Assembly (NCBI RefSeq): GCF_000332195.1
Contig: NZ_KB235922.1
Coordinates: forward strand, 4,933,322-4,997,321
Source of the DNA: Pleurocapsa sp. PCC 7319
GTDB taxonomy: Bacteria > Cyanobacteriota > Cyanobacteriia > Cyanobacteriales > Xenococcaceae
Direction: 5' to 3'
Length of the DNA: 64,000 nucleotides
This document shows positions 1 to 64,000 of this stretch, piece by piece; position 1 is the first letter of the stretch; each line of letters opens with the position of its first letter. Under the pieces are notes generated by a model. It did no database searches, was not told the origin of the DNA, and saw only the letters and a list, made by a program, of their open reading frames with translations. Made by a program: the position numbers and the translations under genes.

Positions 1-447
1 AATGTCGTCGCCGATCCTCAACAGATTGCAGAGATACTAGCTACTCCTAACGGAGAAGTTGAAGGGGTTACTGCTATCCGCAGAACAACTAAGGCAGCTA
101 TGGTAGAAGCTATTTATCGCGAATTTATTCCCGGAGATGAAACAGAACTCCAAGCTTTAGATCTGGTTGATGGTTTTACTGGTATGCTTTTAGAGAAGCA
201 TGTGGATGGCTCGGAATTTGGCGAACTACAAAGGGCAATCTGGGCCGACCAGTTTACAGCTCTTCGTGATGGCGACCGATTCTTCCACCTTAACGGTTCA
301 GAACTAGAAGATTTGGCAGCGATTGAGGAACACTTCGGTATTAGCTATCAGCATAATTTAGGCGACATTATCTCTTTTAATACTGATTTGGAAAGAGGTG
401 CTCTTGAGGAGAATGTTTTCATTGCCGCACAAGACGTAGTGGTTTAG
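1..447 (+). CDS. Animal-type haem peroxidase, C-terminal part (5' end outside window)
   Basis: The frame is open from base 1, so only the last 148 residues are seen. The segment with LVDGFTGMLLEKHVDGSEFG, then QFTALRDGDRFFHLN, then a GDIISFNTD stretch matches the C-terminal helical part of the animal haem peroxidase superfamily (peroxidasin/cyclooxygenase-like). In that family this part packs against the haem domain. The proximal and distal His regions would lie upstream and are not visible, so activity cannot be judged. A strong hairpin follows 44 bases after the stop, so this is the last gene of its unit. Family assignment is from motif memory and fairly secure; substrate is unknown. Confidence 0.72.
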   Translation, partial: NVVADPQQIAEILATPNGEVEGVTAIRRTTKAAMVEAIYREFIPGDETELQALDLVDGFTGMLLEKHVDGSEFGELQRAIWADQFTALRDGDRFFHLNGSELEDLAAIEEHFGISYQHNLGDIISFNTDLERGALEENVFIAAQDVVV

Positions 448-490
448 GCCATACTCTCCATATCTAGTCTCAATATAGACTATGGAAAGT

Positions 491-527
491 TTGAAGCTGA
501 GGCTTTTGATTCACGCCTCAGCTTCAA
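491..527 (+). terminator. Rho-independent-type terminator after the peroxidase gene
   Basis: There is a perfect 13-bp inverted repeat, ttgaagctgaggc and its complement, with an 11-base loop. It is followed by an AT-rich tract with only short T runs. A smaller 6-bp dyad (tagtct/agacta, 465-482) lies just before it. Position directly behind the peroxidase stop supports a terminator. Confidence 0.65.
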
Positions 528-626
528 CAATTTAGTTTCTGATTTGTGCCGAGTCTGGATCAAGACCCGGTACAATTTTTGCTCAATACTACGGATCAAA
601 TCAGCCAGAATGTCTATTCCGTAAGC

Positions 627-1223
627 TCACCCCGCACTGAAGTGACGGGGCTTTCGCACTCCGCCGTCAGTGGAATGTTTCAGTAGCCCTGAATCCCATG
701 TACAAGACAAAGAATCCGAACCTCGAAGGAGGCTTACAACCCCTCCAATAATTGCTAGAACTCGACTAGCATTTTGATCGGCATCTCCCGACCATTTACA
801 CGCACTATTAGCGCATTTGAATTTCTTTCCACTTCTTAAACCAAGGTGTAGGCATTTATGACAACTTTTACTACTGTAGGCTGGTGGAACAATATAAGTT
901 TCAACTCCTTGAGTAATTCCTTTGTACTCGATAAATTGTCGAAGTTGAAAAAATGCCCACGAGTTAGAGCGTCGTCTTTCAGTCTTAGTTCTTGGTTGTT
1001 GATTAGTATCTTCTCTAATGCCAGTAAGATCTTCAAGTGCAATGATGCTGTTAGCTTGAAGTGCATCAGCTACTACTGTCTTGCTGATGACATGGTTGAT
1101 ATGACGCTGAAACCTTCGCTCTTTCCCCGACAGCAGTTTCAACAGTTGCCGACATCTACGTCTGCTACTGCGCGTGCCTTTCGAGGCTTTCTTTTGGCTC
1201 GAAGAGTCAGGAGGCAGGAGGGT
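627..1223 (-). pseudogene. TnpB (OrfB) RNA-guided nuclease, N-terminally truncated remnant
   Basis: The readable frame runs from a stop at 1224 and has no proper start; the nearest TTG is at 1142. It contains the OrfB hallmarks KLLSGKERRFQRHINHVISK, then IALEDLTGIRE (the second RuvC acidic residue). It then has a four-Cys zinc ribbon (CHKC...CANSAC) followed by DADQNASRVLAI (third RuvC acid). The N-terminal half with the first RuvC Asp is missing, so it cannot be an active nuclease. Typical TnpB is 350-420 residues; about 198 codons remain. The last residues are read through the 3' hairpin. Confidence 0.78.
630..650. repeat. Right-end hairpin of the truncated TnpB element
   Basis: ccccg-cact-ga-agtg-a-cgggg forms a stem with one bulge and overlaps the last codons of the tnpB remnant. 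In this family the 3' end of the gene and the right end form the omega-RNA scaffold. A related hairpin closes the intact element at 41388-41410. Confidence 0.5.
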
Positions 1224-1439
1224 TCAAGTTGATTTTATCCTTAAAATTTAAAGTTGATTTTGATGAGCGACCCTGATGAGGTTTCCTCATCGAAGGAACG
1301 CGCTAGTTTTGACAATCGGATTTCGTATGAAATCCTCCTACGCTGATTTCTACATTCTTGAGGGGCTACGTGCTTAATTTATTTCAGCACTTTAAACGCC
1401 CCGTTGGGAATACAGACGTGGGACTTCCCGCACGGAAAG

Positions 1440-2381
1440 CTAAATCTCTCTAACTGCTTCAATTATCTGCTGTCGCAACCACTGATGTGCGGGATTATTA
1501 GTATTGCGCTGATGCCAAACCATCGATACAGTAAATCCTTCAATGGGAATTGGTGGTGGTAATATCTTCAGGTTCATTGCTTTAGCGCATTGTTGAGCCA
1601 TCCGATTGGGAAGTAACGCCATACAGTCGGAATTAGCTAGCAAAAAGGGAACTGCCATAAAGTGAGGAGTAGACCAAACCACCTGTCTAGATTGCTGTTG
1701 ACTCTGTAATATTTGATCGTAATAGCCTTGAAAATCATCTCGCAAAGATACTAAGATATGCGATCGCTCTAGGTAATCAGCAAGAGTTATTTCACTGACA
1801 GAATCATCACCACGGAAAACACAAACCAACTCTTCTCGATATAAATTTTCTTGGACGTGCCAACTTTTTAGGGGCAATTTAGGATTAATTGCTATATCGA
1901 TACGATTTTCATCCAAGGCATCCATAACAGTTTCTTTGTCTAGATTGTTGATCCGAATCCGGATAGCCGAGGTTTGATTGGCTACTTGTTGTAGTAAATT
2001 AATGCCGATTGTCGCTTCAACATAGTCACTGACAGCAATTTTAAAAGTTTCGTTGGTCGTTAAAGGGTCAAAAGTTTCCTTGTCTAATAAAGTCGATTGA
2101 ATTTCTACCAAAATTTGTCTAACGCGATCGCTTATTTGCCGTGCATAGGGTGTAACCTCCATTTCCCTGGCGGTGCGAATCAAAATATCGTCATTCAAAA
2201 TAGCTCGCAATCTTTTCAAAGAATAACTCATTGCTGATTGGCTCATATTAAGCCTTTCAGCAGCTTTGGTGACACTGGCTTCTGCGATCAATACATCAAG
2301 AGCGACTAACAAATTTAAATCTAGTTGGCGAAGATTAGTGTAGTCGATATTCACGGGGAAAGAATCTGGAATCGATGGCAT
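1440..2381 (-). CDS. LysR-family transcriptional regulator
   Basis: 313 residues. The N-terminal winged helix-turn-helix is at about residues 18-75 (LRQLDLNLLVALDVL, then SVTKAAERLNMSQSAMSYSL). It is followed by a LysR substrate-binding domain of two periplasmic-binding-like lobes. Length and layout are typical; the NodD/LinR-like subgroup has this leading LRQLDLNLL. It is divergent from the SDR-led cassette starting at 2676, and LysR proteins usually control the divergent unit, so that cassette is the likely target (inference). The ATG at 2381 is used; no clear ribosome site is visible. The inducer is unknown. Confidence 0.85.
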   Translation of the reverse strand: MPSIPDSFPVNIDYTNLRQLDLNLLVALDVLIAEASVTKAAERLNMSQSAMSYSLKRLRAILNDDILIRTAREMEVTPYARQISDRVRQILVEIQSTLLDKETFDPLTTNETFKIAVSDYVEATIGINLLQQVANQTSAIRIRINNLDKETVMDALDENRIDIAINPKLPLKSWHVQENLYREELVCVFRGDDSVSEITLADYLERSHILVSLRDDFQGYYDQILQSQQQSRQVVWSTPHFMAVPFLLANSDCMALLPNRMAQQCAKAMNLKILPPPIPIEGFTVSMVWHQRNTNNPAHQWLRQQIIEAVREI

Positions 2382-2409
2382 CGATATATATTATCTATGA
2401 TATTTGTTT

Positions 2410-2424
2410 GACTAATATAGTCAG
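2410..2424. promoter_or_regulatory. Candidate LysR operator (15-bp palindrome)
   Basis: tgacta-ata-tagtca is a perfect dyad 28 bases upstream of the LysR start, in the gap shared with the divergent SDR operon. LysR boxes are short dyads of the T-N11-A kind, and autoregulation from such a site is common. Assignment rests on symmetry and position only. Confidence 0.4.
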
Positions 2425-2675
2425 TTTTACTAATCTACAGATACAGCTTGAAAATCGCAATTTATCGTGGTTTATAAGATTGAAAATGTTCGATTAACAA
2501 TATTTATCTATTAATACAGGGAAGAGGTTTTAGGGGTTAGGAGATCAGAAAAATTAATTCCTCCCTAACATCTAACTCCCACACCGATTTTCTAAGAGAA
2601 TTTATGACCTATTTGAAGAGTATTGAATAGCAAATTCTCTGAATCTATCTCAACCTAAGAAAACAGGATTAATTT

Positions 2676-3434
2676 ATGAATCGATTTGAAGGTAAAGTTG
2701 CTCTAGTTACTGGGGGCGGTTCAGGTATTGGTCGCGCTACTGCACTAAAATTTGCTGCCGAGGGAGCATCGGTAGTTATTGGTAATCGAAAGGAAAAAGC
2801 GGGACAAGAAACGGTAGATTTAATTCAACAAGCAGGAGGAAAAGCCAGTTTCTATCGAACTGATGTTAGCAACTTAAAAGATGTCCAAAATTTAGTTCAA
2901 TATACGGTAGATACTTATGGTGGCTTAGATGCTGCCTTTAATAACGCAGGAGTAGAAGACCCTCAAGCTATGACTCCAGAGCAAACAGAAGCCACGTTCG
3001 ATCTGGTGATAAATGTGAATCTTAAAGGGGTCTGGTACTCAATGAAATGCGAAATTGAGCAGATGTTGGCTAACGGAGGAGGAGCAATTGTTAATACTTC
3101 TTCCATCGCCGGAGTAATTGGATATCCTGGTCATGCACCCTATACAGCTTCTAAACACGCTGTACTAGGTTTAACTAAAACTGCTGCTTTAGAATACGCT
3201 CAACAAGGAATTCGCGTTAATGCGGTTTGTCCTGGGGCGATAGAAACTCCACTGCTCGATGGTCTTGCAGAGGGTGATAGTGCGACTATCGACTATATGA
3301 AGTCCTTGCATCCTATCGGTAGATTAGGTAAACCTCATGAAATTGCTAATGCCGTTGTTTGGCTTTGTTCTGATGAGGCTTCTTTTGTCTTGGGTCACGG
3401 AATTAATGTAGATGGTGGCTTTACGGCGATTTAA
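2676..3434 (+). CDS. Short-chain dehydrogenase/reductase (SDR)
   Basis: 252 residues, the normal length for a classical SDR. Visible motifs are the Rossmann TGGGSGIG (residues 12-19), NNAG (89-92), Ser143, and Tyr156-x3-Lys160 of the catalytic triad. PG follows at VCPGAIETP, and the C-terminus is VDGGFTAI. It should catalyse NAD(P)-dependent oxidoreduction of a hydroxyl/carbonyl group; the substrate cannot be told. First gene of a same-strand run of four, divergent from LysR. An acceptable AG-rich stretch (aagaaaacagg) precedes the ATG. It resembles the glucose-1-dehydrogenase-like group that annotators often name, but that name has little meaning here. Confidence 0.88.
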   Translation: MNRFEGKVALVTGGGSGIGRATALKFAAEGASVVIGNRKEKAGQETVDLIQQAGGKASFYRTDVSNLKDVQNLVQYTVDTYGGLDAAFNNAGVEDPQAMTPEQTEATFDLVINVNLKGVWYSMKCEIEQMLANGGGAIVNTSSIAGVIGYPGHAPYTASKHAVLGLTKTAALEYAQQGIRVNAVCPGAIETPLLDGLAEGDSATIDYMKSLHPIGRLGKPHEIANAVVWLCSDEASFVLGHGINVDGGFTAI

Positions 3435-3478
3435 AAATTGAATTTTCTTGGATGACAGACTTTCAGAGGTAAAAAAAT

Positions 3479-4042
3479 ATGCCATTTCATGATGTTACAG
3501 AGTTACCCACAGGATTCTGCAATCCAGAAACTACACTAGAGCAACAACTTTCAACTAGCGATCGCGTTCAAATTACAGAGTTACTCCACCGTGTCTATTT
3601 ATGTGAAGACAGTCGAGATTACGAGGCACTAAAGCAAATCTTAGTCGATGACTATATTAACGAGCATCCTTTATTTGGCAAACATGAGAGTGCTAGTAGC
3701 TTTATCGAATGGTTTAAAAATTCTCCTGCTGGTTTTGATGGTATACGACATAATTGTTTGAATTCAATTACTCGCAGGATTAGTCAAGATACCGCGGAGT
3801 CGGTTAGCTACATTTTAGTGCTGCAACTTTTTCCTGCTCAATCTCGCAATGAATCTCCTGGTGAAAAGCTAGATTCATTACTGCCTCGAACTATCGGTCA
3901 CGGGGTTGTCTGCGATCGCTGGATAAAAAAAGAAGCTCGTTGGTATTTACAACATCGAATTTATCAACAGATGTCTATTAATGGTGCTTATTTACCAGAT
4001 AATGCCATGCGGGAAGAAGCAGCCAAAACACCAAAGAATTAA
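3479..4042 (+). CDS. SnoaL/NTF2-like domain protein
   Basis: 187 residues. An NTF2-like cone fold is suggested by DRVQITELLHRVYLCEDSRD, then the LKQILVDDYINEHPLFG stretch, and later strands ending in RWIKKEARWYLQHRIYQQ. This matches the SnoaL-like group, whose members are small cyclases, isomerases or hydratases, or bind ligands without catalysis. It starts 44 bases after the SDR stop behind the purine-rich sequence agaggtaaaaaaat. The context of three reductases suggests it acts on the same small molecule, but this is inference. The 3' end precedes the next gene by 40 bases. Confidence 0.65.
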   Translation: MPFHDVTELPTGFCNPETTLEQQLSTSDRVQITELLHRVYLCEDSRDYEALKQILVDDYINEHPLFGKHESASSFIEWFKNSPAGFDGIRHNCLNSITRRISQDTAESVSYILVLQLFPAQSRNESPGEKLDSLLPRTIGHGVVCDRWIKKEARWYLQHRIYQQMSINGAYLPDNAMREEAAKTPKN

Positions 4043-4082
4043 TACGTTTAAATTATTTGTCCAACAACACGGGAGCATAAAT

Positions 4083-4745
4083 ATGAAAATTGGCATTATC
4101 GGTAGTGGTAATATGGGACGCTCTTTAGGTATTCTTTGGGCGGAGCAAAAACATGAAATATTTTTTGGCTCGCGTACAACAGAAAAAGGTCAAGCAGTAG
4201 CAGAATCTGCGGGAAACAATACCCAAGGCGGCACAAACGATGAAGCAGCAGCTTTTGGAGATGTCCTATTATATACAATTCGTGGTGTTAATCCTTCAGA
4301 GGTACTGACTTCGATTAATGTTCTAGATGGCAAAATTATGATTGATTGTAATAACTATGAAATACCCGAAAACTTTGCTTATCCAGCGATCGAGTATTCT
4401 TTGGCAGAGAAATTAGCTTCTGAAGTTCCCCAGGCGCGAATAGTAAAAGCATTTAACACAATGGCGCAAGAAGTTTTTGAACTAGCACCACAACCACTCA
4501 AAGAATATAACGTTTCGGTATTCGTAGCAGGCGATGACGAAGATGCGAGAAAAACTGTGATGAGTTTGGCAGCAGATATTGGTTTTGCCCCGGTTGATTG
4601 TGGTGAGTTACGTTTTGCTCGACTTCTGGAAGGATTAGGAGACTTTATTCGTTATCTAATCATTGGTCAAAAACTTGGTTCTTATACAACTATCTCTGTT
4701 GAAACTTTACCTGAAGCTGAAAAGCAGCATTTAGGTGGCAGATAA
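4083..4745 (+). CDS. NADPH-dependent F420 reductase-like oxidoreductase
   Basis: 220 residues from the ATG at 4083. A longer frame to 3981 exists but overlaps the previous gene, and gggag lies 8 bases before 4083. The N-terminus KIGIIGSGNMGRSLG is a dinucleotide-binding Rossmann motif, followed by FFGSRTTEKG, which would read NADP, and VKAFNTMAQEVFE typical of the F420_oxidored family. Cyanobacteria use such proteins (NADPH-dependent F420 reductase-like/YccG-like) without known F420 metabolism in many cases, so the true cofactor partner is unclear. Third gene of the LysR-adjacent cassette. Confidence 0.78.
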   Translation: MKIGIIGSGNMGRSLGILWAEQKHEIFFGSRTTEKGQAVAESAGNNTQGGTNDEAAAFGDVLLYTIRGVNPSEVLTSINVLDGKIMIDCNNYEIPENFAYPAIEYSLAEKLASEVPQARIVKAFNTMAQEVFELAPQPLKEYNVSVFVAGDDEDARKTVMSLAADIGFAPVDCGELRFARLLEGLGDFIRYLIIGQKLGSYTTISVETLPEAEKQHLGGR

Positions 4746-4864
4746 GCCTCATCTCTCCAATGAATTAGGAAAGATTACTAACTTAGTTGGTTTTTGGAAT
4801 CCTACGGACATGATTGAAGAGTAACCAACAAAAATTTATACACACCAGGTCAAACAGTACAATT

Positions 4865-5614
4865 ATGACGACAAGTAGAAAAGTAGCGGTAATTACGGGC
4901 AGCCATAAAGGACTGGGACTAGCGATCGCCTGTAAATTAGCTCAACAAGATGATATCTGGGTAATTATCACGTCTCGTAAAGAAGCAGATTGCCAAGCAA
5001 CGGAACAAAGGCTAAAAGCAGAAGGTATCGAAGTAGACTGTCATCAATTAGATGTTACCGATCCTAATAGCGTGAATGATTTTATGGATTGGGTAACTTC
5101 TGCTTATGGTCGCGTTGATATTCTAGTTAACAATGCAGGGGTGAATCCTTCTCAAGTAGCAGAAGAAGCGAGTATTTTAACTGCCAAAGCCGAAACCATG
5201 CTCGATACTTTTAATACTAATGCGATCGGTGCATTAAGAATGTGTCAGGCGGTAATTCCTCTGATGAAACAGCGAGGTTACGGCAGAATCGTTAATGTCT
5301 CTACCGAAATGGCTTCTCTGCAACAAATTCCTCAAGATTTTTATCCCCCCGCACCAGCTTATCGAATGTCGAAGGTGGGTTTGAATGCCATGACGACTAT
5401 GCTAGCCAAAGAACTAAAAGATACTAATATTCTGGTTAATAACTACTCTCCTGGCTGGATGAAAACTGATATTGGGGGAGAAGATGCACCTTATACGACT
5501 GATGAGGGCGCAGAAACAGCAATTTATTTAGCTACGCTACTCGATGGAGCCTCGCAAGGTGGATTTTTTGCGGAAATGCGCAAATTTGGTGGTGCAGTAG
5601 TACTTCCTTGGTAA
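4865..5614 (+). CDS. Short-chain dehydrogenase/reductase, carbonyl-reductase-like
   Basis: 249 residues from the ATG at 4865. The frame is open to 4814, but family members begin just before the first strand (KVAVITGSHKGLG). Motifs are TGSHKGLG (residues 11-18), NNAG (89-92), Ser146, and Tyr166-x3-Lys170. The C-terminal ETAIYLATL and GGFFAEMRKFG resemble plant/animal carbonyl reductases. It likely reduces a carbonyl with NADPH. It is last in the cassette and convergent with the helicase gene, 51 bases apart. There is no distinct terminator. Confidence 0.85.
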   Translation: MTTSRKVAVITGSHKGLGLAIACKLAQQDDIWVIITSRKEADCQATEQRLKAEGIEVDCHQLDVTDPNSVNDFMDWVTSAYGRVDILVNNAGVNPSQVAEEASILTAKAETMLDTFNTNAIGALRMCQAVIPLMKQRGYGRIVNVSTEMASLQQIPQDFYPPAPAYRMSKVGLNAMTTMLAKELKDTNILVNNYSPGWMKTDIGGEDAPYTTDEGAETAIYLATLLDGASQGGFFAEMRKFGGAVVLPW

Positions 5615-5665
5615 ATAACACTGAAGATAAACAAAAATTTGTGAGCTGTAGCCATAAAACAGCTT

Positions 5666-8029
5666 CTAAGATAATGTTCTCAAATAACGAACTAATGCAG
5701 GTAATACGGGACAAGGTTTCTTTTGCTGAAGGCTGTTGGGTTTATCTGCTCGAAAGACACTCCAACGAAAAGGACCCAATTGCTCCGCTGACATCCATAG
5801 AAGACGTTTAGCTCTGGTCATCGCTACATATAACAGACGATATTCTTCTGCTTGCTTGAGTTTTACAGCATTTTGCCAGGCTGTCATTGGTTGTCGAATG
5901 ACCAGCGGTTCCTCTGGCGCTAAATATTGATGGTGTACCACAGCTCGAATCTGAGCGCGAGCTACTTCTGAAAGAGTAAAGCTCCCTAAGAACTTACTAG
6001 AATTAGGTATCCAGGGTTGACCTGGCAAAATATCTTGGTGGAGAAAGGGAATGAATACATAGTCCCAATCTAGTCCTTTAGCTTTGTGCATGGTAATAAT
6101 AGTTAGTTGCCCTGCACGGGTATAGCGATCGCCATGATCTTCTTCTACACCCTCAAAATTTTCGGCAGTGACTATCTCTTCTAGAGCTTGGATTGTCGTT
6201 TTGAGAGAACTTTGTCTGGTAATTTGCTGATTAACTTTTTCAGAAAGCTTTTGCACTGTAGCTAACTCTGACCCCGTATATTTTAATGTCATTCCCAAAA
6301 AGGGAATCAATTGATAGTGAGGCAACTCCATACGAGCGCGAAGTAAATTACAACAATAGCGACGGGCTTCTATTACTTGAGGTTTATGTTCGGGATGGAG
6401 AGGAGTAGGATAGAGAAACTGTTCGGGTGAAGTAGCCAAAGCATTAAGATCTTGGGTGGGAATTAAGCTTCTCTGTTGAAGGACTTCTAGGGCAGCTTTG
6501 AGATTGTCTGGGGAATGGGGGCGGTCAAGAAACTGAAGTAATTTAAAAATTTCGGCTGGGATCTGAGAAAATCTTTCGTTTTCTCCTACTTCATAGATAT
6601 TTATTTGATGTTCTCTGGTTAGGTAAGCTAATTCTTCTGCCAAAAAACGTCCCTGACGATTTTCCCGAACTAAGATAGCTGCATTTCTCTCAGGATGAGC
6701 TTGGAGCAAAGCGATCGCCTGTTTGCCAATTAATTCTACTGTCTGATAAATATCATCAGGGTTACAGATTACTACTCCACTGCCTTCTGGCTGCGGATTG
6801 GCATCTGGTTGGGGGTCTTCAGGATCTACAGATACAATATTTTGCTGACGAAAAGGTAAAATAGTTTCCTCTAGTTTATGAGGCTTGTCTTTATTCTCCC
6901 TTTGATTAACCCACTGCACCACAAAATTAGCAGCATCGATAATAATTTTACTGCTGCGTCCTGCTTGGTTCATGGTTGCTAGTTTTTGCTGCTGTTTGCA
7001 GGTTTCACAAAACCAGTTAAAGTAGATTGGATCGGCAGGGGTAAAAGTAGAGTTAATTGCCTGATTAGGATCCCCAACTCGCACTAAATTGGGAGGCGAA
7101 TTTGTTCGCATGGCATGACCAGCCAAAATGGCGATCAATTTTTCTTGTAGTGGGCTAGAATCTTGGGCTTCGTCTTCAAATACTCCATAAACTTGGTTCT
7201 GCCACAATAATCGCATTGGCGGATATTCGAGAACTTTTAAAGCAGCCAAAATTAGATCATCATAATCAATAAAATCTTGCGATCGCATTAACTGTTGATA
7301 TTCGGTATAAAGCCCGGCGGCGATGTTTAAAATCCCATACTCGTCTGTAGCATTGTGGCTTAATTCTTCTAACTGTTCTGGTAATAGCCCCGAACTTTTT
7401 GCTTCTCGTACCACAGTATGAGTTAACCCTGGCAATACCTCAGTTCGCAGCACAGATTGACGACGCAATCTCTCGGTTTCTTCGCCATCAAACTGTACCC
7501 CTTCAAGTAGTCTTTGATATTGAATTGGATGAGCGGCAATCCATCTTTCCACTGCCCCACGGATAATGCGGTGTCCTGTATTAGGAACCACAATAGTGAC
7601 ATTATCTAAATTGAGTCCCGACAGTTCTTTTCTGGAGTTAGCAATATTGAGCGCTAAACCATGGAGTGTATGAACCACAAAACCACCTGGAGGCAACAAT
7701 AGATCTTTGAGGCGATCGCGAATTTTACTTTTAATATTGGCTGCTGCTGAACGAGTATAGGTGACAACTACTAGCTGTCTACGACTATGTAATTGATTTC
7801 TGGCTATAGCGATCGCTGCCGCTACTGATAGACTATGAGACTTTCCTGCCCCAGGTACAGCCGAAACAGCCATCTCTCCTCCTTGCCAATCTGCCAAACT
7901 CTGTTGCCCAGTTCGTAAACTATTGCGCAATATCTTAAGTTGAGTTTTTAACCACTGCTCTTGGTTTAGCGTTTTATCCTTCGCCAGAAATTGGGTGGGC
8001 AATATCTGTTCTTCGGAGTTAGATAACAT
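5666..8029 (-). CDS. UvrD/Rep-type ATP-dependent DNA helicase
   Basis: 787 residues, superfamily 1A. The Walker A motif AVPGAGKS is at about residues 57-64, the Q-motif-like region just precedes it, and DEAQD (Walker B, motif II) is present. RVGDPNQAIN is motif III-like, TIITMHKAKGLDWDYVF is motif V, and LLYVAMTRAKRLLW is motif VI. This is a 3'-5' translocase layout as in UvrD/PcrA. Length is near the 700-750 of the family; the insertion after motif IV is rich in Gln and Pro. No AddAB-type nuclease domain is visible at the C-terminus. Pieces of the Walker A region recur as DNA repeats at 12.3, 16.0 and 43.9 kb. Role in repair or replication restart is inferred from the family. Confidence 0.88.
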   Translation of the reverse strand: MLSNSEEQILPTQFLAKDKTLNQEQWLKTQLKILRNSLRTGQQSLADWQGGEMAVSAVPGAGKSHSLSVAAAIAIARNQLHSRRQLVVVTYTRSAAANIKSKIRDRLKDLLLPPGGFVVHTLHGLALNIANSRKELSGLNLDNVTIVVPNTGHRIIRGAVERWIAAHPIQYQRLLEGVQFDGEETERLRRQSVLRTEVLPGLTHTVVREAKSSGLLPEQLEELSHNATDEYGILNIAAGLYTEYQQLMRSQDFIDYDDLILAALKVLEYPPMRLLWQNQVYGVFEDEAQDSSPLQEKLIAILAGHAMRTNSPPNLVRVGDPNQAINSTFTPADPIYFNWFCETCKQQQKLATMNQAGRSSKIIIDAANFVVQWVNQRENKDKPHKLEETILPFRQQNIVSVDPEDPQPDANPQPEGSGVVICNPDDIYQTVELIGKQAIALLQAHPERNAAILVRENRQGRFLAEELAYLTREHQINIYEVGENERFSQIPAEIFKLLQFLDRPHSPDNLKAALEVLQQRSLIPTQDLNALATSPEQFLYPTPLHPEHKPQVIEARRYCCNLLRARMELPHYQLIPFLGMTLKYTGSELATVQKLSEKVNQQITRQSSLKTTIQALEEIVTAENFEGVEEDHGDRYTRAGQLTIITMHKAKGLDWDYVFIPFLHQDILPGQPWIPNSSKFLGSFTLSEVARAQIRAVVHHQYLAPEEPLVIRQPMTAWQNAVKLKQAEEYRLLYVAMTRAKRLLWMSAEQLGPFRWSVFRADKPNSLQQKKPCPVLPALVRYLRTLS

Positions 8030-8325
8030 CTGATATTCCAGAGAAAAGTAATATTTGATTGTAGCAATTGTTTGGTACTAAGGTACTTGAATAATCTTCT
8101 GGATTAACTTTAAGTAGGGTATAGGATTTAATTTTTCCTAATGCTGATTATTGGTAATTAAAATACTTTCCTGCAAACGGAGTTATGGGAACTTCAGAAT
8201 TAATTCGCCAAAACCTGAGAAAGAGCGAATTCTATAAAATGTGAACAAAAGAGTAAACGTAAACTACCTCAAAACTCAGACGCTTTAAAAAAAAAGGATA
8301 AAGAGTCAACCTAGAAACAGAATGC
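8030..8325. other. Intergenic gap between helicase and SDR genes
   Basis: AT-rich. A ggtac direct repeat (separated by taa) lies at about 8075-8090 and a poly-A run at about 8287-8296. It should hold the helicase promoter. No gene, RNA or strong hairpin was recognised. Confidence 0.4.
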
Positions 8326-9120
8326 TCAATCAGCTAGAATTTTAGCCGTTGTAGTAATAAGTTTATTGATTTTAGTTTCGTTATAGGCATCGGGATGTGC
8401 TTCGGCAAAAGTTCCGCGGTCGTTATCAAAATACTTTCCACTAACATCTTGATAATCTTCTGAAACTGACAATTCGTAGAGAATATTTGCTCCTTTATCG
8501 GCGGACGACCAATGTTTTCCGAAAGCGTCATTAACCATTTTTGTATTGAGCAACGAACCTGGGTTTACAGCGATTACATTTATAGAAGGTTCTGTTTTAG
8601 CTAAATAGAAACTCCACATGGTCAAAGCCAATTTACTCTGGGCATAGGTTTCACCTTCAGAACGCTCCTCATGACCAGTTAAGACTTCATAGTTTATCGG
8701 AGATTGAGCAGCCGAACTCAGATTAATAATGCGAGGTTTTTCTGCTTTTTTGAGGAGATAAATTAACTCATGGATCAGTAAAAAAGGGGCTAGGTAATTG
8801 ACTGCAAAGCGCATATCTAAGCCATCCTTATTTTGACTTTTACTGCTGTTATAAACTCCTGCATTATTAATCAGTACATCAAGTTTTGATAGGTCTTGCT
8901 TAATTTCTTGAGTCATCTGTTTGACAGCATCTAAATCCGAAAAATCTGCCACAAACCCTTTGATATTTTCATTTTTTGTTTCTTCTTTGATTTCTGAGAC
9001 TACTTTATTCAGCTTTTCTCTATTTCTGCCATGTAAATAAACTTCATGCCCTTGTTCGGCTAGTTTTATTCCGACCAGCTTTCCTATTCCGTCGGTACTG
9101 CCAGTAATTAATATGTTCAT
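8326..9120 (-). CDS. SDR-family oxidoreductase, retinol-dehydrogenase-like
   Basis: 264 residues. It has TGSTDGIG (residues 6-13), NNAG (85-88), NLSS (133-136), Tyr159-x3-Lys163 and NPGS. The order and the GLDMRFAVNYLAPF stretch fit the SDR subgroup that includes retinol/WW-oxidoreductase-like enzymes. The gene overlaps the upstream LLM gene by 4 bases (ATGA), indicating translational coupling. It is last in the MDR-LLM-SDR operon. Many KN-rich residues and few HIP1 sites around it hint at different ancestry from the surrounding genome, but this is weak. Confidence 0.87.
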   Translation of the reverse strand: MNILITGSTDGIGKLVGIKLAEQGHEVYLHGRNREKLNKVVSEIKEETKNENIKGFVADFSDLDAVKQMTQEIKQDLSKLDVLINNAGVYNSSKSQNKDGLDMRFAVNYLAPFLLIHELIYLLKKAEKPRIINLSSAAQSPINYEVLTGHEERSEGETYAQSKLALTMWSFYLAKTEPSINVIAVNPGSLLNTKMVNDAFGKHWSSADKGANILYELSVSEDYQDVSGKYFDNDRGTFAEAHPDAYNETKINKLITTTAKILAD

Positions 9121-10094
9121 GATACTTTTTGCTGTATTGGGTTTTTATGAAAATGGGGTAATACTTTTTCAGCAAGATGTTCTAACGTGCGATCCATATC
9201 CCTTGAATTAAAGCGAAGATTTAACGCCACATGATTAACCCCAATGTCTTCTATACGGTGCAAATAATCAGTTAGATAATTAACTCCAATCCTCAAACCT
9301 AGGTGAATTGTTTGGGGTTTAAAGTCATCGTCTGTTTGGATGTCTACATACAACGGTTGCATAAATGGCTTATTGTAAGTTTGGGTTTTTGCCACCAGAT
9401 CGCGCCACTGGGCTATGGTGTTTTGCTGTAGATATAGTTCTCTAGGATAAGACATCCAGCCGTCTGCGTTTTCGGCATTCCATTCCAAGGTTTGCCGACT
9501 ACTTCCAGTAACTAATAAGGGAATTTTGTGGGCAGTAGCTTTCGGCAGTACATCAATATGTCCTGGGGAATTTCCATAGTAGTTGGATTCCAAAATAGGA
9601 AAACTCTCCTGGGCTTTACGGATATAGGCAAATGCTTCCCGAAATAGTTCTCCTCGATTTTCATAATCTATTCCCATTGCGGGATACTCCTCGTACCTGT
9701 CGCCCGATGCCACCCCTAGAATTAATCTTCCCTCGGACAATCGATCTACTGTGGCAGCAGATTTTGCCACATGAACGGGATGATGTAAGGGTAAAGCAAT
9801 ACTGGCGACTCCTAGAGCAATATCTGTTGTCTGACCAGCTAAATAACCAAGATAGGTAAAAGGATCGAAGGTTTGTCCAGCATCTCCAAAGGTCGGTACG
9901 TTAAAGGGAACATCTCTCAGCCATAATGCTTTGAACCCCAGTCGCTCGATTAACTGCACTCTGGCTAAATGATGCTTCATAGTTGGCACGGGACTTTGAG
10001 CGTAATTTTCAATCGGAACTACAATTCCCACACTCAACTGGTTGGGTTGAAAAACGCTGTTATACCCTCTGTTTATCGGTTCAAAATCTTTCAT
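9117..10094 (-). CDS. LLM-class (luciferase-like) flavin oxidoreductase
   Basis: 325 residues, a TIM-barrel of the bacterial luciferase-like family. Characteristic stretches are LIERLGFKALWLRDVPF, DPFTYLGYLAGQT, then TVDRLSEGRLILGVASG (the typical RLSGGR-like loop), and the later VTGSSRQTLEWNAENADGW. Such enzymes use FMNH2 (or F420H2) to oxidise or reduce organic substrates. It matches the group usually named LLM class oxidoreductase with no known substrate. It lies 22 bases after the MDR stop and overlaps the SDR start, so it is the middle of a three-gene operon. Confidence 0.87.
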   Translation of the reverse strand: MKDFEPINRGYNSVFQPNQLSVGIVVPIENYAQSPVPTMKHHLARVQLIERLGFKALWLRDVPFNVPTFGDAGQTFDPFTYLGYLAGQTTDIALGVASIALPLHHPVHVAKSAATVDRLSEGRLILGVASGDRYEEYPAMGIDYENRGELFREAFAYIRKAQESFPILESNYYGNSPGHIDVLPKATAHKIPLLVTGSSRQTLEWNAENADGWMSYPRELYLQQNTIAQWRDLVAKTQTYNKPFMQPLYVDIQTDDDFKPQTIHLGLRIGVNYLTDYLHRIEDIGVNHVALNLRFNSRDMDRTLEHLAEKVLPHFHKNPIQQKVS

Positions 10095-10116
10095 TTAAGT
10101 TGATATCTCAATCATC

Positions 10117-11103
10117 TTAGTTTTTAATAACGACCTTGCCCATCGCTTGTCCACTTTCTAAACGAGCATGTGCCTGTCCAGCTTGTTCCAGCGAATAATA
10201 CTCCTCATCAAGTACGGGCTTTAATCCGTCTGACTCGACAATCTGAGCTATGCTCCGCAGAATTGACCCGTGTTGTTCTCGTTTGAAGTTGTGCAGCATC
10301 GGAATGAGCATAAACACGACATGCAATGACAACCCTTTGAAGTGAGCTAAGGTCAAATCCAGCTCACACATCGAAACGGTTGATGCAACTTGACCATTAA
10401 GTGCTGCTGCTTCAAATGAATTAACCATGTTTGCACCGCCAACAGAATCGAAAACTAAATCAAAACCAGTCCCACCCGTGTGTTTGGAAACATACTCTTC
10501 AACCGATTCTGTTTTGTAGTTGATGCCAGTTGCACCCAGTTGTTCGATTAGGGCTAACTGTTTATCACCACCCCCCGTAGAATAGACATCGGCACCAAAG
10601 TGTTTTGCTAGTTGCAAAGCAACATGGCCAACGCCACCAGAACCTCCATGTACGAGAACTTTCTGCCCTTGCTTGATACCCGCACGAGTTAGACCTTCGT
10701 AAGCAGTAATAGCAACCAACGGTAAGGCAGCAGCTTCAAGCATCGACAAGGTTTTTGGTTTATGGGCAATCAGGTTGGCATCCGCCACTATGTTGTCAGC
10801 CAACGTGCCTGGTAAGTCTGCTAATCCACCCGCACAGCCGTAAACTTCGTCGCCAATTGAATAGGTTGAGACACCCTCGCCAACAGCCTCGACCGTCCCA
10901 GCGAAGTCCATACCCAGAATCGCTGGCGTATCGGGCGAGAGGGGTAACTCCTTGCCCATCTTCCGAATCATCGTATCGACCGTGTTTACGCTCGACGCTG
11001 CGATCTTCACCAGGACATGACCCGCTTTGACTTGAGGTTTTTCGATTTCCGCAGGTTCAAACTCCGCATTTTCACCGTACGCTTTTACAAGCATTGCTTT
11101 CAT
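10117..11103 (-). CDS. Zinc-type/quinone-reductase-like alcohol dehydrogenase (MDR)
   Basis: 328 residues from the ATG at 11103. An upstream in-frame ATG (11121) was rejected because the sequence between is itself an AAGGAGA ribosome site. The N-terminal GroES-like domain (LVKIAASSVNTVDTMIRK, ILGMDFAGTV) is followed by a Rossmann domain with HGGSGGVGHVALQLAK. The structural-zinc Cys cluster is not visible, so it belongs with quinone oxidoreductase-like MDRs that act without zinc. It uses NADPH to reduce quinones or enones (family knowledge). First gene of the operon, divergent from LysR at 11211. Base composition is noticeably richer in GC than the neighbours. Confidence 0.87.
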   Translation of the reverse strand: MKAMLVKAYGENAEFEPAEIEKPQVKAGHVLVKIAASSVNTVDTMIRKMGKELPLSPDTPAILGMDFAGTVEAVGEGVSTYSIGDEVYGCAGGLADLPGTLADNIVADANLIAHKPKTLSMLEAAALPLVAITAYEGLTRAGIKQGQKVLVHGGSGGVGHVALQLAKHFGADVYSTGGGDKQLALIEQLGATGINYKTESVEEYVSKHTGGTGFDLVFDSVGGANMVNSFEAAALNGQVASTVSMCELDLTLAHFKGLSLHVVFMLIPMLHNFKREQHGSILRSIAQIVESDGLKPVLDEEYYSLEQAGQAHARLESGQAMGKVVIKN

Positions 11104-11210
11104 GATGCTGTCTCCTTTCAATTTGTGGAAGCGATAATTGTATCTTAATCATTCGGATTGAAAAGATAAATGGGCTTGAAACGAAATGATAATTCGGATA
11201 TTTTTGATAA

Positions 11211-12092
11211 ATGGATATTCTATCACTCCGCTTATTCATCAGAATTGCCGAACTGGGTGGTGTCACGGCAGCAGCACATGACCTTTCACTTTCGCCTGCA
11301 AGTGCGAGCGCTCGCTTAGTTAAACTCGAAGAAATTGTAGGATTTCGCTTATTCAACAGAACAACCAGAGCAGTTTCACTGACGACTGATGGAGAGCTAT
11401 TTTTGCCCTTCGCTCAACAAACCTTAGAGACATTGGAGACTGGGCTAAATGCAGTGAGAGGGCAGGAGGAATTGGTACAGGGAATACTCCGAATGACAAT
11501 GCCTGGCTCCTTCGGACGGATGTATATCATTCCTCTTCTGGACAAATTTCAATCTCGCTATCCACAAGTTAAGCTTGACTTGCGACTATCTGATGAAGTC
11601 CTTGATGTCATCGAAGGCGCTTATGACCTAATTATCCGAAATGCAAGCTTAGCAGATAGTAGATTAATTGTACGTAAACTAGCTGCTGACAGACGGCTGC
11701 TTGTGGCTTCTCCCGCCTATCTCGAACAATATGGTATTCCTACTACACCAGGCGACCTCGCAGCACATCGATGCGTCACACTCGGAGAAACAAGATGGAA
11801 ATTTGAAGACGGACAAATCATTAGCATTTCGTTCTCGAACACCCTCAACGATGGTGAGGCAATGCGAAAAATGCTCGAGCAGGGAATGGGTATTGGCATG
11901 AAGTCCGTTTGGAATGCTAGCGAAAGTCTAAAGTCTGGGCTTCTTGTTGAAGTGCTGCCAGAATTTCCACTCGTCACAGAAGCGTCTATCTGGCTACTTT
12001 ATCCAAGTCGCCAGATTATTGCACCAAGAGTTCGCGTAATGATTAAATTTCTAATCGAACAGTTTCAGCCGATTCCACCCTGGGAGCGTTAG
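11211..12092 (+). CDS. LysR-family transcriptional regulator
   Basis: 293 residues. The N-terminal helix-turn-helix is at about residues 3-60 (LSLRLFIRIAELGGVTAAAH, then LSPASASARLVKLE and FNRTTRAVSLT). It belongs to the large CrgA/DsdC-like LysR group that pairs with quinone reductases. It is separated by 107 bases from, and divergent to, the MDR-LLM-SDR operon, so it probably controls that operon. The intergenic segment is AT-rich and includes the LysR start at 11211. No HIP1 sites occur in this gene, matching its partner operon and suggesting joint transfer. Confidence 0.88.
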   Translation: MDILSLRLFIRIAELGGVTAAAHDLSLSPASASARLVKLEEIVGFRLFNRTTRAVSLTTDGELFLPFAQQTLETLETGLNAVRGQEELVQGILRMTMPGSFGRMYIIPLLDKFQSRYPQVKLDLRLSDEVLDVIEGAYDLIIRNASLADSRLIVRKLAADRRLLVASPAYLEQYGIPTTPGDLAAHRCVTLGETRWKFEDGQIISISFSNTLNDGEAMRKMLEQGMGIGMKSVWNASESLKSGLLVEVLPEFPLVTEASIWLLYPSRQIIAPRVRVMIKFLIEQFQPIPPWER

Positions 12093-12140
12093 AGAGAACC
12101 AAATAACTGAGAAAAAGATTGTCAATACAAATCTCCCCCT

Positions 12141-12183
12141 GTTCGACTTGAGCGTACAAGAATTACTCAGTCTTGAGTCGAAC
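12141..12183 (+). terminator. Possible terminator of the LysR gene
   Basis: gttcgact and agtcgaac pair over 8 bp with a long loop of 27 bases. The sequence then goes tattcggttttttcggg, a T run. The long loop makes this weak. Confidence 0.3.
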
Positions 12184-12336
12184 TATTCGGTTTTTTCGGG
12201 CGATCGCTTTATGCTGATTTTGCCGCGATCGCTATAACATATGTGTTATATTTCAACCCGTTAGGATATAGTCTTGTGATAGTTATTTTTTAGGTCATTG
12301 TCTCAGGCGATCGGCTCTGCTGGTGCGCACAGCGCA

Positions 12337-12413
12337 ATCGCGAATTTTACTTTTAATATTGGCTGCTGCTGAACGAGTATAAGTCACGACGACTAGCTGC
12401 CTGCAACTATGTA
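12337..12413. repeat. 77-base copy of a UvrD-like helicase gene segment
   Basis: Aligns without gaps to 7715-7791 of the helicase gene with about seven mismatches by eye, in the same orientation on the + strand. It covers codons just downstream of Walker A. It is not in a coding context here. Confidence 0.75.
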
Positions 12414-12444
12414 TGTGTTAGAAAGCTTGAGTTTCCCGAAAGAA

Positions 12445-12472
12445 CTATGTATAGAAGTCTACCTATGCATAG
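12445..12472. promoter_or_regulatory. Candidate operator pair upstream of the permease operon
   Basis: ctatgtatag and the perfect palindrome ctatgcatag are 18 bases apart centre to centre. They lie 84-111 bases before the permease ATG. Tandem palindromes at this distance look like binding sites of a dimeric repressor. No regulator is encoded next to the operon, and the site identity is unknown. Confidence 0.35.
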
Positions 12473-12476
12473 CTTT

Positions 12477-12500
12477 AGGTTTAAATTGAGGTTTAAATTG
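12477..12500. repeat. Tandem 12-mer aggtttaaattg x2
   Basis: Two perfect adjacent copies of aggtttaaattg sit 56 bases upstream of the permease start. They may be part of the promoter or only a slip duplication. Confidence 0.45.
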
Positions 12501-12555
12501 AGAAGAGCGAGAAATTTAAATACAAATCGATAAACCGAACTACCAACTACCGTTT

Positions 12556-13551
12556 ATGAATCAACTGCACGATGCTTTCACGCTGTTCTTGAGTTTATTG
12601 GTTGAAGCAATGCCTTTTTTGCTGCTGGGGGTATTGCTCTCTAGTGGTTTGTTATTTTTGATTAGCGAAAAGCAGTTAATTGCCAAATTACCTAAAAATC
12701 CCTTGTTAGGTTCGCTAGTTGGTAGCTGTATCGGTTTTTTGTTTCCTGTCTGTGAATGCGGTAACGTTCCTCTAGCTAGAAGATTATTATTAACAGGGGT
12801 TTCTCCTTCGGTGGCGATCTCGTTTCTTTTGGCAGCACCGACTATTAATCCCATTGTCATTTGGGCTACCTGGATCGCTTTTGGCGATCGCCCGAGTATT
12901 GTTATCTGTAGGGTATTGTTTTCTAGTGCGATCGCAACTATCGTCGGTTGTGTGTTTAGTATTCAACCAGACGCTCGTGAGTTGTTGCAGACATCTTTTG
13001 CCAAAAGACTCAAACCTATAGTTAATATTCCACCAAATAAATCACTACTATTACAATCTGGTACTTTTTTACTGAGACAGGGTGCATCTATTCCTTTTGA
13101 TGATGATTTATTAGTGACAACTAAACTGGACAAAACTAGTAATTTTAGGACAAAATGGCAGTTATTTTTTAGCAACCTACTCCAAGAATTTAGCGAACTA
13201 GGAGGAATCTTGGTTTTAGGGAGTGCGATCGCTGTCATAATTCAGGTATTTATACCCCGTGAGATTGTCTTAGGCTTGGGTCAAGATACAATAACTTCAA
13301 TTGTGGCAATGATGTTATTGGCTGCGATCGTCTCGATTTGTTCTACTGTAGATTCTTTTTTCGCTCTGTCTTTTGCCTCTACTTTTACGAGCGGTTCTTT
13401 ATTAGCTTTTTTAGTGTTTGGTCCAACAATCGATATCAAAAGTATTGGGTTGATGGCATCAATTTTTAAACCAAAGATTATTATCTATATTTTTACTTTA
13501 GTTGCTCAACTAACATTTATTTTTACTTTAATTTATAGTTATTTGCTTTAA
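12556..13551 (+). CDS. Permease of the SO_0444/DUF318 (ArsP-like) type
   Basis: 331 residues with about eight membrane segments. The signature FPVCECGNVPLARRLL (around residues 71-86), followed by LLAAPTINPIV, is that of the predicted permease family related to ArsP and the SO_0444 metal efflux group. The two Cys in CECGN are thought to bind metal or metalloid (family knowledge, not shown here). The middle loop (about residues 160-205) is cytoplasmic-looking. It is followed after 18 bases by a TIGR03943 gene, its usual partner. Likely exports or imports a metal ion or thiol-reactive solute; the substrate is uncertain. Confidence 0.78.
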   Translation: MNQLHDAFTLFLSLLVEAMPFLLLGVLLSSGLLFLISEKQLIAKLPKNPLLGSLVGSCIGFLFPVCECGNVPLARRLLLTGVSPSVAISFLLAAPTINPIVIWATWIAFGDRPSIVICRVLFSSAIATIVGCVFSIQPDARELLQTSFAKRLKPIVNIPPNKSLLLQSGTFLLRQGASIPFDDDLLVTTKLDKTSNFRTKWQLFFSNLLQEFSELGGILVLGSAIAVIIQVFIPREIVLGLGQDTITSIVAMMLLAAIVSICSTVDSFFALSFASTFTSGSLLAFLVFGPTIDIKSIGLMASIFKPKIIIYIFTLVAQLTFIFTLIYSYLL

Positions 13552-13569
13552 TTTATTTATCATATAAAA

Positions 13570-14361
13570 ATGCGTTTGACTTCTGCTAAAAATAAAAAAA
13601 ACTTGTTATTCTCTTGGTTAGAAGGATTGAGTTTACTAGCCTGGGGAATTTTACTCTTAAAATATACCTTGACAGGACAGTATAAGTTATTAATCCATCC
13701 TAACTATTTCAGCTTGGTATTAGGTAGTGGCATAGTTTTAATTATTTTGGGCATCATTAAAATTGAGTCTATTGTCAAAAATAGAGCGCAAAATAATCGC
13801 GAACACATCACCTTATTTCCTCCAGGTTTGGGCAGTAGATTATTATTGCTCGTAGCGATCGCAGGATTATTAATTCCACCGAAAGTTTTGACCAGCCAAA
13901 CTGCTCTCAAAAGAGGTGTGGGAGATTTACCTTTTACCACAATTCAACCCCAAGCTTTTCGTACCGCTACTAAAACCGAATCGCGATCGCTGATCGAATG
14001 GATCAGGACAATTAACGCCTATCCCGAACCCGATGCCTACAGTGGACAAGCAGCCAACATTACGGGTTTTGTCCTACATTTACCAGAACTGCCAAACAAC
14101 TACATAATGCTTTCTCGCTTTGTTGTTACCTGTTGTGCGGTAGATGCCTATCCTATAGGTATCCCCGTTAAACTAGAAACTAGCCGTAGTAATTATCCTG
14201 TAGATAGTTGGCTGACTGTTCGGGGGGTAATGAGTGCCGAAACTATACCTGTCAAAGATCGAGCAGACGATCAAGCTGTTGCTCAAAAACGTTCTGTCGT
14301 CTTAAATGCACGCTCGATTACCACAATTCCCACTCCTGCCGATCCCTATAGTTATCGATGA
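13570..14361 (+). CDS. TIGR03943-family permease-associated membrane protein
   Basis: 263 residues. Three membrane segments at the N-terminus (LEGLSLLAWGILLLKYTL, SLVLGSGIVLIILGIIKI, LLLLVAIAGLLIPP) lead to a domain of about 130 residues outside the membrane. It carries ITGFVLHLP and RFVVTCCAVDAYPIGIPV; the CC pair is conserved in this family. Known families pair it with the DUF318 permease, as here, so it is probably the accessory subunit that binds the ion. It overlaps the next gene by 4 bases (ATGA). Confidence 0.78.
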   Translation: MRLTSAKNKKNLLFSWLEGLSLLAWGILLLKYTLTGQYKLLIHPNYFSLVLGSGIVLIILGIIKIESIVKNRAQNNREHITLFPPGLGSRLLLLVAIAGLLIPPKVLTSQTALKRGVGDLPFTTIQPQAFRTATKTESRSLIEWIRTINAYPEPDAYSGQAANITGFVLHLPELPNNYIMLSRFVVTCCAVDAYPIGIPVKLETSRSNYPVDSWLTVRGVMSAETIPVKDRADDQAVAQKRSVVLNARSITTIPTPADPYSYR

Positions 14362-15821
14362 ATCAATCAAGACTAGCTCAACCAATAGATAAACTGGCGA
14401 TCATTTTAATTGTACTTTTAACTTTCATTATGGGGTTATTAGTTTGGGGTGGAACTGCTTGCGAGGATGAATGCCTATTCCATGCAGGTGCAAGAGTCAG
14501 TAATTTTAGCTGGGAAAATAAAACTGTTGGCGGACAAGATCGCGCTTTTATTTTGACTTTTAATCGTCCGATGGATCGTCTCAGTGTCGAAAAGAATTTA
14601 AGTATTACTCCTCCCTTACCAGGCAAAATTAGTTGGTCGGGTTTGCGGCTGGCTTATACTCTAAATGACCCCATAACCTATGGAGAAACTTATCAGGTTA
14701 CGTTAGCAGGAGCAAGAGATAGATTTTCTCATCAAGAACAAGCAGGAGAGGAAATTAAGCCTTTTAATGCCGAATTTTACAGTCGAGATCGTGCTTTAGC
14801 TTATATTGGTACTAAGGGAGAAGAACAAGGAAGATTAGTTTTATCTAATTGGACGAGCCAGCAAACAGCAATCTTAACTCCTAAAAATTTGGCTGTATTT
14901 GACTTTAAACCCGATCCACAAGGAAATTTTCTCTTGTTTTCTGCTGCTGACACCAGCCAGGGTGTAGAAGGAATTAGATATTTAAAACTCTATACCGTAA
15001 CTACCCAACTAAATGCTTCCAGCAAAATCACTCCCAAAATTAAACTAGTTTTAGACAATCAGAAATATCAAAATAACAAATTCGATATCTCCCAAGATGG
15101 CAAAATTATTGTGGTACAAAGACTCAACCGTAATAATCCCCGAGATTATGGTTTGTGGAAAATTGTTGATGGTCAATCCCCCCAATTAATTACTAATGCT
15201 CAAGTTGGTGACTTTCTGATTACTCCCGATAGTCAAGCAGTAGCGGTAGCCCAGGGAGAGGGGATTGCTCTGTTACCTTTAAAAGCTCAAGCCCAAGCTT
15301 TAGATTTCTTACCGAAATTTGGTCAGGTACTCGATTTTACCGCCGATGGAACGGGGGCAGCCATGATTAATTACAATACCGATAGCGAGAAGTTAAAATA
15401 TACGCGCTCTCTCTATTATGTTAACAATCAGGTAATACAGAAAAAACTTTTAAATACTGATGGTTCGATTCAAAACTGTCAGTTCGATCCCACAGCCAAG
15501 CATCTCTATTGTTGGTTAACCGAATTAGCCAAGGGAGAAGTATATGTTGAAAAACCCTATCTAGCCGAAATTAACCTCAAAACAGGCAAGATAAATACTC
15601 TTGTAACTGTGCCAAATTATCAAGAAAGTCAAGTTAGCGTTGCTCCCGATGGCTTGGGAATTCTTTTTGAGCGATCGCTCAGAGGGAATTCTGTCAACGT
15701 TCCTGGAAATCAAAAAAATAGTATCTGGTTGGCTATTCCTGCTGCGAATCTAGCCGATACAAATACTCCTAGTATCGAGCAATTGCCATTTATTGGCTTT
15801 CATCCTCAATGGCTACCTTAA
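14358..15821 (+). CDS. Anchored Ig-like/propeller protein of the permease operon
   Basis: 487 residues. A single membrane anchor (LAIILIVLLTFIMGLLVWG, about 12-31) is followed by two Cys (CEDEC). Next comes an SbsA-type Ig-like domain (FILTFNRPMDRLSVEKNLSI to GETYQVTLAG, about 65-120). The rest consists of beta-rich repeats resembling a WD40/TolB-like propeller (ISQDGKIIVV, ITPDSQAVAV, VAPDGLGILF). It probably sits outside the inner membrane and may act as a substrate-binding or sensing partner of the permease. That is inferred from the 4-base overlap with its neighbour. No named family is recognised for the whole protein. Confidence 0.62.
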   Translation: MNQSRLAQPIDKLAIILIVLLTFIMGLLVWGGTACEDECLFHAGARVSNFSWENKTVGGQDRAFILTFNRPMDRLSVEKNLSITPPLPGKISWSGLRLAYTLNDPITYGETYQVTLAGARDRFSHQEQAGEEIKPFNAEFYSRDRALAYIGTKGEEQGRLVLSNWTSQQTAILTPKNLAVFDFKPDPQGNFLLFSAADTSQGVEGIRYLKLYTVTTQLNASSKITPKIKLVLDNQKYQNNKFDISQDGKIIVVQRLNRNNPRDYGLWKIVDGQSPQLITNAQVGDFLITPDSQAVAVAQGEGIALLPLKAQAQALDFLPKFGQVLDFTADGTGAAMINYNTDSEKLKYTRSLYYVNNQVIQKKLLNTDGSIQNCQFDPTAKHLYCWLTELAKGEVYVEKPYLAEINLKTGKINTLVTVPNYQESQVSVAPDGLGILFERSLRGNSVNVPGNQKNSIWLAIPAANLADTNTPSIEQLPFIGFHPQWLP

Positions 15822-15865
15822 ATCTAATTTTAGATCGAAGTCAACGATATCACCTCGTTTTGGCT

Positions 15866-15991
15866 TTACTCTAGACATAGGCTAGCAGCATCATCAGTCA
15901 ATTCTTGTAATTCACGATCACTCTGATAAACCTCTTGATATAATTCAGAGCTTTTCCTGATTTCTTCTTCGAGCAACTCTTTTTTCAACTT
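15866..15991 (-). pseudogene. C-terminal fragment of a small helical protein
   Basis: A 42-residue frame, LKKELLEEEIRKSSELYQEV and onward, ends in a stop at 15866. It has no Met and its upstream side is interrupted at 15992 by the helicase-derived repeat (15994-16024). The Glu/Lys-rich helical text looks like the tail of a small antitoxin-type or CopG-like protein, but the family was not recognised. It reads best as a broken gene cut by the repeat. Confidence 0.35.
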
Positions 15992-15993
15992 AG

Positions 15994-16024
15994 CGACTAT
16001 GTAATTGATTTCTGGCTATGGCGA
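15994..16024. repeat. 31-base copy of the helicase gene segment
   Basis: Matches 7782-7812 with a single difference (g for a at 16020), in the same orientation. That difference is shared with the copy at 43.9 kb. It abuts a broken small reading frame. Confidence 0.65.
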
Positions 16025-16079
16025 GGCAACCCCGCCATTCCTCTCGCTCAGGATTATGAAATAATATATATCTTGTTTA

Positions 16080-16112
16080 AAAACACAAGAGCTTAAACAA
16101 AAGTTGTGTTTT
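16080..16112. promoter_or_regulatory. Inverted repeat in the sulP leader
   Basis: aaaacacaa and ttgtgtttt form a perfect 9-bp dyad with a 15-base loop ending 29 bases before the sulP start. It could be an operator or a leader hairpin. It is not followed by a T run, so a terminator is unlikely. Confidence 0.35.
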
Positions 16113-16141
16113 CACTTCTACTTGAAACTTGAGGAGCTAAA

Positions 16142-17611
16142 TTGAACCTAAAATTTTTCCAACGAGAGTGGTTTTTTAATACCAGACAAGACCTTTTAGC
16201 AGGAGCAGTAGTAGGATTGGCATTGATTCCAGAAGCGATCGCTTTTTCGATTATTGCTGGAGTTGATCCAAAAGTAGGGCTTTATACTTCGTTTATTATT
16301 GCTGTGATGACGGCTTTTTTGGGCGGAAGACCAGGATCGATTTCTGCTGCAACGGGAGCAATGGCGTTGCTGATGATCGATTTAGTAAAAGATCATGGTT
16401 TGCAGTATCTTTTGGCAGCCACTTTTTTAACGGGAATAATACAGGTACTATTTGGAATACTAAAACTAGGTCGCCAAATGAAATATGTACCAAGAGCGGT
16501 GATGATTGGGTATATCAATGCTTTAGCGGTGCTAATTTTTTTGGCTCAGTTGCCCCAACTTACTAATGTCCCTGTTACGGTTTATATCTTAACGCTGCTT
16601 TCGTTGGCAATTATTTATATTTTGCCTCGCTTTACTCAAGTTGTTCCTTCTCCCCTGGTAGCCTTAGCCGTAATGACTATAGCAGCGATCGCCCTAAAGC
16701 TGGAAGTTCCCACCGTGGGAGATATGGGGGAATTACCCGCCACACTACCTATATTTGCGTTACCACAAGTGCCATTCAATCTAGAAACCTTACAGATTAT
16801 CTTTCCTTATTCTTTAACAATGGCGATCGTCGGTTTATTAGCTTCTTTTCTAACTGCTGCTTTAGTTGATGACTTAACTGATACTCCAAGTGATAAAAAT
16901 CAAGAAGCTAAAGGGCAAGGTATTGCCAACATAGTGACCGCTTTTTTTGGCGGGATGGCAGGTTGTGGCATGATTGGACAATCGGTGATCAACGTACAAT
17001 CGGGTGGTCGAGGTAGATTATCAACTCTTTCAGCGGGGGTTTTTCTGCTGTTTGCTATTTTGGTATTACAAGATTGGGTTAAAGAAATGCCAATGGCTGC
17101 ACTGGTGGCAGTGATGATTATGGTTTCTATTGGCACATTCAGTTGGTCATCTTTTAAAAATATGTCCCGCATTCCGCGTACTGAAACAGCGGTGATGTTA
17201 ACTACTATGTTTGTTATTATTTTTACTCGTAATTTTGCTTTGGGTGTGGCAACGGGAATTGTAATGAGTACGGTGTTCTTCTCTCGTAAGATTGCTTTGC
17301 TCGTGTTTGTGAATAAAACTTTGAGTGATGATGGTGCTCACCGTATTTATAAAGTAGCTGGTCAAATTTTCTTTTTATCCAAAGAAGAGTTTCTCCGCTC
17401 CTTTGATTTTAGGGAACTAGTCGAGCGTGTCACTATCGATCTAACTCAGGCTCATCTTTGGGATCAGGGGGCAGTAGAAACCGTTGACAAAGTGGTGAGT
17501 AAATTTCGTCGTAATGGTGTAGAAGTTCAGGTAGTCGGTTTAAATGAAGCCAGTGCGACTCTATTCAATAGATTGGCAGATAATAAAGAATCCGTAGTTA
17601 TTGAGAATTAA
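16142..17611 (+). CDS. SulP-family anion transporter with STAS domain
   Basis: 489 residues. The family core is clear: [45 protein letters not shown], and later [20 protein letters not shown]. About 10-12 membrane segments precede a C-terminal STAS domain (about residues 390-489; [19 protein letters not shown]). Members carry sulfate, bicarbonate (BicA) or other anions; which one is not shown. The start is TTG at 16142 with gagg 8 bases before it; no ATG fits the conserved N-terminus better. The universal stress gene follows after 29 bases, an association common in cyanobacteria. Confidence 0.85.
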
Positions 17612-17640
17612 GACTTTTAATCATATCTTTACTTTTAAAC

Positions 17641-18507
17641 ATGAAAAAAATTTTACTTTGTAGTGATGGCTCGGCTTTTGCGGATAATACCTACCGTTAT
17701 GGTGCATGGTTTGCCACGAACCTAAAAGCAGAAGAAGTAGATGTTCTCTGTGTGACTGATGTTCGAGGTCAACAAGCAATTTCCCAACAAAACTTAAGTG
17801 GTAGTATTGGCATTGATGCCTCAAAAAATTTGCTCAATCGCTTAGTGGAATTGGAACATGAAAAAGCTAAGATTAATCATCAACGGGCGAAATTAGTTTT
17901 ACAAGAGGCAGCCAAAACCCTTAAGGCAGAAGGAGTAGAACGGATCAACCTTCTCCACGAAACAGGTTTTCTGGTAGATTGTTTGGCGAAATTTGAAGCT
18001 AGTTGCGATCTGATCGTATTAGGAAAGCGAGGTGAAGCTGCCGAGTTTGCTTCGGGACACTTAGGAGCAAACCTAGAAAGGATCGTTCGTAGTAGCTATA
18101 AACCCTGCTTAGTAACTTCACGTCAGTTCAAACCGATTAAACGGGTGTTGATTGCTTATGATGGTAGTCGTAGTAGCGATAAAATTCTTCGATTTATCGC
18201 AGATTCATCTGTTTTTGAGGGTTTGGAATTACATATCGTTACCGTTGCTAAGAACGCAGTAGAACAAACAGCGATCGCCCGACTTGAATCAGCCAAGAAA
18301 TTGGCACAACAGGCTGGATTTGAACCAGTTTGTTCTGTAATCGAAGGACATTCTGAAAAAGCGATCTCGAACTATGTTACCGAGCAAGACATTAGTTTAT
18401 TACTTATGGGAGCTTACGGACATAGTCGAATTCGCCATCTGGTAATTGGTAGTACGACGGCTCAAATGCTACGCAGCAGTCATATTCCAGTTTTATTATT
18501 TCGATGA
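17641..18507 (+). CDS. Universal stress protein, two UspA domains
   Basis: 288 residues with two tandem Usp folds. The first is residues 1-160, opening KKILLCSDGSAFADN and containing LIVLGKRGEA. The second is about 165-288, opening KRVLIAYDGS and ending LLMGAYGHSRIRHLVIGSTT, AQMLRSSHIPVLLF. The G-x2-G-x9-G(S/T) nucleotide motif is seen in the second domain. Usp proteins bind ATP or other nucleotides. Sitting 29 bases after sulP, it probably tunes or senses the transporter state (inference). Confidence 0.85.
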   Translation: MKKILLCSDGSAFADNTYRYGAWFATNLKAEEVDVLCVTDVRGQQAISQQNLSGSIGIDASKNLLNRLVELEHEKAKINHQRAKLVLQEAAKTLKAEGVERINLLHETGFLVDCLAKFEASCDLIVLGKRGEAAEFASGHLGANLERIVRSSYKPCLVTSRQFKPIKRVLIAYDGSRSSDKILRFIADSSVFEGLELHIVTVAKNAVEQTAIARLESAKKLAQQAGFEPVCSVIEGHSEKAISNYVTEQDISLLLMGAYGHSRIRHLVIGSTTAQMLRSSHIPVLLFR

Positions 18508-18849
18508 TGAGCGTGAGGCGAGCTTTCATTTTATTGGTAATAAATTTATGAATTCTCGATTGAAAACATATTTTCAACTAAGTCGAGCTACCAGAATAAT
18601 TATCCAGAAAATTAAGACTGAATTAAGGCAAAAATCAGCTAACTTAAGTTTATTGCCCCATTTCCCTAAGTCCCAACTTCCCTAACATTTAAAATCGTTA
18701 ACTTATTTGACTATAGTCCGACGTTATGAGGACTTAGTGGTGGGAGGATGTCAATGAGAGTTGAGCAATTTAGAGTTAGATTTGCCATACTAGAAAGTAT
18801 TAAGAGTTAAGCTCCTTGCCCTCAGTAATTGGCAAGAAACATCATAGTC
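18508..18849. other. Gap between usp and TPR genes
   Basis: AT-rich, 342 bases. A small dyad (cttgcc/ggcaag, 18815-18836) sits 14 bases before the TPR start. Short CCCTAA-like repeats occur around 18660-18690. A 79-codon frame here is not convincing. Confidence 0.4.
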
Positions 18850-19545
18850 ATGAAATCGACAACGAGAATTCTACTAGGAATAGTCCTCACTCTTGGAGGA
18901 ATATTCGTTTTGGTTCAACCAACAGTAGCTATTTCTCCTATCAAGCAGCAACAGATAAGTAAATCTAGTCAGCAGAATATCCATAAGTTGTTCGATAGAG
19001 GTGTCAAGAAAACTCAGCATGGCGATTACCAAGGTGCGATTGCTGACTTTAATCAAGTTATCGCCTTGAACCCTCAATATTTAGAAGCTTATTGCAATCG
19101 AGGTATGGCTCACTATGGCTTAGGTAATTTTCAACAAGCGATTGCAGAGTTCAATCTAGCATTAGAGTTAGCACCGCGTCATGCTGATGCTTATAATAAA
19201 CGTGCAATTGTTTTGGCAGAACAGGGCAATTTTGAGCAAGCACTGAAAGATTTTGCTCAAGCCTTGAAGTTCGATGCTAGTTTTATTGATGCTTACTACA
19301 ATCGAGGTAAAGCACGTACCGAAATTGGCAATTATCAAGGCGCGATCGCAGATTATGATATAGCGATTAAGCTCGATCCTAATTTGGCAGAAGCCTATGG
19401 AAATAGAGGATTCTTACGCGCTCAGTTAGGAGATAAGCAACAGGGGTTAAAAGATTTACGGCACGCAGCCCAACTTTTTTTAGCTGCGGATAATCTAGCT
19501 GGGTATCAGCAAACCCTGACTTTTATTGAAATGATTAAACAGTAG
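18850..19545 (+). CDS. Exported TPR-repeat protein
   Basis: 231 residues from ATG 18850, chosen over TTG 18829 because it gives a clean signal peptide (STTRILLGIVLTLGGIFVLV, QPTVA). About four to five tetratricopeptide repeats follow. They are of the cyanobacterial kind: GDYQGAIADFNQVIALNPQY, GNFQQAIAEFNLALELAPRH, GNFEQALKDFAQALKFDASF, GNYQGAIADYDIAIKLDPNL. The last repeat is partial. It is probably a periplasmic or membrane-attached scaffold; partners are unknown. It is followed by a dispersed palindromic repeat and then lemA. Confidence 0.78.
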   Translation: MKSTTRILLGIVLTLGGIFVLVQPTVAISPIKQQQISKSSQQNIHKLFDRGVKKTQHGDYQGAIADFNQVIALNPQYLEAYCNRGMAHYGLGNFQQAIAEFNLALELAPRHADAYNKRAIVLAEQGNFEQALKDFAQALKFDASFIDAYYNRGKARTEIGNYQGAIADYDIAIKLDPNLAEAYGNRGFLRAQLGDKQQGLKDLRHAAQLFLAADNLAGYQQTLTFIEMIKQ

Positions 19546-19565
19546 AGATTATCAAAAAAAGTTGT

Positions 19566-19633
19566 ATTAGGACAAGTTTATTTGATTGCTCGTAAGTAAC
19601 AAGTAATAAGTAATAAGTAATGAGTGTCCTAAT
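19566..19633. repeat. Dispersed palindromic repeat, copy 1
   Basis: attaggaca and its complement tgtcctaat flank 50 bases. The interior has agtaata-type heptamers (agtaataagtaataagtaat) and the string tttatttgatt. The flanks on both sides are also shared with copy 2 (48381-48441), which lies in opposite orientation. It could be a MITE relic or a structured repeat. Confidence 0.6.
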
Positions 19634-19764
19634 GTAATTCCGTATTGCTATACCTGTAAGACTAGCTACTTTTTATGATTTTTTGGGAATTCTAAGAGAA
19701 AGATAATTTTTTTAATTAGATTAATTATTCTTCTTTAGATTTTCAAGAAAGTGAGTTGATAAAT

Positions 19765-20355
19765 ATGAATTCTTTTGTATCGATCCTGTTATCAGTGGTA
19801 ATTGTCTTTTTGTTGCTGACTTTTACTATTTTTATCATTGGAGTCAGGATTTATAACGGTTTAATCTATAAAAAGAATCAGGTTAGTAAATCTTTTTCCA
19901 GTGTAGATGTTTTACTCAAAAAAAGATGGGATTTAATTCCTAATTTAGTTTCGGTGGTTAAGCATCACATGGAGTTTGAACAGCAAACTTTAGCCGAAAT
20001 CACGAGATTGCGATCGCGAGTAATGTCCAATGAGGTAAGCGAGGGAGAAAGATTAAATCTCGAAAATCAAATCTCCCGCACCATGGGGAATATTTTGGCA
20101 TTGATTGAAAATTACCCTGAATTAAAATCTGATCAACACGTAAATCAATTATTAGCTTCTTTAAACGAAATTGAAGAACAAATATCTGCTGCTAGACGTT
20201 TTTACAATGCTGCGGTTACAGAATATAACAATGCAATTGAAATGTTTCCTAGTAACCTGGTCGCCAACTATATGCAATATCGCCCCAAAGAGTTGTTTGT
20301 TACGACTGAGGAAGAACGTAGCAATGTAAATGTTGGTGATTTATTAAATGGTTAA
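19765..20355 (+). CDS. LemA family protein
   Basis: 196 residues from ATG 19765 (a TTG at 19756 is the alternative). A membrane anchor at residues 2-26 is followed by the LemA coiled coil. Landmarks are IYNGLIYKKNQVSKSFSSVD, LLKKRWDLIPNLVSVVKHH, then ISAARRFYNAAVTEYN. This is the standard LemA layout, facing outside the membrane. It is followed by a DUF3137 gene 15 bases later, a pairing known in cyanobacteria and firmicutes. The function of the pair is not established. Confidence 0.85.
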   Translation: MNSFVSILLSVVIVFLLLTFTIFIIGVRIYNGLIYKKNQVSKSFSSVDVLLKKRWDLIPNLVSVVKHHMEFEQQTLAEITRLRSRVMSNEVSEGERLNLENQISRTMGNILALIENYPELKSDQHVNQLLASLNEIEEQISAARRFYNAAVTEYNNAIEMFPSNLVANYMQYRPKELFVTTEEERSNVNVGDLLNG

Positions 20356-20370
20356 TAGCCAAAGCATTTT

Positions 20371-21750
20371 ATGCATCAAGATATCGATTCTCAAAATAAT
20401 CCCCTGTCTCCAGAAGAAATTGAACGACTTTTTATTCAGGGCGATCGCAGTTTTCATCAGGGAAATTTTATCGCCGCCATCAATATTTTTGAACAACTAT
20501 TTCAAGAGCTAGATGCTAGTCATAGTATCTATTTCAATCTTCAACGTCAGTTAGTCAAAGCCTATCAACAAAACCAACAAATCGAACAAGCGATCGCATT
20601 ATGTCAACAGATGGCTACTAGTGATGTAGCAGCCACTTGTCTTTGGGGACAGAAATTTTTAGCATCTCTAGCTCCAGAAATTTATCAACAGATTTTAGTT
20701 ACTCAGTCCGATCAGGCAACACCAGAGTCAACAGTAGATCGATCATTAACCGGTATCAAACTGAAAACTTTATCAGAGTTTAAGCAATACTGCCAGGACA
20801 ATTTATTAGGATATTTAAAACAGTTAGAAAATACGAGAAAAAGAACTCTCATAACTATTATTATTTCCGGTATTATTTGCTTGGTATTTACCTGGTTTAT
20901 ATGTCGAATATTATTAAATCATTTGGCAATTGGTAATGTAATCTTGTTATATCTCTCTTGCCTTAGTTTCCCCCTCTCTATTTGGTTGATTTTCTGTCGT
21001 AGCTGTATTCAAGTTTATGGTTTAGGTTTTAAACGCAATATTATTGCTAAAATAATTGATTTTATTGATGATCGAGGCAGACTTAGTTATGCAAGTCATT
21101 TATTTTTAGAAGATAAACGCCAAACGATTATCGCTTTTACTAAAAGTCAAATCTTGAGAGATGAATTAGAAGAACCCGAATCTCTAGAACAAGAAGACTG
21201 TATCTACGGCACTATAGGCAATACAGATGTCTTTTTTGCCGAAATTTTAGTTAAAAAGGTCATAGGTGGGCAAAGAAATGAGTTGGGTTTAGAAAGTTTT
21301 ATCCATAAATCTGACATTTTTCACGGTTTATTTTTTGAGGCCAAATTTTCTAAAAAGTTTGTCAGTCGGACTTTTATTGTGCCTAATGATACTAAGAGTA
21401 AAATTGCTCATTTAAATAATTGGCGTGGAGAACTAATCAAGTTGGAAGATCCTGAATTTAATCGCCTATTTCGAGTTTATGGTGATAGCCAAATTGAATC
21501 CCGCTATATTCTCTCGACTAATTTAATGAGTCGTTTAGTCGATTTTAATTGCAAGGCTGGACGCAAAGTATATCTTTCTTTTATTGATGGGTTTGTCTAT
21601 ATTGCGATTCCCTACAGACACAATTTATTTGAACCCAAACTATTTAAGAATATGCTCTCTTTTGCTCCTCTCAGGGAATATTTTCAAGATTTGCAATTAA
21701 TGATCGGCATTGTAGAAGATTTAAACTTAAATCGCCGTATTTGGGGGTAG
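20371..21750 (+). CDS. TPR-like plus DUF3137 membrane protein
   Basis: 459 residues. The N-terminal part to about residue 120 is TPR-like (QGDRSFHQGNFIAAINIFEQ, then AYQQNQQIEQAIALC). Then come two membrane helices (about 163-215) and a C-terminal DUF3137 domain of about 200 residues (LGLESFIHKSDIFHGLFFEA, KFVSRTFIVPND). It is downstream of lemA by 15 bases, so the two are co-expressed. The fused TPR portion is an addition not always seen in DUF3137 proteins. Function unknown. Confidence 0.72.
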   Translation: MHQDIDSQNNPLSPEEIERLFIQGDRSFHQGNFIAAINIFEQLFQELDASHSIYFNLQRQLVKAYQQNQQIEQAIALCQQMATSDVAATCLWGQKFLASLAPEIYQQILVTQSDQATPESTVDRSLTGIKLKTLSEFKQYCQDNLLGYLKQLENTRKRTLITIIISGIICLVFTWFICRILLNHLAIGNVILLYLSCLSFPLSIWLIFCRSCIQVYGLGFKRNIIAKIIDFIDDRGRLSYASHLFLEDKRQTIIAFTKSQILRDELEEPESLEQEDCIYGTIGNTDVFFAEILVKKVIGGQRNELGLESFIHKSDIFHGLFFEAKFSKKFVSRTFIVPNDTKSKIAHLNNWRGELIKLEDPEFNRLFRVYGDSQIESRYILSTNLMSRLVDFNCKAGRKVYLSFIDGFVYIAIPYRHNLFEPKLFKNMLSFAPLREYFQDLQLMIGIVEDLNLNRRIWG

Positions 21751-22055
21751 AACACCGCACCCAAAGTTTTCTTTAACAGGCAATTATTGTATGATTGGAA
21801 AACTAAGTAATAATACGTAAGTTTTTTGTTGCTTTCTACTAGTTCTTAATTAAACAAAGTAGTTTGTCTAGTGCTGCGTCAACTAATTAATGATGGATAT
21901 ATTTTTACAGTTAAAAACTATCCTTTAACCTTTTCCCCTTTCCCTTTACCCGTCAATTTTTAATTGACAGAATACTAGCGTCTCTTGTTTGCTGAGCAAT
22001 ACAAATTATAAGCATCTTCGTTGCCTATTTTAAAAGGATGTATCTATAGCTTAAG
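21751..22055. other. Gap between DUF3137 and the first GAF-array gene
   Basis: 305 bases, AT-rich. It includes a pyrimidine tract (about 21920-21950) and a small dyad gtcaatt/aattgac (21952-21968). This region should hold the GAF gene promoter. Confidence 0.4.
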
Positions 22056-25000
22056 ATGTCTGCACCTAAAAACGATATAGATCAAGATAAATCTAGCTTT
22101 CAAACACGTGAAAGTGATATTGATGGAGAAACAACTCTTCCTAAAACTTCTCAAGAGAGAAAGTTACGGCATAACAGACAAAACGATCCTGTGCCAACTG
22201 ATTTGAATCAATCAGCTCTTCCCGAACAAGCTACGCCAAAATCAGTTCGTAAAAATGTTACTGAGACTAAAGGGGGAGAAATAGTTAAGGTTGAGACTAA
22301 ATCACCGAAAAAACAGCCTAAAAAAGCATTTTTTCACCACTTACAAACTCAGACAGTAGCTATTTTAGTAGGTAGCGCAGTAATGTTGCCCATATTAGCA
22401 GTGGGAACAGCAACTTATTATTTTGGAAGCCAAACCCTCAATAAACAAGCTATCTTGGCGAAACGATTTGATAATCTGGGTTTAGCAGAAACAGAATTAG
22501 CACGACAACAAAAACTACAACAGCTACTGGCAGCATTGTTAATTGGTACGGGGACTACAGCTTTACTGACGGGGGCTATAGCTGCTTGGGGAACAAAAAG
22601 ACTCTTAGATTCGAGATCAAAAATATCTACCAAAGAAATAGAGGAAGAAGATGAAACCTATGTGAATGGGGAATTTATTCAAAATTCTAATCAGTCTGTT
22701 TCACAACCAAATATTCTCAAAGCCATTGTCGAAGAAGCTCGTAACTATCTAAATTGCGATCGCGTTGTTGTGTATAGTCTCAACCAAGATCGGTACGGTG
22801 TTGTAGTAGCAGAGTCAGTAGCTCCAGACTATACACAAGCATTAGGTAGAACGATAGTAGATCCCTGTTTTGAAGCTAAGTATCTCAAAAAGTACCGCGA
22901 TGGTCGAGTGAGGGCAATTGATAATATCTACGAAGCAAAAATGACTCCATGTTATTTGGAGCAATTAGAACAGCTAGAAGTCAAAGCCAATCTAGTTACA
23001 CCAATCCTCAACCAAGATAAGTTGTTCGGGTTATTAGTAGCTCATCAATGTAAGTCATCGCGAAAGTGGCAAAAAGCAGAAATTAATTTTTTGCTGCAAC
23101 TTGCTCAAAAAGCAGACTTGACTCTGGAAAACGCTAAGTTATTAGATGATATCATTCGCCTTCGGGCTCGGACAAAGAAAGAGAGGAGATGGACTCATCA
23201 CTTTACTGATGCCACTCAGTATATTCGCCAATCCCTCAAGCAAAATGATGTCCTGGATATCAGTGTTGAAGAAGTACGTAGAGTTTTAAAATGCGATCGC
23301 GTAGTTATTTACAGTCTCAATCAAGCTCAATACGGTGTGGTTATTGCCGAATCACTAGCTCCTGGTTATCCCAGAGCCTTGAATAAAACTATCTCTGACC
23401 CCTGTTTTGCAGCCAGATATCTCGATAAATACCGTGATGGTCGAGTAAGGGCAATTGATAATATCCAAGAAGCAGGAATGACTAAATGCTATGTCGAACA
23501 GTTAGAAACTTTGGATGTTAAAGCTAATTTGGTCACGCCTATTCTTAATGAGGGCAAGTTATTTGGTTTATTGGTAGCTCATCAGTGTAACCAACCCCGC
23601 CATTGGCAAAATTATGAGATTCGCTGGATGACCCAAATTGCCACTCAAGTTGGTTTTGCCTTGGATAACGCCAAGCTATTAGCTGAATCGACAAGACAAC
23701 AAGCTCAGGCAGAAAGAGAACGAAAATGGACTAATTACTTTACCGATGCCACTCAGTATATTCGCCAATCCCTCAAGCAACACGATGTCCTAGATATCAG
23801 CGTGGAAGAAGTGCGCCGAGTTTTAGAGTGCGATCGCGTAGTTATTTACAGTCTTAACCAAGATCGATACGGTGTGGTGATTGCCGAATCATTAGCTCCT
23901 GGTTATCCCAGAGCCTTAAATAGAAAGATTGAAGATCCTTGTTTTGAAGCCAGATATTTGGATAAATACCGTGATGGTCGAGTCAGGGCAATTGATAACA
24001 TCCATGAAGCAGGGATGACCAAATGTTACATCCAACAATTGGAAACTCTAGAAGTAAAAGCCAATCTAGTCACGCCCATTCTCAATGAAGGTCAATTATT
24101 TGGTTTATTAGTAGCTCATCAGTGTAGCCAACCCCGCCACTGGCAAGACTATGAAATTCGCTGGATGACTCAAATTGCCACTCAAGTTGGTTTCGCCTTG
24201 GATAATGCCAAGATCTTAGCTGAATCGACAAGACAACAAGCTCAGGCAGAGAGAGAACGAAAATGGACGAATTATTTTACCGATGCCATTCAATATATTC
24301 GTCAATCTCTTTCACAAGATGATGTTTTGGATATCAGCGTGGAAGAAGTGCGCCGAGTTTTAGAGTGCGATCGCGTCGTAGTTTACAGTCTCAACCAAGA
24401 TCGATACGGTGTGGTGATTGCTGAATCAATTGTTCCTGGTTATCCCAGAGCCTTAAATAGAATAATAAAAGACCCCTGTTTTGAAGCCAAATATCTCGAG
24501 CAATATCGTGATGGTCGGGTTCGGGCAATTAGTAACATCCGGGAAGCAGGAATGACTAAATGCTACATCGAACAGTTAGAAACTCTGGAAGTTAAAGCCA
24601 ATCTGGTTACACCCATCCTCAATGAAGGTAAGTTATTTGGTTTATTAGTAGCTCATCAGTGTAGTCAACCCCGCCACTGGCAAGACTATGAAATTCGGTG
24701 GATGACCCAAATTGCTACTCAAGTTGGTTTTGCCTTGGATAACGCTGCCTTATTAAAAAGATTTCAAAACGATAGTCTAGCAACTCAATTACTCAAAAAT
24801 TTTAGTCTCGATATCAGTGAAGGAACCAACACATCAGATCTACTTAAAATTGCTGTCGAACAAGCCCGTAAAATAGTGAAGCTTGATCGCGTCATTGTTT
24901 ATCAGTTTGATGCTGACTGGAACGGTAATATAGTAGCTGAATCTTTAACAACTGGATATCCCAGAGGGTTAAATACTCTGTTTAAAGACCCCTGCTTCGG

Positions 25001-25919
25001 TCAAGAATATGGAGAAAAATATCGTCAAGGTCGCATCAAGGCGATCGCCGATATTTATCAGGCAAATTTAACTACCTGTCACTTAGAACAGTTAGAATCC
25101 CTAGCAGTTAAGGCTAGTCTTGTAGTGCCAATTTTGCAAGATGAGCGACTATTCGGTTTATTAATTGGTCATCAGTGTGAACAACCCCATCAATGGGAAC
25201 AATCAGAAATAGATCTATTTGCTCAATTAGCTCTTCAATTAGGATTTGCTCTGGAACGTTTTCAGCTTAAGGAAGAGTTGGAATTGGCACAACAAAACCA
25301 CAACCATGAGTCTGACGAACAGCAGCTAGAACTACTAAATTTTCAACAAAAGATCTCAGAATTAATCGCCGAAAATAAAGCGGCACTGCAAGATCTCAAA
25401 ACCCAAATTAACGATCGCTCAGTATTTACGAACGATTTTACTCCTCAAACAAAGGCGATTAAGCAACAGCATGACCAGAAGAGTTCGGAGTACTCGCTAC
25501 GCGAGAAGCTTCGCAACGGAGTTCGGAATTCAGAGTTAGCTAGAGGTTCAAGTCTGTTTTCAAACGAGCCCAACTCCGAACTACTAACTACTAACTCTGA
25601 ACTAGAGCGAAGCGACCTTGATTCATTAGAACTTGAGCCCAAGATGGCTTCTGAAGAATTGATGCTCAAATCAAATAATCAACAGACAAAAGACATTACT
25701 ACAGTACAAGAAGAGATACAGGGTCAACTCAGTACTGGTGATCATGAGCGACTATATCAAGAAGCGATCGCTGAAGCTAAGGAAAAAGTCGAGGTACTTA
25801 ACCAGTCCAACCAGAATCTTTACCAAATGGTAAGTCTAATCAACGATATGAAAGCAGGGATAGAAAGATCATCAGCCAGAGAAACAACACCAGACCAGTT
25901 GGAAGCTGAGGAATCGTGA
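22056..25919 (+). CDS. Tandem-GAF sensor protein 1 (five GAF modules)
   Basis: 1287 residues. A basic N-terminus (1-95) precedes two membrane helices (about 100-123 and 156-178). Five GAF domains follow, at about 220-365, 395-550, 574-725, 753-905 and 926-1080. Each was read with DPCF plus a later C(Y/H)xxQL cysteine; the last has the canonical CH. The 28-residue spacing was counted in the first module. This is the two-Cys layout of DXCF-type cyanobacteriochromes, so bilin binding is possible (inference). Modules 2-4 are near copies with a 537-base period. The C-terminus is a Gln/Glu coiled coil without kinase, GGDEF or MCP output. A repeat is embedded at residues 1141-1187. It is convergent with the PstS-like gene 11 bases away. 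Confidence 0.83.
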   Translation: MSAPKNDIDQDKSSFQTRESDIDGETTLPKTSQERKLRHNRQNDPVPTDLNQSALPEQATPKSVRKNVTETKGGEIVKVETKSPKKQPKKAFFHHLQTQTVAILVGSAVMLPILAVGTATYYFGSQTLNKQAILAKRFDNLGLAETELARQQKLQQLLAALLIGTGTTALLTGAIAAWGTKRLLDSRSKISTKEIEEEDETYVNGEFIQNSNQSVSQPNILKAIVEEARNYLNCDRVVVYSLNQDRYGVVVAESVAPDYTQALGRTIVDPCFEAKYLKKYRDGRVRAIDNIYEAKMTPCYLEQLEQLEVKANLVTPILNQDKLFGLLVAHQCKSSRKWQKAEINFLLQLAQKADLTLENAKLLDDIIRLRARTKKERRWTHHFTDATQYIRQSLKQNDVLDISVEEVRRVLKCDRVVIYSLNQAQYGVVIAESLAPGYPRALNKTISDPCFAARYLDKYRDGRVRAIDNIQEAGMTKCYVEQLETLDVKANLVTPILNEGKLFGLLVAHQCNQPRHWQNYEIRWMTQIATQVGFALDNAKLLAESTRQQAQAERERKWTNYFTDATQYIRQSLKQHDVLDISVEEVRRVLECDRVVIYSLNQDRYGVVIAESLAPGYPRALNRKIEDPCFEARYLDKYRDGRVRAIDNIHEAGMTKCYIQQLETLEVKANLVTPILNEGQLFGLLVAHQCSQPRHWQDYEIRWMTQIATQVGFALDNAKILAESTRQQAQAERERKWTNYFTDAIQYIRQSLSQDDVLDISVEEVRRVLECDRVVVYSLNQDRYGVVIAESIVPGYPRALNRIIKDPCFEAKYLEQYRDGRVRAISNIREAGMTKCYIEQLETLEVKANLVTPILNEGKLFGLLVAHQCSQPRHWQDYEIRWMTQIATQVGFALDNAALLKRFQNDSLATQLLKNFSLDISEGTNTSDLLKIAVEQARKIVKLDRVIVYQFDADWNGNIVAESLTTGYPRGLNTLFKDPCFGQEYGEKYRQGRIKAIADIYQANLTTCHLEQLESLAVKASLVVPILQDERLFGLLIGHQCEQPHQWEQSEIDLFAQLALQLGFALERFQLKEELELAQQNHNHESDEQQLELLNFQQKISELIAENKAALQDLKTQINDRSVFTNDFTPQTKAIKQQHDQKSSEYSLREKLRNGVRNSELARGSSLFSNEPNSELLTTNSELERSDLDSLELEPKMASEELMLKSNNQQTKDITTVQEEIQGQLSTGDHERLYQEAIAEAKEKVEVLNQSNQNLYQMVSLINDMKAGIERSSARETTPDQLEAEES
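23190..24757. repeat. Tandem 537-base GAF modules within protein 1
   Basis: Three copies of a 179-codon unit (helical linker plus GAF), with the same motif at 23220, 23757 and 24294, each exactly 537 bases apart. The near identity of parts of the units points to recent duplication or gene conversion. Confidence 0.8.
25480..25617. repeat. Dispersed inverted/STRR-like repeat inserted in frame
   Basis: agttcggagt (25482) with actccgaact (25573), and ttcagagttag (25529) with ctaactctgaa (25591), are inverted arms inside the coding region. The text resembles non-coding repeats such as the one near 47.70-47.74 kb (ctctgaact, actccgaact). It encodes residues 1141-1187 without breaking the frame. 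Confidence 0.6.
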
Positions 25920-25930
25920 ACTGCTGAAAA

Positions 25931-26971
25931 TTAATCAAGAGGAATGAAACCAGATTTGGTTATTAGCTTCTGTCCTTGGGGTGTTAGCAAGAAATTAGCA
26001 TAGCTGTGACCTATTGGCGATCGCACTCCTTCATTGTGGAGAAATACTACGTATAGATAATGAGTTAGAGGATATTGAGCAGTAGACAAAGCTTTGATAT
26101 TTAGTTGATTACGTCGCTGGGGACAATCAGCAGGAGATACCAAAGGCTTGCGGTAAGGAGCAATCAGATCACTTCCTTGAAGACCCAAAGACAAAGGTTT
26201 AACAGTACATTGGGGAACAAGTGCTGATGCAGAACCATAGTAAATGCCTCCCGGATTACTGGCTAATTGGCGAAGTGCTTGAGTAGTTGTGGCAATAAAT
26301 TCAACATTTGAACCAAATTCTTGCTCCTGAAGAATCCTAGAAGCAAAAAAATCAACCATACCTCCTATATTAGGAGGACGAGAATAGGCTGTAATTGCTA
26401 AGTCTGGCCCCCCTACCTCCTGCCAATTAGAAATTTTTCCGGTGTAAATTGCTTGAAGTTGGCTAAGAGTTAGACCAGAAAGATTTAGCTGAGGGTGAAC
26501 GACAACAGCTATAGCATTGACCGCTACCGGCACTTGTTTTAGCTTTAATCCTTTTTGTTGGGCTAGTTCGTATTCTTGGGGCAATAGTGAATGAGAAGAC
26601 TGGACAAAAGCCAATTGACCCTCAAGTAACATCTGGATTCCTGGGCTAGTGCCTGGAGGTTGATTTTGGGGTTGTACATAGCGTAATTGTAATTCGGGTC
26701 GCTCAGATTGAATTACTGAATCTACTACTAAACGAAGTGAAGCCCAGGCACTGCTGCCACCATAATTAAAAACGCCAGTTGCTACGTTAGGCACATGAGC
26801 AAAATCAGGAATATTTTGGGCAACTCCTGAGGCTTTAATGCTTGAGTTTTGAGATATTTGCCAAATTCCTACCGAGATTAATGCTACAGACCATCCTAGA
26901 ACAATAAAGACCGCTAAAACGACAGTTATTAATATCGGTTTTTCATAAATCTTCTGATGGAAATTTTCCAT
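25931..26971 (-). CDS. Membrane-anchored PstS-like phosphate-binding family protein
   Basis: 346 residues. One membrane helix (about 12-38, ILITVVLAVFIVLGWSVALI) is followed by a PBP-like domain. Landmarks are GVFNYGGSSAWASLRLVVDS, LEGQLAFVQSS and AVVVHPQLNLSGLTLSQLQA. IYTGKISNWQEVGGPDL and GYxNFLLTPQGQ-like text near the end are also diagnostic of PstS/SphX-type binding proteins. There is no pstCAB next to it, and the anchor replaces a lipoprotein signal. It may therefore be a sensor or scavenger rather than a transporter subunit. It lies between two GAF-array genes; the intergenic gap to GAF gene 2 is 237 bases and shared by divergent promoters. Confidence 0.78.
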   Translation of the reverse strand: MENFHQKIYEKPILITVVLAVFIVLGWSVALISVGIWQISQNSSIKASGVAQNIPDFAHVPNVATGVFNYGGSSAWASLRLVVDSVIQSERPELQLRYVQPQNQPPGTSPGIQMLLEGQLAFVQSSHSLLPQEYELAQQKGLKLKQVPVAVNAIAVVVHPQLNLSGLTLSQLQAIYTGKISNWQEVGGPDLAITAYSRPPNIGGMVDFFASRILQEQEFGSNVEFIATTTQALRQLASNPGGIYYGSASALVPQCTVKPLSLGLQGSDLIAPYRKPLVSPADCPQRRNQLNIKALSTAQYPLTHYLYVVFLHNEGVRSPIGHSYANFLLTPQGQKLITKSGFIPLD

Positions 26972-27208
26972 AGTTTAGTGGAATTAAGCAAATAATATAT
27001 AAACAAATTTTTGTATTATATTATCAATCTATATTAATCTATACATAACAAATATACTAAGTAATTTTACGGAAGTAACTTTTAGCATCTTGCTTTCGCA
27101 CTCAGAATTCTTAAGAGGATGTCTGAAAAGTAGTTTTGGGGACTGAAAATATTACTTCTTAATTACTTTGGGTTTTTGAGAAGCTATCTAAATAACTAAC
27201 TATGATTG

Positions 27209-30200
27209 ATGACTGAATCTCTTGATGTAAAACCAAACAATTATCAGAATATCGAAGAAATTTTAAAAGTTACGGCCCTATCAACCAAAAAAATTCTGAA
27301 GTGTGATCGGGTCATTATTTATGATGCCAGTGAGCTACCTGCCGCAGAAATAATAGCTGAATCTGTTAACTCAAAATATGCTTCTATCCTCGGCCAAAAA
27401 ATTATCGACCCTTTTTTATCCGGAGAATATTTAGAACTTTATTGCTATGGTCAAACTGTAGCCATAGATGATCTTAACTCGGCGGATGTCAGTAAAAACC
27501 AATTAGAAAGTTTAGAACAATTAAACGTCAAAAGTTTGGCGATCGCGCCGATTTGTCTGGGCAATGAATTATTAGCTTTTTTGGTTGCTCATCAATTCTC
27601 GAAACCTCAAACTTGGGATTCTGAAGCAATCAATCTGTTGGCAGAGCAAGCAAACACAGCCAGCTTAGCTTTCTCAAAAATTGCCATGACTGAGAAGTCC
27701 AATTCAGATACTAATTTCACTAAACAGAAAATAGATAGCCTTGAAAGCCACAAATTACCCAGTCGGTTTAGGACTGGGTCTGATGTGACCGTTGATCAAA
27801 AGCAAGGAAATTCCCCAACCATGGATCGCAAAGAAAAAAGCAATGGCAACAGTAATAGCGATATTCAAAATACTGAGCAGAAAACAATGATTCAGGAAGA
27901 TCAAAGTAGATCTTTTGCCGAAGTCAAGGAAGAAATAGCTAATGAATTGGGCTCAGAAAATATTCTCAACACAACAGTTAATGAATTACGTCATTTACTC
28001 AAATGCGATCGCGTTGTAGTTTACAGTCTCAATCAAGATAGTTATGGGGAAGTCATAGCTGAATCTGTTGCTATGGGATGGACTAAGGCATTAGGAAGAA
28101 TTATAGATGATCCTTGTTTTGCAGCTAGATATATAGAACAGTATCGTAATGGTAGACTCCGTGCTTGGGATGATATTTATCGAGAATATACTACTTCCTG
28201 TTACCTTGAACAGTTAGAAGCTTTAGAAGTTAAAGCGAACTTGGTAGCACCAATTATTAAAGAAGGTCAATTATTTGGTTTATTAATCGCCCATCACTGT
28301 TCTGATACTCATAATTGGCAAGAACAAGAAATTAACTGGATATCTGAAATTGCTACCCAGATAGGTCTTCTGCTTGAATATAGTGGAATGGTTGCCGAAA
28401 ATGACCAACAAGAATCACAACCATTAACCGAGAGTGAAATTAAATGGAATCAGCATTTTACTGATGCGATTCAATATATTCGTCAATCTTTAACCGAGGA
28501 AGATATCTTAAAGGCCAGTGTTAAAGAAGTACGGAGAATTTTAAATTGTGATCGCGTCGTAGTTTACAGCATGAACCAAGACGATCAGGGCACGATTGTT
28601 GCTGAATCCGTAGCTGCTAGTTGGACTAAAGCGCTGGGCAGAGTAATTGACGATCCTTGTTTTGAAGCTAAATATCTTGACCAGTATCGCGATGGTAGGG
28701 TTCGGGCTTGGAACAACATATATGAGTCAGGCTTGACTAGGTGTTACATCGAACAGCTAGAACAGCTAGAGGTTAAGGCTAATTTGGTTACTCCGATACT
28801 CAATGAAGGAAAACTATTTGGGTTACTAGTTGCCCATCAATGTTCTGACTTTCGTAATTGGCAACAGCTTGAAGTTCGCTGGGTAGCTCAAATTGCTACT
28901 CAGGTTGGTTTTGCTCTCGATAACGCCAAACTATTAGCAGATGCCAAGCAACTGCAATATCAGTTACAAAACGAGGTTCAACTAACCAAGTATTTTACCG
29001 ATGCGACTCGCTATATTCGAGAATCTCTGCACCAAGAGGATATTCTCGAAGTTAGTGTCGAAGAAGTACGACGAGTTTTAAATTGCGATCGTGTTGTTGT
29101 CTATAGTCTGAACTCCGATAATCATGGTCTGGTCTCCGCCGAATCCGTGGCTCCTGGTTGGACGAGAGCGCAGGGAAGGATCATCAAAGATCCTTGCTTT
29201 GAAGCTAATTATCTGGAAAAGTATCGTAATGGTAGGGTTCGGTCTTGGAGCAATATATATCAAGCAGGAATGACTAGATGTTACATTGAACAGCTAGAAC
29301 AATTAGAAGTCAAGGCTAATCTAGTAACACCAATTATCAGTGAAGGGAAACTATTTGGATTATTAGTTGCCCATCATTGTGCTGACTTTCGTAAATGGCA
29401 GCAGTCTGAAATTCGCTGGGTAACTCAAGTCGCTACTCAAGTTGGTTTTGCTCTTGACAATGCCCAATTATTAGTTGATGCCCAGGGACTACGCCAGCAA
29501 GTAGAAGACGAAGGTAAGTGGACAGAGTATTTTACTGATACCGTTCAACATATTCGTCAATCCCTTAAATCTCGCGATATTCTGAAAACTAGCGTGCGGG
29601 AAATACAGAGAATTTTAAATTGCGATCGGGTTGTTATCTACAGCCTAAACTCAGATAATCACGGTACGATCATTGCTGAATCTGTAGCTGCTGGTTGGAC
29701 GAGAGCCAAGGGTCTAGTAATTAAAGATCCTTGCTTTGAAGCTAGATATCTCGAGATGTATCGTAACGGTAGGGTTCGGGCTTGGAACAACATCTACGAA
29801 TCAGGTATGACTGGGTGTTATATCGAACAATTAGAGAAGCTAGAAATCAAGGCTAATTTAGTAGCGCCAATTATCAATGGAGGAAAATTATTTGGACTAT
29901 TAGTGGCTCATCAATGTTCTGCTCCTCGTAATTGGCAACAATCTGAAATTCGTTGGGTAGCTCAAATTGCCACCCAAGTTGGTTTGGCTCTGGATAACGC
30001 TAAACTGCTCGAGCAACTGAAGCAATCTGTATCTCATCAGCAACATGAGCAAACAGAAATTCTCAAACATCAAGTAGTTGAAATACTTGCTGAAAATGGA
30101 AATGCTTATCAAACTCTTTCTCAAGAAGCCATGCTTCAATCGGAAACAATTATCAATGTTCTACATCAAATCCACCAAGTTGCCGATTTATTTAATGAAA

Positions 30201-30865
30201 TAGCTTTAAACGTTCAACAGCTCAAATTCCAAGAGCAACAAAATGACTTAGCCCTAAAAGATACGAAAGAAAGTATAAATCGTTCTATAAATAGCATCTC
30301 CAATATCCAACACACCGTGCAAAATGTTGCAGTTGGTTTTGATAATTTGACTAATTCTTCCCAACAGCTTTCTGAGACACTTAATACGATCAAAGATGTG
30401 AGTAAGCAGATAGTTCAGCAATCTATGAGTATAACGAGAATTGTAAATCGTAGTCAGATTGAAATCGAAAGTCAAAACTCGATTATCGATTTGTCCGACA
30501 AAATTTTTTCCCTCATACAGCAATTATTTGAAGCCACAGCCAGAGTTGAACCTTTATTTAGCAATGTAAGAACAGAAGTTATGGAGAAAACAATTGCTCT
30601 CGACTCGGGAACACAGCAGCTAATCAACGGAGTTGGAGATTTGGAAACAGTTTGTCAAAAGCTAGAGCGAGTTGTTTCTCTTAATACCAAGATCAGTAAT
30701 TTGATCGCTAAGATTTCTCAAGCAGTGGAAAATCAGTCACAAAGCTCAACATTTGCCAAAGATTCAGTTCAAGAAGTAGCAAGCATCGCCGAGCGAATTT
30801 CCGAACAGTCCATGAGCATCACTCAGTCATTTAACCAATTAGTCATATTAATTCAAAAGCTCTAA
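27209..30865 (+). CDS. Tandem-GAF sensor protein 2 with MCP-like coiled coil
   Basis: 1218 residues from ATG 27209 (TTG 27206 rejected). GAF modules lie at about 15-160, 250-400, 423-575, 602-754 and 781-933. Module 1 lacks both cysteines (DPFL, then KNQLESLEQL). Modules 2-5 have DPCF and CY (SCYLEQL, RCYIEQL, GCYIEQL). From about residue 950 a coiled coil related to the PilJ/MCP signalling region follows (SSQQLSETLNTIK, then RTEVMEKTIALDSGTQQL). The tip motif EAARAGE is absent (SMSITRIVNRSQIEIESQ instead). No membrane helix. It is a close paralogue of protein 3, sharing the promoter-region string taattacttt-gtttttgagaa. Confidence 0.83.
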   Translation: MTESLDVKPNNYQNIEEILKVTALSTKKILKCDRVIIYDASELPAAEIIAESVNSKYASILGQKIIDPFLSGEYLELYCYGQTVAIDDLNSADVSKNQLESLEQLNVKSLAIAPICLGNELLAFLVAHQFSKPQTWDSEAINLLAEQANTASLAFSKIAMTEKSNSDTNFTKQKIDSLESHKLPSRFRTGSDVTVDQKQGNSPTMDRKEKSNGNSNSDIQNTEQKTMIQEDQSRSFAEVKEEIANELGSENILNTTVNELRHLLKCDRVVVYSLNQDSYGEVIAESVAMGWTKALGRIIDDPCFAARYIEQYRNGRLRAWDDIYREYTTSCYLEQLEALEVKANLVAPIIKEGQLFGLLIAHHCSDTHNWQEQEINWISEIATQIGLLLEYSGMVAENDQQESQPLTESEIKWNQHFTDAIQYIRQSLTEEDILKASVKEVRRILNCDRVVVYSMNQDDQGTIVAESVAASWTKALGRVIDDPCFEAKYLDQYRDGRVRAWNNIYESGLTRCYIEQLEQLEVKANLVTPILNEGKLFGLLVAHQCSDFRNWQQLEVRWVAQIATQVGFALDNAKLLADAKQLQYQLQNEVQLTKYFTDATRYIRESLHQEDILEVSVEEVRRVLNCDRVVVYSLNSDNHGLVSAESVAPGWTRAQGRIIKDPCFEANYLEKYRNGRVRSWSNIYQAGMTRCYIEQLEQLEVKANLVTPIISEGKLFGLLVAHHCADFRKWQQSEIRWVTQVATQVGFALDNAQLLVDAQGLRQQVEDEGKWTEYFTDTVQHIRQSLKSRDILKTSVREIQRILNCDRVVIYSLNSDNHGTIIAESVAAGWTRAKGLVIKDPCFEARYLEMYRNGRVRAWNNIYESGMTGCYIEQLEKLEIKANLVAPIINGGKLFGLLVAHQCSAPRNWQQSEIRWVAQIATQVGLALDNAKLLEQLKQSVSHQQHEQTEILKHQVVEILAENGNAYQTLSQEAMLQSETIINVLHQIHQVADLFNEIALNVQQLKFQEQQNDLALKDTKESINRSINSISNIQHTVQNVAVGFDNLTNSSQQLSETLNTIKDVSKQIVQQSMSITRIVNRSQIEIESQNSIIDLSDKIFSLIQQLFEATARVEPLFSNVRTEVMEKTIALDSGTQQLINGVGDLETVCQKLERVVSLNTKISNLIAKISQAVENQSQSSTFAKDSVQEVASIAERISEQSMSITQSFNQLVILIQKL

Positions 30866-31080
30866 TGAAAAAATATATGTTAAAACTTTTTGCTGACATT
30901 TTACAGAGACAATCAAAACATACTTATAATCTCAATTCTTCTTTTAGGTTCGTTAGTTTTGGCGATCTTTTAAAGTCATATTTTTACCTACAAACTTGAG
31001 CTCAAGCAACTTAGATCGGCTTTTTTAAAATGATTCCTAATTACTTTAAGTTTTTGAGAAACAACAAAATAATACGAGCA

Positions 31081-33879
31081 ATGACAGAATACCTTGATTT
31101 AAAAACCAATAATTATCAGGACATTAAAGAGCTATTTCAAGTTACTGCTCAAACAACCAGACAATCTTTGAATTGCGATCGAGTAATTGTCTATGATGCT
31201 GGCGAATTACCCCAAGCGCTAATCTTAGCAGAATCTGTTGATGCTAAATACTCTTCTATTTTGGGCAAAACAATTAAAGACCCTTTTCTAGATGGTAGTT
31301 ATTTAGAAATGTACTGTTATGGTATGTCTGTAAGTATAGATAATATCCAGACCACAGATGCCCATAAAACTGACATAGCAGAACTAGAAAAACTGGAGAT
31401 TAAAAGCCAGATGATCGCGCCGATTTCTGTCGGTAATGAATTATTAGCTTTTTTAGTAGCTCATCAATGCTCTAAACCCCAACCTTGGAATTTTGATGCA
31501 GTTGATTTTTTGGCAGAGCAAGCAAGCTCCGTCAGCTTAGCTCTCTCAAATATTACCGATACTGAGAAATCGCAAGATTTTAATTTCATTAAACAGATAG
31601 CTGATAGTCAAGATAACAAAGATTATCGACATCAAGAGCAGAAAAGCATCAATCTAGAGAATAAAAATAGCTTGTTTACCGATGTCATCAACAAAATAAC
31701 CAATGCAACTGACCAAGCAGACATCCTCAACACAACAGTTGCGGCAGTAAGTGAACTACTTAAATGCGATCGCGTTTTGGTCTATAGTCTAGAGCAAGAT
31801 AATTATGGGGTTGTAGTAGCCGAATCTGTTGCTGCTGGATTGACTAAGGCTTTAGGTAAAACCATAGATGACCCTTGCTTTGCCGCCAGATATTTAGAGA
31901 AATATCGTAATGGTAGAGTCCGTGCCTGGGATAATATTTATGCTGAGGACATAACTCCCTGTTATCTTGAACAGTTGGAGGCTTTAGGAGTCAAAGCTCA
32001 CTTAGTTGCGCCGATTATTAGAGAAAGTCAACTATTTGGTTTATTAATTGCCCATCAGTGTTTTGAGACTCGTAGTTGGCAAGAACAAGAAATTAACTGG
32101 ATAACTGAAATTGCTAATCAAGTAGGTATTATGCTCGAATATAATAAAATTTTTATCGATAACGAACAAGAAGAACAACAACTTGCTGATGTTACAAATC
32201 AGATAATAGATCAAAAAAACTGGACAGAACATTTTACCAATGCGATTCAACAGATACGTAAATCGCTTAAAACAGGAGATATCATCGCATCTAGCGTTCG
32301 AGAAGTACGCAAGATTTTAAATTGCGATCGCGTCTTAATCTATGGTCTGAGTCGAAATAATTATGGTAAGATCGTCGCCGAATCTGTAGCTGCTGGTTGG
32401 ACTGAGGGGATAGGCAAAATCATCAAAGACCCTTGTTTTGAAGCCAGATATCTCGAGAAGTATCGTGACGGAAGGGTTCGGGTTTGGAACAACATTTATG
32501 AAGCAGGATTAACACAGTGTCATATTGAACAACTAGCAGAGCTGGAGGTCAAGGCAAATCTGGTAGTTCCGATTATCAACGATCAAAAACTATTTGGTTT
32601 ATTAGTGGCTCAACAGTGTTCTGGTACTCGTCAATGGCAGCAAAATGAAATTTATTGGCTAACTCAAATTGCCACTCAAATAGGTTTTGCGCTCGAAAAT
32701 GCCCAGTTGTTGGCTGATGCTCAACGACTACGTCAGCAAGCAGAAGAATCAAGAAAGTGGTCGGAGTATTTTACCGATGTGATTCACCAGATACGTCAAT
32801 CGCCTAGAACCAAGGATATTCTCAGAGCTAGCGTTCGAGAAGTACGCAGAATTTTAAATTGCGATCGCGTCCTGATTTATAGCTTAAACGAAGATAACTA
32901 TGGTGTAGTTGTCGCTGAATCTGTGACCCATGGTTGGACAAGAGCGGAGGGAAAAGTAATTAAAGACCCTTGCTTTGAAGCCAGGTATCTAGCAAAGTAT
33001 CGTGACGGGAGAGTTCGGGTTTGGAACGACATTTATCAAGCAGGAATGAGCAGTTGTCATATTGAACAGTTAGAACAGCTAGAGGTCAAGGCAAATCTGG
33101 TAATTCCTATTATCAAAGAAAAACAATTGTTTGGTCTATTAGTGGCTCAACAATGTTCTAATACTCGTGAATGGCATCAATCTGAAGTTGATTGGCTAAC
33201 TAAAATTGCTACACAAGTTGGTTATGCTCTTGATAACGCCAAGCTACTGGAACAGATAGACCAATCTACTAAAGATTCTCAAGCAATTTTAGATCGTGCC
33301 GTAAACAATAGCTCAAATATTCAACAAACAGTTAACAATGTTACTAAGGTATTTGAAGGTCTTGGTCATTCTTGTCAACAACTCTCTGAGACAATTGCTA
33401 CTCTCAAAGATTTGAGTAAACAAATAGCACAACAATCCATGACCATAACCAGATCCCTCAATTTCAGTCAAGTTGAATCGAGTAATCAAGATTTTATTAA
33501 TGACATATCAGATCGAATTTTTACTTTGATGCAAGAGCTATTTGAAGCTACGGCAAAAATCGACCCTTTATTTACCAATATTAAAACAGAAGTACTTGAG
33601 AAAACCATTGCTTTAGAATTAGAAACACAACAGCTCAACAGTGGAGTTGAAGAATTTCAAATAGCTCGAGAAAATCTAGATCGAGTTGTTGCACTGAATC
33701 ATGAGATGAGTAACCTCATTGATAATATTTCTAAATCCCTTGAAGATCAAATACAAAATTCCACCTTTACTAGGGATTCAGTTCAAAAAGTAGTCAACAT
33801 TGCCGAGCGAATTTCCGAACAATCCGTTAGCATGACACAATTTTTTAATCAATTAAATTTTACTAGTTCAAAATCTTAA
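31081..33879 (+). CDS. Tandem-GAF sensor protein 3 with MCP-like coiled coil
   Basis: 932 residues from ATG 31081; an upstream ATG at 31030 is in frame but the region before 31081 is homologous to non-coding DNA before gene 2. There are four GAF modules (about 15-160, 213-365, 398-550, 577-730). Module 1 lacks both Cys (DPFL). Module 2 has DPCF with TPCYLEQL, and modules 3 and 4 have DPCF with CH (QCHIEQL, SCHIEQL), the canonical bilin-attachment pair. The C-terminal coiled coil (735-932) matches that of protein 2. It is a likely photosensor or redox/ligand sensor; output is unknown. It ends 14 bases before the convergent nitrilase gene. Confidence 0.83.
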   Translation: MTEYLDLKTNNYQDIKELFQVTAQTTRQSLNCDRVIVYDAGELPQALILAESVDAKYSSILGKTIKDPFLDGSYLEMYCYGMSVSIDNIQTTDAHKTDIAELEKLEIKSQMIAPISVGNELLAFLVAHQCSKPQPWNFDAVDFLAEQASSVSLALSNITDTEKSQDFNFIKQIADSQDNKDYRHQEQKSINLENKNSLFTDVINKITNATDQADILNTTVAAVSELLKCDRVLVYSLEQDNYGVVVAESVAAGLTKALGKTIDDPCFAARYLEKYRNGRVRAWDNIYAEDITPCYLEQLEALGVKAHLVAPIIRESQLFGLLIAHQCFETRSWQEQEINWITEIANQVGIMLEYNKIFIDNEQEEQQLADVTNQIIDQKNWTEHFTNAIQQIRKSLKTGDIIASSVREVRKILNCDRVLIYGLSRNNYGKIVAESVAAGWTEGIGKIIKDPCFEARYLEKYRDGRVRVWNNIYEAGLTQCHIEQLAELEVKANLVVPIINDQKLFGLLVAQQCSGTRQWQQNEIYWLTQIATQIGFALENAQLLADAQRLRQQAEESRKWSEYFTDVIHQIRQSPRTKDILRASVREVRRILNCDRVLIYSLNEDNYGVVVAESVTHGWTRAEGKVIKDPCFEARYLAKYRDGRVRVWNDIYQAGMSSCHIEQLEQLEVKANLVIPIIKEKQLFGLLVAQQCSNTREWHQSEVDWLTKIATQVGYALDNAKLLEQIDQSTKDSQAILDRAVNNSSNIQQTVNNVTKVFEGLGHSCQQLSETIATLKDLSKQIAQQSMTITRSLNFSQVESSNQDFINDISDRIFTLMQELFEATAKIDPLFTNIKTEVLEKTIALELETQQLNSGVEEFQIARENLDRVVALNHEMSNLIDNISKSLEDQIQNSTFTRDSVQKVVNIAERISEQSVSMTQFFNQLNFTSSKS

Positions 33880-33893
33880 CTTGTGTTGTTGAT

Positions 33894-34958
33894 TCATTGG
33901 CTTCTTGGATTCCAGACTGCTTTGTCGGATAGATATCGAAATGCATCAGAGGTATTTTCTGGCTGATAAGATGTAAAGAGATTGGGAGGATAGCGGTTGA
34001 CGTATTGCTCAAATATCGGGCGGTACAACTCCATATGCACTGAGGGTGGATAGTGGTGCCTACGGAAGTCGGCAATAGGAATCGTCGCCGTCACAGCGGT
34101 TTCATGCACGGAGTTAGCTTCCCTGAGTAGCTCGCCACGTGGTCCGTAGATTGCTGAACCTCCACTGCCGCTATCTGATAAGTACCCAGGATTGTTCGGC
34201 GAGACAGCATTGTTGACAATGGCTGTGTAAACACTGTTATAGAGTGAGGTAGCTTGGACGTCAATCGGCATGAAGCCACCTGTAGCTGTACGTAGTATGA
34301 TCTCCGCACCTTTAATGGCAAAAGCTCGAAAAAGTTCTGGTTCTCGCTGTACGGAGCTAGTGGCAATGTTACCAATAGGGGTACGAGTAACAGGAATAAC
34401 AGCATCCCAACCATACATCTCGACATATTGATCGAGCACATCATAAATTGTGGTAGTGAAGAGTTCAAACCCTGGTCCAAACACATGTTTAATATTCCTT
34501 GTTTTCCAATGTTTGTCGATAATCGTGCCATCGGGACCAAGGATTGTGGTGATAGATAAGACATGATTTGGCCATTCTGGATCTTTTGCATAGGAGCCGA
34601 AGACAATGTAGCTATTGTATTCCTTAGCCTTCTTGCCAATTGCCTCGGTCTCTTCACCAGGAATCTCGATCGCAATCTTGAGCACATCCTGTCGATTCCA
34701 CTTGTGGGAGTATCCTGTGAGGGGAAATTCATGAAAAACAAGGAGGTCTTTCGGTCCTCCCCAGTCATTGGCGGCATCGATCAACTCCAACATATGATTT
34801 AGGTTATCCTGACGAGTTTCGTGCAACCGATTCACATCCACAGCACGTATACAAGATTGGACAACACTCATGCGAATGACTGGCTTGACTAGTTCAACCT
34901 TATCGTAGTCACCATCGAATGTAGCAGCGATCTTCTCGGATTCTGTAGCTTTTGTCAT
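33894..34958 (-). CDS. Nitrilase-superfamily protein with Ser at the nucleophile position
   Basis: 354 residues. Glu77 (VFHEFPLTGY) and Lys152 (IIDKHWKTRN) of the Glu-Lys-Cys triad are present. At the third position, where GxxICYDxRxPELFR-like text is expected, the read is ATSSVQREPELF with Ser202 (TCC at 34353-34355). The rest of the fold is intact (GAEIILRTATGG, GGSAIYGPRGELL). It may be a non-hydrolytic homologue or one acting with Ser. Such Cys-less members exist in databases as nitrilase-related proteins, but which is meant here is uncertain. GC-rich with no HIP1, so perhaps acquired. Confidence 0.8.
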   Translation of the reverse strand: MTKATESEKIAATFDGDYDKVELVKPVIRMSVVQSCIRAVDVNRLHETRQDNLNHMLELIDAANDWGGPKDLLVFHEFPLTGYSHKWNRQDVLKIAIEIPGEETEAIGKKAKEYNSYIVFGSYAKDPEWPNHVLSITTILGPDGTIIDKHWKTRNIKHVFGPGFELFTTTIYDVLDQYVEMYGWDAVIPVTRTPIGNIATSSVQREPELFRAFAIKGAEIILRTATGGFMPIDVQATSLYNSVYTAIVNNAVSPNNPGYLSDSGSGGSAIYGPRGELLREANSVHETAVTATIPIADFRRHHYPPSVHMELYRPIFEQYVNRYPPNLFTSYQPENTSDAFRYLSDKAVWNPRSQ

Positions 34959-35031
34959 ATCGTGAGAGATACTATATTTTTAGAATTTCGATTGCTTAGT
35001 AATAAAAAAATTTTATCAAATTGAATAAATA

Positions 35032-35589
35032 ATGAAGCCAATACTTATTTTGATTTCTGGTTTTTCCTGTACTGGTAAAACCACTTTAGCGAAAAAGATA
35101 GCTCAGCGTTATTCGCTACCATTAATAGGTAGAGATGAGATAAAAGAATCTTTGTATGATTCTCTGGGCTATTCAAATCGAGAATGGTCTAAAAAATTAG
35201 GTATTGCCAGTTATGATTTACTGTATTTATTTGTGGATAAGTTGTTAGTAAATAAGCAATCATTAATTACCGAAAGTAATTTCAAATCTAAAATAGATAC
35301 AGCTAAACTATTAAAACTTCAAAGTAAATATCAATTTAATCTTCTCCAAATTCATTGCTACACTTCGGTAGAAATTGCCTTGCAAAGATTCAAAAACAGG
35401 GCAACATCAGAAAAAAGACACCCTGGTCATGTAGATCATTTAATTTATGAAGAGATGGAAGAAAATTGGAGACGAGGAGGTTATGAAATTTTAGATATTT
35501 GCGATCGCACAATTAAGATAGATACAACTGATTTTAATTCAATCGATTACGACAAAATACACCAAACAATTGAAGCAAATTTAAAATAA
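35032..35589 (+). CDS. P-loop kinase-like protein
   Basis: 185 residues. Walker A GFSCTGKTT is at residues 9-17, followed by LPLIGRDEIKESLYDSLGYS, then a lid-like RFKNRATSEKRHPGHVDH. This resembles the AAA_33/zeta-toxin-like or gluconate/shikimate-type small-molecule kinases. The substrate cannot be told. No antitoxin-like gene is adjacent, arguing against a toxin. It starts 73 bases from the divergent nitrilase gene. Confidence 0.72.
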   Translation: MKPILILISGFSCTGKTTLAKKIAQRYSLPLIGRDEIKESLYDSLGYSNREWSKKLGIASYDLLYLFVDKLLVNKQSLITESNFKSKIDTAKLLKLQSKYQFNLLQIHCYTSVEIALQRFKNRATSEKRHPGHVDHLIYEEMEENWRRGGYEILDICDRTIKIDTTDFNSIDYDKIHQTIEANLK

Positions 35590-35944
35590 TAATCATTGCG
35601 ATCGCACTACATTAACTCATGAAATATACTACTTACGAAGCAACTATAATAGACGTAGATATTTTCGATGCTGATAGGAACGAGAAATCTACCCTATTGC
35701 CTATTCCCCGTTCCCGATTCCCTACTTCTTAATTAGATCCACTTTATTAAACATGGAATGGTTAAGATCGGGGTTAGGTGATAGGGGTTAGGGATTAGGG
35801 AGAATCATTTTCAATTTTTTTACTGTTCTATTAGACGTTTTATTAGGTGGAGCTACTTACCATTTAAATTTTGTACTCATCGAATTCACGTTTCCCAGGC
35901 ACGTGATCGCAATTTCTGAAAAAAATTTTGCTATCTACTGAACT
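35590..35944. other. Gap with GC-poor repeats between kinase and cydB
   Basis: 355 bases between convergent genes. It holds pyrimidine-rich text (gcctattccccgttcccg at about 35700) and, further on, a purine-rich mirror (ggggttaggtgataggggtt at about 35772). These have the look of dispersed cyanobacterial heptamer repeats and could pair. No gene seen. Confidence 0.5.
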
Positions 35945-36958
35945 TTATTCACCGTAGTTTTCTCCAGCAACTTTGCCGCGAAAGACAATATATTGATAAA
36001 TATTATATGCCAACATAATCGGAATTAAAAAGCCAATAAAAATAATCATAAATACTAAAGAACTAGGCGCAGCCGCAGCTTCGTAAATAGTAATTTCGGT
36101 AGGAATAATATAGGGAAATACGATTAAGCCTAAGCCCAAGAAAGTTAGTAAAAATAGTAGAATTGTCCAAAAAAATGGTCTTTTCTCGCGGCGTTGATCA
36201 ATACTTCTGATCAATAGGGTAATTAGTAAAATTCCCAGCACAGGAATTATAGCGAACACATACACAAATGGTGCTGTGAATAGACGCTCTCTCGAACTGA
36301 TATAAAAAATCGGAGTAGTAATAGTAATCAACACTGCTCCAATTAACGTAGTATATGCAGCCAATTTAGCGGTACTAAAGTGAATTTCTTGTAATTTTCC
36401 TTCAGTTTTATTGATCAGATAAGTTGAGCCAATCAAAACGTAGCCTTGAATTAAAGTCAGTGTTATTAAGACGGACTGCCAATCAAGCCAATCAAAATTA
36501 CCACCTACAAAGTGACCCGCTCGATCTACTGTAATTCCTTGTAGCACTCCACCTAAGGCAAAACCTTGACCTACGGCAGCTAATAAACTGCCAATACCAA
36601 AAGCTAGATTCCACACTAGTTTACGGTTAGAATGTTCCCGAAACTCAAAGGCTACCGCTCTAAAAATCAGCCCGAAGATCATAATCATGATGGGAATATA
36701 CAATGCTTGCAAAATCGTGCCATAAGCTAGAGGAAATGCCCCAAACAAAGCACCACCCATCAGCACTAGCCAAGTTTCGTTCGCATCCCAAACATTACTT
36801 AAACTAGTCATTAAAATTCCGCGACGTTCTTCAGTTGAGGCAGTTAGGGATAAGATACCTACTCCAAGATCAAATCCATCTAACATGACGTAAAGCAGAA
36901 GAAATAACGCCAAGATGACAAACCAAACTTGAGGTAAAAAATATTGTAGAGCTTCCAT
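35945..36958 (-). CDS. cydB: Cytochrome bd-type quinol oxidase subunit II
   Basis: 337 residues with nine or so membrane segments. The opening MEALQYFLPQVWFVILALFL and LYVMLDGFDLGVGILSL are typical of CydB, followed by SNVWDANETWLVLMGGALFG. It supports the haem-bearing CydA, oxidising quinol and reducing O2. cydA lies upstream with 236 bases between them, unusually wide, filled by two hairpins. In cyanobacteria the bd oxidase may lie in the cytoplasmic or thylakoid membrane. Confidence 0.93.
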   Translation of the reverse strand: MEALQYFLPQVWFVILALFLLLYVMLDGFDLGVGILSLTASTEERRGILMTSLSNVWDANETWLVLMGGALFGAFPLAYGTILQALYIPIMIMIFGLIFRAVAFEFREHSNRKLVWNLAFGIGSLLAAVGQGFALGGVLQGITVDRAGHFVGGNFDWLDWQSVLITLTLIQGYVLIGSTYLINKTEGKLQEIHFSTAKLAAYTTLIGAVLITITTPIFYISSRERLFTAPFVYVFAIIPVLGILLITLLIRSIDQRREKRPFFWTILLFLLTFLGLGLIVFPYIIPTEITIYEAAAAPSSLVFMIIFIGFLIPIMLAYNIYQYIVFRGKVAGENYGE

Positions 36959-37038
36959 TTGTACGCTTGATGTGGATTAATAATACTTAATTCTGAACTA
37001 TCTTGTTGTTAATTTACCCTTTAAAACTATATTTATCT

Positions 37039-37090
37039 CTGGGGGAACTTTCCCCCAGACCCCCTGTTGGGGAAGTGACGGCTTCCCCAA
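37039..37090. repeat. Two stem-loops between cydA and cydB
   Basis: ctgggggaa/ttcccccag (37039-37058) and ttggggaag/cttccccaa (37067-37090, 6-base loop) are perfect inverted repeats. They lie in the message between the two cyd genes. Their composition looks like a dispersed palindromic repeat, and they could affect cydB expression or mRNA stability. Confidence 0.6.
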
Positions 37091-37194
37091 GCCCCTTCGT
37101 AACTAAAGTTCAGTCAAGATGTCGTTTTGCTAGCTAATTTTTACTGGAAATGGTGAGTTTGATTCACATAAGACGTAAGTTATAAATTAGTTAC

Positions 37195-38637
37195 TTACTG
37201 TTGAGCCTCAACGGGGCGACTGTTGGGTACAAATTCTGCTGGAGTAGTATCTAGCTCAGGCTCAAGCTGTTCTCCTGGAATAGGTAAATTAAGATTCGGA
37301 CCTTGGCGAATGATGCGACTACCGAAGTAAATCGCCCCTATGAATAAAATGCTATAGGTAATTGCAAATCCTATCAGAGAAGTTAAAACATCCCCTGGGG
37401 GTAGGCTAGTAGCAGCATCAATAGTACGCACTTCACCATAAACTGTCCAGGGTTGTCTGCCTACACAGCGGACAATCCAACCAGATTCGATCGCAATATA
37501 TCCTAGAGGTGCAGATAATAACCAAGTCCTGAGTAACCAACGTTGTTGAGTAATATTTTCTGGAGATAGTTTACCCCGCAGCCATTGTAGGGTAGTAACC
37601 GCCATTAACACTGCCAGAAAAACACCGATCGCAATCATCAGACGAAAAGCATAATAAATTAAACCAATCAGATGGGGACGATCTTCAGGAGCATAAGCTT
37701 TTAACCCCATTACTGGTTCCGAAAGCCGAGGTTTAATTTCCAGAATGTAACTCAACAATCCAGGAATAGAAATTTCCCAGTTATTCTGTTCCGCTTTCTC
37801 ATTAGGTATCGCCACCATACTCCAAGAAGGAGATTCTCCTGCGGGAATAGTTTCCCATTGAGCTTCCATAGCAGCTAGCTTAGTAGGTTGATGATGATAA
37901 ACTTGTTCCCCACTTAAATGTCCCACATATAGTTGTAGGGGTGTAACGGCGATCGCCACAGCCAATATTATTTTGAAAGAAAGAGCAAAAAACTGAGGAT
38001 GACGCTTATTTAAAATATACCAAGCACTAATTCCGCCAATTACAAAAAGGGATGTCTCCAAAGTTGCTAAGAACATATGGAGAATACTATTAACCATAAA
38101 TGGATTAAAAATTGCCTGAAAATAGTCGCTGACAACAAACTTACCATCAATAAATGCTCCCCCCGCAGGAGTTTGTAGCCAAGAATTAGCACTTAAAATC
38201 CAAAAGATCGACAGGTTAGCTCCAAATGCCACCATAATTGTGGCGATATAGTGCATGACTGCTGGTACTCTTTCCCAACCAAAGAGCATAATACCGAGAA
38301 AACCAGCCTCTAGCATAAATGCCATCGAAGCTTCAAACCCTAAAATACTACCAAAGAAATCTCCTACTGCCTCAGAAAAAGGAGCCCAGTTAGTACCAAA
38401 CTGAAACTCCATCGGAATACCCGAAGCCACCCCAATGCCAAAATTGAGTACATAGAGCTTAGACCAAAAACGAGCATGAAGATAATATTCCTTTTTACGG
38501 GTTTTGAGCCACATTCCTTCAACGACTATGAGATAGATTGCCATCCCAGTAGTTAAAACTGGCCAAATCATGTGAAAAATGGCTGTCAGCGCAAACTGCA
38601 TCCGCGACAGTACAACTGTATTAGATAAGAAGTCCAT
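37195..38637 (-). CDS. cydA: Cytochrome bd-type quinol oxidase subunit I
   Basis: 480 residues, nine membrane helices expected. Landmarks are LSRMQFALTAIFHMIWPVLT with the His ligand near the N-terminus, then GVASGIPMEFQFGTNW and GFEASMAFMLEAGFLGIMLF. GRQPWTVYGEVRT is the conserved loop. The Q loop is short, as in cyanide-insensitive (CIO-type) oxidases rather than E. coli CydA. It transfers electrons from plastoquinol to oxygen. It precedes cydB, 236 bases away. Confidence 0.93.
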   Translation of the reverse strand: MDFLSNTVVLSRMQFALTAIFHMIWPVLTTGMAIYLIVVEGMWLKTRKKEYYLHARFWSKLYVLNFGIGVASGIPMEFQFGTNWAPFSEAVGDFFGSILGFEASMAFMLEAGFLGIMLFGWERVPAVMHYIATIMVAFGANLSIFWILSANSWLQTPAGGAFIDGKFVVSDYFQAIFNPFMVNSILHMFLATLETSLFVIGGISAWYILNKRHPQFFALSFKIILAVAIAVTPLQLYVGHLSGEQVYHHQPTKLAAMEAQWETIPAGESPSWSMVAIPNEKAEQNNWEISIPGLLSYILEIKPRLSEPVMGLKAYAPEDRPHLIGLIYYAFRLMIAIGVFLAVLMAVTTLQWLRGKLSPENITQQRWLLRTWLLSAPLGYIAIESGWIVRCVGRQPWTVYGEVRTIDAATSLPPGDVLTSLIGFAITYSILFIGAIYFGSRIIRQGPNLNLPIPGEQLEPELDTTPAEFVPNSRPVEAQQ

Positions 38638-38703
38638 TGTTATTCCTGGATATTTTTATGTTCACGCTCTAGTTTGTAATCTAGAAAATTAAAGCTATTG
38701 CCG

Positions 38704-38726
38704 TCCCCAACTTAAGAAGATGGGGA
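38704..38726. repeat. Solitary GC-rich hairpin, TnpB right-end-like
   Basis: tcccca-a-ctt-aag-aag-a-tgggga pairs with one mismatch and is followed by attcccgct. The structure and flanks resemble the TnpB right end at 41388 (cccc...gggg then attct), but no tnpB is nearby. It sits in the 227-base gap between the rhodanese and cydA genes. Confidence 0.35.
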
Positions 38727-38864
38727 ATTCCCGCTCACACTGTTAAAGTTTTAAAATTGCAATCTCTTTATAAATTGTAGAAAAAAAACAAACTACTTTT
38801 CTGGTACTAAGATTAAGGTTTTTTGAATCAAACATTTTCATAGATGCGTGATGTAATTAAAAGC

Positions 38865-39698
38865 TTATGTTTCAATTAGAGCATCGGGAAGTTTACTCCA
38901 TTCATTCCAAGAGCCATCATAATTTTTGACCAGAGGATAGCCCAGTAAATATTTTAAAATGAACCAAGTATGAGCAGAACGTCCCCCCACAGCGCAGTAG
39001 GGAATAATCAATTTGTCAGGAGTAATGCCTGAGTCGCCGAAGATTTTTTGTAATTTGGCAGCAGATTTGAAAGTACTATCATCATTGTGAGCCATTTCAT
39101 AGTAAAGATTAATGGCATCTGGAATGTGTCCTGCACGTTCATCTTCTTGAGGAGATTTCTGTAAATATATTTCACCCTGATATTCTTGAGATGTGCGAAC
39201 GTCAAGTAAAATACAATTTTCTTGCCCCATCGATTTTTTTACTTCTGCTGCTGAAACTCGTAAGCTCTCATCCAAGGCGTGAATACGATAATCACTAGGC
39301 GTAACAACTGTTGACTCCTTAGTTAGAGGCAGACCCTCTTGTTGCCATTTTTGACGACCCCCATTGAGAATTCTGACATCTTGGTGTCCCCAAATTTTTA
39401 GCAACCAAAAAATTAAACCAGAAGTAGCAATAAAGTCTCCGTGAACTGCAATTACAGTGGTGTTATTAGTAATACCAGAACGAGAAAGCAATTTTTCCAT
39501 TGCCTCTGGGTCGAAATTAATCCTCATATCGGGTAAGAGTGGTTCATAAGCTGACCAAAAAATAGAGCCTGGAATATGTCCCTGATCGTAGGACTGTGGG
39601 TCTAAAGCCATTTCAATGATGCGAAGGTTGGGATCGTGAAGATGTTCAACTAACCATTGAGTATCTATCAGAGTTTCTGGTTCTGCATAGTTCAACAT
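38865..39698 (-). CDS. Two-domain rhodanese-type sulfurtransferase
   Basis: 277 residues. There are two rhodanese domains, about 5-135 and 150-277. The active-site loop is YCAVGGRSAHTWF with Cys at about position 235; the first domain lacks a Cys loop, as usual. HIPGSIFWSAYEP and AGHIPDAINLYY are family marks. It moves sulfur from thiosulfate or 3-mercaptopyruvate to cyanide/thiols; CAVGGRS does not exactly fit the classical CRKGVT or CGSGVTA loop, so the donor is uncertain. It is divergent from a LuxR-type gene 110 bases away. Confidence 0.85.
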   Translation of the reverse strand: MLNYAEPETLIDTQWLVEHLHDPNLRIIEMALDPQSYDQGHIPGSIFWSAYEPLLPDMRINFDPEAMEKLLSRSGITNNTTVIAVHGDFIATSGLIFWLLKIWGHQDVRILNGGRQKWQQEGLPLTKESTVVTPSDYRIHALDESLRVSAAEVKKSMGQENCILLDVRTSQEYQGEIYLQKSPQEDERAGHIPDAINLYYEMAHNDDSTFKSAAKLQKIFGDSGITPDKLIIPYCAVGGRSAHTWFILKYLLGYPLVKNYDGSWNEWSKLPDALIET

Positions 39699-39808
39699 AA
39701 TATTTAAGCAATCTCTAATTCAACTCTGGTTATCATAAAAGTTAGATTTATCTAAGCATAGTCCTCGAAAGAGTACACTTTAGAACTCTGGCTAATCTAT
39801 AAAATAAA

Positions 39809-40465
39809 ATGGCAAATTCTTTATCAGCTTTATTTCAGGAGATCGCCCAAGCCGATAACGAACAGCATCTTCAGCAACAAGTTGTTCCTAAGATTGGAAA
39901 ATATTTTGCTGCCAAACGCTATCGACTATTTTTTCTAGATCAACTTCCGCCAAAAATGTCAGGCTTGTTCCAACGAGCATTATCCATCGAACATAATCCT
40001 ATTTTGCGTTATGTTTTTGAACATCATGCTCCTGTTCACGAAGGAGTTCTCTTGCCAGCATCAGAGTGGAAAATCATCTGCCCTCGTTTCGATCATGGTC
40101 ATGTGATTGCAGGACCAATAGTTAATGATGGTGCTTTAGTGGGAGGCATCGGCTTAACTCGCGATCGCCATGCTTCAGGATTCAATCAGCAAAATATTAT
40201 CGATATGAGTGCTTTATGTTTACATTTATCAACCTGTATCGCCAAAATACGCTCCCAAGAACTAAGATTTGCTTCAGTCAAAACTAAGCTGATTACTCCT
40301 CGTGAATTGCAAATTGCCAAGTTAGTTGCCTTAGGACGAACTAACTCCGAAATTGGCAAAGATCTTTGGATTACGGAAAATTCCGTCAAACAAGCATTAA
40401 AAAGAATATTTCGTAAATTAAATGTATCTTCTCGCACTGAAATGGTGGTTCAGCTACTAGATTGA
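39809..40465 (+). CDS. LuxR-type transcriptional regulator with GAF-like N-terminus
   Basis: 218 residues. About 140 N-terminal residues with GAF-like text (PIVNDGALVGGIGLTR) are followed by a LuxR helix-turn-helix (LITPRELQIAKLVALGRTNS, then WITENSVKQALKRIFRKLNV). It would bind DNA when a signal is sensed in the N-terminal domain. Divergent to the rhodanese gene, which may be its target (inference). Confidence 0.82.
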   Translation: MANSLSALFQEIAQADNEQHLQQQVVPKIGKYFAAKRYRLFFLDQLPPKMSGLFQRALSIEHNPILRYVFEHHAPVHEGVLLPASEWKIICPRFDHGHVIAGPIVNDGALVGGIGLTRDRHASGFNQQNIIDMSALCLHLSTCIAKIRSQELRFASVKTKLITPRELQIAKLVALGRTNSEIGKDLWITENSVKQALKRIFRKLNVSSRTEMVVQLLD

Positions 40466-40548
40466 CTTAACACTCAAAAGAGCAGAATAATACTAAAGAC
40501 GACTACATTCTTAACGAATTCATTTTAGTTTGAGTCCTTCTATTGACT

Positions 40549-41433
40549 ATGATCCTGAAAATTCGCGATCGCCATTTTCATTGGGGAGCCAGAACCTATT
40601 TAATGGGTATCCTCAATGTTACTCCTGATAGTTTTAGTGATGGTGGTGAATTTGGCAGTCTAGAAAAGGCTATAGCTCAAGCTAGGAAAATGATCGATAA
40701 TGGCGTAGATATTATTGATATTGGTGGAGAATCTACTCGTCCCCATGCAGAGCAAATCTCTACTGAAAAAGAATTAAATCGAGTTATTCCTGTAATTCAA
40801 AAGCTACGGCAGGAAACTTCAATTCCTATTTCTGTAGATACAACTAAAGCTATAGTTGCCGAGAAAGCGATCGCCGCTGGAGCAGATATTGTTAATGATA
40901 TTTCTGGAGCTACTTTTGATAGCAAAATGTTGGCAACGGTAGCCCAGTTAGATGTTCCAATTATCCTCATGCATATTCGCGGTACACCCAAAACGATGCA
41001 GACATTAACTGAATATCAAGATGTAGTGGCGGAAGTAGCGCAATTCTTAACTACACAAATAGCTCAAGCAACTGCTTGTGGCATTGATCGATCAAAGATA
41101 ATTATTGACCCTGGTATTGGGTTTGCCAAAACTGCAACCCAAAGTCTAGAATTACTGCAACGCTTATCTGAATTGAAGTCTTTAAACTTTCCCCTCTTAG
41201 TTGGGGTTTCTCGTAAAAGTTTTATGCGTCCTATCTTAAATAAAGAGCATCCTCAAGAAAGAATCTGGGGGACTGCGGCTGCCTGTTACGGTGCGATTGC
41301 CAGAGGTGCAGATATATTAAGAGTTCATGATGTGCCAGAAATGTACGATGTTTGTCGAGTAGCAGATGCGATCGAGCTTGACATACTCCCCATGCCTAGA
41401 AGGGCAGGGGATTCTAAATTCAAACAGAGATAG
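40549..41433 (+). CDS. folP: Dihydropteroate synthase, C-terminus altered by an insertion
   Basis: 294 residues. Start at ATG 40549; a TTG at 40543 is possible. Conserved blocks are GILNVTPDSFSDGG, DIGGESTRPHA, SVDTTKAIVAEKAIAAGADI, ILMHIRGTPKTMQ, IIDPGIGFAKT and VGVSRKSFM, so the TIM barrel with pterin and pABA sites is complete. The natural end of the protein seems to be near VADAI; the last roughly 20 codons are read from the TnpB right end. That tail (LDILPMPRRAGDSKFKQR) may be harmless since the family C-terminus is short and variable. Folate biosynthesis. Confidence 0.9.
   Translation: MILKIRDRHFHWGARTYLMGILNVTPDSFSDGGEFGSLEKAIAQARKMIDNGVDIIDIGGESTRPHAEQISTEKELNRVIPVIQKLRQETSIPISVDTTKAIVAEKAIAAGADIVNDISGATFDSKMLATVAQLDVPIILMHIRGTPKTMQTLTEYQDVVAEVAQFLTTQIAQATACGIDRSKIIIDPGIGFAKTATQSLELLQRLSELKSLNFPLLVGVSRKSFMRPILNKEHPQERIWGTAAACYGAIARGADILRVHDVPEMYDVCRVADAIELDILPMPRRAGDSKFKQR
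41388..41410. repeat. Right-end hairpin of the TnpB element
   Basis: cccc-a-tgcc-tagaag-ggca-gggg with one bulged base. It lies at the 3' end of tnpB on the minus strand and within folP on the plus strand. In this family it forms the end of the omega-RNA scaffold; the guide would be read from the flanking folP DNA. Confidence 0.6.
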
Positions 41434-42541
41434 CAGTCTGAGACTGTCTTACATCTCCTAGCTTAAGGGTTGATGCCCCAACCCTTTGAATATTGATTGC
41501 TGCATTTGCGTCCCGATCAAGCGTTGTATTGCATTGAAGACAAGTCCATTCTCGCTCTTGAAGACTTAATTTTTGATTGACATACCCACAACAAGAGCAT
41601 GTCTTAGAGCTTGGAAAAAACCGATCTATATAGTGAACTAGTTTTCCTTTGTTAGTAGCAACCGTTTCAAGGATTTCTAAAAAAGTAGCCAAACTCAAAT
41701 CGCTTACTTTTCTACCCCACAAACGCTTCATTCCATCTAAATTTAAATCTTCAAAGATCAAAACATCGTATTCATCTGTTAACTGATTAGCCAGTTTCCA
41801 AAACCAATCTCGACGCTTATGAGATATTTGTTCGTATACTCGGTTTAAATGGTCTTTCGCTCTATACCAATTACTAGAACCTTTTTTCTTTCTAGATAAA
41901 GAACGATTAGCAGCTTTTAATTTGTTTCTCAATTGACTGAAAAATAGTGGCGATTCAATACTTTTGCTGTCACTGCTAGTTAAAAATGTCTTTAAGCCAA
42001 AATCCCAACCCGCATTTTTACCTGTCACGATTGGAATGTGTTCTTGTTGATAGTCTGTCACTACTAACAAAAACAATTCGCCTAAATTATTTCTTTTAAC
42101 AGTTAATGTTTTGACTTTACCCTTGATTTTTCTACTAAGAGAAAACTTAAAAACTTGTTTTCCTATTTTTATTTTATTGTTAAAAATAAATTTATATCCA
42201 GCTTGTTTCAAAGTGAAAGACTTGTACTTTCTGCACTTTTTAAAATTAGGTGGTCTAGTTCCTTTTTGATGTTGTTTAAAAAATATTTGATACGCTTTTT
42301 CTATGCGTTGAATTACATCTTGAACAGCTTGTGAACCTACCTGCTGCCAGTACTTAATGCGTTTTCTCAACTTGGCTATATGCTTCATAAGACGAAACTG
42401 ATTCAAGTGCTTGCCAAACATTTTATAGTAGCGTTTATGCAACGCTATACAATGATTATAAATACTGGCACTAGCATTAATTGAATAGTGCAAATATTTA
42501 TTTTTTTTATGTCGGTATAACTTGAATTTGTATGTCTTCAT
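41420..42541 (-). CDS. tnpB: TnpB RNA-guided nuclease (IS200/IS605 OrfB)
   Basis: 373 residues, complete. The N-terminal helix-turn-helix-like segment starts KTYKFKLYRHKKNKYLHYSI. The RuvC triad is visible: GWDFGLKTF (Asp), FEDLNLDGM (Glu) and LDRDANAAINI (Asp). The zinc ribbon is CSCCG...CLQC. TnpB cuts DNA using a guide RNA from the element's right end, helping the element persist. No tnpA is nearby, so movement would need a TnpA in trans. Convergent with folP and overlapping its end by 14 bases. AT-rich codon use fits the host. Confidence 0.93.
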   Translation of the reverse strand: MKTYKFKLYRHKKNKYLHYSINASASIYNHCIALHKRYYKMFGKHLNQFRLMKHIAKLRKRIKYWQQVGSQAVQDVIQRIEKAYQIFFKQHQKGTRPPNFKKCRKYKSFTLKQAGYKFIFNNKIKIGKQVFKFSLSRKIKGKVKTLTVKRNNLGELFLLVVTDYQQEHIPIVTGKNAGWDFGLKTFLTSSDSKSIESPLFFSQLRNKLKAANRSLSRKKKGSSNWYRAKDHLNRVYEQISHKRRDWFWKLANQLTDEYDVLIFEDLNLDGMKRLWGRKVSDLSLATFLEILETVATNKGKLVHYIDRFFPSSKTCSCCGYVNQKLSLQEREWTCLQCNTTLDRDANAAINIQRVGASTLKLGDVRQSQTAISV

Positions 42542-42605
42542 GATGTATATTGTATCATGATTTAAGTATCAATAAAAGTCGCCAAGTTGTACTCTCGCTT
42601 ATATC

Positions 42606-42671
42606 GAGGGGCTGTCTGCGTCACCTGCGGGCGCAGTTTATAAGTCCCGCCCCATGTCTGAAGCCAGGGGC
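42606..42671. repeat. Left-end structure of the TnpB element
   Basis: gaggggct, then the hairpin ctgcg/cgcag (42616-42636), a tttata linker, then gcccc...ggggc (42649-42671). The first parts match 1360-1402 in order. The second hairpin also looks like the right-end type (c-rich, ctgaag, g-rich, ctttacgc), so a second nested end cannot be excluded. Confidence 0.45.
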
Positions 42672-42729
42672 TTTACGCTCGCATTCGGTAAATATTCAAC
42701 CATGTGATATTGCACATTATTTTGATTTT

Positions 42730-42948
42730 ATGATCGATCCAGATTATCCAAATATAGTCCTAGCCTTTGTCTATCGTGATTTTAAAATTCAGATTGCCCG
42801 TGACCAATGGCGAGGACAAGATATTTATACTGCCTGGGTAGATTATAAACTCGGTAGTGCGGTTGCTGTCCCCTGTGCCATTACCACTAAACTAGCAATT
42901 AGAAAGGCGAAACGTTGGGTAGATAAGAGGATGCAAAATATTGATTAA
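42730..42948 (+). CDS. Small conserved-looking protein of unknown function
   Basis: 72 residues from ATG 42730: MIDPDYPNIVLAFVYRDFKI, then QIARDQWRGQDIYTAWVDYK and a basic tail. The frame is open upstream to 42550 but that part reads through the TnpB left end, so the shorter start is preferred. A start between 42690 and 42730 (NIQPCDIAHYFDF) is also possible. The mix of aromatic and charged residues looks like a real small protein. No family is recognised. Confidence 0.5.
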   Translation: MIDPDYPNIVLAFVYRDFKIQIARDQWRGQDIYTAWVDYKLGSAVAVPCAITTKLAIRKAKRWVDKRMQNID

Positions 42949-43002
42949 ATCTATGGCATAGTTTCCCTTATTTATTGTTAATTATTGAACTGACTGGCGA
43001 TT

Positions 43003-43878
43003 GTGTCTTCTGAACAGTTTCTCACCAACCTCTACGATGAATATATTGAACATCCCCATTTACTCTCTAGTGACCAGGCAGGATGGGACAAAGTTGGCTT
43101 GGTGTATGAATTAGAACCAAAAGGAGAAATGCCAGAAGCCTTTACTTCTAGTCATATACTGATTGTTTGTCAGGGAGATTTTCAGGCTAGTTTTCAAATC
43201 AATGGACAATGGCATCATGAGCAATATACTCAAGGGGATATAGCTCTTTTCGTGGCTGGTGAACTTTTCCCTAGAGTAAAAACAGATCGCGAAGTGCCTT
43301 TGATTGACTTATTTTTGTCTCCTGATATTTTGATTGATGCAGTAGGAGAAATTGCACCTCCAAAAATACAATTACAGTCTCATTTTCGACTGCGCGATCC
43401 CTTAATTCAACAAATGGCATTGGCATTAAAGACTGAACTAGAAATAGCCGGTGAAGATAGTAAGCTATACGCTGATTCAATGGCAACGGCACTGAGCGCC
43501 CATTTGTTACGGCGATATGCTGTTAAAAATTCAGTTATTAAAGAATATAAAGGGGGGCTACCAACTTATCAATTAAAACTAATCATCGAATATATTCAAA
43601 CCCATTTAGACCAAGACTTAACCCTAACTAAACTAGCAAATTTAGTCCAAATAAGTCCTCATTACTTTGCTAGCCTGTTCAAACAATCTACTGGTACATC
43701 ACCCCATAAATACATTACTAAATGTCGTCTAGAAAAGGCTAAGAATCTTTTGCGCCATAGAGAAAGTGCGATCGCCTTTATTTGTCAGGAAGTAGGATTC
43801 AAAAACCAAAGTCATTTCACCAGAGTTTTCCGTCAATACTTCCAAATTACCCCTAAAGCATATCGGGATTTATTTTAG
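43003..43878 (+). CDS. AraC-family transcriptional regulator
   Basis: 291 residues, starting at GTG 43003. The N-terminal cupin-like half (to about 150) senses a ligand. The C-terminal AraC domain has two helix-turn-helix units: LTLTKLANLVQISPHYFASL, and ESAIAFICQEVGFKNQSHFT, followed by RVFRQYFQITPKAYRDLF. No obvious adjacent target; it is isolated between the small gene and the repeats at 43881. Confidence 0.88.
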   Translation: MSSEQFLTNLYDEYIEHPHLLSSDQAGWDKVGLVYELEPKGEMPEAFTSSHILIVCQGDFQASFQINGQWHHEQYTQGDIALFVAGELFPRVKTDREVPLIDLFLSPDILIDAVGEIAPPKIQLQSHFRLRDPLIQQMALALKTELEIAGEDSKLYADSMATALSAHLLRRYAVKNSVIKEYKGGLPTYQLKLIIEYIQTHLDQDLTLTKLANLVQISPHYFASLFKQSTGTSPHKYITKCRLEKAKNLLRHRESAIAFICQEVGFKNQSHFTRVFRQYFQITPKAYRDLF

Positions 43879-43880
43879 TA

Positions 43881-44016
43881 TGACAATTACTAGCTGTCTG
43901 CGACTATGTAATTGATTTCTGGCTATGGCGATCGCTGCTGCTACTAACAGACTATGAGATTTACCTGCACCAGGTACAGCCGAAACGGCCATCTCTCCCC
44001 CTTGCCAATCTGCCAA
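43881..44016. repeat. 136-base copy of the helicase Walker A region
   Basis: Aligns gaplessly to 7762-7897 of the UvrD-like gene in the same + strand orientation, with a small number of substitutions. It includes the DNA for the Walker A segment, in non-coding context directly behind the araC stop. Confidence 0.8.
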
Positions 44017-44017
44017 T

Positions 44018-44170
44018 TTAAAACAAGCTAACCCAATTGCCAAAAACGTGTTCGACTTTAGCTCGTACCTTCGAGGGTTGTCGATTCGGGTCTTTTTGTT
44101 CTTCAGTTAAAGGACGGTTGCGGTAAGCACGCTCATGGATGTGACTGAGAAACTTTAACAGCTTGAATAT
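44018..44170 (-). pseudogene. IS5-type DDE transposase, C-terminal remnant
   Basis: The frame IHERAYRNRPLTEEQKDPNR, then QPSKVRAKVEHVFGNW, ends in a stop at 44018 and is cut upstream by a stop at 44171. It matches the end of IS5-family transposases (RPLTEEQK...RVEHVFG), including the catalytic Glu region. The helicase-derived repeat starts 1 base beyond its stop. Confidence 0.6.
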
Positions 44171-44356
44171 TTACGTCCTGCATTACTTTTTCTGGGCTTG
44201 TTATGGATTTGTGACAGCAGGGGGCGAAACTCTGACCACGGTATCTTCTTATCTTCTCATCTAGAGACTGACTTGCTCAATTTTTCGAGGTGCCCATTTA
44301 GCTTTTACACTTTCGAAACTAAACTATTTTCTAAATTAGATATACCTAATCTAAGA

Positions 44357-44512
44357 TTAAGCTATATCAGCTTTGCGGACAAAAAGTACTGTACTCCCAA
44401 TCGCTAACAAAGCAACTCCCCACCAAAGAGATTTACCAGGTAAAACTATTAGTAATAAGGTAGTTAATCCTGAACTGATAAGCGACCACCCTGCGGTTGT
44501 TTGATATTCCAT
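44357..44512 (-). CDS. 51-residue two-helix membrane protein
   Basis: A short frame, ATG at 44512 to TAA at 44357: MEYQTTAGWSLISSGLTTLL, then LIVLPGKSLWWGVALLAIGS, then TVLFVRKADIA. It predicts two membrane helices with a short loop containing Gly-Lys. No strong ribosome site. It is too short to place in a family. It is supported mainly by its clean hydrophobic pattern and a stop-free start, so its reality is moderate. Confidence 0.45.
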   Translation of the reverse strand: MEYQTTAGWSLISSGLTTLLLIVLPGKSLWWGVALLAIGSTVLFVRKADIA

Positions 44513-44925
44513 TTTATTTGTATTTAAAGCCTGTTAATTTTTTCAGCATCAGGAAACTTATCCTGATCTATATATTCATATTAGTGAGAAAAATAAATTA
44601 AAACTTCTATCTCTAGTTCTATACTTTACTCGTAATATATTCGACGATAATTCTGACAAAAAAACATCCTGTAACCGAGATATATAATCCGTTTAAGTCG
44701 AGAAAATCGAGTGAAATTACAGTGTGGACAATCCGTAGTAAATAATGAGAAATAGCTTATGTGATTTCCCAGCTTAATTCTGATAGTTTCCTTAAACTGA
44801 CTTCAATTGTGTAACTTTTTGATTGCATCTATATTTGTTGTCTATTTTCAAGATCGGCATATTATTCAATTGGAGAAAGCTGTTTTACGATTTGGTTCAT
44901 TGCGATCGCAATGACTTTAATTGAT
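44513..44925. other. 413-base gap upstream of the small membrane protein
   Basis: Strongly AT-rich. It should hold the promoter of the 51-residue gene. No RNA gene, hairpin or repeat was recognised. Confidence 0.4.
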
Positions 44926-45786
44926 CTAATTCTGCTCCATATCTAGCAAACGAGGATAAGCCAGCTTATATTTAGCAAACGCTTTTTTAGCTTTATTGGT
45001 TAAGTCAGTTTGATAGGTAAATTCATCTCGTGCATCCAAGGGGTAGCTTTTGAGCTTAAAATGAGTCCCATAAGGTGTTTCTGCCATAGCTACAACAATA
45101 GGAAGTTCTAATTGTGTATATCTGCTAGTATGGGCTGCTCGATATAAAATTTTAGTGACTAGCTCTGTATCTACTTCATGAGCAAAGTAAAATTCAGTAA
45201 TCACCTGTGCTTCTAATTCTCCTGCATTGGAGTTAGAAATAGATTCCGTCCAAATTTTACTGTGGGGAACGGTTACAGTATTGTCACTAGGGGTTTGAAG
45301 ACGAATTCCTCGCAGTCCATAACGGACTACCTCTCCATAATCTTCGCCTATTTTAATGCGATCGCCCACTCGATAAGAACCTTCAAAAATACCCACGATA
45401 CCTGCAATAATCGAACTGGCATAATCTTTAAAAGCAAATCCCAAAGCTACTGCTGCCGCACCTGTTACGGCAATGATGTTCTCTCGCGACAAATTAAGAA
45501 ATAAATTCATCAAAGTTATGACAGTAGTACCAAGTGCTACCGTCCTTAAAACAGGAATGAATTGCTTAACCTGCAATCGCCATTCCCTAGCAATTCTTTC
45601 AGAAACCCAAATAATTAACCAATCAATTATTCTCAAAGAGACATAGCAGAGTAATACAATTAATATTGCCTGGGTAACTTTCCAGGTAGTAATTTTGCTC
45701 AAAAGTTGCTTTGTTTCTTCGGCAGTTTCTTGAGCCGCATCCCCAGCAGATTGAGCTAAGACATACCAATTAAAATATAAAGCCAT
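44926..45786 (-). CDS. MscS-family mechanosensitive channel
   Basis: 286 residues. Three membrane helices are followed by the pore helix NIIAVTGAAAVALGFAFKDY with the Ala/Gly pattern of MscS TM3. Then comes the beta domain (YRVGDRIKIGEDYGEVVRYG and TVTVPHSKIW) and the C-terminal cage-type domain. It releases osmolytes on tension. The first Met (MALYFNWYVLAQ) is near a possible signal-like segment. The upstream gene ends 2 bases before its start, so the two proteins are very likely made together. Confidence 0.87.
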   Translation of the reverse strand: MALYFNWYVLAQSAGDAAQETAEETKQLLSKITTWKVTQAILIVLLCYVSLRIIDWLIIWVSERIAREWRLQVKQFIPVLRTVALGTTVITLMNLFLNLSRENIIAVTGAAAVALGFAFKDYASSIIAGIVGIFEGSYRVGDRIKIGEDYGEVVRYGLRGIRLQTPSDNTVTVPHSKIWTESISNSNAGELEAQVITEFYFAHEVDTELVTKILYRAAHTSRYTQLELPIVVAMAETPYGTHFKLKSYPLDARDEFTYQTDLTNKAKKAFAKYKLAYPRLLDMEQN

Positions 45787-45788
45787 AA

Positions 45789-46946
45789 TTAAAGAATAAA
45801 GTTGTTGTTGATTAGTTCCTGCTTTAGTTTGGGATAGTAAATAGGATTAATTTTAAGGATCTCGTCGAACTCTTTGACTAAACCTTCTCCGCGCAGAAAT
45901 TTAATTTGCTTTCTTACTTTCGATTCTTTGTCACCAATACTATGTGCCAAAGTAGATAGGGTTATATCTCCGTGAAGTAACAAAAAATATAAGAGATAAT
46001 GATGCGCTGATTCTAATTCAGGCAAATTAGGTAATTCTGGGCTTTCAACAGTCAAAAAACCTTGCTTTTGCTCGTTTTCATCATCGGGAAGTTGATAGTT
46101 AACGGAAGCTAAAAAAGCTTGTAGGGCAATTACGCTAATCCCTCTAGAAATTGAGGCTAAATCTTCAAAGTAGATAGTCTCGGCATCTTTATCTCCTTCT
46201 AAAATTTGTGATTCAAACCGTGGATCGGCAAAGGTAATATTTAATTCCGATGTGATTGGTTTGAGCCACTCTCGCAAACTGTCGCTTTTTATTTCAGGTA
46301 GACGACAAACTCGACCACAATCGGCTTCTAGATCGGAGATAGAATTTAGATAGTCCCAAGAGACTTTACCTGTGGCGATAATCCAAAACCGAGAAGAGTC
46401 ATGCAATAGCATTTTTTGCAAATAGTCGATACCATCCAAACCATCCATCGAGCGCAAAAAACACCAGCTAAGATTGGGAATAACCATTACCTCTGGCTGT
46501 TGTCGAGCAATATCTCCTGCTTCTCGTTTCAAATACTGCTGGAGTTTTAATTCAATCGAATCAACGTCTGCTGGTCGCTCGTTCCAGGGTAAAATCTTAA
46601 CCGATACCTGCTTTTGGGTTGACCAGTTTTCGAGAATTGTAATGATAATGCGCGAGACGACCATTACAGGGCTGGTGAGGATGACAATAGAGTTTTCTGC
46701 ACGTTGAGGATGAGCGCGCCATTTTTCAAACGCTTCATCGATAGAAGTACGAATTACCTCAGTGTCGGCTGGATTATCGGCTAGCTGGTTAGTTAATGCA
46801 ATTAACTTTTCTCTGAGAGATGACGGTAACTCGACTAAAGATCTTGTCGGTTCTTGTAATTGATTACGGTCTTTGGTATACCAAGAGAAGACAAAGCTAC
46901 GACTTTCAAAAATCCAAGTTTTAAAACGTTTGAGTATCGTAGACAT
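45789..46946 (-). CDS. NTPase-like/winged-helix protein coupled to MscS (unrecognised family)
   Basis: 385 residues. The layout looks like a P-loop NTPase: SIVILTSPVMVVSRIIITIL at the first strand, EVMVIPNLSWCFLRSMDGLD, then SSRFWIIATGKVSWDYLNSI. But the Walker A G-x4-GK(S/T) is absent; the first loop reads TSPVMVVSR. The C-terminus (about 310-385) is a winged-helix-like domain (ITLSTLAHSIGDKESKVRKQ, then IKFLRGEGLVKEF). I do not recognise a named family. Position 2 bases upstream of mscS suggests regulation or assembly of that channel. Confidence 0.6.
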   Translation of the reverse strand: MSTILKRFKTWIFESRSFVFSWYTKDRNQLQEPTRSLVELPSSLREKLIALTNQLADNPADTEVIRTSIDEAFEKWRAHPQRAENSIVILTSPVMVVSRIIITILENWSTQKQVSVKILPWNERPADVDSIELKLQQYLKREAGDIARQQPEVMVIPNLSWCFLRSMDGLDGIDYLQKMLLHDSSRFWIIATGKVSWDYLNSISDLEADCGRVCRLPEIKSDSLREWLKPITSELNITFADPRFESQILEGDKDAETIYFEDLASISRGISVIALQAFLASVNYQLPDDENEQKQGFLTVESPELPNLPELESAHHYLLYFLLLHGDITLSTLAHSIGDKESKVRKQIKFLRGEGLVKEFDEILKINPIYYPKLKQELINNNFIL

Positions 46947-47001
46947 TGTGATTGCAGCAGAATTGTTAACAACAAATGTAGTGAGACCACTAGATGCTAA
47001 T

Positions 47002-47667
47002 TTACAGGATTACGTTAATTTTATTCCAGACATCATCGTTAAATTCTTCAAGAGATTTGAGAATAACATCGGTGATCGCAAATTTAGGATTATCGTATTC
47101 TAACGGTTCTGGTATGGCGATACACTTCATTTGGGCAGCTTTGGCAGCTAAGACCCCATTTAAAGAATCTTCTATGGCAAGACACTCCTGAGGCAAAACA
47201 TTTAATTTATTAGCAGTGGTTAAATATACCCCAGGATGAGGTTTACCTAAAACTTCTGACTCCGCTGAATAGACCTCTTCAAAAGCATTAATGAGATTGA
47301 GTTTGTGTAGTGCAGCCTGAATAATTTTTGAGTAGGAGGAGGAAGCCAGAGCAATTTTCACTTGTTTTTGTCTGGTAAAAGACACGGCATAATCTACACC
47401 TTTAAGTGGCTTCCCTTTAGTATGAATTAGCTCAATCAACTTAGCAACAATTAACTGCTCAACTTTTTCCGGCGAAAGATTAGCCCAAGGTAACTTTTGA
47501 TACCAATAATCTACCACCTCGTCTATTCTCAAGCCTTTGGTTTGCAAACAGAGTTCAGGAGTGAGCATAATATTGATTTGTTTAAAGATTTCTATTTCTG
47601 CCTCTTGCCACAGAGGCTCAGAATCTATTAGCAAGCCATCCATGTCGAAAATTACTGCTTTGATCAC
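47002..47667 (-). CDS. HAD-family phosphatase (HxpB/YniC-like)
   Basis: 221 residues, HAD subfamily IA. Motif I is FDMDGLLIDSEP (Asp9 and Asp11-type nucleophiles), and the helical cap contains LCLQTKGLRIDEVVDYWYQK. Motif II is ALASSSYSK, followed by VLGKPHPGVYL with the Lys, and AIEDSLNGVLAAKAAQMKCI (motif IV). Similar enzymes act on sugar phosphates such as 2-deoxyglucose-6-phosphate. It is the first gene of a run followed by the NTPase-like gene (55 bases) and mscS. Confidence 0.88.
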   Translation of the reverse strand: MIKAVIFDMDGLLIDSEPLWQEAEIEIFKQINIMLTPELCLQTKGLRIDEVVDYWYQKLPWANLSPEKVEQLIVAKLIELIHTKGKPLKGVDYAVSFTRQKQVKIALASSSYSKIIQAALHKLNLINAFEEVYSAESEVLGKPHPGVYLTTANKLNVLPQECLAIEDSLNGVLAAKAAQMKCIAIPEPLEYDNPKFAITDVILKSLEEFNDDVWNKINVIL

Positions 47668-47774
47668 TACTCTATAAAGTTTAAATTGAGGGGCGAATCT
47701 TATGACTCTGAACTAACCTATAACATATAACTCCGAACTTTTTTAGCATTCATCATTCCAGAATTGGCAGACTA

Positions 47775-48332
47775 CTACCTATCAAAATCTTGGGGGATAA
47801 AAGAATAAACTATTGCATCATGGAATTTACTATGGATTAATAGTCTATTTCTGCTTACTCCTTCCTTAAAAGCTCCCGATCTTACGGCAACTTTCTGGCT
47901 AGAAAAATTTTCTACTGAAGCTACGATTTCGATGCGTTTTAGCTGCAATTCTTGGATGCCAAATTGAACTAATAGCTTAGTCGCTTCAGTAGCGTAACCT
48001 TTCCCTGTAGCTCCAGTTTTCAACCAGTAGCCTAAATTACCAGACCAAGGTAATGATCTAATACCTATTCCACAACCACCAACTATTGCACCTTGGCGAT
48101 CTCGAATACTAAAGCCGAACTCTTTTCCCTCATCCCAACGCTGAGGTCTTGTTTTTAACCATTCCTCAGTTTCAGTAATCGTGTAATTAGGATGACACCA
48201 AGGTAGCCAGGGATAGACACGATCTATGGAGACCCTAATTGCTTCAAATAGCTGGTGAAGATCTTCTACGGTGTATTTTTGCAAAACAACTAAATCAGAT
48301 TGAAGGCGATTGGATTTCATTATTAAGACCAT
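47775..48332 (-). CDS. GNAT acetyltransferase, RimJ/RimL-like
   Basis: 185 residues from ATG 48332 (an ATG at 48320 is also possible). GNAT core signatures are FGFSIRDRQGAIVGGCGIGI, LGYWLKTGATGKGYATEATK (the acetyl-CoA site) and ENFSSQKVAVRSGAFKEG. It transfers an acetyl group to an amine such as a ribosomal protein or an antibiotic-like substrate; the target is unknown. The surrounding intergenic DNA holds a dispersed repeat (48381-48441) on its upstream side. Confidence 0.85.
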   Translation of the reverse strand: MVLIMKSNRLQSDLVVLQKYTVEDLHQLFEAIRVSIDRVYPWLPWCHPNYTITETEEWLKTRPQRWDEGKEFGFSIRDRQGAIVGGCGIGIRSLPWSGNLGYWLKTGATGKGYATEATKLLVQFGIQELQLKRIEIVASVENFSSQKVAVRSGAFKEGVSRNRLLIHSKFHDAIVYSFIPQDFDR

Positions 48333-48380
48333 CGCGTTTTCAATGAATTTAGATCAATTGCTATAGCGATACGGACTTAC

Positions 48381-48441
48381 ATTAGGACACTCATTACTCA
48401 TTACTCATTACTTACGAGTAATCAAATAAACTTATCCTAAT
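48381..48441. repeat. Dispersed palindromic repeat, copy 2 (inverted)
   Basis: attaggaca at 48381 and tatcctaat at 48433 flank about 43 bases, with tcattac heptamers inside. It is the reverse complement of the region at 19566-19633, including shared flanks (gtccgtat, gctata, tttatttgatt). One end base differs between arms. Confidence 0.6.
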
Positions 48442-48463
48442 ATAACTTTGTACGGCTAAATTC

Positions 48464-49408
48464 CTATCCGCCACAAGTAAATACCATACCGAGCAACTGG
48501 TGAGTAATAGGCAAAGTATCAATAATCATGGCAACACATAAAAGCATCATGTAAAAGATGGAATACTTAAACATTCCCCGGGCTAGTTGATTGTTGGTTG
48601 GATCTTGCTTTAATTCCCAGGCTTTGTAAAGAAACTTATAACCAAGATAAAGAGCGATCGCACCATAGACTATGCCTAAGTTTCCCAGAGGATACATCAG
48701 TAATAAGCTACAGGGTACTACCAGCCAAGTATAGATCCAGATTTGCTGGACAGTTATTTCTTCTCCTTTAACCACAGGTAGCATGGGTATTCCTACTTCA
48801 GCATAATCATCTTTAATCATTAGTGCTAAAGCCCAGAAGTGGGGAGGAGTCCAGAGAAAGATAATGGCAAATAATAACCAAGGAATAATATTTAGATCTC
48901 CAGTTACCGCGGCCCAACCAACTAAAGGGGGAATCGATCCTGCTGCACCACCAATCACAATATTCTGGGTCGAATAACGTTTCAGCCAATGAGTATACAC
49001 CAACATATAAAAGACAATACCCGACATTGCTAGCAGCGCGGACAGTAAATTAGCAAACAAGGTTAATAAAGAAAAAGATAATACCCCTAAAACAACAGCA
49101 AAAATCAAGGCGTGACGGGGTTGTACTTTACCTGAGGGGATCGGACGTTTACGAGTCCGGATCATAGTGTAGTCAATATCTTGATCGTAAATGCAGTTGA
49201 ATACTTGAGCTGAAGCTGCCGCTAATGTTCCTCCAAGTAAAGTGATTAACAGCAAAAAGGGATCTACTCTCCCTTGAGAGGCGATCCACATCGACGCAGC
49301 AGTGGTAATCAACAGCAACGGAATAATTCTTGGCTTGGTTAACTGATAATAGCTTTTGATTATTTCAGCCAAGTTTTGATTGCGCTGGGTGATACTTGTC
49401 CCTGTCAT
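48464..49408 (-). CDS. ctaB: Protohaem IX farnesyltransferase (haem O synthase)
   Basis: 314 residues from ATG 49408; the frame is open to 49534 but the upstream 42 residues look like non-family text and aggaag lies 9 bases before 49408. Signatures are [36 protein letters not shown] (the polyprenyl-diphosphate site) and [13 protein letters not shown]. About nine membrane segments. It converts haem B to haem O. It lies downstream of ctaA with a MITE-like element in between, and next to the cox genes that use haem A. Confidence 0.93.
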
Positions 49409-49443
49409 TATAATTCTTCCTAAAATTTGTGTTTTTTTATTTA

Positions 49444-49537
49444 CTGATGTTACGCAGCTCAATGAGATTTCAGTAGTTTCAGTAATTATTTGAGGACGAA
49501 ATATTATGGGTTTCAGTCCTGACGTACGTAACATCAG
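49444..49537. mobile_element. MITE-like element with terminal inverted repeats and target duplication
   Basis: A 94-base segment bounded by perfect 11-bp inverted ends ctgatgttacg/cgtaacatcag (49444-49454, 49527-49537). It is flanked by a 7-base direct repeat TTATTTA (49437-49443, 49538-49544). Non-coding. It is a sign of a miniature inverted-repeat transposon inserted between ctaA and ctaB. The parent transposase is not in the window. Confidence 0.72.
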
Positions 49538-49567
49538 TTATTTAGAGTGCTGTTGCCGAACTAATAA

Positions 49568-50491
49568 CTAAATGATCGATGTTTGATTTTTGTGATCCCG
49601 TATAGCTAAAACTGTAAAAGCCACTAGTACTCCTAATAAACTCGCTCCTACTGCTTGATGAGTAACGGTCAACGGTTCTACTTGTAGATGTAATTTAAAG
49701 GTGGCAATACCAAGTAGAATTTGTAGACTAATTAATACTGCGGCTACGTTAGCTAAGACCCGAAGACTTTTATGTAAGCCAGCAGTTTTCCAAGCAAACC
49801 AGACTACGGCAATAGTTGCTAAAGTTGGGGGGACGACTCCTAAAATATGAGCATTCATCACACTACATAGCTGTGAACCAGCAAAACACTGATGTAACGC
49901 CCAACGAGAGCCAACTAATCCGCCTATAATGCTTTGAAAATAAACTAGAAATGTCGCACTTAAGCCCAGCCAGCGAAGCTTTCCTGCCGCTCTGGTTCCC
50001 TGGTATGGTAGTAATGCTGTACCAATTATGATTAGGGTAGTAAAAAACAATAGTGCTGTGCCTAAATGCGCCGTAACAATATCAAAACGTAATAGCTGGG
50101 TTACGGTAAGTCCTCCTAAGATGCCTTGGAAAACAATCAGGAATAAGGCAAAGATCGCAGCCCAAGGGAGCCATTTTGGCAATACTTGACGATACCACCA
50201 AGTTAGACCAGATAAAGCGATCGCACTAAAGCCAATTAGAGCAGCGTCTAAGCGATGAAACCATTCGAGAAATACTTGGAGATTCATCTGTCGGCTAGGT
50301 ACTAATTGACCATAACACAATGGCCAATCTGGACAGGCCAACCCGGCATTCATTACCCTGGTGGCACTTCCTACCGCCATTAAAAGTAAAGTGGCGATCG
50401 CCATTTTCCAGACTAGACGACGAATCCAAACCTGGGGCTGTGATGTTTCTTGGATACTGTTGATTTGCGGTTGAAAGACTGATTCGGTCAT
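49568..50491 (-). CDS. ctaA: Haem A synthase
   Basis: 307 residues, about eight membrane helices. The N-terminal half carries MAVGSATRVMNAGLACPDWP and FLEWFHRLDAALIGFSAIAL (His ligand). HLGTALLFFTTL follows, and the C-terminal half has QALLVTHQAVGAS-like text. The AGLACPDWPLCYG segment is diagnostic of CtaA. It oxidises haem O to haem A. Transcribed away from coxB across a 492-base gap and followed by ctaB. Confidence 0.92.
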   Translation of the reverse strand: MTESVFQPQINSIQETSQPQVWIRRLVWKMAIATLLLMAVGSATRVMNAGLACPDWPLCYGQLVPSRQMNLQVFLEWFHRLDAALIGFSAIALSGLTWWYRQVLPKWLPWAAIFALFLIVFQGILGGLTVTQLLRFDIVTAHLGTALLFFTTLIIIGTALLPYQGTRAAGKLRWLGLSATFLVYFQSIIGGLVGSRWALHQCFAGSQLCSVMNAHILGVVPPTLATIAVVWFAWKTAGLHKSLRVLANVAAVLISLQILLGIATFKLHLQVEPLTVTHQAVGASLLGVLVAFTVLAIRDHKNQTSII

Positions 50492-50983
50492 AGCACACTC
50501 GATTGAGATAAAACTTTACCAAAAGTAATAGTTATTGCTTATATTTTTAACTTCTGATTAGATTTCTAATTTTTCGGTTTTCTCTTATCCTACTCTAGCC
50601 AGCTTTTTCTAATAGTTTGATCTTTTTAGATATTCTTCAGATTGAGTCAAGATATACTCTATAAAACTTAAAATTCATAAAGAAAAAATTAAATTTAAAA
50701 GCAAATATCAAATTTATCGATTAAGTCTACATTTCAAGGATTGACAGATCCCGAAAAAAAACTAAAGAATTAGGTTTAGCAGTAATAACTTTAGCTTCTT
50801 AGCTGATTTATCACCTAGTAATTTGTTTTAATCTAAATAAGTGAACAAAATATAATTTTGTAGTTGAAATTCTCGTAATTATTCCCTCAACAAAAATTGT
50901 TTGTAAATAATAAATTAGAAACAAAGAGCAGATAGTGGTTTTTTTAAGCCGCTGATGCCGAAAACACTCACTCAATCCTTACC
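50492..50983. other. 492-base divergent promoter region, ctaA/coxB
   Basis: AT-rich (about 70 % by eye). It holds the outward promoters of the ctaA-ctaB and coxBAC units. I saw no clear operator dyad, repeat or RNA gene, although long A and T runs recur. Confidence 0.45.
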
Positions 50984-51946
50984 GTGAATATTCCCAGCAA
51001 TATAATTACCCTCATAGCCGGCGTAGCACTGACTTTAATCAGTCTATGGTACGGTCAAAATCATGGACTAATGCCCTTCGCTGCATCTAATGATGCGGGA
51101 GAGGTAGACGAGTTGTTCAACTTTATGATGACCATTGCCACTGGTCTATTTCTGATAGTAGAAGGAGTTTTGGTCTACTCTCTATTTAAATTTCGCCGTC
51201 GAAAAGATGACTTTACTGATGGACCTCCAGTTGAAGGCAATGTACCTTTAGAAATTTTCTGGACTGCTATTCCTACTGTGATTGTCTTTATTTTAGCTAT
51301 CTACAGTTTTGAAATTTACAATCGCATGGGAGGCTTAGACCCAATGGTATCAGGAGATTCTGGTCCCATGATCGCCCATGCTAATCAGCACTCGGAATTA
51401 GTAGCATTAGACTCTAATCGGCAAAACATAGCTTTGGGACTGGGTGTTTCACCAGGCTCAGAACAGGGTATAGATCCTTTGCAAGTAAAAGTTAATGGCA
51501 TTCAGTATGCTTGGATTTTTACTTATCCTGATAGCGGAGTGATTTCAGGGGAAATACACGTTCCAGTTAATCGTCCTGTGGCTCTAAATATGACCGCAGG
51601 AGACGTGATTCACGCTTTCTGGCTACCTCAATTTCGGATCAAACAAGATGTAATCCCTGGTAGAGAAACTAGTTTGGTCTTTACTCCCAATAAAGTCGGT
51701 CAATATCCCGTAATCTGCGCTGAATTATGTGGTGCATATCATGGCGGAATGAAAACGCAGCTTTACGTTCAAAGCGAAGAAGATTATCAACAATGGGTTC
51801 AGGACAATACTTTTGCTATGAAAGAAGATATAGATGAATCTTCCGTTGCAGTTAATCCTGCTGCTAGTTCCGATCAAGAATTTTTAGCCCCTTATGCCGA
51901 TGACCTTGGGGTTGATGCCGATTCTTTAGCTCAATTGCAACCTTGA
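50984..51946 (+). CDS. ctaC: Cytochrome c oxidase subunit II
   Basis: 320 residues; GTG start at 50984. Two membrane helices (about 3-25 and 50-75, then 94-115) precede the cupredoxin domain. The CuA motif C-A-E-L-C-G-x3-H-x3-M (CAELCGAYHGGM) is intact. The C-terminal extension past it is acidic. It takes electrons from cytochrome c6 or plastocyanin. First gene of coxBAC, 42 bases before ctaD; no ribosome site is seen near the GTG. The ctaA/ctaB genes next door make its oxidase's haem A. Confidence 0.95.
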   Translation: MNIPSNIITLIAGVALTLISLWYGQNHGLMPFAASNDAGEVDELFNFMMTIATGLFLIVEGVLVYSLFKFRRRKDDFTDGPPVEGNVPLEIFWTAIPTVIVFILAIYSFEIYNRMGGLDPMVSGDSGPMIAHANQHSELVALDSNRQNIALGLGVSPGSEQGIDPLQVKVNGIQYAWIFTYPDSGVISGEIHVPVNRPVALNMTAGDVIHAFWLPQFRIKQDVIPGRETSLVFTPNKVGQYPVICAELCGAYHGGMKTQLYVQSEEDYQQWVQDNTFAMKEDIDESSVAVNPAASSDQEFLAPYADDLGVDADSLAQLQP

Positions 51947-51988
51947 AAAGCTATTAGCTGATTAATATCAATCAGATTTTCAAATTAT

Positions 51989-53677
51989 ATGAGTACAACA
52001 ATCGAAAAAAAAGTCCCGGCTGTATCTGACGGGCATCAAAAACATCCTGAAAGGAAGTGGCAGGACTACTTTGGCTTTAGTACCGACCATAAAGTGATCG
52101 CTATTCAATACTTAACTACTTCTTTCATTTTCTACTTTATCGGTGGCGCATTAGCTGAAGTGATGCGAACTGAGCTTGCTACTCCTGACCCTGATTTTAT
52201 TCAGCCCGATTTTTATAATCAGGCGATGACCATGCACGGGTCAATTATGTTGTTTCTGTGGATTATTCCTGCGGGAGCAGCTTTTGCCAACTTTTTAATT
52301 CCCCTTATGATTGGGGCAGAAGATATGGCTTTTCCCCGTCTCAATGGGGTGGCATTTTGGATGATTCCTCCTGGAGGTATTTTCTTTCTCAGTAGCTTTT
52401 TTGTCGAGTCTGGGACAGCCCAAGCTGGCTGGACTTCTTATCCGCCCTTGAGTTTAATGACTGGCACCTGGGGAGAAGAAATTTGGATTCTCAGCGTATT
52501 ACTTTTGGGGACATCTTCTCTTTTGGGAGCAATTAACTTTGCCACCACTATGCTACTGATGCGGATGCCTGATATGGATATCCACAGTATGCCTCTATTT
52601 TGTTGGTCCATGCTAGCGACTTCTGCTTTGATCCTACTTGGTACCCCCGTATTGGCAGCAGCTCTAATCCTACTTTCCTTTGACTTAATTGCGGGGACGG
52701 CATTCTTCAATCCTGTGGGGGGAGGGGATCCGATAGTTTACCAGCATATGTTCTGGTTCTATTCTCATCCGGCAGTATATATTATGATTTTGCCATTTTT
52801 TGGCGCAATCTCTGATATTCTACCCGTCCATGCTCGCAAACCAATCTTTGGCTACAGAGCGATCGCCTATTCTAGCTTGGCAATTAGTTTCCTCGGTCTC
52901 ATTGTCTGGGCGCATCATATGTTCTCCAGTGGAACTCCTGGATGGCTCAGGATGTTCTTTATGGCAACCACAATGATTATTGCTGTACCTACTGGAATTA
53001 AGGTATTTAGCTGGTGTGCTACGCTTTGGGGTGGAAAACTCAGCCTCAACAGTGCCCTGTTGTTCGCCGTTGGCTTTCTCTCATCTTTCTTAATTGGTGG
53101 CTTAAGTGGCGTAATGTTGGCTGCCGTACCTTTTGATATTCATGTCCACGACACTTACTTTATTGTGGCTCATTTCCACTATGTCCTTTTTGGCGGGTCA
53201 GTGTTTGGTTTATTTGCGTCAGTTTATCATTGGTTCCCTAAGATGACAGGTCGAATGCTTAACGAAACCTGGGGGAGAATACATTTTGTGATGACCTTTA
53301 TTGGTTTTAATATTACTTTCTTACCGATGCACCCCTTAGGTTTGCAAGGGATGAACCGTCGTGTTGCTCTTTATGATCCTCAGTTTCAGACTCTAAACAT
53401 GGTTTGTACTATTGGGTCGTATATTCTGGCATTATCAACTTTTCCCTTTATCATCAATGTTGTTTGGAGTTGGCTCAAAGGTCCGAAAGCACCCCGTAAT
53501 CCCTGGCGTGCTTTAACTTTAGAATGGCAAACTGCTTCTCCACCAATCATTGAAAACTTTGAAGAGGAACCTGTCTTGTGGGCAGGACCTTATGATTATG
53601 GTATTGATACAGAAAGTATTGATGGGGATGAATCAGTAGAGGATATGTTGGCAGCAGTGACTGCCGAAGGTCAATAG
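51989..53677 (+). CDS. ctaD: Cytochrome c oxidase subunit I
   Basis: 562 residues, twelve membrane helices. Haem a and a3/CuB ligands are visible: AMTMHGSIMLFLW (His), FYSHPAVYIMILP (His-Pro with the cross-linked Tyr), AHHMFSSG (paired His) and DTYFIVAHFHYVLFG. The YSHPAVY form replaces the HPEVY Glu and marks an A2-type oxidase. It reduces O2 to water with proton pumping. Second gene of coxBAC. Confidence 0.97.
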   Translation: MSTTIEKKVPAVSDGHQKHPERKWQDYFGFSTDHKVIAIQYLTTSFIFYFIGGALAEVMRTELATPDPDFIQPDFYNQAMTMHGSIMLFLWIIPAGAAFANFLIPLMIGAEDMAFPRLNGVAFWMIPPGGIFFLSSFFVESGTAQAGWTSYPPLSLMTGTWGEEIWILSVLLLGTSSLLGAINFATTMLLMRMPDMDIHSMPLFCWSMLATSALILLGTPVLAAALILLSFDLIAGTAFFNPVGGGDPIVYQHMFWFYSHPAVYIMILPFFGAISDILPVHARKPIFGYRAIAYSSLAISFLGLIVWAHHMFSSGTPGWLRMFFMATTMIIAVPTGIKVFSWCATLWGGKLSLNSALLFAVGFLSSFLIGGLSGVMLAAVPFDIHVHDTYFIVAHFHYVLFGGSVFGLFASVYHWFPKMTGRMLNETWGRIHFVMTFIGFNITFLPMHPLGLQGMNRRVALYDPQFQTLNMVCTIGSYILALSTFPFIINVVWSWLKGPKAPRNPWRALTLEWQTASPPIIENFEEEPVLWAGPYDYGIDTESIDGDESVEDMLAAVTAEGQ

Positions 53678-53843
53678 AAAAAATTGAGGGATGAGGAAGT
53701 AAGGAATAAGTCATTCATATTGGCTCAAAAATTTCACCTTTATAAGCCTTATTCCCTCTTTTATCTCCTCTACTGACAACTTATTAGTAATAATTGACCA
53801 TTAACAATCAACAGGAACAAAATCAGTTTACTTAAATTAATTT

Positions 53844-54464
53844 ATGCAAGGTTCAACTGTAGATAATAAATCACAAATAGCGATCGCTGCCGAACAAGCT
53901 GCAGAAGGGCATCACGAACATCCCGACTTACGGATGATTGGCGTCTATGTCTTCCTACTTTCCGACAGTATGACTTTCCTAGGCTTTTTTGCGGCATTAC
54001 TTATCTATCGTGCCACTATAGCCGTCTGGCCTCCAGAAGGTACGCCAGAATTGGAATTATTAATCCCAATTATCAATACAGCAATCCTGGTATCTAGTAG
54101 CTTTGTAATGCATAAAGGACAAGCTGCTTTAAAAAATAACGATATCAAGGGTTTACAAACTTGGTTTGCGATTACCGCTTTAATGGGCGCGCTCTTCCTT
54201 GGAGGACAAGGTTATGAATATCTCCACGCCGAGTTTGGTTTAACTACTAACCTGTTTGCCAGCTGCTTCTTTGTTTTGACTGGATTTCACGGTTTGCACG
54301 TTATGACTGGAGTATTATTGATACTCTGTGTTATTTGGCGATCGCGTCAACCAGGTCATTATACTAGCTCCAGCCATTTTGGAGTAGAAGCAGCAGAGAT
54401 TTATTGGCACTTTGTCGATGTTATTTGGTTAGTGTTGTTTGTTTTGGTCTATCTGATTAATTAA
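53844..54464 (+). CDS. ctaE: Cytochrome c oxidase subunit III
   Basis: 206 residues, five membrane helices, the short form found in bacteria. Marks are FLLSDSMTFLGFFAALLIYR, FFVLTGFHGLHVMTGVLLIL and EIYWHFVDVIWLVLFVLVYL. A 166-base gap separates it from ctaD. It ends before a terminator at 54497. Confidence 0.95.
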   Translation: MQGSTVDNKSQIAIAAEQAAEGHHEHPDLRMIGVYVFLLSDSMTFLGFFAALLIYRATIAVWPPEGTPELELLIPIINTAILVSSSFVMHKGQAALKNNDIKGLQTWFAITALMGALFLGGQGYEYLHAEFGLTTNLFASCFFVLTGFHGLHVMTGVLLILCVIWRSRQPGHYTSSSHFGVEAAEIYWHFVDVIWLVLFVLVYLIN

Positions 54465-54496
54465 CATTGACGGCAACAAATTAAAGCTTGACTTTT

Positions 54497-54522
54497 TAGG
54501 GATGCAAGTATCAGCATCCCTA
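54497..54522 (+). terminator. Terminator of the coxBAC operon
   Basis: tagggatgc and gcatcccta form a perfect 9-bp stem with an 8-base loop, 32 bases past the ctaE stop. The trailing T tract is short (tatattta) but the upstream strand is T-rich too, so it may serve both strands. Confidence 0.65.
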
Positions 54523-54624
54523 TATTTATGTATTTATAATAAAACTTATTAGATAACGTCTAATTCCTGAGCCTTGGAATTTGGTTCTAAGGCTACGAGA
54601 TCGAAAATGCGACGCGGGGTGAGC

Positions 54625-55056
54625 TTACCCAAAATAGTCTTGTTCCATTATTTGCTTAAGCTCCACAAAATTATCTTCAGGTATATCAAATTCAATTTGC
54701 CAGGATTCAACCACATCAGCGAAAACTCCAGGGTAAACTTCAGCCATATATTTCTTGAAACTGGGATTTTGTTTAAGTAGCCGATTGATCCGATTACGAA
54801 AGTTGACCACTTCGACTTTCCAATGTTTGTAATTCCTTTTTCTCTCAGAATGCCAGTATTGAAGCTTGAGTATATGAGCAATGAGCAATTCTAAATAGCT
54901 TTCTAGCGATCGCTTTTGCGATTTACCCATGTCGTCAATTTCATCCAGCAAATTATCCCAGTCCATAGCTTCTAAATCTCGATTGGCGATCGCCGTTTTC
55001 ATCGCTTCAATCCAAAGATTAAAGTCTGTTTCGTGTAGTTGCTTTAGATCATTCAA
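54625..55056 (-). CDS. DUF29 family protein
   Basis: 143 residues, standard DUF29. It has DFNLWIEAMKTAIANRDLEA, MDWDNLLDEIDDMGKSQKRS, LESYLELLIAHILKLQYWHS. The family is widespread in cyanobacteria and of unknown function, found in many scattered copies. It follows the LptF/G-type gene on the same strand but 115 bases away. Confidence 0.88.
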   Translation of the reverse strand: MNDLKQLHETDFNLWIEAMKTAIANRDLEAMDWDNLLDEIDDMGKSQKRSLESYLELLIAHILKLQYWHSERKRNYKHWKVEVVNFRNRINRLLKQNPSFKKYMAEVYPGVFADVVESWQIEFDIPEDNFVELKQIMEQDYFG

Positions 55057-55171
55057 TATAACCCCATTGCCTCAGCATAGGACATTTCACCTTTCAGGTA
55101 CATAATTCTGATAACTGATACTGATAGTACTCGTACAAACTCCCAAGTAGTATTAGGAAATGTGATCAATG

Positions 55172-56341
55172 TCAATAATCGGTTGCTTGCGTCAATAAAC
55201 CACCTGCCGCACTCAAACCAAGGATATTTGGTAACCATGCTGCTAACCAAGGAGGAACAGCTCCTGAAATTCCCAAAGATTCACAGATAAAAGATAAAAG
55301 ATAATAAGTAAAAATTAGTCCAATACAAATTCCAAAACTAGTAGCTTTGCCTGAGCTTTGAGGTTTAGCACCAAGAGCAGCACCAATAAGCGCGAATACC
55401 AAACAGACAAAGGGTAAAGCAACTTTTGTATGAATACGAACTTGCCATTTACGAATTTTTTGCTCGTCAGCACTATTTTTAATTACTTTTAAATAGTCTC
55501 TAGCTTCAAAAATACTCATTTCCTTAATCTTTTTACTTTTTTTGGTAATCTCTAAAGCAGTTTGCGGTAGTGCCAGTTGTTGATGCTGAAAGCGTACTAT
55601 ATTGCTATAGCCACCATCTACTCCTATTAAGTAAATTGTGCCGTTGTAAAAATCCCAGATATTTTCTAATACATTCCATTTAGCCGATCTCGCTGTGACA
55701 ATTTGGCTAATGGATCTGCGAGAGCGATCTAACACTGTCAGGTTTTTCATTTGCTCCCCATCAAACTCTTCTGCGTAAAATAACCGAGTTAGTACATCTC
55801 TGGTATGACCATCCTTGGTCGTGATCTCTGAGTATTCATCAAATAAAATATTATCCGTATCAAAATCAGGCGTAGTTGTCCCTAATGCTTCCTTAAGAGT
55901 TACTGTAGCCTGATAGTTGGCAGCTGGGGCAACAAAGTTATTAAAAAAAAAGGTAATAGCTACAATACACAAACTAAAAGCGATCGCTGGCAAAATTAAA
56001 CGATAGATATTAACTCCGATGCTGCGTAAAGCTACTAGTTCACTATCACTAGAAAGACGACTATAAGTCATTAATGTTGCCAATAAGATTGACATGGGAA
56101 AAGCCAAGACAATAAACTCAGGCATTTTAAGTATTAATACCTTGGCAGCAACTCCCCAAAAAAGTCCTGAATCTGTTACCTTACGAATCAATTCAAATAC
56201 TGCACCAATCGATAAGCCCAGAGAAGTAAAAATCCCCATCCCGAACAAGAAAGGCAAAATCAGCTCTCTAATGATGTAGAGGTTCATTACGGATAAACCT
56301 AAACTTGCTCGATCAAATAGTTTGAGTGCAGCGATTTTCAT
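55172..56341 (-). CDS. LptF/LptG-family permease
   Basis: 389 residues of the YjgP/YjgQ type. Helices at the N-terminus (IRELILPFLFGMGIFTSLGL, ILKMPEFIVLAFPMSILLAT) and a YSRLSSDSELVALRSIG motif are followed by a periplasmic beta-jellyroll (about 140-270). Four C-terminal helices complete it. This is a subunit of the lipopolysaccharide export transporter LptB2FG; only one such gene is seen. An internal Met (MNLYIIREL) is an alternative start near residue 19. Confidence 0.88.
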   Translation of the reverse strand: MKIAALKLFDRASLGLSVMNLYIIRELILPFLFGMGIFTSLGLSIGAVFELIRKVTDSGLFWGVAAKVLILKMPEFIVLAFPMSILLATLMTYSRLSSDSELVALRSIGVNIYRLILPAIAFSLCIVAITFFFNNFVAPAANYQATVTLKEALGTTTPDFDTDNILFDEYSEITTKDGHTRDVLTRLFYAEEFDGEQMKNLTVLDRSRRSISQIVTARSAKWNVLENIWDFYNGTIYLIGVDGGYSNIVRFQHQQLALPQTALEITKKSKKIKEMSIFEARDYLKVIKNSADEQKIRKWQVRIHTKVALPFVCLVFALIGAALGAKPQSSGKATSFGICIGLIFTYYLLSFICESLGISGAVPPWLAAWLPNILGLSAAGGLLTQATDY

Positions 56342-56401
56342 GTCATGTTTGGAAAAAGTAAAGATTTAGCTATAACCTAACTTTAATTTTGAATTTTATA
56401 A

Positions 56402-56800
56402 TTACTCAGAATTTAGTGATTTATTCGAGGAAACATCTTGGTTTCGGCGATCGCAAATTAATTGTAATTCTGATTGATGTGCCTCTGCCCAGTTCGCCAA
56501 TACTTGCAGTGGCTCAATTAACTTGTTGCCGAAAACAGTCAAATTATACTCTGTCTTGGGAGGGACGACAGGGTAAACTGTTCGCTGTACAATGTTGTCT
56601 GATTCCAACCGTCTTAAGGTCTGGGTCAACATTTTTTTTGATATTCCTGGTATTGCGCGCTGTAATTCACTATATCGTTTTGTACCTTGAGTTAAAACAT
56701 ACAAAACGGGCAGAGTCCATTTGTCACCAATAATGCTAATTACCTGGCGTAAGGCACAGTCTTGATTGAGTAAAGGTGTTTGAGCTTTTTCGGAAACCAT
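56402..56800 (-). CDS. HxlR-family transcriptional regulator
   Basis: 132 residues. The winged helix is marked by IIGDKWTLPVLYVLTQGTKR, YSELQRAIPGISKKMLTQTL and RRLESDNIVQRTVYPVVPPK. Such regulators respond to aldehydes, quinones or redox state. It is divergent from the RND efflux pair beginning 95 bases away and probably represses it. Confidence 0.88.
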   Translation of the reverse strand: MVSEKAQTPLLNQDCALRQVISIIGDKWTLPVLYVLTQGTKRYSELQRAIPGISKKMLTQTLRRLESDNIVQRTVYPVVPPKTEYNLTVFGNKLIEPLQVLANWAEAHQSELQLICDRRNQDVSSNKSLNSE

Positions 56801-56894
56801 AAGGTAACTATATTACCATTAAGTTTCTACTTGCGATAAAGAGTCTAGTTGCGTCATATTATAGGCAAGATTTTAATTATTTATTTATATTGTT

Positions 56895-58232
56895 ATGACA
56901 CACAATAGTGTTCATGCTAGTAAAGCTATAGGTATATCTTTGTTATTTTTAGTTTTGACAGGCTGCGGTAAACAACCAGTAGCTCAAACTCCTCCTGCTG
57001 CTGTTGCAGTCGAAATTGAGGATTTAGGTAGTAACAAAGTTCGAACGAGTTCCGAGTTTGTGGGCAACTTAGAAGCCAAACAAAGAGTTGCTCTGGCTCC
57101 GAGGGTTGACGGTAGGGTTGTTGAAATCGCAGTACAAGAAGGAGATCAGGTCAAAAAAGGTGACTTGATTTTTCAATTGCAACTTACTAGAGAGCAAGGC
57201 GAGGTAGAGGCAGCGCAGTCGGAAGTTAATATTCAACGAGCTAATGTAAGCAATGCTGAAGCTGAGTTGAGAGCTACTGAAGCTGAGGTAGCAAGTGCCG
57301 AGGCAGCGGTGGAACAAAGTCAAGCAGATTTAAGAGAGCAAGAAGCTGAATTAGAGCTAGCTAAAACCAACTTAGAAAGAACTAAATTTTTAGTTAAGCA
57401 GGGAGCACAATCACAACAAGATTTAGACGATCGCACTAAAGATTTGGATGCGGCAAAAGCCCAGATAGATGCCCTCAAAGCAGCCTTAAATTCTAATCAA
57501 AAAGCTCTTAGGGCTAACCGAGAACGAGTCAACTCTGCTAGATCGGCGATCGCCAGGCAACAAGCGTCTCTTAAGCAAGCCCAGGCGAGGGTGGGCATAG
57601 CCACCGATAATCTAGATTTTAATCGCATTGTTGCGCCGATAGATGGCGTAGTGGCTAATATACAGCCCAAAGTTGGCGATTACTTAGAGGCAGGAGACCA
57701 AGTCACCAGTATCACTCACTCTCATACCTTAGAGTTAAATATTGGCGTTCCTGTAGAGCAGGCTTCTCGTCTAGAATTAGGATTACCCGTAGAAATTATC
57801 GACCGTCAGGGAAAGGCGATCTCCGAAGGAGATATTAGCTTTATTTCCCCCCGAGCCGATAGAAGTAGCCAAGCAATTTTAGTTAAAGCGGTATTCAACA
57901 ACGACGGTAGATTGAGAGATGACAGCTTTGCCAGAGCCAGAATTATTTGGTCAGAACAAACTGGGATTTTAATCCCTACCGAAGCCGTGTCCCGTATTGC
58001 TGGCAAAAACTTTGTCTTTGTTGCTCAAGAAGCCGAACAAGAAGATGGCTCAACCGCTCTTGTCGCCAAACAAAGACTGGTTGAACTAGGGGCGATTCAG
58101 GGTCAGTCATATCAAGTTATTTCAGGTTTATCATCGGGCGATAAATTAATTACCTCTGGCATTCTTAATCTTGCTGATGGCACTCCCATCTCGACAGAAT
58201 CCGTTACTAGCCAGGTAATCAGTAATCAGTAA
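56895..58232 (+). CDS. RND efflux periplasmic adaptor (membrane fusion lipoprotein)
   Basis: 445 residues. A lipobox LTGC (21-24) is followed by a barrel-sandwich with SEFVGNLEAKQRVALAPRVD, GRVVEIAVQEGDQVKKGDLI, and a long coiled-coil hairpin (about 105-220). It then returns with NRIVAPIDGVVANIQ and a beta-barrel. The last five codons are written by a heptamer repeat that continues to the next ATG. It links the inner-membrane RND pump to an outer-membrane channel; no TolC-like gene is in the window. Confidence 0.9.
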   Translation: MTHNSVHASKAIGISLLFLVLTGCGKQPVAQTPPAAVAVEIEDLGSNKVRTSSEFVGNLEAKQRVALAPRVDGRVVEIAVQEGDQVKKGDLIFQLQLTREQGEVEAAQSEVNIQRANVSNAEAELRATEAEVASAEAAVEQSQADLREQEAELELAKTNLERTKFLVKQGAQSQQDLDDRTKDLDAAKAQIDALKAALNSNQKALRANRERVNSARSAIARQQASLKQAQARVGIATDNLDFNRIVAPIDGVVANIQPKVGDYLEAGDQVTSITHSHTLELNIGVPVEQASRLELGLPVEIIDRQGKAISEGDISFISPRADRSSQAILVKAVFNNDGRLRDDSFARARIIWSEQTGILIPTEAVSRIAGKNFVFVAQEAEQEDGSTALVAKQRLVELGAIQGQSYQVISGLSSGDKLITSGILNLADGTPISTESVTSQVISNQ

Positions 58233-58249
58233 TCAGTAATCAGTAATCA
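58215..58249. repeat. Five gtaatca heptamers bridging two genes
   Basis: gtaatca is repeated five times from 58215. It covers the last codons of the adaptor gene (VISNQ and the stop) and ends 2 bases before the RND start. Copy number change would alter both the adaptor tail and the pump's ribosome site. Confidence 0.75.
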
Positions 58250-58251
58250 AA

Positions 58252-61200
58252 ATGCTTTTGAGTATTGCCAATACTTTTATCAAACGCCCAGTATTAACGA
58301 CGGTATGTGCTGCCATAATCGTCTTGATTGGGGGTATCAGTATTCCCATGCTGCCAATCTCCCAATTACCTCAAGTGGCCCCAATTCAGGTAGAAGTGAA
58401 TTCTTCTTACATTGGTGCTGATGCTGAGACAACGGAAACCAACGTTACCTCCATTATTGAGCGAGAAATTAATGGGGTGGAGAATATGAGCTACATATCG
58501 TCTAATACGAGTAATGATGGTATTAGCAATATTGTGGTTTCTTTTCCTCCCAGTACAGATCGGGATATTGCTCAGGTCAACGTACAGAATCGAGTTGCCC
58601 TATCAGAGCCACAGTTACCAGGGTCGGTACAACAAACTGGAGTAACGGTTCAGAAATCTTCCCCAGACTTATTGCTGGGGATTGCTTTTTATGCGGAAAA
58701 TGGCGAATATGATGACTTATTTCTCAGTAATTATCTCGATCTTTATCTAGTTGATCAGGTAAAGAGAATTGAAGGGGTCGGACGAGCTATTATTTTCGGG
58801 GAAAGAAAATATGCGATGCGCCTTTGGCTCGATCCTGATGCTCTTGCCGCGCGTAATTTAGGCTCAGAAGACGTGGTTGCCGCCCTAGAAGAACAAAATA
58901 TTCAAGTGGGTGCCGGTAAAATTGGTCAACAGCCTTCTCCCAATGAGCAAAGATTTGAGTTTACTCTCCGCGCTGCCAGTAGATTAGAGAGCGTGAAAGA
59001 ATTTGAAAATTTAGTAGTAGGCAGAGGAGAGCAAGGTAATTTAATTAAGCTCAAGGATGTTGGCAGAGCTGAATTAGGGGCAGAAAATTATGATACTACG
59101 GCTAAATTCAAGGGCAATCCTGCCGTCGGGATGGGGGTATTTCAGCTTCCTGGTAGTAACGCTTTAGAAGTTGGTAGTGCAGTTAAAGAAGTAGTTGCCG
59201 AATTAGCAAATGACTTTCCGCCAGGAATGAATTATGAAATTGCTCTAGATACCACTGAATTTGTGCAAGTATCGATGACAGAGGTAGTTAAAACTCTGGT
59301 GCAGGCAATTTTATTGGTAGTCTTAATCATTTTTATTTTCCTCCAAGACTGGCGTACCACGATTATTCCCGCGATCGCCATTCCTGTATCTTTAATTGGA
59401 GCCTTTGCCTTCCTGAATGTTTTTGGGTTTCAGATCAATACTCTTACTCTGTTTGCGATGGTGCTGTCTACAGGGTTGGTAGTAGACGATGGCATCGTGG
59501 TAGTAGAAGCGATCGCGACCAAGGTGGAACGGGGAATGAAACCGCGGATTGCAGCGATCGACACAATGAACGAGTTAAGCGGAGCGGTAATTGCTACATC
59601 TTTGGTCTTGGCAGCAGTATTTATTCCTGTGTCCTTCTTCCCTGGTTCAACGGGAGTGATCTTTAAACAGTTTGCTTTAACCATTGTCTTTGCGATCACT
59701 CTTTCAACTTTTAACGCTCTAACTTTCTCTCCTACAATGGCAGGTCTTTTATTGCGCCCAGCCAAGGAAAGAAAAGGGGTTTTAGGCTGGTTTTTCAACA
59801 AGTTTAATCAGGTATTTGGCTGGATTACAGCCAAATATGCCCAGGCGATTACATTTTTAACTAAAAAATATGTTCGTCCTTTTGTTTTAGCTGGTTTTAC
59901 TGCTCTAATTATATTTACCTATTTTCTCTATAATTTGATTCCGACAGGGTTTATCCCCGAGGAAGATCAAGGTTATTTCTTTACCATCGTTCAAGCACCT
60001 GATGGAGTATCCCTTAACTATACTCAAGAAGTTATGGAGCAAATTGGCGAGAAAATTGGCAACGACAAAGACATAAATAGCTATTTTGCCCTCAGTGGCT
60101 TTGGCTTTGAAGGAAACGGCAGTAACCGTGGTTTCGTTTTTGGAAAACTCAAACCTTGGTCGGAAAGACCAAAGGAAAGTCAATCAGTATATTCAATATT
60201 GGGTCGTCTTAATGGCTCTTTTCAGAGCGTTCTTGGCGCACAGGCTTTTGCAGTTAATGCTCCTCCTGTAAGAGGTCTCAGTACTTTTGGTGGTTTTGAA
60301 TTCCAATTACAGGATCGTCGGGGTTTACCAATTTCAGTATTGATAGAAAACGCCAATAAAGTGATTGGCGCTGCTAATCAAAGACCGGAAATTGGAGCAG
60401 CATTTACTCAATTTGCCGCCAATACGCCTCAGATAGAGGTAGAGGTCAATCGCGATCGCGCTAAAGCTTTAGAAATTGACATCGACGATATTTTTGATAC
60501 CCTCCAATCCTATTTAGGCTCTAGATATGTTAACGATTTTGTTCTAGGACAAAGACAGTATCGAGTTTATATTCAGGCTGATGGAGATTTTCGCTCTAAT
60601 CCTCAAGATATTCGTAAGCTTTATGTCCGCTCTGCAAGTGGACAGTTAGTGTCGTTGGATACTTTAGTTCAACTGAAGGAATTTACCGGTCCCCAAACTA
60701 TTACCCATTACAATCTCTTCCGGTCGATCAAAATTCAAGGGTCTCCTGCTCCCGGCTATAGTACTGGACAGGCTATTCAGGCAATGGAAGAGGTGGCAGC
60801 GGAAATATTACCCGCTAGTTTAGGTTATGAATGGACTGGTACTGCTCTAGAAGAAAAATCGGCAGGCGGACAGTCAGCGATTATCTTTGGCTTAGGCTTA
60901 TTGATGGCATTTCTAGTCCTAGCAGCCCAATACGAAAGCTATATTGACCCAATTATCATTATGCTGACAGTGCCTTTAGCAGTCCTAGGCGCGATCGCTG
61001 CTATTTGGCTAAGGGCGAATCTGCTTCAAGCAGGTAGTATTTGGCCTGTAATTAATAATGATGTTTATGTCCAAGTTGGGCTGGTGATGCTGATTGGTCT
61101 AGCCAGTAAAAACGCAATTCTGATTGTCGAGTATGCTAATCAACTCAAAGAACAAGGATTAAATAACGTTAAAGCCGCAATTAAGGCGGGACAAGAACGT

Positions 61201-61503
61201 TTTCGCCCCATTTTGATGACTGCTATTTCTAGTTTGGTTGGTTTCTATCCCTTAGTTATCGCAACTGGGGCGGGTGCATCTAGCCGTTGGTCGTTAGGTA
61301 CAGCAGTATTCGGAGGATTACTCTTTGCTACGGTTCTTTCTTTATTCCTAGTACCTTCTCTTTATATCATGATCAAAAGTTTAGAATCCCTAATCAGAAG
61401 GGATAAAGGTACAGGAAGCTCTAATAATTCCCATAATAATGGTCATAAGAGTAATGCTGAATTTCCAACTAAACCAGAAACAGAGGTAGAGTTAACTTCT
61501 TAG
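58252..61503 (+). CDS. RND (HAE1-type) multidrug efflux pump
   Basis: 1083 residues. Typical features are the N-terminal ANTFIKRPVLTTVCAAIIVL, a first periplasmic loop, LSTGLVVDDGIVVVEAIATK (TM4 with the proton-relay Asp pair), and a second half with YVQVGLVMLIGLASKNAILI. It pumps drugs or lipophilic compounds in exchange for protons and works with the adaptor. Only the gtaatca repeat precedes the ATG, with no clear ribosome site. It ends with an Asn/Ser-rich tail. Confidence 0.94.
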   Translation: MLLSIANTFIKRPVLTTVCAAIIVLIGGISIPMLPISQLPQVAPIQVEVNSSYIGADAETTETNVTSIIEREINGVENMSYISSNTSNDGISNIVVSFPPSTDRDIAQVNVQNRVALSEPQLPGSVQQTGVTVQKSSPDLLLGIAFYAENGEYDDLFLSNYLDLYLVDQVKRIEGVGRAIIFGERKYAMRLWLDPDALAARNLGSEDVVAALEEQNIQVGAGKIGQQPSPNEQRFEFTLRAASRLESVKEFENLVVGRGEQGNLIKLKDVGRAELGAENYDTTAKFKGNPAVGMGVFQLPGSNALEVGSAVKEVVAELANDFPPGMNYEIALDTTEFVQVSMTEVVKTLVQAILLVVLIIFIFLQDWRTTIIPAIAIPVSLIGAFAFLNVFGFQINTLTLFAMVLSTGLVVDDGIVVVEAIATKVERGMKPRIAAIDTMNELSGAVIATSLVLAAVFIPVSFFPGSTGVIFKQFALTIVFAITLSTFNALTFSPTMAGLLLRPAKERKGVLGWFFNKFNQVFGWITAKYAQAITFLTKKYVRPFVLAGFTALIIFTYFLYNLIPTGFIPEEDQGYFFTIVQAPDGVSLNYTQEVMEQIGEKIGNDKDINSYFALSGFGFEGNGSNRGFVFGKLKPWSERPKESQSVYSILGRLNGSFQSVLGAQAFAVNAPPVRGLSTFGGFEFQLQDRRGLPISVLIENANKVIGAANQRPEIGAAFTQFAANTPQIEVEVNRDRAKALEIDIDDIFDTLQSYLGSRYVNDFVLGQRQYRVYIQADGDFRSNPQDIRKLYVRSASGQLVSLDTLVQLKEFTGPQTITHYNLFRSIKIQGSPAPGYSTGQAIQAMEEVAAEILPASLGYEWTGTALEEKSAGGQSAIIFGLGLLMAFLVLAAQYESYIDPIIIMLTVPLAVLGAIAAIWLRANLLQAGSIWPVINNDVYVQVGLVMLIGLASKNAILIVEYANQLKEQGLNNVKAAIKAGQERFRPILMTAISSLVGFYPLVIATGAGASSRWSLGTAVFGGLLFATVLSLFLVPSLYIMIKSLESLIRRDKGTGSSNNSHNNGHKSNAEFPTKPETEVELTS

Positions 61504-61538
61504 TTATTTATTTGAGCAATATCCATAATTAATTTTTA

Positions 61539-61567
61539 AGAGCTTGGCACCATCAGGCTCTTTTTAT
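61539..61567 (+). terminator. Terminator of the RND efflux operon
   Basis: agagcttg and caggctct pair over 8 bp (one G-U) with a 7-base loop, then tttttatt. It lies 36 bases past the pump stop, the classic form. Confidence 0.75.
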
Positions 61568-61704
61568 TGTGGGATTAAGCAGAGCAATATCAGTTAAAAT
61601 TCAACGAGGGGTTCGTAGTGAACAATTACCAATCGATTTATCCTCGAAGGGGGACAATTGATAACTAAAATAACCTTTTAAACTCATCTTACAGATATTT
61701 TTTA

Positions 61705-62529
61705 ATGATTTGGCCGTTCAATAAAACTAAAAAACAAATTGCACGAATTGAAATTACTGGGGCGATCGCTTCGGAAACTCGCAAACACGTCCTCAAGGCT
61801 TTTAAGACCATTGAAGAAAAGAAATTTCCTGCTCTGCTGCTGCGAATCGATTCACCTGGCGGCACAGTAGCAGATTCTCACGAAATTTTTACCGCTTTAC
61901 AAAGGCTGCAAGAAGAAAAAGATGTCAAGGTAGTCGCTAGTTTCGGTAATATTTCCGCTTCAGGAGGAGTCTATATTGGTGTGGGGGCAAAACATATTGT
62001 TTCTAATCCAGGAACCATTACGGGAAGTATCGGGGTTATTCTGCGGGGCAACAATTTAGAACGTCTTTTGGATAAAGTAGGAGTCTCTTTTAAAGTAGTT
62101 AAGTCTGGTCCCTATAAAGATATTTTGGCATTTGACCGGGAACTAACTCCAGAAGAAGAACTTATCCTACAACAGTTAATCGATGTAAGTTACGGTCAAT
62201 TCGTCTCTACCGTTGCCAAAGGTCGTGGCTTAGAAGAAGAAACTGTTAGAACCTTTGCCGATGGTCGTGTATTTACGGGAGAACAAGCTTTAGAATTAGG
62301 TCTGGTAGATCGCCTGGGTACGGAAGAAGATGCCCGTCGTTGGGCAGCAGAATTAGCGGGATTAGATCCTGACAAAGCTGAATACTTTAATATTGAAGAA
62401 CCTAAACCATTTATAAATCGATTCATTCCTGGGAGAAGCCAAGCTAAAACTGGTATTGGTATGGTAATTGATTCTGTTCAATTTGATTTGGCTACCAGTG
62501 GTTTGCCTTTATGGTTATATCGCCCTTAA
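61705..62529 (+). CDS. sppA: Signal peptide peptidase SppA-like serine protease
   Basis: 274 residues, the short single-domain form. The catalytic Ser86 (GNISASGGVY) and Lys138 (VKSGPYKDI) are visible. The S49 family SIDSPGG-like text is LLRIDSPGGTVADSHEIF. The N-terminus (MIWPFNKTKKQ) lacks a membrane helix, so it may be soluble in the cytoplasm. It degrades remnant signal peptides or assists membrane protein turnover; in cyanobacteria sppA-type proteins also act on phycobilisomes under stress (family knowledge). Confidence 0.9.
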   Translation: MIWPFNKTKKQIARIEITGAIASETRKHVLKAFKTIEEKKFPALLLRIDSPGGTVADSHEIFTALQRLQEEKDVKVVASFGNISASGGVYIGVGAKHIVSNPGTITGSIGVILRGNNLERLLDKVGVSFKVVKSGPYKDILAFDRELTPEEELILQQLIDVSYGQFVSTVAKGRGLEEETVRTFADGRVFTGEQALELGLVDRLGTEEDARRWAAELAGLDPDKAEYFNIEEPKPFINRFIPGRSQAKTGIGMVIDSVQFDLATSGLPLWLYRP

Positions 62530-62664
62530 ACAAGCTTTTATGAAACGAATCATCAATTATTAAATTCGTGAGATACACTTGGCGTAGTTTCGACCGATAA
62601 AGTTATCTCTGCAATAATAATGTGGTGAGAAAGAATAAAGAACAAATTAGGGGAGAAAAAAATA

Positions 62665-63144
62665 GTGGAGTGGAAAGTACGAGGCATTAGAGGGGCAACG
62701 ACTGTTGCTGAAAATACAGCGACTGCATTGGCAAAGGCAGTTAATGAACTCCTAGATGAGATTGAAGCCCATAATCAGTTCCAAGCTGACGATATAGTTT
62801 GCGTATTTTTTACTACCACTGCCGATCTAGATGTTCTATTTCCGGCTGCTGTTGCCAGAAAACGCCCTGGTTGGAATCATGTTCCTCTAATTGATTTACA
62901 ACAAATGCACGTCAAAGGAAGTTTAAAACGTTGCATTAGGATTCTAATTCAAGTCAACACTCCCCTAGCTCAGTCGGCAATGGTTCATCGTTATTTACGT
63001 CAAGCGCAAGCTTTACGCCCCGATTTAGATGTACTACCGCTAGCAATCAAAAATTCCGGGGGAAAACGTTCTCTCAGTGAAGCCTTTTCAGAAGGAAGAG
63101 AAACTTCAAAATTACACTCTCACAATCAACAATTAACAAATTAA
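62665..63144 (+). CDS. aroH: Chorismate mutase, AroH type
   Basis: 159 residues; GTG start at 62665 with ggggag 8 bases before it. The opening EWKVRGIRGATTVAENTATA and Arg-rich catalytic text (FFTTTADLDVLFPAAVAR, LKRCIRILIQVNT) match the Bacillus-type AroH trimer. It converts chorismate to prephenate for Phe/Tyr synthesis. The tail past about residue 130 is longer than usual. It is convergent with the pentapeptide gene, 7 bases apart. Confidence 0.9.
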   Translation: MEWKVRGIRGATTVAENTATALAKAVNELLDEIEAHNQFQADDIVCVFFTTTADLDVLFPAAVARKRPGWNHVPLIDLQQMHVKGSLKRCIRILIQVNTPLAQSAMVHRYLRQAQALRPDLDVLPLAIKNSGGKRSLSEAFSEGRETSKLHSHNQQLTN

Positions 63145-63151
63145 AATTGCA

Positions 63152-64000
63152 TTAAACTAATTCCATTCCTACATTGGTAGGATCAAAATCTGGGTCGAAA
63201 ATAGTTTGAGCATTATATAAGGCTCCTTTGAGATTCGCGCCTTGTAACTTAGCTTTGCTCAAGTCTGCACCCTGAAAACTGACATTGACAAAATAACCGT
63301 CCCTGAGATCGGCTTCTTTAAGGCTAGCCGCTTTAAAATTAGAACCTTCTAGATGGGCATCAGTTAAATTAACGCGATTCAAACAAGCAGATTCAAAATC
63401 AACTTCTTTTAAAAGTGCTTTTTCTAAATTGGCATTACTTAGATTAGCGTCTTTAAAAGATGAGTTATTTAAATTCGCTTGTTTTAGTTCAGCCCCAGTT
63501 AAATTGGAACTATCTAAATTAACTGCTTTGAGAGTGACGTGATTAAGTTGAATTTTTTTTAGCTGCGATCGCTGAAAATTAGTTTCTCCACGAATATAGT
63601 TTTTTAGAAGTTCATAAGGAGTAGCAAAAGAAGATTTTCTGGAAGATCTTTTGCGCTGAGCACCAATCATTAAATTCTTAATAAAAAAGTCGACAGTTTG
63701 TTGACTAATTAAACCCATCTGAACTGCTACTTGATGAAAGCGAACTTTTTCCATTCTTTTACTTTTTTCAAGAAGAATTGCTGATATTTGATCTTCATCT
63801 AAAAGTGCAGACTCACGAAAATAGTAAACTAGAGGCTTTTTCTGTGGCTGCTCAACAAGTTCACCCCATCTCTCTACAAAAAAATCAGCAGTTTCTTGCT
63901 TAATCCAACCTCTTAAAGCTAAAATCTCGCCAATTCGCATCTCTGAGTTTCTTAGCTGATCTCTTAAAGCAACTTCAATTTGTTGTGCGGAAATTAGACC
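63152..64000 (-). CDS. Pentapeptide-repeat protein, N-terminus outside window
   Basis: The frame stays open to base 64000, so the start is missing. 282 residues are seen, from GLISAQQIEVALRDQLRNSE through MRIGEILALRGWIKQETADF. The N-terminal part has two or three related helical units (LGLISxxQ, LxDEDQIS, QMGLISQQTVDFF) like the MshEN-type repeat. From about residue 130 a run of A(D/N)LxxAxLxx pentapeptides forms a beta-helix (LTGAELKQANLNNSSFKDAN, LSNANLEKALLKEVDFES). A scaffold role is inferred; the target is unknown. Confidence 0.8.
   Translation of the reverse strand, partial: GLISAQQIEVALRDQLRNSEMRIGEILALRGWIKQETADFFVERWGELVEQPQKKPLVYYFRESALLDEDQISAILLEKSKRMEKVRFHQVAVQMGLISQQTVDFFIKNLMIGAQRKRSSRKSSFATPYELLKNYIRGETNFQRSQLKKIQLNHVTLKAVNLDSSNLTGAELKQANLNNSSFKDANLSNANLEKALLKEVDFESACLNRVNLTDAHLEGSNFKAASLKEADLRDGYFVNVSFQGADLSKAKLQGANLKGALYNAQTIFDPDFDPTNVGMELV

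Follow-up and report, generated by a model that had tools for sequence, protein, structure and literature searches.

The closest described relatives of the proteins reported here are the PixJ-type cyanobacteriochrome chemoreceptors, represented by TePixJ and SyPixJ1, and PtxD of Nostoc punctiforme. According to PMC5812497, PixJ1 has two transmembrane segments, while PtxD is a phototaxis receptor in which seven GAF domains are fused to an MCP domain, with CheA, CheW and CheY homologues in the same cluster. A 64,000-nucleotide stretch of the genome of Pleurocapsa sp. PCC 7319, hereafter the window, encodes three proteins, P1, P2 and P3 (Table 1), that resemble PixJ and PtxD as far as the receptor stalk and depart from a functional MCP at the tip. 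As in PtxD, their cyanobacteriochrome GAF domains follow one another in a long tandem row on an MCP-type tail and, like PixJ1, P1 has two transmembrane segments as judged by hydropathy; unlike PtxD, the group has an altered tip and a PstS-like neighbour. Compared with TePixJ and SyPixJ1, there are up to five modules per protein, the residue beside the canonical Cys is mostly Tyr, the MCP tip is replaced in P2 and P3, and the MCP domain appears to be mostly missing from P1. We class the three proteins as arrays of DXCF-type cyanobacteriochrome modules on tails of MCP descent with an altered tip. No description of the Cys-Tyr variant or of tip-altered chemoreceptors was found in the literature searched, which was seen in part and had most subscription journals outside its scope, and absence is not claimed. 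The reading preferred here, with the balance tipped slightly in its favour, is that in P1-P3 cyanobacteriochrome receptors have lost the link to CheA and pass their signal to another partner by way of the new tip.

Table 1. Features of the three-gene cluster (positions within the window)
Feature	Position	Strand	Description	Basis
P1	22056..25919	+	1287 aa; five two-Cys GAF domains behind a pair of hydrophobic N-terminal segments, then a long tail	ORFs, Pfam, motif count
P1 transmembrane hairpin	22347..22586	+	hydrophobic residues about 98-121 and 157-177	hydropathy
P1 GAF1-GAF5	22680..25271	+		Pfam, motif count
P1 tail	25248..25919	+	residues 1065-1287; apparent weak MCP relation, seen only via orthologs	
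PstS-like gene	25931..26971	-	periplasmic-binding-protein type, N-terminus hydrophobic	PF12849 E 3.7e-24; hydropathy
P2	27206..30865	+	1219 aa; Cys-less GAF1, two-Cys GAF2-GAF5 (CY), MCP-like tail	
P2 tail	30044..30862	+	helical hairpin of MCP signalling domain descent	profile and structure comparison
P2 replaced hairpin tip	30377..30541	+	residues 1058-1112	
P3	31030..33879	+	949 aa; Cys-less GAF1, GAF2 (CY), GAF3 and GAF4 (CH), MCP-like tail	
P3 replaced hairpin tip	33406..33558	+	about residues 793-843	

The cluster contains 14 GAF domains, five each in P1 and P2 and four in P3. A preliminary description had credited 13 of them with a DPCF motif and a second Cys; on recounting there are 12, since the first GAF domains of P2 and P3 both read DPFL and have neither Cys. 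The Cys-to-Cys spacing of 28 residues, previously counted in three modules, extends to every two-Cys module: C(Y/H)xxQL lies exactly 28 residues past the first Cys in 12 of 12, and the variation between modules that had been named as a sign against the assignment was not seen. The earlier division also stands, with CY in nine modules (P1 GAF1-GAF4, P2 GAF2-GAF5 and P3 GAF2) and CH in three (P1 GAF5, P3 GAF3 and GAF4). In an ungapped alignment both Cys residues coincide with the bilin-ligating C494 and C522 of TePixJ, which is also the best PDB sequence match (E 2.6e-42 with P1, E 3e-41 with a single CY module), so the likeness is not due to chance. The other sequence sign named against the assignment, Cys residues away from the bilin pocket, was thus not seen either. 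The pocket residues D492, C494, C522 and Q526 are present in 12/12 two-Cys modules, and the modules are about 40% identical to the TePixJ/SyPixJ1 GAF domain. Furthermore, the predicted model of one CY module superposes on the TePixJ crystal structure with an rmsd of 1.4, and a structure search with one module placed TePixJ among the first ranks. By clade and fold, and by the Cys pair in 12 of 14 modules, these have the layout of DXCF cyanobacteriochrome domains, as had been proposed. What sets them apart is the position of His523 in TePixJ, where the His that usually follows the canonical Cys in DXCF modules is Tyr in nine of the twelve and His in three; because this His is a conserved residue and no strict criterion, we treat the modules as a variant. 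The Pfam search listed no histidine kinase or GGDEF domain in any of the three proteins. PF15714 (SpoVT_C), which we take to be a GAF-like domain, scored above its cut-off of 27.5 bits over the GAF regions of P1 (31.9) and P2 (35.9), and many odd sub-threshold Pfam and NCBIfam matches in P1-P3 were treated as noise.

The Tyr variant is dominant in orthologs from the same family, whose modules, taken from the fetched family stretches, were assigned to P1, P2 and P3 groups by best BLAST hit. Two-Cys modules comprise 66 Tyr and 1 His in the P2 group (67 of 90 modules), 25 Tyr and 12 His in the P1 group (37 of 44) and 13 Tyr and 2 His in the P3 group (15 of 27). It is rare in an outside sample of 28 loci (L108-L135), where 51 of 64 modules have both Cys residues and 48 of these have His against 3 with Tyr; this sample consists of loci returned as the per-genome best match to a CY module and was thus picked by similarity and not at random. 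Receptors of the same family in the L099-L103 group have 12 His and 2 Tyr. In the P1 ortholog of genome G002 (L080:3043-6903), about twelve additional residues separate the two Cys of the last GAF domain (KAMPLCEAVSFRTAS...), possibly a small insertion similar to a repetitive NSEL-type stretch in the P1 tail (25512-25616). The latter looks like a short dispersed repeat inserted in frame and resembles the short repeats of cyanobacteria.

The His-to-Tyr change could abolish or alter chromophore use, and the modules might then be redox (two-Cys) or structural domains on a coiled-coil scaffold that bind no bilin. This alternative draws on the replacement of His523 in nine of twelve modules and in most ortholog modules (66/67, 25/37 and 13/15 in the P2, P1 and P3 groups), and on the loss of the Cys pair from 2 of the 14 modules here and from some in the orthologs. 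It is nevertheless considered unlikely, because the two-Cys modules of the P2 group keep the pocket residues D (67/67), Q (64/67) and N (62/67), whereas the corresponding figures for the modules of that group that lack the pair are 17, 7 and 3 of 23, and a redox pair alone is not expected to need D, Q and N. The two-Cys GAF3-5 of P2 are also held more tightly (dN/dS 0.13, 0.08 and 0.09 against three orthologs) than the Cys-less GAF1 (0.44, 0.31 and 0.24), and three modules retain CH.

The tails carry the second part of the argument. The cluster had been described as having no known output, a statement that does not hold for P2 and P3, which end in an MCP signalling hairpin with a replaced tip; P1 is membrane-anchored, and the tails of its orthologs are also MCP-like. 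MCPsignal (PF00015) matched P2 with 26.1 bits (E 8.6e-6) and P3 with 21.3 bits (E 2.6e-4), both below the gathering score of 34.6, and a genome-wide search with the same model gave 15 ordinary MCPs above that cut-off with the P2 and P3 places not among them. Homology nevertheless extends over the full helical hairpin of P2 and P3. The P2 tail aligns with ordinary MCPs of its own genome along almost all of its length, with a best E of 9.2e-18. Against a reference profile built from 12 of the 15 MCPs, the P2 tail profile scored 158.5 (99.5%, E 1.9e-22; 269 hhalign columns), the P3 tail profile 75.9 (96.7%, E 3.9e-10; 196 columns) and a profile of 15 P1-type tails 62.3 (95.2%, E 2.6e-8). Reversed MCPs gave 30.5, 25.8 and 16.5 for P2, P3 and P1, while 20 heptad-phase shuffles reached at most 31.1, 34.8 and 19.9; all three profiles are far above both, and chance coiled-coil similarity was rejected. 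The reading of P2 and P3 as proteins with no output was likewise rejected on their MCP-derived tails.

In P1 the hairpin homology is seen only with the 15-tail profile. Its own tail alone has no significant match to MCPs (E 0.13), while longer tails of P1 orthologs are MCP-like (L093, E 3.8e-12; L097, E 1.1e-7). Most of the MCP domain appears to be gone from P1, and its relation to MCPs is weaker than that of P2 and P3. The AlphaFold model of the P2 tail is a hairpin with its turn at tail residues 137-140 (mean pLDDT 78.5, pTM 0.43), the five models being uneven (pLDDT 78.5 to 47.1), and all nine matches with E of at most 0.001 in a structure search were chemoreceptors. On the other side, a sequence-only PDB search with the tail profile was weak and placed a designed coiled coil (E 1.1e-4) ahead of an MCP (E 0.008), and a PHROGs search returned one marginal family without assigned function (E 9.3e-4). 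Two further proteins of the same genome (L025:4785-6221 and L026:4508-5953; 478 and 481 aa), each with two DPCF/CY GAF domains and a short helical tail, are possible extra members of the receptor group; their tails scored 27.0 against MCPs (probability 8.5%), with shuffles reaching 19.5.

An ordinary MCP has its trimer contacts and CheA/CheW determinants near the hairpin tip (PMC4692393), and it is here that P2 and P3 depart from such receptors. Over 23 tip columns conserved in at least 75% of 12 MCPs, the conserved residue survives in 33 of 454 cells (7%) across 20 P2-type sequences, against 500 of 1197 (42%) in 70 flank columns, and in 18 of 161 (11%) across seven P3-type sequences, against 128 of 390 (33%), so that the conserved CheA/CheW-binding tip is absent from both types. 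All nine of the nearest receptors examined outside the P2/P3 group have an ordinary tip (eight by pattern, one by eye). Meanwhile, the new tip is conserved among 15 P2 orthologs to 85% column identity, with the flanks at 83%, and dN/dS against three orthologs is 0.16, 0.12 and 0.21 for the tip and 0.23, 0.15 and 0.14 for P2 as a whole, with 0.14 for P1 against one ortholog. The tip has thus been replaced and then maintained under purifying selection, with no decay. That the receptors are pseudogenes on the way out might be read from the widely varying lengths of P1-type tails, the loss of Cys from two GAF modules and the existence of tail-less relatives in another family (L150-L152), but the reading frames are open, dN/dS for whole proteins and GAF arrays is 0.08-0.23, the new tip is as conserved as its flanks, and P1, the PstS-like gene and P2 are retained together in 10 of 19 loci. 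Decay is very improbable, and the pseudogene reading was rejected on dN/dS and tip conservation.

Replacement of the tip bears equally on whether the chemotaxis kinases are still used. The hairpin is otherwise full length, the 15 ordinary MCPs encoded in the genome could form arrays that P2 and P3 modulate, and a dedicated CheW or CheA could still recognise the divergent tip. Such coupling is judged distinctly unlikely, given that the conserved tip cells are down to 7-11% in the region where the kinase determinants lie (PMC4692393). In what may be a further difference from TePixJ and SyPixJ1, none of the ORFs between 15000 and 42000 of the window was recognised by eye as CheA or CheW, nor was a CheY homologue recognised beside the trio; Pfam and NCBIfam searches covered, in addition to P1-P3 or their neighbours, seven proteins of the window. 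The trio itself contains no obvious partner gene.

The PstS-like gene is convergent to P1 and divergent from P2, and its product also matches TIGR02136 below the cut-off. The listed start of P2 is TTG, with ATG directly after it by our reading of the ORF translation, and the N-terminus of P1 is conserved among orthologs. Just upstream of P1 (19756-21750) lie a LemA-family gene and then a TPR/DUF3137 gene by Pfam, and an ORF at 41420-42541 on the minus strand resembles, by eye, an IS200/IS605-type TnpB transposase.

Tails of the P2/P3 kind are restricted to one clade in the genomes searched. A profile built from 14 P2 tails matched with at least 178 bits in 17 of 27 genomes of the Pleurocapsa/Hyella/Xenococcus family and found P2/P3-type tails in none of the 264 genomes searched from the rest of the order, where the best match reached 127 bits. 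Of 14 loci with relatives, 13 belong to Pleurocapsa, Myxosarcina, Xenococcus, Hyella and further Xenococcaceae and Hyellaceae, the one left over being a 22% match in Paenibacillus. The neighbourhood is conserved: 10 of the 19 P2-type loci fetched contain P1, the opposed PstS-like gene and P2 as a group, and the PstS-like gene adjoins P2 in 15 of the 19. In five of the remaining loci the contig is short, a gene is partial or P1 lies elsewhere, and in L087, L088 and L098 relatives of P1 and P2 adjoin without the PstS-like gene. The seven fetched P3-type loci are apart from P1 and P2. P1-type proteins also occur in another family of the order, where, by eye, one (L153:7912-10818) has a tail that stops where the MCP tip would start and three (L150:7666-10242, L151:8323-10905 and L152:8115-10697) end right after GAF4.

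Under the preferred reading, that of receptors uncoupled from CheA, the ancestors of P1-P3 would have been PixJ-type cyanobacteriochrome chemoreceptors. The twelve modules with a dual-Cys pocket, mostly of the Tyr variant, probably bind bilin and switch with light. Because P2 and P3 have kept the MCP coiled-coil hairpin, a light-driven change could still travel along it to a tip in which the trimer contacts and CheA/CheW sites have been exchanged for a new conserved sequence, while P1, having apparently lost most of the MCP domain, would hold its GAF array in the membrane. The signal would then pass through the new tip to a different partner, most likely not CheA, since the kinase-contact tip is replaced in P2 and P3 and the MCP domain is mostly lost in P1. 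The signalling unit is perhaps a complex of P1 and P2, possibly with P3, and the PstS-like protein may add phosphate or periplasmic input through the membrane hairpin of P1, a guess from gene position. The weakest links are the predicted binding of bilin by CY modules and the nature of the presumed partner. Relatives of the Pleurocapsa-type group form motile baeocytes. Waterburya, another member of the Pleurocapsales, has pix and pil genes (PMC8580901). On both grounds, motility or attachment would be a plausible readout.

If this reading is correct, chemoreceptor-type photoreceptors can lose their coupling to the chemotaxis kinase and yet be kept by selection for a different output. Two questions can be put to direct test, namely the role of Tyr for His beside the ligating Cys in a dual-Cys pocket and what binds the new hairpin tip. 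Furthermore, the modules are small and numerous, which makes them candidates for new optical tools.

Elsewhere in the same genome, L027 (G000:C7:5698000-5716000) holds a Pix-like cluster with two neighbouring MCPs of one GAF domain each, one of them DPCF/ECH with a normal tip, and a 1368-aa ORF beside the pair.

An extended version of the proposal, somewhat doubtful when taken as a whole, is that P1-P3 are clade-specific, CheA-disconnected multi-module receptors of baeocyte formers, with a new coiled-coil tip and Tyr-variant photochemistry, that act with the PstS-like protein, and that the disconnection was repeated in a second family.

In this second receptor family (L021:4236-7040, minus strand; G000:C7:285238-288040 region), where the MCP tip is also replaced, the GAF domain carries DPCF and TECH. 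Like P2 and P3, its members are GAF receptors of MCP descent whose tip has been replaced by another conserved sequence; unlike P1-P3, they have, by our own reading, one CH GAF domain, two membrane segments and a large periplasmic part, and the tip is a different one. A search of 60 genomes gave matches of at least 243 bits in six, all from the same genus as the window, and the tip is changed in all six aligned sequences, the G009 copy containing one in-frame TAA.
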